The notes under the pieces were generated by a model. The model was not told the DNA's origin and did no database searches. It saw nothing but the letters and a program-made list of their open reading frames with translations. This document shows, in pieces, positions 1-15,878 of a DNA stretch of 15,878 bases (positions are counted from its first letter, which is position 1; each line of letters opens with the position of its first letter). Location of the stretch: assembly GCA_005772945.1 (NCBI GenBank), contig SXIE01000107.1, positions 1-15,878 on the forward strand, given 5' to 3'. Position numbers and translations under genes: made by a program. The DNA comes from Pseudomonadota bacterium. Its GTDB lineage: Bacteria > Myxococcota > UBA9042 > PHBI01.

Positions 1-114
1 ATGAAGATGGAGAACGAGGTCAAGGCCAGGAGGGCGGGCGTCGTTCAGGTCGTGCATGTCAAAGAGGGCGACTCGGTCGAGGGCGGGAAGATCCTGCTCG
101 AGATCGGGGACTGA
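1..114 (+). CDS. Biotin carboxyl carrier domain, C-terminal end of a carboxylase subunit (partial)
   Basis: Only the last 37 residues are visible; the 5' part lies outside the window. The first visible residues, MKMENEV, are the core of the biotin attachment motif, normally (A/S)MKM, and the lysine at visible residue 2 would carry biotin. The rest, ending GKILLEIGD, follows the beta-strand pattern of the biotinyl/lipoyl domain (AGVV..V.V..GDSVE.G..LLEI). Such domains carry carboxyl groups between the biotin carboxylase and carboxyltransferase sites of acetyl-, propionyl- or pyruvate-type carboxylases. Whether this is a stand-alone carrier or the end of a long alpha subunit cannot be told. The ATG at base 1 is the internal Met of the motif, not a start codon. 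Family assignment is confident; the enzyme is not identified. Confidence 0.88.
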   Translation: MKMENEVKARRAGVVQVVHVKEGDSVEGGKILLEIGD

Positions 115-150
115 GCAGACGAGCCACCAGCTCATCTCACACGGATCCGC

Positions 151-176
151 GCCCGCCCGCTCGTTCCTCGGCGGGC
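151..176 (+). terminator. Weak hairpin after the biotin-carrier gene
   Basis: A perfect 7-bp inverted repeat (GCCCGCC at 151-157, GGCGGGC at 170-176) with a 12-base loop begins 37 bases after the stop codon of the carrier gene. No T-run follows, so it is at best a non-canonical terminator or an RNA-stabilising hairpin. GC-rich inverted repeats also arise by chance in this composition. Confidence 0.3.
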
Positions 177-277
177 GATAGCTCGGCGTCAATGCGACCC
201 TGGTCAGCGCCTCGTCCGATGCGACTTCGTACAAAATCACAACGACGAATGCGTTGTAACTTCGGATGGTTGCCGGG

Positions 278-319
278 CTGTACGGACGTACGTACAGCCT
301 GTACGGACGTCCGTACAGC
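278..319. promoter_or_regulatory. Two tandem 21-bp palindromic sites (operator-like)
   Basis: Bases 278-298 and 299-319 are two directly abutting 21-base copies that differ at a single position (A at 289, C at 310). The second copy contains a perfect 20-base palindrome with arms CTGTACGGAC and GTCCGTACAG; the first is the same apart from the one change. Flanking GGG (275-277) and CCC (319-321) extend the outer symmetry across the whole array. Neither side has a T-run, so an intrinsic terminator is unlikely. Paired palindromes of this size resemble operators of dimeric repressors such as TetR-family proteins (inference). The setting is odd, because both flanking genes point towards the gap. 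Confidence 0.6.
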
Positions 320-379
320 CCCATTCCGGAGCCCCCGCGCTCGGTCGTGAAGCCACCGCGGTGCGCCGAGCCGGCGCGA

Positions 380-405
380 CGCGTGAACGCTCAGGGCGTC
401 ACGCG
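380..405 (-). terminator. Hairpin enclosing the stop codon of the KaiC-like gene
   Basis: CGCGTG (380-385) pairs with CACGCG (400-405), and ACGC (387-390) with GCGT (396-399). This gives a 10-bp stem with one bulged base (386) and a 5-base loop (391-395) that contains the TGA stop codon of the minus-strand gene. No T-run follows, so it may slow ribosomes, protect the 3' end or act as a non-canonical terminator. It could also be chance structure in GC-rich DNA. Confidence 0.35.
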
Positions 406-2178
406 CGCGAGCGCAACCCACATCGTCACACCGTCGCGTCTGCTCGAGGCCGCGTAACCGACGTCGACCAGGCGCTGGAGCGTAGTCTCGAGCTCTTGCG
501 GAGCAAGTTGGGTATCGGCAGCCAGGACCTCGAACGTGCACTCGCCGACCGACGCCAGCCGCCGGGCGACCAGCGCTTCACGCGCAACGAGCCCATGGTG
601 TTCGGGGCGCCGGCGCGGCTCGTAGAGCGGGACGCCCGTGATGATGCCGCGGTAGTCGGACAGCGCTTCCCCGATCTGGATGCCGCCATGGCCGATCTCG
701 AAGAGCCGCATCTCCCGGCTGTGGCGCCCGCCGCGCATCTTCACGATGGCGACCACGCGCCGATAGGTACCCTCGATCTCGATGTAGCGGTTGAGGATGA
801 TGTCGTCACACATGAACGACACGCCATAGACCGTGAAACGTTGCTCGCTGTAGGTCTCGGCGACCTCGTTGGTCAGCATCACGGTGACGCCGATCGACGT
901 GATGACACGCACCAGCCGATGCAGTGACTCGCGGAAGTCCTGGCGGAACGTCGGCGCCAGCGCGACCTCGAAGCCCGCGAGCGAGTCGATGATCACCCGC
1001 GTCGCCTGGAGCGACTCGACGGTGTCGCGCAGCTCCTGCATCGTCTCGTCGACCGAGAGGTCGAGCGAGCGCAGGTAGACGACCTTGAAGCGACCCTCGC
1101 TCACCGCGCGCCTGAAGTCGTCGCCGCCCAGCGCTTCCGCCTTCGCGAAGTACTCGCGCGGATACTCCTCGAACCCGGCGACGACCACCGACTCGCCCCG
1201 CTTGAGGCCCTCGAGCGCGAACTGCATGGCGAACGTCGTCTTACCGGAGCCTGTCGGCCCGGCCACCAGCACGACGTCGCCGACGGGGATGCCGCCCTCG
1301 GTCATCTCGTCGAGCCCCGGGATCCCGGTCGACAGACGCTGCCCAACGGGGCGCGGCGTCGAGAGCAGCGGCTCCTGCCTCATCCGCGGGAAGACGTGCA
1401 GGCCGTTGGATGAGATGCGGAACGTGTGGAGCCCCGGCATCGACGCCTGCCCACGGACCTTGATCACCTGCAGCTTGCGCACGACCGAGTTGCGGTCCAC
1501 CGCCTGCGACAGCCAGATGATCCCGTCCGCCACTGTGAAGACGGGGTTATTCCACTCGCCGTCCCCGTGCTCCCCGACGAGGAACGAGGTCACCTCCCAG
1601 GTGGTCAGGTGCATGGCGAGCCGCTGGACGAACTGCTCGATGTGCGGCACGCCGCTCGCGAGGGCCGCGCGCACCATGGAGCGGAAGCTGTCGACGACGA
1701 CGAACCGTGGTTTGATCCGCGCAACCTCGTCGACGATGCGCGTGAGCACGGCCTCGAGATCGCCGGACTCGAGCTCGGCCCCGAGGTGGACGAAGTGGAG
1801 GTCGCGGCCGATGCACTTCGGGTCGAAGAACGGGAACTGCTGCTGGTGCCGCAGGAGCTTGAGCGTGGGCTCGCCGAGCACGGTGAAGAACAGCGCGGGG
1901 CTCTCCGGGGAGACATTCGCGAACAGGAACTGGAGCACGAGCGTGGTCTTGCCAGCGCCAGGACTGCCAGCGACGAGATTGAAGGAAAATTCGGGCAGCC
2001 CGCCGCCCAGCACGTCATCCAGCCCCGGAACGCCGGTTGGCAACTTGCGGAATTCTCGCTCGCGAGGACCTCGCGTGGGATCGGACCCCGTAGCGAGGTT
2101 GCCCGCGAATTCCGCAGAAGGCCGGGCTTCTGCCCCGCTGCCCGCGGCGTTCAATTCGGGATCGCGAGCCTCAGCCAT
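391..2178 (-). CDS. KaiC-family double P-loop ATPase with C-terminal winged-helix-like region
   Basis: A 595-residue RecA-like ATPase of the KaiC family, longer than the ~519 residues of cyanobacterial KaiC. Domain I has GVPGLDDVLGGG, a Walker A (71-78, GSPGAGKT) and a Walker B (FVVVDSF, 159-165). Domain II has GIPGLDEM, a Walker A (307-314, GPTGSGKT), the paired catalytic glutamates E337-E338 and a Walker B (RVIIDSL, 394-400). Domain I keeps only one of the usual two glutamates (LGEPT). At the KaiC S431/T432 position the sequence reads S454-F455, so only one phosphosite remains by manual alignment. Residues ~530-591 look like a winged helix-turn-helix absent from KaiC. The ATG at 2178 was chosen because AGGAGG precedes it; an upstream in-frame ATG at 2301 lies inside the neighbouring gene. 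The start overlaps that gene's stop by 8 bases. No KaiA or KaiB is in the window. Probable signalling or regulatory ATPase. Confidence 0.9.
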   Translation of the reverse strand: MAEARDPELNAAGSGAEARPSAEFAGNLATGSDPTRGPREREFRKLPTGVPGLDDVLGGGLPEFSFNLVAGSPGAGKTTLVLQFLFANVSPESPALFFTVLGEPTLKLLRHQQQFPFFDPKCIGRDLHFVHLGAELESGDLEAVLTRIVDEVARIKPRFVVVDSFRSMVRAALASGVPHIEQFVQRLAMHLTTWEVTSFLVGEHGDGEWNNPVFTVADGIIWLSQAVDRNSVVRKLQVIKVRGQASMPGLHTFRISSNGLHVFPRMRQEPLLSTPRPVGQRLSTGIPGLDEMTEGGIPVGDVVLVAGPTGSGKTTFAMQFALEGLKRGESVVVAGFEEYPREYFAKAEALGGDDFRRAVSEGRFKVVYLRSLDLSVDETMQELRDTVESLQATRVIIDSLAGFEVALAPTFRQDFRESLHRLVRVITSIGVTVMLTNEVAETYSEQRFTVYGVSFMCDDIILNRYIEIEGTYRRVVAIVKMRGGRHSREMRLFEIGHGGIQIGEALSDYRGIITGVPLYEPRRRPEHHGLVAREALVARRLASVGECTFEVLAADTQLAPQELETTLQRLVDVGYAASSRRDGVTMWVALARVTP

Positions 2179-2545
2179 GGTGTCCTCCTTCCGGGGTCTC
2201 GTCCGGATCTCTACAGGCCTGGTCGAGGATCTGCATGGCGAGGGTGGGTCCGACGAGCCGCCCGAGGATCTCGGCGACGGCGACCAGGGGCCGCAGATCA
2301 TCGTCGGCCTCGGTTTCGCGCGAGGCCGCCGAAGGTGCGCGCGTCGTCGCGGTCTTGGAGGTCTCGCGCCGCACGCGCAGAAGGAGCGCGTTCCAGCCGT
2401 CTGGGCCCGTGAGTCGCGTGAGGGTCAGGCCGATCCGCGCATGCAGAGTCTCGAGCGCGCTAGCGGCGCTCGCTCCCGCGCGCTCTGCTGCCAGCGCGCG
2501 CGACAGGAGTCGCGTCGCTTGCGCCGAGAAGTCCTGGTGTGACAC
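2171..2545 (-). CDS. Small helical protein of unknown function, translationally coupled to the KaiC-like gene
   Basis: A 124-residue protein with no recognised catalytic motif. It has two predicted helical parts: an N-terminal one (LLSRALAAERAGASAASAL then ALLLRV) and a C-terminal one (LRPLVAVAEILGRLVGPTLAM), joined by a polar linker rich in Thr, Ala and Arg. Its stop codon lies 8 bases inside the next gene, and the KaiC-like gene's AGGAGG site lies within its last codons, so the two are almost certainly one coupled operon. The GTG at 2545 is preferred because GAGG sits six bases upstream; an earlier in-frame GTG at 2593 would add 16 residues with a poorer site. The arrangement suggests a partner or adaptor of the ATPase, which is inference. 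It has no visible likeness to KaiA or KaiB. Confidence 0.65.
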   Translation of the reverse strand: MSHQDFSAQATRLLSRALAAERAGASAASALETLHARIGLTLTRLTGPDGWNALLLRVRRETSKTATTRAPSAASRETEADDDLRPLVAVAEILGRLVGPTLAMQILDQACRDPDETPEGGHHG

Positions 2546-2695
2546 GCACAACCTCGAAGCTGCGGATCGGGGAAAGCCGCGTTGGTCTACCACCTTTCGT
2601 CGCGGACATGGGGCCGATTCGCCGAGGCCATCGCCGAATCGCGTCGTTGCGATGGCACGAATCCGCGACGGTGGTGCCCAGGTCGGGTCGGCGTC

Positions 2696-3850
2696 TCACT
2701 CCCACTCGAGCTTCTCGGGGGCGGCCATCGGGCGCGCGGCGTAGAGGCGCGTGCCGGCTGCAACGCGGTAGCTCTTGCCGCGCCAGGCGACGCGTCCGAG
2801 GAACGGGGCGAGGGCCCAGACGCCGAGCATCGCGAGCTCTTTGATGGGCCCGAGCGGGAGCGCCGCGAGGAGGCCCTTCTTGCCGCGGAGGGCGACCCAC
2901 TGGATGGCGTCGCGCACGAGCGTGAGGGCGGTCGCGTAGATGAGCGCGGTGCCGCTGCCGGTCGCGAGCGCGAGGACGGCGAGGAACATCGGGTTGATGA
3001 GCGGCTCGAACGGGTAAAGCTGCGGGGTGAGGCGGCTGCGCAGGAGGCCCCAGCGGGTGTGGCGCCTGAAGAACGTGCTCACTTGCGTGTGCGTGCAAAC
3101 GTTCTCGACGGTGACGGCGGCGAGGCGGACGCGATAGCCGGCCTCGGCGAACATGCGGCCCATCACGTAGTCCTCGGCGAGGAAGCTGCCGATGCTCTCG
3201 AAGCCGCCGAGTGACTCGAAGGTGGTGCGGCGGAACATCATCGACTTGCCGACGGCGGCGGTGCTCTCGCCGAACTCGTTCGTCGCGGCGATGCTGCCGG
3301 CGACCGGTCCGGCCAGGTGGAGGTTCTCGAGCGTCGCGCCGAGCGACTCCTCGCCGGTGCCGACGAAGAGGTTCGTGAGGAGGCCGTTGTCGGGGTGGCT
3401 CGCGAACTCGCTCACCATGCGGGCGAGCCAGTCGGGACGGACGGCGACGTTCGAGTCCGAGATGACGACGAGGTCGTGCGAGCCCCAGGCGAGCATCGCC
3501 GAGAGGTTCGAGACCTTCGGGTTGAGGGCGCGTTTGCCGTCATGGATGACGAGGCGGACGCGCACGTCGGGGTAGCGGGCGCGCAGGCGGCGCACGACGG
3601 CGATGGCGGGATCGGCCTCGCCCTCGACGCCGAAGACGAGCTCGAAGCGCGGGTGGGTCTGGCGAAAGAAGGTCTCGAGGTTGCGCTCGAGCGCGTCGTC
3701 GGCGCCGCAGAGCGGCTTGAGGATCGTGACCGAGGGGGCGTCGCTGGAGGGCGCCGGCAGCGCGCGTTGGCGGCGCGCGAAGCGGACGACCGCGATGATG
3801 CTGAGGAGGGTGGTGAGGCTGACGATGAAGCCGATGAGCGGGATCCACAT
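2696..3850 (-). CDS. Membrane glycosyltransferase, ceramide glucosyltransferase / HpnI-like (GT21-type)
   Basis: A 384-residue GT-A fold enzyme that should transfer a sugar from a nucleotide-sugar to a lipid at the cytoplasmic membrane. An N-terminal membrane helix (about 4-22) is followed by the catalytic domain: VTILKPLCGADD (41-52, first Asp), NPKVSNL (110-116), D132-S-N134, E226-D227 (AEDYVMGR) and the (Q/R)XXRW motif R263-H-T-R-W267. Hydrophobic C-terminal segments (about 286-318 and 330-350) and a WRGKSYR motif (356-362) follow, as in ceramide glucosyltransferases and hopanoid-associated HpnI. Length matches these families. The ATG at 3850 has a GGAG site eight bases upstream; the frame stays open further 5' but without family sequence. 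It follows the GtrA-like gene on the same strand by 128 bases. No other hopanoid or sphingolipid gene is visible, so the acceptor lipid is unknown. Confidence 0.85.
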   Translation of the reverse strand: MWIPLIGFIVSLTTLLSIIAVVRFARRQRALPAPSSDAPSVTILKPLCGADDALERNLETFFRQTHPRFELVFGVEGEADPAIAVVRRLRARYPDVRVRLVIHDGKRALNPKVSNLSAMLAWGSHDLVVISDSNVAVRPDWLARMVSEFASHPDNGLLTNLFVGTGEESLGATLENLHLAGPVAGSIAATNEFGESTAAVGKSMMFRRTTFESLGGFESIGSFLAEDYVMGRMFAEAGYRVRLAAVTVENVCTHTQVSTFFRRHTRWGLLRSRLTPQLYPFEPLINPMFLAVLALATGSGTALIYATALTLVRDAIQWVALRGKKGLLAALPLGPIKELAMLGVWALAPFLGRVAWRGKSYRVAAGTRLYAARPMAAPEKLEWE

Positions 3851-3978
3851 GGTTGGTACTCCGAGTGTTTGATGCGAGCGCGAGGCCCGTTCGCGACGGA
3901 CCGACGTGGCCCGTCGGGGCCTTTTGGCGGGCTGCCAGGGAGGGTGACGTTTCAGCGCGATGCGCTGGCTCGGCGGGT
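3851..3978 (-). other. 128-base gap between the GtrA-like and glycosyltransferase genes
   Basis: Non-coding stretch within a probable operon. It has the GGAG ribosome site for the downstream gene and GC-rich inverted repeats, notably GGCCC (3908-3912) with GGGCC (3917-3921), followed by TTTT on the plus strand only. No clear promoter was seen, so the glycosyltransferase may be read from the upstream promoter. Confidence 0.4.
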
Positions 3979-4404
3979 TCAGCCCGGGCGGAAGATCCGG
4001 CCCCAAAGCGGGTAGCTGAAGCCGAAGTAGACGCCGCTGGTGGCGAGGGCGCGGGCGAGGATCCAGGGGAGCCCGAGGATGGGCGAGAGGAGGTGGAAGA
4101 GGGCGGCGTTCAGGAGGAAGGCGCCGGTCTCGACGGCGAGGAAGAGCGAGCCCTGGCGCAGGAGCTGGGGCGAGCGGTCACGGAAGGCGTAGTGCTTGTT
4201 GCCGATGAACTGGATGAGGAGGCCGAAGGTGAGGGCTGGGAGGTTGGCCCAGGCGGGGCTCATCTGGAGGCCGTCGATGAGGAGCGCGAGCAGGCCGAGG
4301 TCGGCGAGCGAGGCGAGGATGCCGACGATCGCGCTGCGCTTGAGGACGCCGGAGGGCGTGCGGTTGCGGCTCAGGTCGAGAGAGGTGTTCGTTGCGGTGT
4401 CCAA
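3979..4404 (-). CDS. GtrA-family polytopic membrane protein (putative lipid-linked sugar flippase)
   Basis: A 141-residue protein with four hydrophobic segments (about 24-44, 52-68, 85-105, 113-133) and the family's conserved stretch after helix 2, FIGNKHYAFRD (66-76), in which N69 and F74 match the usual F..N....F pattern. GtrA-like proteins are thought to move undecaprenyl-phosphate-linked sugars across the inner membrane for surface glycosylation. The TTG at 4404 is chosen because AAGGA lies six bases upstream, the length then fits the family, and a sigma-54-like promoter lies just 5' of it. An in-frame ATG at 4524 would add 40 residues without family character and would place the promoter inside the gene. 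Its downstream neighbour is a lipid glycosyltransferase, which fits a shared pathway. Confidence 0.8.
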   Translation of the reverse strand: MDTATNTSLDLSRNRTPSGVLKRSAIVGILASLADLGLLALLIDGLQMSPAWANLPALTFGLLIQFIGNKHYAFRDRSPQLLRQGSLFLAVETGAFLLNAALFHLLSPILGLPWILARALATSGVYFGFSYPLWGRIFRPG

Positions 4405-4438
4405 GGGGTGTCCTTCGTGGGGCTCGTTGCGCTGACAT

Positions 4439-4454
4439 TCCAAAGCGCGTGCCA
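4439..4454 (-). promoter_or_regulatory. Sigma-54-type (-24/-12) promoter upstream of the GtrA-like gene
   Basis: Read on the minus strand, the 16 bases TGGCACG-CGCT-TTGGA match the sigma-54 consensus TGGCACG-N4-TTGCA at every defined position except the C of the -12 GC, which is G here. The spacing between the two elements is exact. A start about 12 bases past the -12 element would fall near 4429, leaving a leader of about 25 bases before the TTG at 4404. Such promoters need an enhancer-binding activator; no activator gene is in the window. The -12 mismatch lowers confidence. Confidence 0.5.
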
Positions 4455-4505
4455 AGCGAATCACGTCTTGCAAGGTCCTTGAGTTGTTCGTGTTTCGTGC
4501 TCGGC

Positions 4506-4548
4506 CCGAGCGGTCGCTCGGCATTTTCTTGCGCGCTTCGGGCGCGCA
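4506..4548 (+). terminator. Two consecutive hairpins in the divergent region, the first followed by TTTTCTT
   Basis: CCGAGCG (4506-4512) and CGCTCGG (4515-4521) form a perfect 7-bp stem with a 2-base spacer, followed on the plus strand by CATTTTCTT. A second 7-bp stem follows (4530-4536 with 4542-4548, loop TTCGG). The first looks like an intrinsic terminator, but no plus-strand gene ends here. It could end a short leader or antisense transcript, or the palindrome could instead be a protein-binding site. Confidence 0.3.
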
Positions 4549-4787
4549 GGGCGGGCGTCGCGTGCGCAGCTGTCATCGCGGGCCCTACGATCCCTGCGAT
4601 CATGATGGAGGATGGAGGGCACGCGGGTATCGGCGGGCGTCTGCGGGTCGCGCGCGTGAATTGACGAACCGGGCAGCCTGCCGCACGGTGAAGGCGACGT
4701 TTCATTCGGGCGCGCGCGGGTCGTCTCTCGGAGCGATCCGGCGTCGCCTCCGGCTGGCGTTTTCTCGGGCGGGGTGGGTTTCTGGTC

Positions 4788-5867
4788 GTGTCGGTTGCCC
4801 TCGAAAACGTCTTCGTCCGCCCGCTCGACGGGGCGCGGCGCGTGTTCTGGCGCTGGTCCGCCAAGACGCGCTTCGGGCGCGCGTGCATGCGCGATCGCGG
4901 GTTGCGCATGGCGGTCCTCGCGCTCGGCCACATGTCGGTCGGGCTGACGCTGACGCTGACGGTGCCGATGTGGCTGCTCCTCCTCGGGCCGCTCGTACTC
5001 GGCGTGCCGCACGTCGCGGGGGATATCCGCTATCTGCTCGTCAAGCCGCCGCTGCCGCTCGGGCGCCTCGGGCTCGTGCTCCTTCTCGCTCCGCTCGCGC
5101 TCATGACCGGACTCCGGCTGGCGCCGGCCGAGTGGGGACTGTGGCACGCGGAGATCGAGGTGCTGCTCGGGGCCCTGGCCATCGCGGGCGGGCTCATCGT
5201 GGCGCGCACGTCCCTCGATCGGCGCGTGGTGGCGTTCGCGTGTTTGGCCGGCGTCGCCGCGCTCGGCGCGCACTTCGCGTACGCTGCGATCCTCGTCATG
5301 GCGCACCTGCACAACTTCGTCGCGTTCGGCGCGTGGCTCTGGCTCTATCGCAGCGAGGCGAGCTGGTCGCGCGTGGCGGTCGTCGGGGCCGCGTATCTGG
5401 CCATCTGCAGCCTGTTCGTCGCGGGCGCCTTCGACGGCATCCTGCTGACGAGCACCTACGGCGTGACCGCCGCCGGGCTCGACATGGATCACTTTGCCCC
5501 GACCCTGGCCCCCGGCGTCGAGCCGGTCATGGCCATGCGCATCGTCGCGCTTTACGCCTTCGCGCAGTCCTTTCATTACGCCGTGTGGGTGCGGCTGGTC
5601 CCTCAGCAGATGGACCCGCGTCCGGCGCCGCCGACGTTTACGCGCACCGTCGGTCGCCTGCGTCAGGACCTCGGGGTGGTCGGATTCTGGGCCGTCGTGG
5701 TGTCGGCGGTCGGCCTGCCGATCGCGGCGCTGCTCACGAACCCCCAGGAGGTCCGCTATGTGTACCTGGTCGCCGTCATCTTCCACGGCTGGCTCGAGCT
5801 CGCCGTCTTCGGCGCCCTCGCGCTCCATCGCGCGGGTGGTCGTCGCAGCGGCTGGGGGCGCGCATGA
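4788..5867 (+). CDS. Polytopic membrane protein with conserved-looking histidines, Brp/Blh-like pattern
   Basis: A 359-residue protein with about eight to ten hydrophobic segments. Histidine-bearing motifs sit in or beside them: G72-V-P-H75 followed by G-D79, H173-L-H175-N176, S261-F-H263-Y, and F332-H333-G-W-L-E337. GVPH followed by an acidic residue, with further membrane histidines, recalls the Brp/Blh family of membrane beta-carotene 15,15'-dioxygenases (GVPHGALD, then HW/HH motifs), in which histidines bind iron. The match is partial and other motifs differ, so a different membrane metalloenzyme is possible. No carotenoid gene or rhodopsin is visible. The GTG at 4788 gives a basic N-terminus but has only a weak ribosome site; Met34 and Met41 are alternatives. 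The stop overlaps the next gene's start as ATGA. Existence of the gene is confident; its function is not. Confidence 0.75.
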   Translation: MSVALENVFVRPLDGARRVFWRWSAKTRFGRACMRDRGLRMAVLALGHMSVGLTLTLTVPMWLLLLGPLVLGVPHVAGDIRYLLVKPPLPLGRLGLVLLLAPLALMTGLRLAPAEWGLWHAEIEVLLGALAIAGGLIVARTSLDRRVVAFACLAGVAALGAHFAYAAILVMAHLHNFVAFGAWLWLYRSEASWSRVAVVGAAYLAICSLFVAGAFDGILLTSTYGVTAAGLDMDHFAPTLAPGVEPVMAMRIVALYAFAQSFHYAVWVRLVPQQMDPRPAPPTFTRTVGRLRQDLGVVGFWAVVVSAVGLPIAALLTNPQEVRYVYLVAVIFHGWLELAVFGALALHRAGGRRSGWGRA

Positions 5868-6253
5868 GCGGGCCGGAGCTCGGCGTGTGGCCGCCGGAGT
5901 TCTTCGCGGCGTGGCTGTCGGCGTTCGTCGTGACCTGCCTCGTCGAGACGCCGTACTACGTCGGGTTCGCGCTGGGGTTCCGGCGCCTCACGTGGCCTCG
6001 TGCCATCGTGGCGTCGCTGGCGCTCCAGATGATGACCCACCCGGTGCTCTGGCTCGTGTGGCCGTTCGTCGAGCCCGACGCGTACGGCAACCCGGTGTCC
6101 TACGCGGTGCTGGTCGTCATCGCCGAGACGCTGGTCGTGCTGGCCGAGGGGACGCTGCTCGCGCTCATGTGGCGCGGGGCCTGGGGGCGCGCGTATCTCG
6201 CGGCGCTCATCGCGAACGCGGCCTCGACGTTGGTCGGCATCTTGGCCCACTGA
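5864..6253 (+). CDS. Small membrane protein of unknown function, coupled to the His-rich membrane protein
   Basis: A 129-residue, mostly hydrophobic protein with about four membrane segments and scattered polar residues within them: LVETPYY near residue 26, THPVLW near 58, E..VVLAEG near 87-95, and a terminal N..S...G pattern (NAASTLVG). Polar residues in an otherwise hydrophobic small protein suggest a functional rather than purely structural role. The ATG at 5864 overlaps the preceding stop codon by four bases (ATGA), so translation is coupled and the two products probably work together. A much longer open frame runs upstream in this frame, but it shadows the neighbour. I recognise no named family. 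Confidence 0.75.
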   Translation: MSGPELGVWPPEFFAAWLSAFVVTCLVETPYYVGFALGFRRLTWPRAIVASLALQMMTHPVLWLVWPFVEPDAYGNPVSYAVLVVIAETLVVLAEGTLLALMWRGAWGRAYLAALIANAASTLVGILAH

Positions 6254-6280
6254 CCCTGGCCCTATTGGCGCTGAGGTCAG
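6250..6280. terminator. Inverted repeat between convergent genes
   Basis: CTGACC (6250-6255) and GGTCAG (6275-6280) form a 6-bp stem around a 19-base loop holding a further small GCC/GGC pairing. It overlaps both stop codons of the convergent genes, which are only 23 bases apart. Without a T-run, it is a weak candidate for a shared terminator. Confidence 0.3.
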
Positions 6281-8100
6281 GGCGCAGCGGGCGCGGTTCC
6301 CGCGATCCAACCAAAGAGCGTGATGAGCCCGTGGTCGTCGAGCTCGGCCGTCACCGCGAGGCCGTGGCGGTCGCGGCGCACGCTGACGCCGCGGATCTCG
6401 GGCGCGAGGTTGACGAGCACCGGGAAGGTGTCGGGCACCTCGAGCGGCGCGAGCGCGGCGATCGTCGCGGCGATCGCGTCGAGCTTCGTGCGCGTCGCCG
6501 GGCTCACGGTGGGGCCGAGCTCGACGATGACGTCGCGCACGGCCTTGGACAGGCGCGTGGTCTTGTCGTCGCTGCCGCGCGCGATGGCGACGGCGCGCGC
6601 CGCCTCGATGCGGGTCTCGACGCGGTCCGAGGCGCTCACGCCGGCGCCGTGGTTCGCCATCGGGAGATCGAAGACGAGGCGCCGGCGCTGGTCGAGGGCG
6701 AGCGATGCGCCGACGGCGCCGAGGTCCGTCGCGTTCTCGGTGCCGACGACGGCGGCGCGTGCCGGGCTCTTCGGGCCGAGCCAGACCCAGACGGCGCCCG
6801 CGGTGCTGAGGCGGTCGAGCAGGCGCTCGTCGTTGTCCTCGAGCGCGAGGGCGACGGGGCCGCGGGCGACGATCGCGTCGGCGAGGGCGGGGGCGCCGAT
6901 GACGAGCACGTCGTCGTTGGCAGCGCGCGCTACGGGGGCGGTCGGGGTCGTCGCGGCGGCTGGGTCCGCAAGCGCCTGGTTGACGGCATCCGCGCGCAGC
7001 CCGGCTTCGTCGCCGCGCAAGATCACGACGCGTTCTCCGGCGGCCGTGATGACGACGAGGCCTTCGGTGATCGGTTCCCACGTCATGCCCGCGCCCTGAA
7101 GCGCATCGAGCACGCGCCCGGCCGTTGGCGAGGTTCGGATGATGCCCGTGAGCGCCTTGTCGGACGCGATGACGCGCGGGTTCAGCCCGACGACGAGCGC
7201 GCCGTCGGCCGGTGCCCACGCGATGAGGGGCGGCGCGCGAATGACGCCGATGAGGAGCGCGAAGCCGAGCGAAACGACCATGAGAAGGAGCAGCGAGGTG
7301 GCCAGCGCACGCAGGGCGCGTCCCGAGACGTTCGCAGCCTCGCGCGCGCGCGCACGGCTCACCGTGAAGGCGATCAGGACGCCGAAGCCGTAGAGGAAGT
7401 TGAGCGGGACCGCGAGAAGGCTCTGCGAGAGCGGGTCCGGCGGCGTGATGACGCCGGCAATGAGGAACGAGATGACGATGAAGTAGCGCCAGAACTTGAG
7501 GAGGCCCTTGCCGCTGACGACGCCCCAGAGGGCCAAGAAGAAGAGGACCAGCGGGAGCTCGAAGACGAGCCCGGCCATCAACAAGAAGAACCACGAGAAC
7601 GAGTAGGTGCTCGAGAGGGTCAGCGCGACGTCGACGTTGCCACCCTCGAGCGTCAGGCCGATCATCCAACTCGTCATGACCGGGATGATGACGAAGTAGG
7701 CGAAGAAGGCGCCGAGCAGGAAGAAGATGAGCGAGAAGCCCGTCATCGGGAGGATGAAGCGCTTCTCGCGCTTATAGAGCCCGGGTGAGATGAAGCTCCA
7801 GAGCTCGTAGAAGATGTAGGGCGCGAGGAAGAAGAAGCACGCGATGAGCGTGACCTTCATGTAGACGATGACGCTCTCGGTGATCCCGATCGCCTGGTAC
7901 GAGTAGATGCCGTGCGCCGCGAGGCTCTTGGTCACCGGGGCCGACATGAAGTCGAAGACGTCGTGTCGGTACTCCCAGGCGAAGATGGTGCCGACGACGA
8001 GCGCGGCCGCGATGCGGACAATGCGGCGGCGCAGCTCGCGGATGTGCTCGCGGAAGGTCATCGTCTTGCCGGCGAGGTTCTCGTCGGTGGCGGCTGTCAC
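6277..8100 (-). CDS. tatC: TatC twin-arginine translocase with an extra membrane helix and large C-terminal domain
   Basis: Residues 1 to about 250 are a complete TatC: N-terminal FREHIRELRRR (16-26, with E22 and R24 matching E. coli E15 and R17), six membrane helices, LYKREKR after helix 2 (108-114), GLVFELP with E181 (E. coli E170), and TPPDPLSQ with D222 (E. coli D211). TatC recognises twin-arginine signal peptides and nucleates the pore. Ordinary TatC stops near residue 250; here the frame continues to 607. A seventh hydrophobic helix (about 266-287) would carry residues 288-607 into the periplasm. This tail alternates short beta-rich stretches (ALVVGLNP, GLVVITAAGERVVIL, DDVLVIGAP), like myxobacterial DUF3352-type substrate-free domains (inference). 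The GTG start overlaps the tatB stop (GTGA), with GGAG five bases upstream. The fusion is a single uninterrupted frame. Confidence 0.92.
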   Translation of the reverse strand: MTAATDENLAGKTMTFREHIRELRRRIVRIAAALVVGTIFAWEYRHDVFDFMSAPVTKSLAAHGIYSYQAIGITESVIVYMKVTLIACFFFLAPYIFYELWSFISPGLYKREKRFILPMTGFSLIFFLLGAFFAYFVIIPVMTSWMIGLTLEGGNVDVALTLSSTYSFSWFFLLMAGLVFELPLVLFFLALWGVVSGKGLLKFWRYFIVISFLIAGVITPPDPLSQSLLAVPLNFLYGFGVLIAFTVSRARAREAANVSGRALRALATSLLLLMVVSLGFALLIGVIRAPPLIAWAPADGALVVGLNPRVIASDKALTGIIRTSPTAGRVLDALQGAGMTWEPITEGLVVITAAGERVVILRGDEAGLRADAVNQALADPAAATTPTAPVARAANDDVLVIGAPALADAIVARGPVALALEDNDERLLDRLSTAGAVWVWLGPKSPARAAVVGTENATDLGAVGASLALDQRRRLVFDLPMANHGAGVSASDRVETRIEAARAVAIARGSDDKTTRLSKAVRDVIVELGPTVSPATRTKLDAIAATIAALAPLEVPDTFPVLVNLAPEIRGVSVRRDRHGLAVTAELDDHGLITLFGWIAGTAPAAP

Positions 8101-8681
8101 GAACGCTCCGGAGGTGGGGTGCCGGCGGTGGCGGGAGGGGGCGTCGGGGGCGGCGCGGGCTCGTGCGCGGGAGGCGCCATCGACGCGGTCGGCGGCCGCC
8201 CGGGTAGCACGGTCGCCACGCGCCCCTCGACCGGCGCCTTGCCGATCTTGCTCCAGTCACGGGCGTTGATCGATGTCTTGGCGGCCAGGCTCCCGAGGTC
8301 GCGCGTCGCGAGCTCGGGGACGACGGCTGCTTCTACGACCGGCTCCTCTGCGGGCGCCGGGAGCGCCACCACCGGCGTGCCGTCGGCGTTCGCGGCGATC
8401 GGGCCGTCGAGGCCGCTGGGTTTGCCGTCTTCCGTGTCGTTGTCTTTCTGTTTCTCTTTCTCTTTCTCTTTCTCTTCTTCGTCCTCGGCGAGGCGCGCCG
8501 CCTCGGCCTGGAAGTCGCGCACGGTCCTGCGCACCTCGTCGTCGACCTTGCTCATGGCGCCGCGCACCTGGCGCAGGCCCTTGCCCAATTTGTTGGCCAT
8601 CTTCGGGAGCTCGTCCGGCCCGATGAAGAGCAAGGCGAGCACGAGGATGATCAGGATTTCCCAGGTGGAGAGCCCGAACAT
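8097..8681 (-). CDS. tatB: TatA/B-family subunit, TatB-like, with long charged and proline-rich tail
   Basis: A 194-residue single-helix subunit of the twin-arginine translocase. The N-terminus MFGLSTWEILII has the TatB-type Glu8 in the helix, then the Gly21-Pro22 hinge and an amphipathic helix (ELPKMANKLGKGLRQVRGAM, 24-43). Glu8 favours TatB over TatA, but a dual role cannot be excluded because no separate tatA is visible. After a further charged helix, a Glu/Lys stretch (68-79) and a long Pro/Ala-rich tail (from about 150) extend it beyond the usual TatA length of about 90 and slightly past typical TatB. The ATG at 8681 is set by the family N-terminus; no strong ribosome site precedes it. 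The stop overlaps the tatC start by four bases, so assembly of the two is probably coupled. Confidence 0.88.
   Translation of the reverse strand: MFGLSTWEILIILVLALLFIGPDELPKMANKLGKGLRQVRGAMSKVDDEVRRTVRDFQAEAARLAEDEEEKEKEKEKQKDNDTEDGKPSGLDGPIAANADGTPVVALPAPAEEPVVEAAVVPELATRDLGSLAAKTSINARDWSKIGKAPVEGRVATVLPGRPPTASMAPPAHEPAPPPTPPPATAGTPPPERS
8445..8474. repeat. Hexanucleotide microsatellite inside tatB
   Basis: Four perfect TTTCTC units (8451-8474), preceded by one imperfect unit TTTCTG (8445-8450), encode the Glu-Lys repeats of TatB on the minus strand. The tract is AT-rich compared with its surroundings. Because the unit is six bases, copy-number change would lengthen or shorten the charged linker without shifting frame. 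Confidence 0.8.
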
Positions 8682-8720
8682 GAGGGCGGCATGGTAGGCA
8701 TCATGTGAGCCGCCTCGCAA

Positions 8721-8741
8721 GCGCGAAGGTGGCCTTCGCGC
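8721..8741 (-). terminator. Strong hairpin between the PBP1A and tatB genes
   Basis: GCGCGAAGG (8721-8729) and CCTTCGCGC (8733-8741) form a perfect 9-bp stem with a 3-base loop. It starts three bases after the PBP1A stop codon and ends 39 bases before the tatB start. On the minus strand only TT follows, so termination may be partial. It could separate the two genes or set their relative expression. Confidence 0.5.
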
Positions 8742-8744
8742 ACG

Positions 8745-11303
8745 TTAGAAGTCGGTCGCCGTCGGAGCCACGTCGGTCGGCTCGGTGCCCTTGCGATGCG
8801 GGATGACGAGGCCACCTTCCATGTCGGGCGGCATGAGCAGTCCGCTCGCGGGTTCGATGCGAACCTCGACCACGTCGGGCGGGACCTCGGGGGTGAGGCC
8901 GGGGCGCTTCTCGCCGCGCGGGACCGGGTCGACGCGCCGCATGTAGGACACCCACGCCGGCAGCGCGGCGGTCGCGCCGTACACGCGGTTGTCGCTGGTG
9001 GATGGCCCCAGCGGGCGCTCGTGGCGGTCAGAGCCGAGCCACGCGACGGCCGCGCGGACGCCCGTGAAGCCGACGAACCAAACATCGTAATCGTTGGTGC
9101 CGGTCTTGCCGCCGGCCTCGCGTCCGACCTTCTTGGCCTCGGTCGCGGTGCCCTCGGCGACGACCGCCGCGAGGTTGCGGGTGATGAGGTAGGCGGTCGT
9201 CGCCGAGATGGCGGCGGCGGGCGGGTGGAGGGCCTGATTCCAGGCGGCGACCCAGGTGTCGTCGGCCCCCGCGTGCGGGTCGATCGGGGTCCAATGGCGC
9301 TCGAGGATGACGCCCTCGCGGGTCGAGACCTCGCGAACCAGCGTGGGCGCTGCGGCCCGTCCCTGGCGTGCGAACGTCGCGAAGGCGGCGAGCATCCCGC
9401 GCGGGGTCTCCTCGGCGCCGCGCACGTCCGAGGCGTAGCCGCCGAGCTCGAACGGTAGGCCGAGCGCGCGTCCCCAGGCGCGATACGCGGCGAGCCGGGT
9501 TTCGCGAGTCGTGGCGTTGCCGCTCGGATCGCGCGCGCCCAGGACCAGATGCAGGACGCTCGCGCTCGCGTCGTTGTCGGACTTCATGAGGCCGCGCCAG
9601 ATCGGGATGAGGTCCTTGCCCGACGTGCTCATGTTGACGAGCTCCGAGGGCGGGACCCCGAGGTCGTAGGCCTTCGCGTAGATGATCGGTTTGATGCTCG
9701 ACGCGGTCGGTCGGCGCGCGTCGAGGCGGTTGACCTCGCTGCGATCGAAGTCCCAGCCGCCGACCATGGCCTCGAGCCCATCGGCGGCGAGGCTGGTCGA
9801 CGCGAGCGCACCCTCGACCAGCGGCACCGACACCAGCGCGAACTCGAGCGCGGGCGGTCCGCTCGGCGCCGGGAGCGCGTCCTTCCTGGGCTTCTTGCCG
9901 GTCGTCGCCTTCGGCGGGGGCGGCGGCGGAAGGACCTCGACCAGGACGACGTCGCCCGGCGCGAGCGCCTTCGAGAGGTCCTTCAGGACCCCGCCGAAGC
10001 TGACGCGCGCCGTCTGGACGCGGCGGCCCTTGTCGTCGACGGGGAGCTCGCTGTAGGGCGCCGCCCAGCGCGCGTTCGCGAGCGCGAGCGTGCCCTGCAT
10101 GCCGACCCCTACCTCGAGCGTCGCCGCGTCCGCATTCACGCTCGCGACGCGCGCGAGCACGCGCCGGCCGACCTCGGTCGTGACCCAGCGCGCGTTGCGC
10201 GCGAAGAACGCGTCGCGCTCCATGCGCCCGAGTGGGCCCGGGAAGCCCTGCTTCTTCTGGAGGTCCTCGAGCGCCGTCGCCAGGGCCGCCGCGGCGGCGC
10301 GCTGCGCCCCGGGCTCGACGGCCATCCGGATCGTGAGGCCGCGCTCCAGCCAATCGTCGCCCCACGGCGCGGGGCGCGGCTCGCACTCCTCGTGACGCGC
10401 GGCCGCGGCGGTCCGCTCGGCCGCGTTGCATTCCGGCGCCGCCATTCGCCGCACCGCCTCGGCGTACTCGGGGGTGCCCTCGTTCCAGCGATCGCGCAGC
10501 GGGTAGACCGTGACCTCTTCGCCGCGCGCGCGGTCGGCGTCGGCGCGGGTCGCCCAGCCCAGGCTCACCATGTTGTCGAGGATGTGGTTCATGCGCCGCC
10601 GCGTCGCCGCCAGATCGGTCGCCGGGTTCGCGCGGCTCGGCGACTGCGGGACGCCTGCGAGCATCGCCATCTCGGCCAGCGACAGGTCCCAGACGTTCTT
10701 GCGGAAGTAGTTCTGCGCGGCCGCCTGCACCCCGTAGCTGTTGTGGCCGAGGTAGATGAGGTTCATGTACCAGGCGAGGATCTGTTCCTTGGTGTACAAA
10801 TCTTCCATGCGGCGCGCGAGGATGGCTTCCTTGACCTTGCGCGCCCACGAGCGCTCGCTGCCGACGAGCGTCTTGGCGAGCTGCTGCGTGATGGTCGAGG
10901 CGCCTTCCTTGGTGCCGCCCGCGAAGAGGTTCGTCACCATCGCGCGTAGGATCCCGCGGAAGTCGAGACCGGCGTGATCGAAGAAGCGTTCGTCCTCGGC
11001 CGCGAGGAAGGCCAGGACGAGCGGGCGCGGGAAGTCCTCCCAGCGCAGCGCGAGGCGTCGCTCGTGGTAGCGCTCGCCGACGAGGCTGCCGTCCGCGGCC
11101 TCGAAGCGCGTGACCCCGCGCGCCGCCAGCGAGTCGAAGCTGTCGAGCGCGGGCAGATCGGTCGCGAGCGCCGTGTACAACGAGAGCGCCCCCACGGCGG
11201 CCGACGTCACGAGGACGAGCGCGCCCGCGACGGCCAAGCGGGCCAGCCAGAAGGGCCAGCCCGCGCGGCGGCGGTTTGCGATCGTGAAGGTCGGGGTCGG
11301 CAT
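8745..11303 (-). CDS. mrcA: Class A penicillin-binding protein 1A (bifunctional transglycosylase/transpeptidase)
   Basis: An 852-residue inner-membrane enzyme that polymerises lipid II and cross-links the glycan strands. An N-terminal helix (about 20-43) is followed by a GT51 domain with the catalytic Glu in E103-D-E-R-F-F, GASTITQQLAKTL (134-146) and the second acidic site near E159. A PBP1A-type OB-like domain comes next (about 320-500), carrying an unusual proline run and basic stretch (459-475). The transpeptidase domain has the active-site S535-S-I-K538, S575-D-N577 and K733-T-G735. The Ser motif is preceded by Thr-Ala rather than the common Pro-Gly. Length and the OB-like insert point to PBP1A rather than PBP1B. 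The ATG at 11303 is the natural start, before a short basic cytoplasmic segment. It is divergent from the outer-membrane pair. All catalytic residues are present. Confidence 0.93.
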   Translation of the reverse strand: MPTPTFTIANRRRAGWPFWLARLAVAGALVLVTSAAVGALSLYTALATDLPALDSFDSLAARGVTRFEAADGSLVGERYHERRLALRWEDFPRPLVLAFLAAEDERFFDHAGLDFRGILRAMVTNLFAGGTKEGASTITQQLAKTLVGSERSWARKVKEAILARRMEDLYTKEQILAWYMNLIYLGHNSYGVQAAAQNYFRKNVWDLSLAEMAMLAGVPQSPSRANPATDLAATRRRMNHILDNMVSLGWATRADADRARGEEVTVYPLRDRWNEGTPEYAEAVRRMAAPECNAAERTAAAARHEECEPRPAPWGDDWLERGLTIRMAVEPGAQRAAAAALATALEDLQKKQGFPGPLGRMERDAFFARNARWVTTEVGRRVLARVASVNADAATLEVGVGMQGTLALANARWAAPYSELPVDDKGRRVQTARVSFGGVLKDLSKALAPGDVVLVEVLPPPPPPKATTGKKPRKDALPAPSGPPALEFALVSVPLVEGALASTSLAADGLEAMVGGWDFDRSEVNRLDARRPTASSIKPIIYAKAYDLGVPPSELVNMSTSGKDLIPIWRGLMKSDNDASASVLHLVLGARDPSGNATTRETRLAAYRAWGRALGLPFELGGYASDVRGAEETPRGMLAAFATFARQGRAAAPTLVREVSTREGVILERHWTPIDPHAGADDTWVAAWNQALHPPAAAISATTAYLITRNLAAVVAEGTATEAKKVGREAGGKTGTNDYDVWFVGFTGVRAAVAWLGSDRHERPLGPSTSDNRVYGATAALPAWVSYMRRVDPVPRGEKRPGLTPEVPPDVVEVRIEPASGLLMPPDMEGGLVIPHRKGTEPTDVAPTATDF

Positions 11304-11329
11304 GGTCGTGGTCGTCCGCGCGGGACGTT

Positions 11330-11407
11330 AGCGCTTCGCGCGCGTGGGCCGCAACGGGCGCGGTGCCGCTTCCGATCCATATTCGCTCGCGAAGAGCGCG
11401 AAGCGCT
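11330..11407. promoter_or_regulatory. Perfect 12-bp inverted repeat with 54-base spacer in the divergent promoter region
   Basis: AGCGCTTCGCGC (11330-11341) is repeated exactly, inverted, as GCGCGAAGCGCT (11396-11407). The pair lies upstream of both the PBP1A gene and the outer-membrane pair. It could be two sites bound by a looping regulator, or arms of a large hairpin in the PBP1A leader. Twelve exact bases are more than expected locally, though both arms use common GC-rich words. Confidence 0.4.
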
Positions 11408-11433
11408 TGCCCGCGAATTGGTGGTGGGCCTGC

Positions 11434-11461
11434 TTGACAGCGATCGGAACGCGGATAGATT
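11434..11461 (+). promoter_or_regulatory. Sigma-70-type promoter for the outer-membrane gene pair
   Basis: A perfect -35 hexamer, TTGACA (11434-11439), is followed after 16 bases by TAGATT (11456-11461), which matches TATAAT at four of six positions. The expected start is near 11468, giving a leader of about 70 bases before the ATG at 11539. It is the best primary promoter seen in the window and fits strong, constitutive expression of outer-membrane proteins. Confidence 0.65.
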
Positions 11462-11538
11462 GCACCGCGGTCCCTTCCCGCGCCGAAAAGCAGCGCGCTC
11501 CACGGCCCGGCGCGTGTGGCGCTTCGACGGAGGCAACC

Positions 11539-12441
11539 ATGAGACAGTGGCAGACGTTATTGGTGTGTGCGCTTGGCGCTTGCAGCGTCGGCGCGGCGTG
11601 GCTCGGCGGCGGCAACGTCGCGCGCGCGGCCGACCCGGCGGACGCGGACATCGACAAGTCCGTCCCCGCGCGCTTCATCATGGGGATCAAGTTCGGTGCC
11701 GGTGGCACCCTCTGGGACTCGCCCGACGAGAGCGTCCTGTCGGCCACGCCGACCGATGACAAGTGGGACATCCCGCTCTTCAACGAGACGCGCGCCGGCT
11801 ACACGATCTCGAGCGGCTTCTACGTCGAAGGTCTCTTCTTCGACCACCTCGGACTCGAAGTCGGGTTCAACTTCGTGCAGCACAACCTGCTCGAAGAGGT
11901 GAAGTGGAGCTTCACCGAGCAGATCACCATCGGTGGCGATACGACGATCTCGACGTTCCACGCCAAGTCCGAGGAGAAGCTCTCGTGGACCGCGTTCCAC
12001 CTGCCGATCCTCGTGAAGGCGGTCGTCCCGACGAGCCCGACGACGCGCATCTCGCTCGGGGTCGGTCCCGAGTTCGCGTTCACGTCGTGGGGCAAGACCA
12101 AGTTCAAAGTCACCGAGAGCGACACCACCAATCCCGACGGAAGCCTGCGGTTGCCCGCGTCGCGCGGACAGCTCCAGCGGCTCGGCGCGAAGCTCGAGGA
12201 CAGCATCTATTTGAAGGTCGTCCTCGGCATCCAGATCACCGCCGGCGACTTCCTCATCCCGATCGATATCCACTGGGGCTACAACTTCAGCCAAGAGAAG
12301 AAGTACCTCGAGCGGGTCATCGTCGATCCGAACACGATCCCGGATATGGACAACCCTGATCGGCACCCGGCGGAGGTGACGCTCAAGACCAGGGACACCA
12401 TGTACGGTGGCATCAACGTCGGCATCGGCTACCAGTTCTGA
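11539..12441 (+). CDS. Outer-membrane beta-barrel protein, exported
   Basis: A 300-residue exported protein. The signal peptide runs to about A30 (NVARA|AD), although an earlier LGAC (12-15) could be read as a lipobox, so lipoprotein processing is an alternative. The mature part has alternating hydrophobic/polar strands typical of small barrels (GYTISSGFYVEGLFF, LGLEVGFNFVQ, ISLGVGPEFAFTS, MYGGINVGIGYQF) and ends in Phe, the usual C-terminal signal for BAM-mediated insertion. It resembles generic OMP_b-brl-type domains rather than a named porin; the substrate is unknown. The ATG is supported by GGAGG six bases upstream; the open frame extends 65 codons further 5' but includes the promoter. 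It lies 19 bases before the OmpA-like gene, so the two form an operon. Confidence 0.8.
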   Translation: MRQWQTLLVCALGACSVGAAWLGGGNVARAADPADADIDKSVPARFIMGIKFGAGGTLWDSPDESVLSATPTDDKWDIPLFNETRAGYTISSGFYVEGLFFDHLGLEVGFNFVQHNLLEEVKWSFTEQITIGGDTTISTFHAKSEEKLSWTAFHLPILVKAVVPTSPTTRISLGVGPEFAFTSWGKTKFKVTESDTTNPDGSLRLPASRGQLQRLGAKLEDSIYLKVVLGIQITAGDFLIPIDIHWGYNFSQEKKYLERVIVDPNTIPDMDNPDRHPAEVTLKTRDTMYGGINVGIGYQF

Positions 12442-12460
12442 GGACGGCGGAGGGACGACG

Positions 12461-14476
12461 ATGAAACGCAGCATGCAATCCGCTCGTGTTCTGGGGGCCT
12501 TGGCCGTCGCGGGTCTGGTGTTCGTCGCGCCCGGGGCGCAGGCGGCCGATCCGAAGGAGTGGTCGCTCCAGAAGTTCCGTCCGGCCGTCCACTCGCTCGG
12601 CGGGTTCACGACCGAGTCGGGGCGAGTGAGCCACGGGTTCACCATCAACGCGTACCTTCTGACGAACGTCGCGGGAGCCGTTCTGCAGGACGGCGCGGGC
12701 GACGACGTGGTGGACATCTTCGGGTCCAGCGACATCGTCGCGAGCATCGGGTTCCTCGACCACTTCTCGTTCGGCTTCGACGTGCCGTTCCACTTTGGAT
12801 CCGGCAAGTTCCTGGACGGGGACAACCTCGCGGACTTCACGGTCGGCGACATCCGCCTCTCGCTGAAGGCCGCGGCCGTGAAGCCGTACCGCATCGGCGG
12901 AGGCATCGCGCTCGGGCTCGACGTGAGCGTGCCGAGCGGCAGCCGGGGCGGGTTCGGCAAGGAAGAGGGCGCGGTCATCACGCCGAAGGTGATGCTCGAT
13001 GCCATCACGCGGCATGTGCACCTCATGACGAACATCTGGGCGTCGTTCCGGTCCGGCGGCGAGTTCGAGCCGGACACGACGTCGCTTCCGCTGGGCGCGA
13101 ATCTGGCGATCGGAAACGAGGCCGGCATTCAGGCGGCGCTCGCGATCTTCCTGGGGTCGACCGACTTCCGCATGCTGGTCGAGGCGCGCCTCGAGTCGCG
13201 CGTCGCGCGCTTCTTCGAGCCCCAGAATACGCAGATGGAGTTCACCTGGGGCCTGCACTGGAAGCATAACTCGGGCTTCGCGGTGGGCGGCGGCGCCAGC
13301 TTCGGCGCGCTCCCGGGGTACGGCGACCCGGACTGGCGCGGGTTCCTGACGGTCGGCTATCAGCCCAACGCGCTCATCCCGATGGAGGAGCCGAACAAGG
13401 ACAGCGACGGCGACGGGATCGTCGATCGACTCGACAAGTGCCCGAAGGACCCCGAGGACAAGGATGGCTTCGAGGACGAGGACGGCTGCCCCGACGCGGA
13501 CAACGACAAGGATGGGATCCTCGACGGCAGCGACAAATGCCCGAACGATGCCGAGGACAAGGACGGCGACCGCGACGACGACGGGTGCCCGGATCTCGAC
13601 CAGGATGGCGACGGCATCGCGGACGACCTCGACAAGTGTCCGACCAAGCCCGAGGACAAGGACGGGTTCGAGGACGAGGACGGCTGTCCCGATCTAGACA
13701 ACGACAAGGACGGGATCCCCGACACCGAGGACAAGTGCCCGGACAAGGCCGAGGACTTCGACGGCGACCGCGACACCGACGGTTGCCCCGATGGCGACGG
13801 CGACAAGGACGGGATCCCGGACGACATGGACAAGTGCCCGGCCCAGAAGGAGGACATCGACGCCTTCGAGGACGAGGACGGTTGCCCGGACCCGGACAAC
13901 GACAAGGACGGCATCCTCGATGCGAGCGACAAGTGCCCCAACGACCCCGAGGACAAGGACGGATTCAAGGACGACGACGGGTGCCCCGAGCCGGACAACG
14001 ACAGCGACGGCATCCTCGACGTGAACGACAAGTGCCCCGACAAGGCCGAGGACAAGGACGGCTGCCAGGACGAGGACGGCTGCCCCGAGGAGGGCAAGGT
14101 CTGCGTGACCAAGGAGAAGTTCGTCATCTCGGAGAAGATATTCTTCAAGACCGGCAAGGCGGACATTTTGCCGAAGAGCTACGCGCTCTTGGCCGAGCTC
14201 GCCAAGGCGATGAACGACAACCCGCACGTGCTGCTCGTCGAGATCCAGGGTCACACCGATGACCAGGGACCGGATGCGTTCAACAAGACGCTGTCGGAGG
14301 CGCGCGCCGAGTCGGTGATGAGCCACCTCGTGACGATCGGCAACGTGGGCGCGGCGCGGCTCTCGGCCAAGGGTTACGGCGAGGACTTGCCCATCGCGAG
14401 CAACAAGAACGCGAAGGGCCGCGAGATGAACCGGCGCGTCGAGTTCATGATCCTGAAGCAGGACCCGGCACCGTGA
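12461..14476 (+). CDS. OmpA-family outer-membrane protein with seven thrombospondin type-3 repeats
   Basis: A 671-residue protein in three parts. After a signal peptide (cleavage near A28, AQA|AD), residues ~35-305 form a beta-rich, probably barrel, domain. Residues 315-545 are seven calcium-binding TSP3 repeats of exactly 33 residues, each with D.D.DGI.D..DKCP and ED.DG..D.DGCP, contributing two cysteines per unit. Residues ~550-666 are an OmpA C-terminal domain: GHTDDQG (597-603), LSEARAESV (611-619), GYGEDLPIASN and MNRRVEF (656-662). The Asp of HTDDQG and the Arg of SEARAES correspond to the residues that bind diaminopimelate in peptidoglycan. It should span or anchor the outer membrane and grip the wall, with a Ca2+-stiffened rod between. 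GGAGG precedes the ATG. Repeats 2 and 4 share GDRD in place of GFED, hinting at unit duplication. Confidence 0.92.
   Translation: MKRSMQSARVLGALAVAGLVFVAPGAQAADPKEWSLQKFRPAVHSLGGFTTESGRVSHGFTINAYLLTNVAGAVLQDGAGDDVVDIFGSSDIVASIGFLDHFSFGFDVPFHFGSGKFLDGDNLADFTVGDIRLSLKAAAVKPYRIGGGIALGLDVSVPSGSRGGFGKEEGAVITPKVMLDAITRHVHLMTNIWASFRSGGEFEPDTTSLPLGANLAIGNEAGIQAALAIFLGSTDFRMLVEARLESRVARFFEPQNTQMEFTWGLHWKHNSGFAVGGGASFGALPGYGDPDWRGFLTVGYQPNALIPMEEPNKDSDGDGIVDRLDKCPKDPEDKDGFEDEDGCPDADNDKDGILDGSDKCPNDAEDKDGDRDDDGCPDLDQDGDGIADDLDKCPTKPEDKDGFEDEDGCPDLDNDKDGIPDTEDKCPDKAEDFDGDRDTDGCPDGDGDKDGIPDDMDKCPAQKEDIDAFEDEDGCPDPDNDKDGILDASDKCPNDPEDKDGFKDDDGCPEPDNDSDGILDVNDKCPDKAEDKDGCQDEDGCPEEGKVCVTKEKFVISEKIFFKTGKADILPKSYALLAELAKAMNDNPHVLLVEIQGHTDDQGPDAFNKTLSEARAESVMSHLVTIGNVGAARLSAKGYGEDLPIASNKNAKGREMNRRVEFMILKQDPAP
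13403..14095 (+). repeat. Seven tandem 99-bp coding repeats (TSP3)
   Basis: 693 bases divide exactly into seven 99-base units encoding the 33-residue TSP3 repeats. Nucleotide similarity is high in the GACAAGGA...GACGGCTGCCC segments and weaker in the linkers. Copy number could change in frame by recombination. The units are coding, with no spacers, and should not be taken for a CRISPR array. Confidence 0.9.
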
Positions 14477-14514
14477 CGCCCTAGGGGCGGGGCTGGTTTC
14501 GGCCGGCCGTGTGT

Positions 14515-14549
14515 GCAAGCGAGCTCGACGGCGACGTCGGGCTCGTTGC
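14515..14549. terminator. Long hairpin between convergent genes (probable bidirectional terminator)
   Basis: The left arm (14515-14530) and right arm (14535-14549) form a 15-bp stem with one bulged base (14519), one G-U wobble and a GCGA loop. On the plus strand it is followed by GTTTGG, a short T stretch. It lies 38 bases after the OmpA-like stop and 24 bases before the GNAT gene's stop, and could end transcription from both sides. A smaller stem (CGCCC-TAG-GGGCG, 14477-14489) directly follows the OmpA-like stop codon. Confidence 0.6.
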
Positions 14550-14573
14550 GTTTGGTCGAGGTGCTGCGCGCGC

Positions 14574-15056
14574 CTAGCGGGGCGGTCCGACGCGCTTGCC
14601 GTAGAAGACCTTGTCGGCGCCGACGCGGTAGAAGTCCGGGAGGCGCCCGAGCTCCGCGTAGCCTGCGGCCAGGTAGAAGGCGCGCGTCGGGGCGTAGGTC
14701 GGGCTGCCCTCGGTCTCGGCGACGAGCGAGCGCCCCGTGCGGCTGGCGACGTCCGTTTCGACGTGCGCGAGGAGGCGGCGGCCGACGCCGCGCCCCTGGG
14801 CGGCGGGATCGACGACGATCCAATAGAGGTCGTAGACGGCGTCGCTCTGGCCCGCCAGTCCCCAGCAGGCGAAGCCCACGGCGCGGTCGCTGTCGTCGTC
14901 GGCCACGACGAAGTGATAGCCGTCCGTGTTGGCGCCGAGGGCGTGATGGGCGAGCTCGGCGACGATGCCGACCTCCTCGTCCGTGAAGAAGCCGGTGGCG
15001 CGGGTGAGGTTCGGGAGGGCGACGAGGTCGCTGTCGGCGAGCGCGCGGAGTTCCAT
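14574..15056 (-). CDS. GNAT-family N-acetyltransferase
   Basis: A 160-residue protein with the GCN5-related acetyltransferase fold. Motif A, which binds acetyl-CoA pyrophosphate, is DPAAQGRGVGRRLL (83-96, matching the Q/R-x-x-G-x-G/A signature); the preceding strand is YDLYWIVV (75-82), and the C-terminal part has TRAFYLAAGYAELGR (124-138), the usual FY...GF-type motif. GNAT enzymes acetylate amines of antibiotics, peptides, proteins or amino sugars; the substrate cannot be told from sequence. The ATG at 15056 lies five bases after the ATP-grasp ligase stop codon, so the two are one operon and may act on the same compound. The open frame continues far upstream but only as a shadow of the ligase gene. 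The ribosome site is weak (TAGG), which fits translational coupling. Confidence 0.85.
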   Translation of the reverse strand: MELRALADSDLVALPNLTRATGFFTDEEVGIVAELAHHALGANTDGYHFVVADDDSDRAVGFACWGLAGQSDAVYDLYWIVVDPAAQGRGVGRRLLAHVETDVASRTGRSLVAETEGSPTYAPTRAFYLAAGYAELGRLPDFYRVGADKVFYGKRVGPPR

Positions 15057-15061
15057 CGCGC

Positions 15062-15878
15062 CTAGGGTAGCGCGGACTGGACGATCGCGTCGACGACCGA
15101 CGCGTAGCTGCGTCCGGCGCGCTCGGCGGCAAGCTGGAATCCGGCGCCCAGCGACAGGTCCGGGTTCGGGTTCACGTCGATGACGAAGGGCCCGCGGGCG
15201 TCGACGCGCAGGTCGATGCGTCCGTAGCCGCGGAGCCCGAGGTGCGCGAAGACGCGGCGCGCGATGGCTTCGGCCTCCGGCTCGGGTGAGGCGACGCGGC
15301 GCGAGACCGATTGTTGGTACTCCAATGAATCGGGATCCCACTTCGCGGCGTAGGTCAGGATGCGCGGGGCGTCGGCGGGCCAGCGCTCGAACGCGATTTC
15401 GGCGGGCGGGAGCACCACGAGCGTGCCGTCGCCGGCGTCCTCGAGGACGCTGACGTTGAGCTCGCGGCCGTCGATGTAGGCCTCGACCAGGACCGGGCCC
15501 AGGCCGCGCTCGAAGAGGTGGCGTGCGCGGGTGCGGGCGCTGCTTGCGTCTGCGCAGACGCTCGCGAAGGCGATGCCGTGGCTGGCATCCTGAGCGGCGG
15601 GCTTGAGGATGCATGGCCACGGCAAGGGCGGCAGCGGCGCGTCCGCGTGCGTGATGAGCGCGGCCGCCGGAACGGGCACCACGCCGCCGAGCGCGGCCCG
15701 CGTCGCGCCCTTGTCGAGACAGGTGCCGAGGACGTCGGGCGGCGACCCGGTGAGCGGTACGCCGGTGGCCGCGAGGCGCGTCGCGATCTCGGCCTCGCGC
15801 GCCGCCTGGCCGCCGTACGACTCGGCCAGGTTGAAGATGACGTCGCACTCGAGCGCCGCCAGCGTGCGCGCGAGCGCC
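15062..15878 (-). CDS. ATP-grasp ligase of the D-Ala-D-Ala ligase superfamily (partial, N-terminus outside window)
   Basis: 271 residues are visible; the coding frame runs off the window edge, so the start is missing. Visible motifs are FNLAES (15-20), a TGSPP segment (43-47) followed by LDK (54-56), the ATP-binding Lys in ILKPAAQDASHGI (90-102), EAYIDGRELNVSV (132-144), GYGRIDLRVD (217-226) and the metal-binding D234-V-N-P-N-P. This order is that of D-Ala-D-Ala ligase-like enzymes, which join an amino or carboxyl group through an acyl-phosphate. FNLAES and NPNPDLS differ from true Ddl proteins (NxLHG and EVNTLPG), and the usual metal Glu is Asp here, so it probably joins other substrates. 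Coupling to a GNAT gene suggests a small-molecule or peptide modification pair. A role in cell-wall precursor synthesis is not supported. Confidence 0.85.
   Translation of the reverse strand, partial: ALARTLAALECDVIFNLAESYGGQAAREAEIATRLAATGVPLTGSPPDVLGTCLDKGATRAALGGVVPVPAAALITHADAPLPPLPWPCILKPAAQDASHGIAFASVCADASSARTRARHLFERGLGPVLVEAYIDGRELNVSVLEDAGDGTLVVLPPAEIAFERWPADAPRILTYAAKWDPDSLEYQQSVSRRVASPEPEAEAIARRVFAHLGLRGYGRIDLRVDARGPFVIDVNPNPDLSLGAGFQLAAERAGRSYASVVDAIVQSALP

What the first reader, a model, noticed from the sequence alone, without database searches (positions are those of the whole stretch)
6277..7240. TatC fused to a seventh helix and a ~320-residue periplasmic domain
The TatC core is complete with its key residues, yet the frame runs on for about 340 residues. 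The added helix would place the C-terminal domain in the periplasm, right at the exit of the translocase. It might act as a chaperone, a quality-control platform, or a wall anchor for exported folded proteins. The fusion keeps tight overlap with tatB, so it is the working tatC of this locus, not a stray copy.
Basis: partly seen in the sequence, partly recalled or inferred. Interest (0 to 1): 0.75.

Follow-up and report, generated by a model that had tools for sequence, protein, structure and literature searches.

The report
TatC with built-in periplasmic domain
In most examined members of one class of myxobacteria-related bacteria, TatC, the core protein of the machine that exports folded proteins, carries an extra membrane helix and a folded domain that should face the periplasm; the fusion looks real and old, but what the domain does is untested.

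Summary
Window 6277-8100 (-) is one 607-codon frame: a full TatC core (PF00902, E 3.9e-59), a seventh hydrophobic helix (residues 258-286) and a 320-residue domain in no Pfam family. It is not an assembly join: 32 other database proteins (564-622 aa, 36-92% identical) share the architecture. In the held class of relative G208, 46 of 49 genomes with a match show core plus C-terminal domain; one (G137) looks ordinary and two are cut by contig ends. The extended cores tested form one clade (100/99). 47 of 47 genomes (46 extended, one cut) have exactly one TatC, so this is the working TatC there; the window's own genome is not held.

The parts
6277..8100 (-). tatC with C-terminal extension, 607 aa, GTG start, TGA stop
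   Evidence: PF00902 E 3.9e-59; TIGR00945 180.6 bits over cut-off 132.7
7405..8049 (-). TatC core domain (residues 18-232)
7330..7362 (-). basic linker between TM6 and TM7 (about residues 247-257), predicted cytoplasmic
   Evidence: 4-7 K/R in the 22 residues before TM7 in 33 of 33 aligned proteins
7243..7329 (-). seventh transmembrane helix (residues 258-286)
   Evidence: AF2 helix 258-286; best 19-residue hydropathy 2.75
6280..7239 (-). C-terminal alpha/beta domain (residues 288-607), predicted periplasmic, TP0453-like fold
6457..6639 (-). long helical hairpin inside the domain (residues 488-548)
   Evidence: helices 488-528 and 534-548 in the full-length AF2 model
8097..8681 (-). tatB (TatA_B_E family; first ATG at 8681, Glu at position 8), overlapping tatC by GTGA
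   Evidence: PF02416 E 2.8e-9; frame and overlap
8745..11303 (-). PBP1A-family bifunctional peptidoglycan synthase gene upstream of tatB, possibly same operon
   Evidence: Transgly E 1.1e-59, Transpeptidase E 1.8e-7; order pbp1A-tatB-tatC in 3 of 4 fetched window-type relatives

Best explanation
This is the working TatC of a lineage whose Tat receptor has been remodelled. After the usual six helices (N-in, C-in) a seventh helix crosses outward and carries a folded, apparently non-enzymatic alpha/beta domain in the periplasm. Because TatBC receptors are trimers of TatBC pairs, three such domains should sit on the periplasmic face. I propose that they form a crown or skirt that braces the TatC trimer and touches the strained periplasmic leaflet beside it, rather than a gate over a central channel. 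Shown here: the fused frame, conservation across most of a class, one clade of extended cores, a single TatC copy in relatives, a confident domain model and its likeness to TP0453. Inferred: the topology, the crown, the contact with membrane or partners, and any effect on export.
For: Fusion in 32 further proteins. Core-only tree: 63 extended rows against 80 short ones, one side of a branch, support 100/99, 100% of 200 bootstrap trees. Exactly one TatC in 47 of 47 genomes, 46 seen extended and one cut; linked tatB plus at least one other TatA/B gene elsewhere in 9 of 9. Positive-inside pattern around TM7 in 33 of 33. Domain model pLDDT 92. No His or Cys conserved at 85% or more among 33 window-type proteins, 0 Cys in the window's domain, which argues for binding or bracing. 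Precedent: the M. xanthus TatC periplasmic insert forms a homotrimer and adds to TatC-TatC contacts (PMC13323110, passages read).
Against: No trimer was modelled and no structure or experiment on this domain was found. TP0453 likeness comes from VIA only; Foldseek found nothing at E <= 0.001. The domain diverges fast (mean majority 0.55 against 0.80 in the core); one sub-group of extensions (type 3) shows no detectable link to it; and one genome of the class, G137, seems to have an ordinary short TatC, so the domain is not indispensable across the class.
Confidence: 0.45

Rival explanations
1. The domain is a TP0453-like membrane or lipid handler: its helices insert into the periplasmic leaflet next to the translocase and limit leak or shape the thinned bilayer during transport.
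Against: 8-10% identity; a shared fold shows no function. No test of lipid binding or of a cavity was possible. The domain is tethered by TM7 rather than by a lipid anchor.
Confidence: 0.25
2. The domain is a docking platform for envelope partners (for example the PBP1A encoded next door, or other periplasmic machines) that receives exported proteins.
For: pbp1A-tatB-tatC order in the window and in L128, L130 and L131.
Against: Order not found in L129, nor in the four fetched relatives of other extension types with readable upstream DNA (L132-L135), which still have the extra helix and domain. No cell-wall-binding family in the domain.
Confidence: 0.15
3. It is a periplasmic chaperone or quality-control factor for exported folded proteins.
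For: Position on the outer side of the translocase (inferred).
Against: No chaperone, isomerase or protease family listed; no conserved His or Cys.
Confidence: 0.08
4. Artefact: assembly join, separate gene, or non-coding read-through after tatC.
For: The extension is in no named family.
Against: 32 further database proteins, coding third-position signature throughout, 46 of 49 matched genomes of a class.
Confidence: 0.02

Closest known systems
Myxococcus xanthus TatC (PDB 9E03, periplasmic domain 9E0S; Deme et al. 2026, PMC13323110)
   Same: TatC with a sizeable folded periplasmic domain on the outer face of the TatBC trimer.
   Different: There the domain is an insert inside a periplasmic loop (construct residues 127-303) and forms a trimer; here the loops are short and nearly constant in length and the domain follows a seventh helix at the C-terminus.
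Nitratifractor salsuginis TatC (PDB 9E02)
   Same: Extra periplasmic sequence in TatC.
   Different: An insert in another periplasmic loop, described as disordered and unrelated to the M. xanthus one.
TP0453 of Treponema pallidum (PDB 3K8G-3K8J)
   Different: TP0453 is a separate putative lipoprotein at the inner face of the outer membrane, not fused to a translocase; 8-10% identity.
Ordinary six-helix TatC (4B4A, 4HTS, 9DZZ)
   Different: They end after TM6 with a short tail.
Haloarchaeal TatC fused to a second TatC (recalled, not from a call)
   Same: A fused TatC.
   Different: Only one PF00902 stretch here.

Membership tests
TatC (PF00902 / TIGR00945) | Core domain over the curated cut-off | tested here: met
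   200.4 bits against 25.1; 180.6 against 132.7
TatC (PF00902 / TIGR00945) | Conserved core residues (EHxxELR, Glu of the SPGLYxxEK stretch, ELP, TPPDPxSQ) | tested here: met
   Present in the window; invariant or mostly so in the 33 aligned proteins; their functional meaning is recalled
TatC (PF00902 / TIGR00945) | Partner TatB encoded alongside | tested here: met
   PF02416 directly upstream with 4-base overlap; a tatB relative next to tatC in 9 of 9 fetched relatives
TatC (PF00902 / TIGR00945) | Sole TatC of the organism (working copy) | tested here: inconclusive
   One TatC in 47 of 47 relatives, but the window's own genome is not held
TatC (PF00902 / TIGR00945) | Export of twin-arginine substrates | not testable with these tools
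   needs an experiment
M. xanthus-type TatC with periplasmic loop insert | Folded insert within a periplasmic loop | tested here: not met
   Approximate loop segments 36, 21-22 and 12 residues long in 33 of 33
TP0453-like fold | Same overall fold across the domain | tested here: met
TP0453-like fold | Detectable homology | tested here: inconclusive
   8-10% identity; no Foldseek match at E <= 0.001; no TP0453 among the 10 PDB sequence matches
TP0453-like fold | Lipoprotein anchor (lipobox Cys) | tested here: not met
   Window domain has no Cys; it is preceded by TM7
Double-TatC fusions | Two TatC domains | tested here: not met
   One PF00902 stretch

The most novel reading that the evidence does not exclude
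Almost a whole bacterial class runs a single seven-helix Tat receptor whose outer face carries TP0453-like, membrane-engaging domains that shape or seal the thinned bilayer where folded proteins cross: a built-in trans-side membrane factor that none of the papers listed by my searches describes.
Probability: 0.2. Interest if true: 0.82.

Novelty: new variant of a known kind. Interest (0 to 1): 0.6.

Why it matters
TatC is usually treated as a minimal six-helix protein whose C-terminus lies in the cytoplasm. A lineage that kept a seventh helix and an outer domain gives a natural perturbation of the receptor. It constrains models of how the trimer opens, where TatA joins and where cargo leaves, and it offers extra mass outside the micelle for cryo-EM. 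The likeness to a membrane-inserting protein makes the open question of how Tat avoids leak testable from the outer side.

Tried and rejected
Free-standing relatives of the domain: none at E <= 0.001 among the 7998 candidates scored, all 0.55-1.75 times the query's length. In eight genomes, four gave the fused copy, G101 gave a weak hit (6e-5) in the frame of its own TatC, three gave nothing, and two further hits had E 0.075 and 0.65.

A known enzyme or DUF: no convincing Pfam or NCBIfam match to the extension. A recalled likeness to DUF3352 was not pursued, because no Pfam scan listed it. Weak rows such as Yop-YscD_ppl_3rd (7 of 33 members, best E 0.03) and DUF7534 (4 of 33, best E 0.018; it falls on the TatC core where its position was shown) were judged chance.

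M. xanthus-type domain: not among the matches listed for the domain model, which excludes nothing. The viral structure library gave nothing at E <= 0.001. Of 116 PLSDB plasmid records with a match, none covered 80% of the query. The first genome-contig scan found no relative; the second returned 80 loci, whose TatC frames run at most 146 residues past the core match, most under 40.

The two ends were read apart, so adjacency is likely but not shown.

Literature: searches, judged from titles and starts of abstracts, listed no paper on a seven-helix TatC with a C-terminal periplasmic domain (one search listed none at all). In Simone 2013 (PMC3827258) a term search of the held text found no extension, C-terminal, length or seven; the text itself was not read. 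Seven passages of a 2026 review (PMC13186574) mention only the M. xanthus loops. Most subscription papers are not held.

Full report
What is there. The minus-strand frame 6277-8100 is 607 codons with a GTG start and no internal stop. It begins inside the last bases of tatB: the four bases GTGA hold both the tatC start and the tatB stop. Pfam finds TatC at residues 18-232 (E 3.9e-59) and nothing in the last 327 residues. NCBIfam TIGR00945 is passed too. The AlphaFold2 model of the whole protein (33-row alignment, mean pLDDT 79) shows the TatC helices, one more helix at 258-286, then a mixed alpha/beta region. G+C by codon position is 0.53/0.40/0.96 in the core and 0.77/0.55/0.93 in the extension, so both parts look coding in this frame.

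Not an artefact. A search of 5.8 billion proteins (7996 candidates scored) gave 39 hits at E <= 0.001, including the window's own protein. Of the other 38, 32 have 564-622 residues and align over 91-100% of the query at 36-92% identity. Two (P0035, P0036) are N-terminally cut pieces of the same architecture, and four (P0037-P0040, 397-405 aa) carry extra residues before the TatC core instead. One of the 32, P0009, departs from the others in its last residues, perhaps a frameshift (seen).

Topology. In all 33 aligned proteins the 22 residues before helix seven hold 4-7 Lys/Arg and the 15 after it 0-2. With the known cytoplasmic C-terminus of six-helix TatC (established knowledge), this places the domain in the periplasm. 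This is inference, not measurement.

How widespread. With the 33-row profile, 351 of 377 genomes drawn evenly from the phylum of G001 (genome of a MAG titled Polyangia bacterium) had a match. The 30 best loci were read: 29 have a C-terminal stretch of 222-473 residues after the core, and the thirtieth (L110, genome G199) stops at a contig end. In 28 of those 29 the stretch has a hydrophobic segment of mean hydropathy 1.6 or more near its start; L105 falls below. The 30 genomes all lie in the class of genome G208, of which 52 genomes were searched and 49 have a match. I fetched 17 more of that class: 17 of 17 have the helix and 152-368 residues after the core, two of them (L138, L149) running into a contig end. 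So 46 of 49 show core plus C-terminal domain. Of the other three, G199 is cut by a contig end; G184, in the same order as G208, is cut but still shows the end of the window-type domain; and G137 seems ordinary, a second contig of it starting with the end of a TatC core that stops about a dozen residues later. G137 is a loss, a lineage that never gained the domain, or a foreign contig; it is not in the tree. Outside the class, 10 of 10 loci read (L081-L090, 6-67 residues after the core) and 3 of 3 with long open frames (3-19 residues) are ordinary; the other outside genomes were not read one by one.

One clade. A core-only tree (IQ-TREE, 241 columns, 143 rows) puts the 63 extended rows on one side of a branch with support 100/99, in 100% of 200 bootstrap trees. 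The extended rows were chosen as best matches to the profile, and one (L110) was labelled extended although cut. Window-type proteins form a subclade of 37 (100/100). Profile comparison links the window-type domain to two other extension types (probability 95.5, E 1.5e-8, 227 columns; probability 94.4, E 8.6e-8, 263 columns), but not to type 3. A profile of the other types found 322 proteins, 120 listed; 66 of the listed 120 have 580-738 residues (length only, not read one by one).

The working TatC. PF00902 matches exactly once in each of 30 genomes and in each of the 17 further extended genomes: 47 of 47 (46 seen extended, G199 cut). In one search, G137 also has one match, while G184, G132, G106 and G228 have none. 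Nine fetched loci all have a tatB relative directly upstream of tatC, and the same nine genomes have one or two further TatA/B genes elsewhere. The window's own genome is not held.

Neighbourhood. In the window-type group the gene before tatB is a PBP1A-family synthase in the window and in L128, L130 and L131, but not in L129; it was not found in L132-L135, and L136 has no readable upstream DNA. A link to wall synthesis is a local hint, not a class feature.

Mechanism. Deme et al. 2026 (PMC13323110: abstract, passages and Discussion seen) report trimers of TatBC pairs, tight TatC packing at the periplasmic face, membrane thinning, transport argued to be at the periphery, and a trimeric periplasmic insert in M. 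xanthus TatC that adds contacts. Three domains on helix seven would stand on that face. I therefore favour a bracing crown or skirt that may also touch the strained leaflet (0.45), over a specific membrane or lipid handler (0.25), a partner dock (0.15) or a chaperone (0.08). No call tests these roles. The G137 exception, found on checking, did not change these odds, because they concern the role in genomes that have the domain.

Novelty. TatC with a periplasmic domain is known; a seventh helix with a C-terminal periplasmic domain, kept across most of a class, was not found in the searches listed under Tried and rejected. I rate it a new variant of a known kind.

Noticed in passing
window 391-2301 (-): KaiC-family double ATPase (PF06745, E 4.1e-79, two stretches).
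   Followed up: no
window 2696-4524 (-): Glycosyltransferase family 21 gene and a GtrA-like membrane protein gene, overlapping; L129 has relatives of both right after its tatC.
   Followed up: partly
window 4788-6253 (+): Two apparent membrane-protein frames (359 and 128 aa) without any Pfam match at E <= 0.01; a relative of the first lies about 5 kb from tatC in L129.
   Followed up: no
window 12407-14476 (+): OmpA-family protein with thrombospondin type 3 repeats; its order with the preceding frame at 11344-12441 and with pbp1A-tatB-tatC is kept in L128.
   Followed up: partly
L097, L098, L106, L112 (extensions of type 2): Some type 2 TatC extensions end in lysine-rich low-complexity tails (19 K/R in the last 50 residues of L112, 8-11 in the others).
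   Followed up: no
L111, L114-L117, L119: Type 3 extended TatCs have the seventh helix but a shorter domain with no detectable link to the others; replaced or very diverged.
   Followed up: partly
L158 and L159 (genome G137): The one genome of the class whose TatC seems to end right after the core; the frame is split over two contigs.
   Followed up: partly
proteins P0037-P0040: TatCs of 397-405 aa, one labelled Candidatus Latescibacteria, with about 140-172 extra residues before the core, another kind of extended TatC.
   Followed up: no
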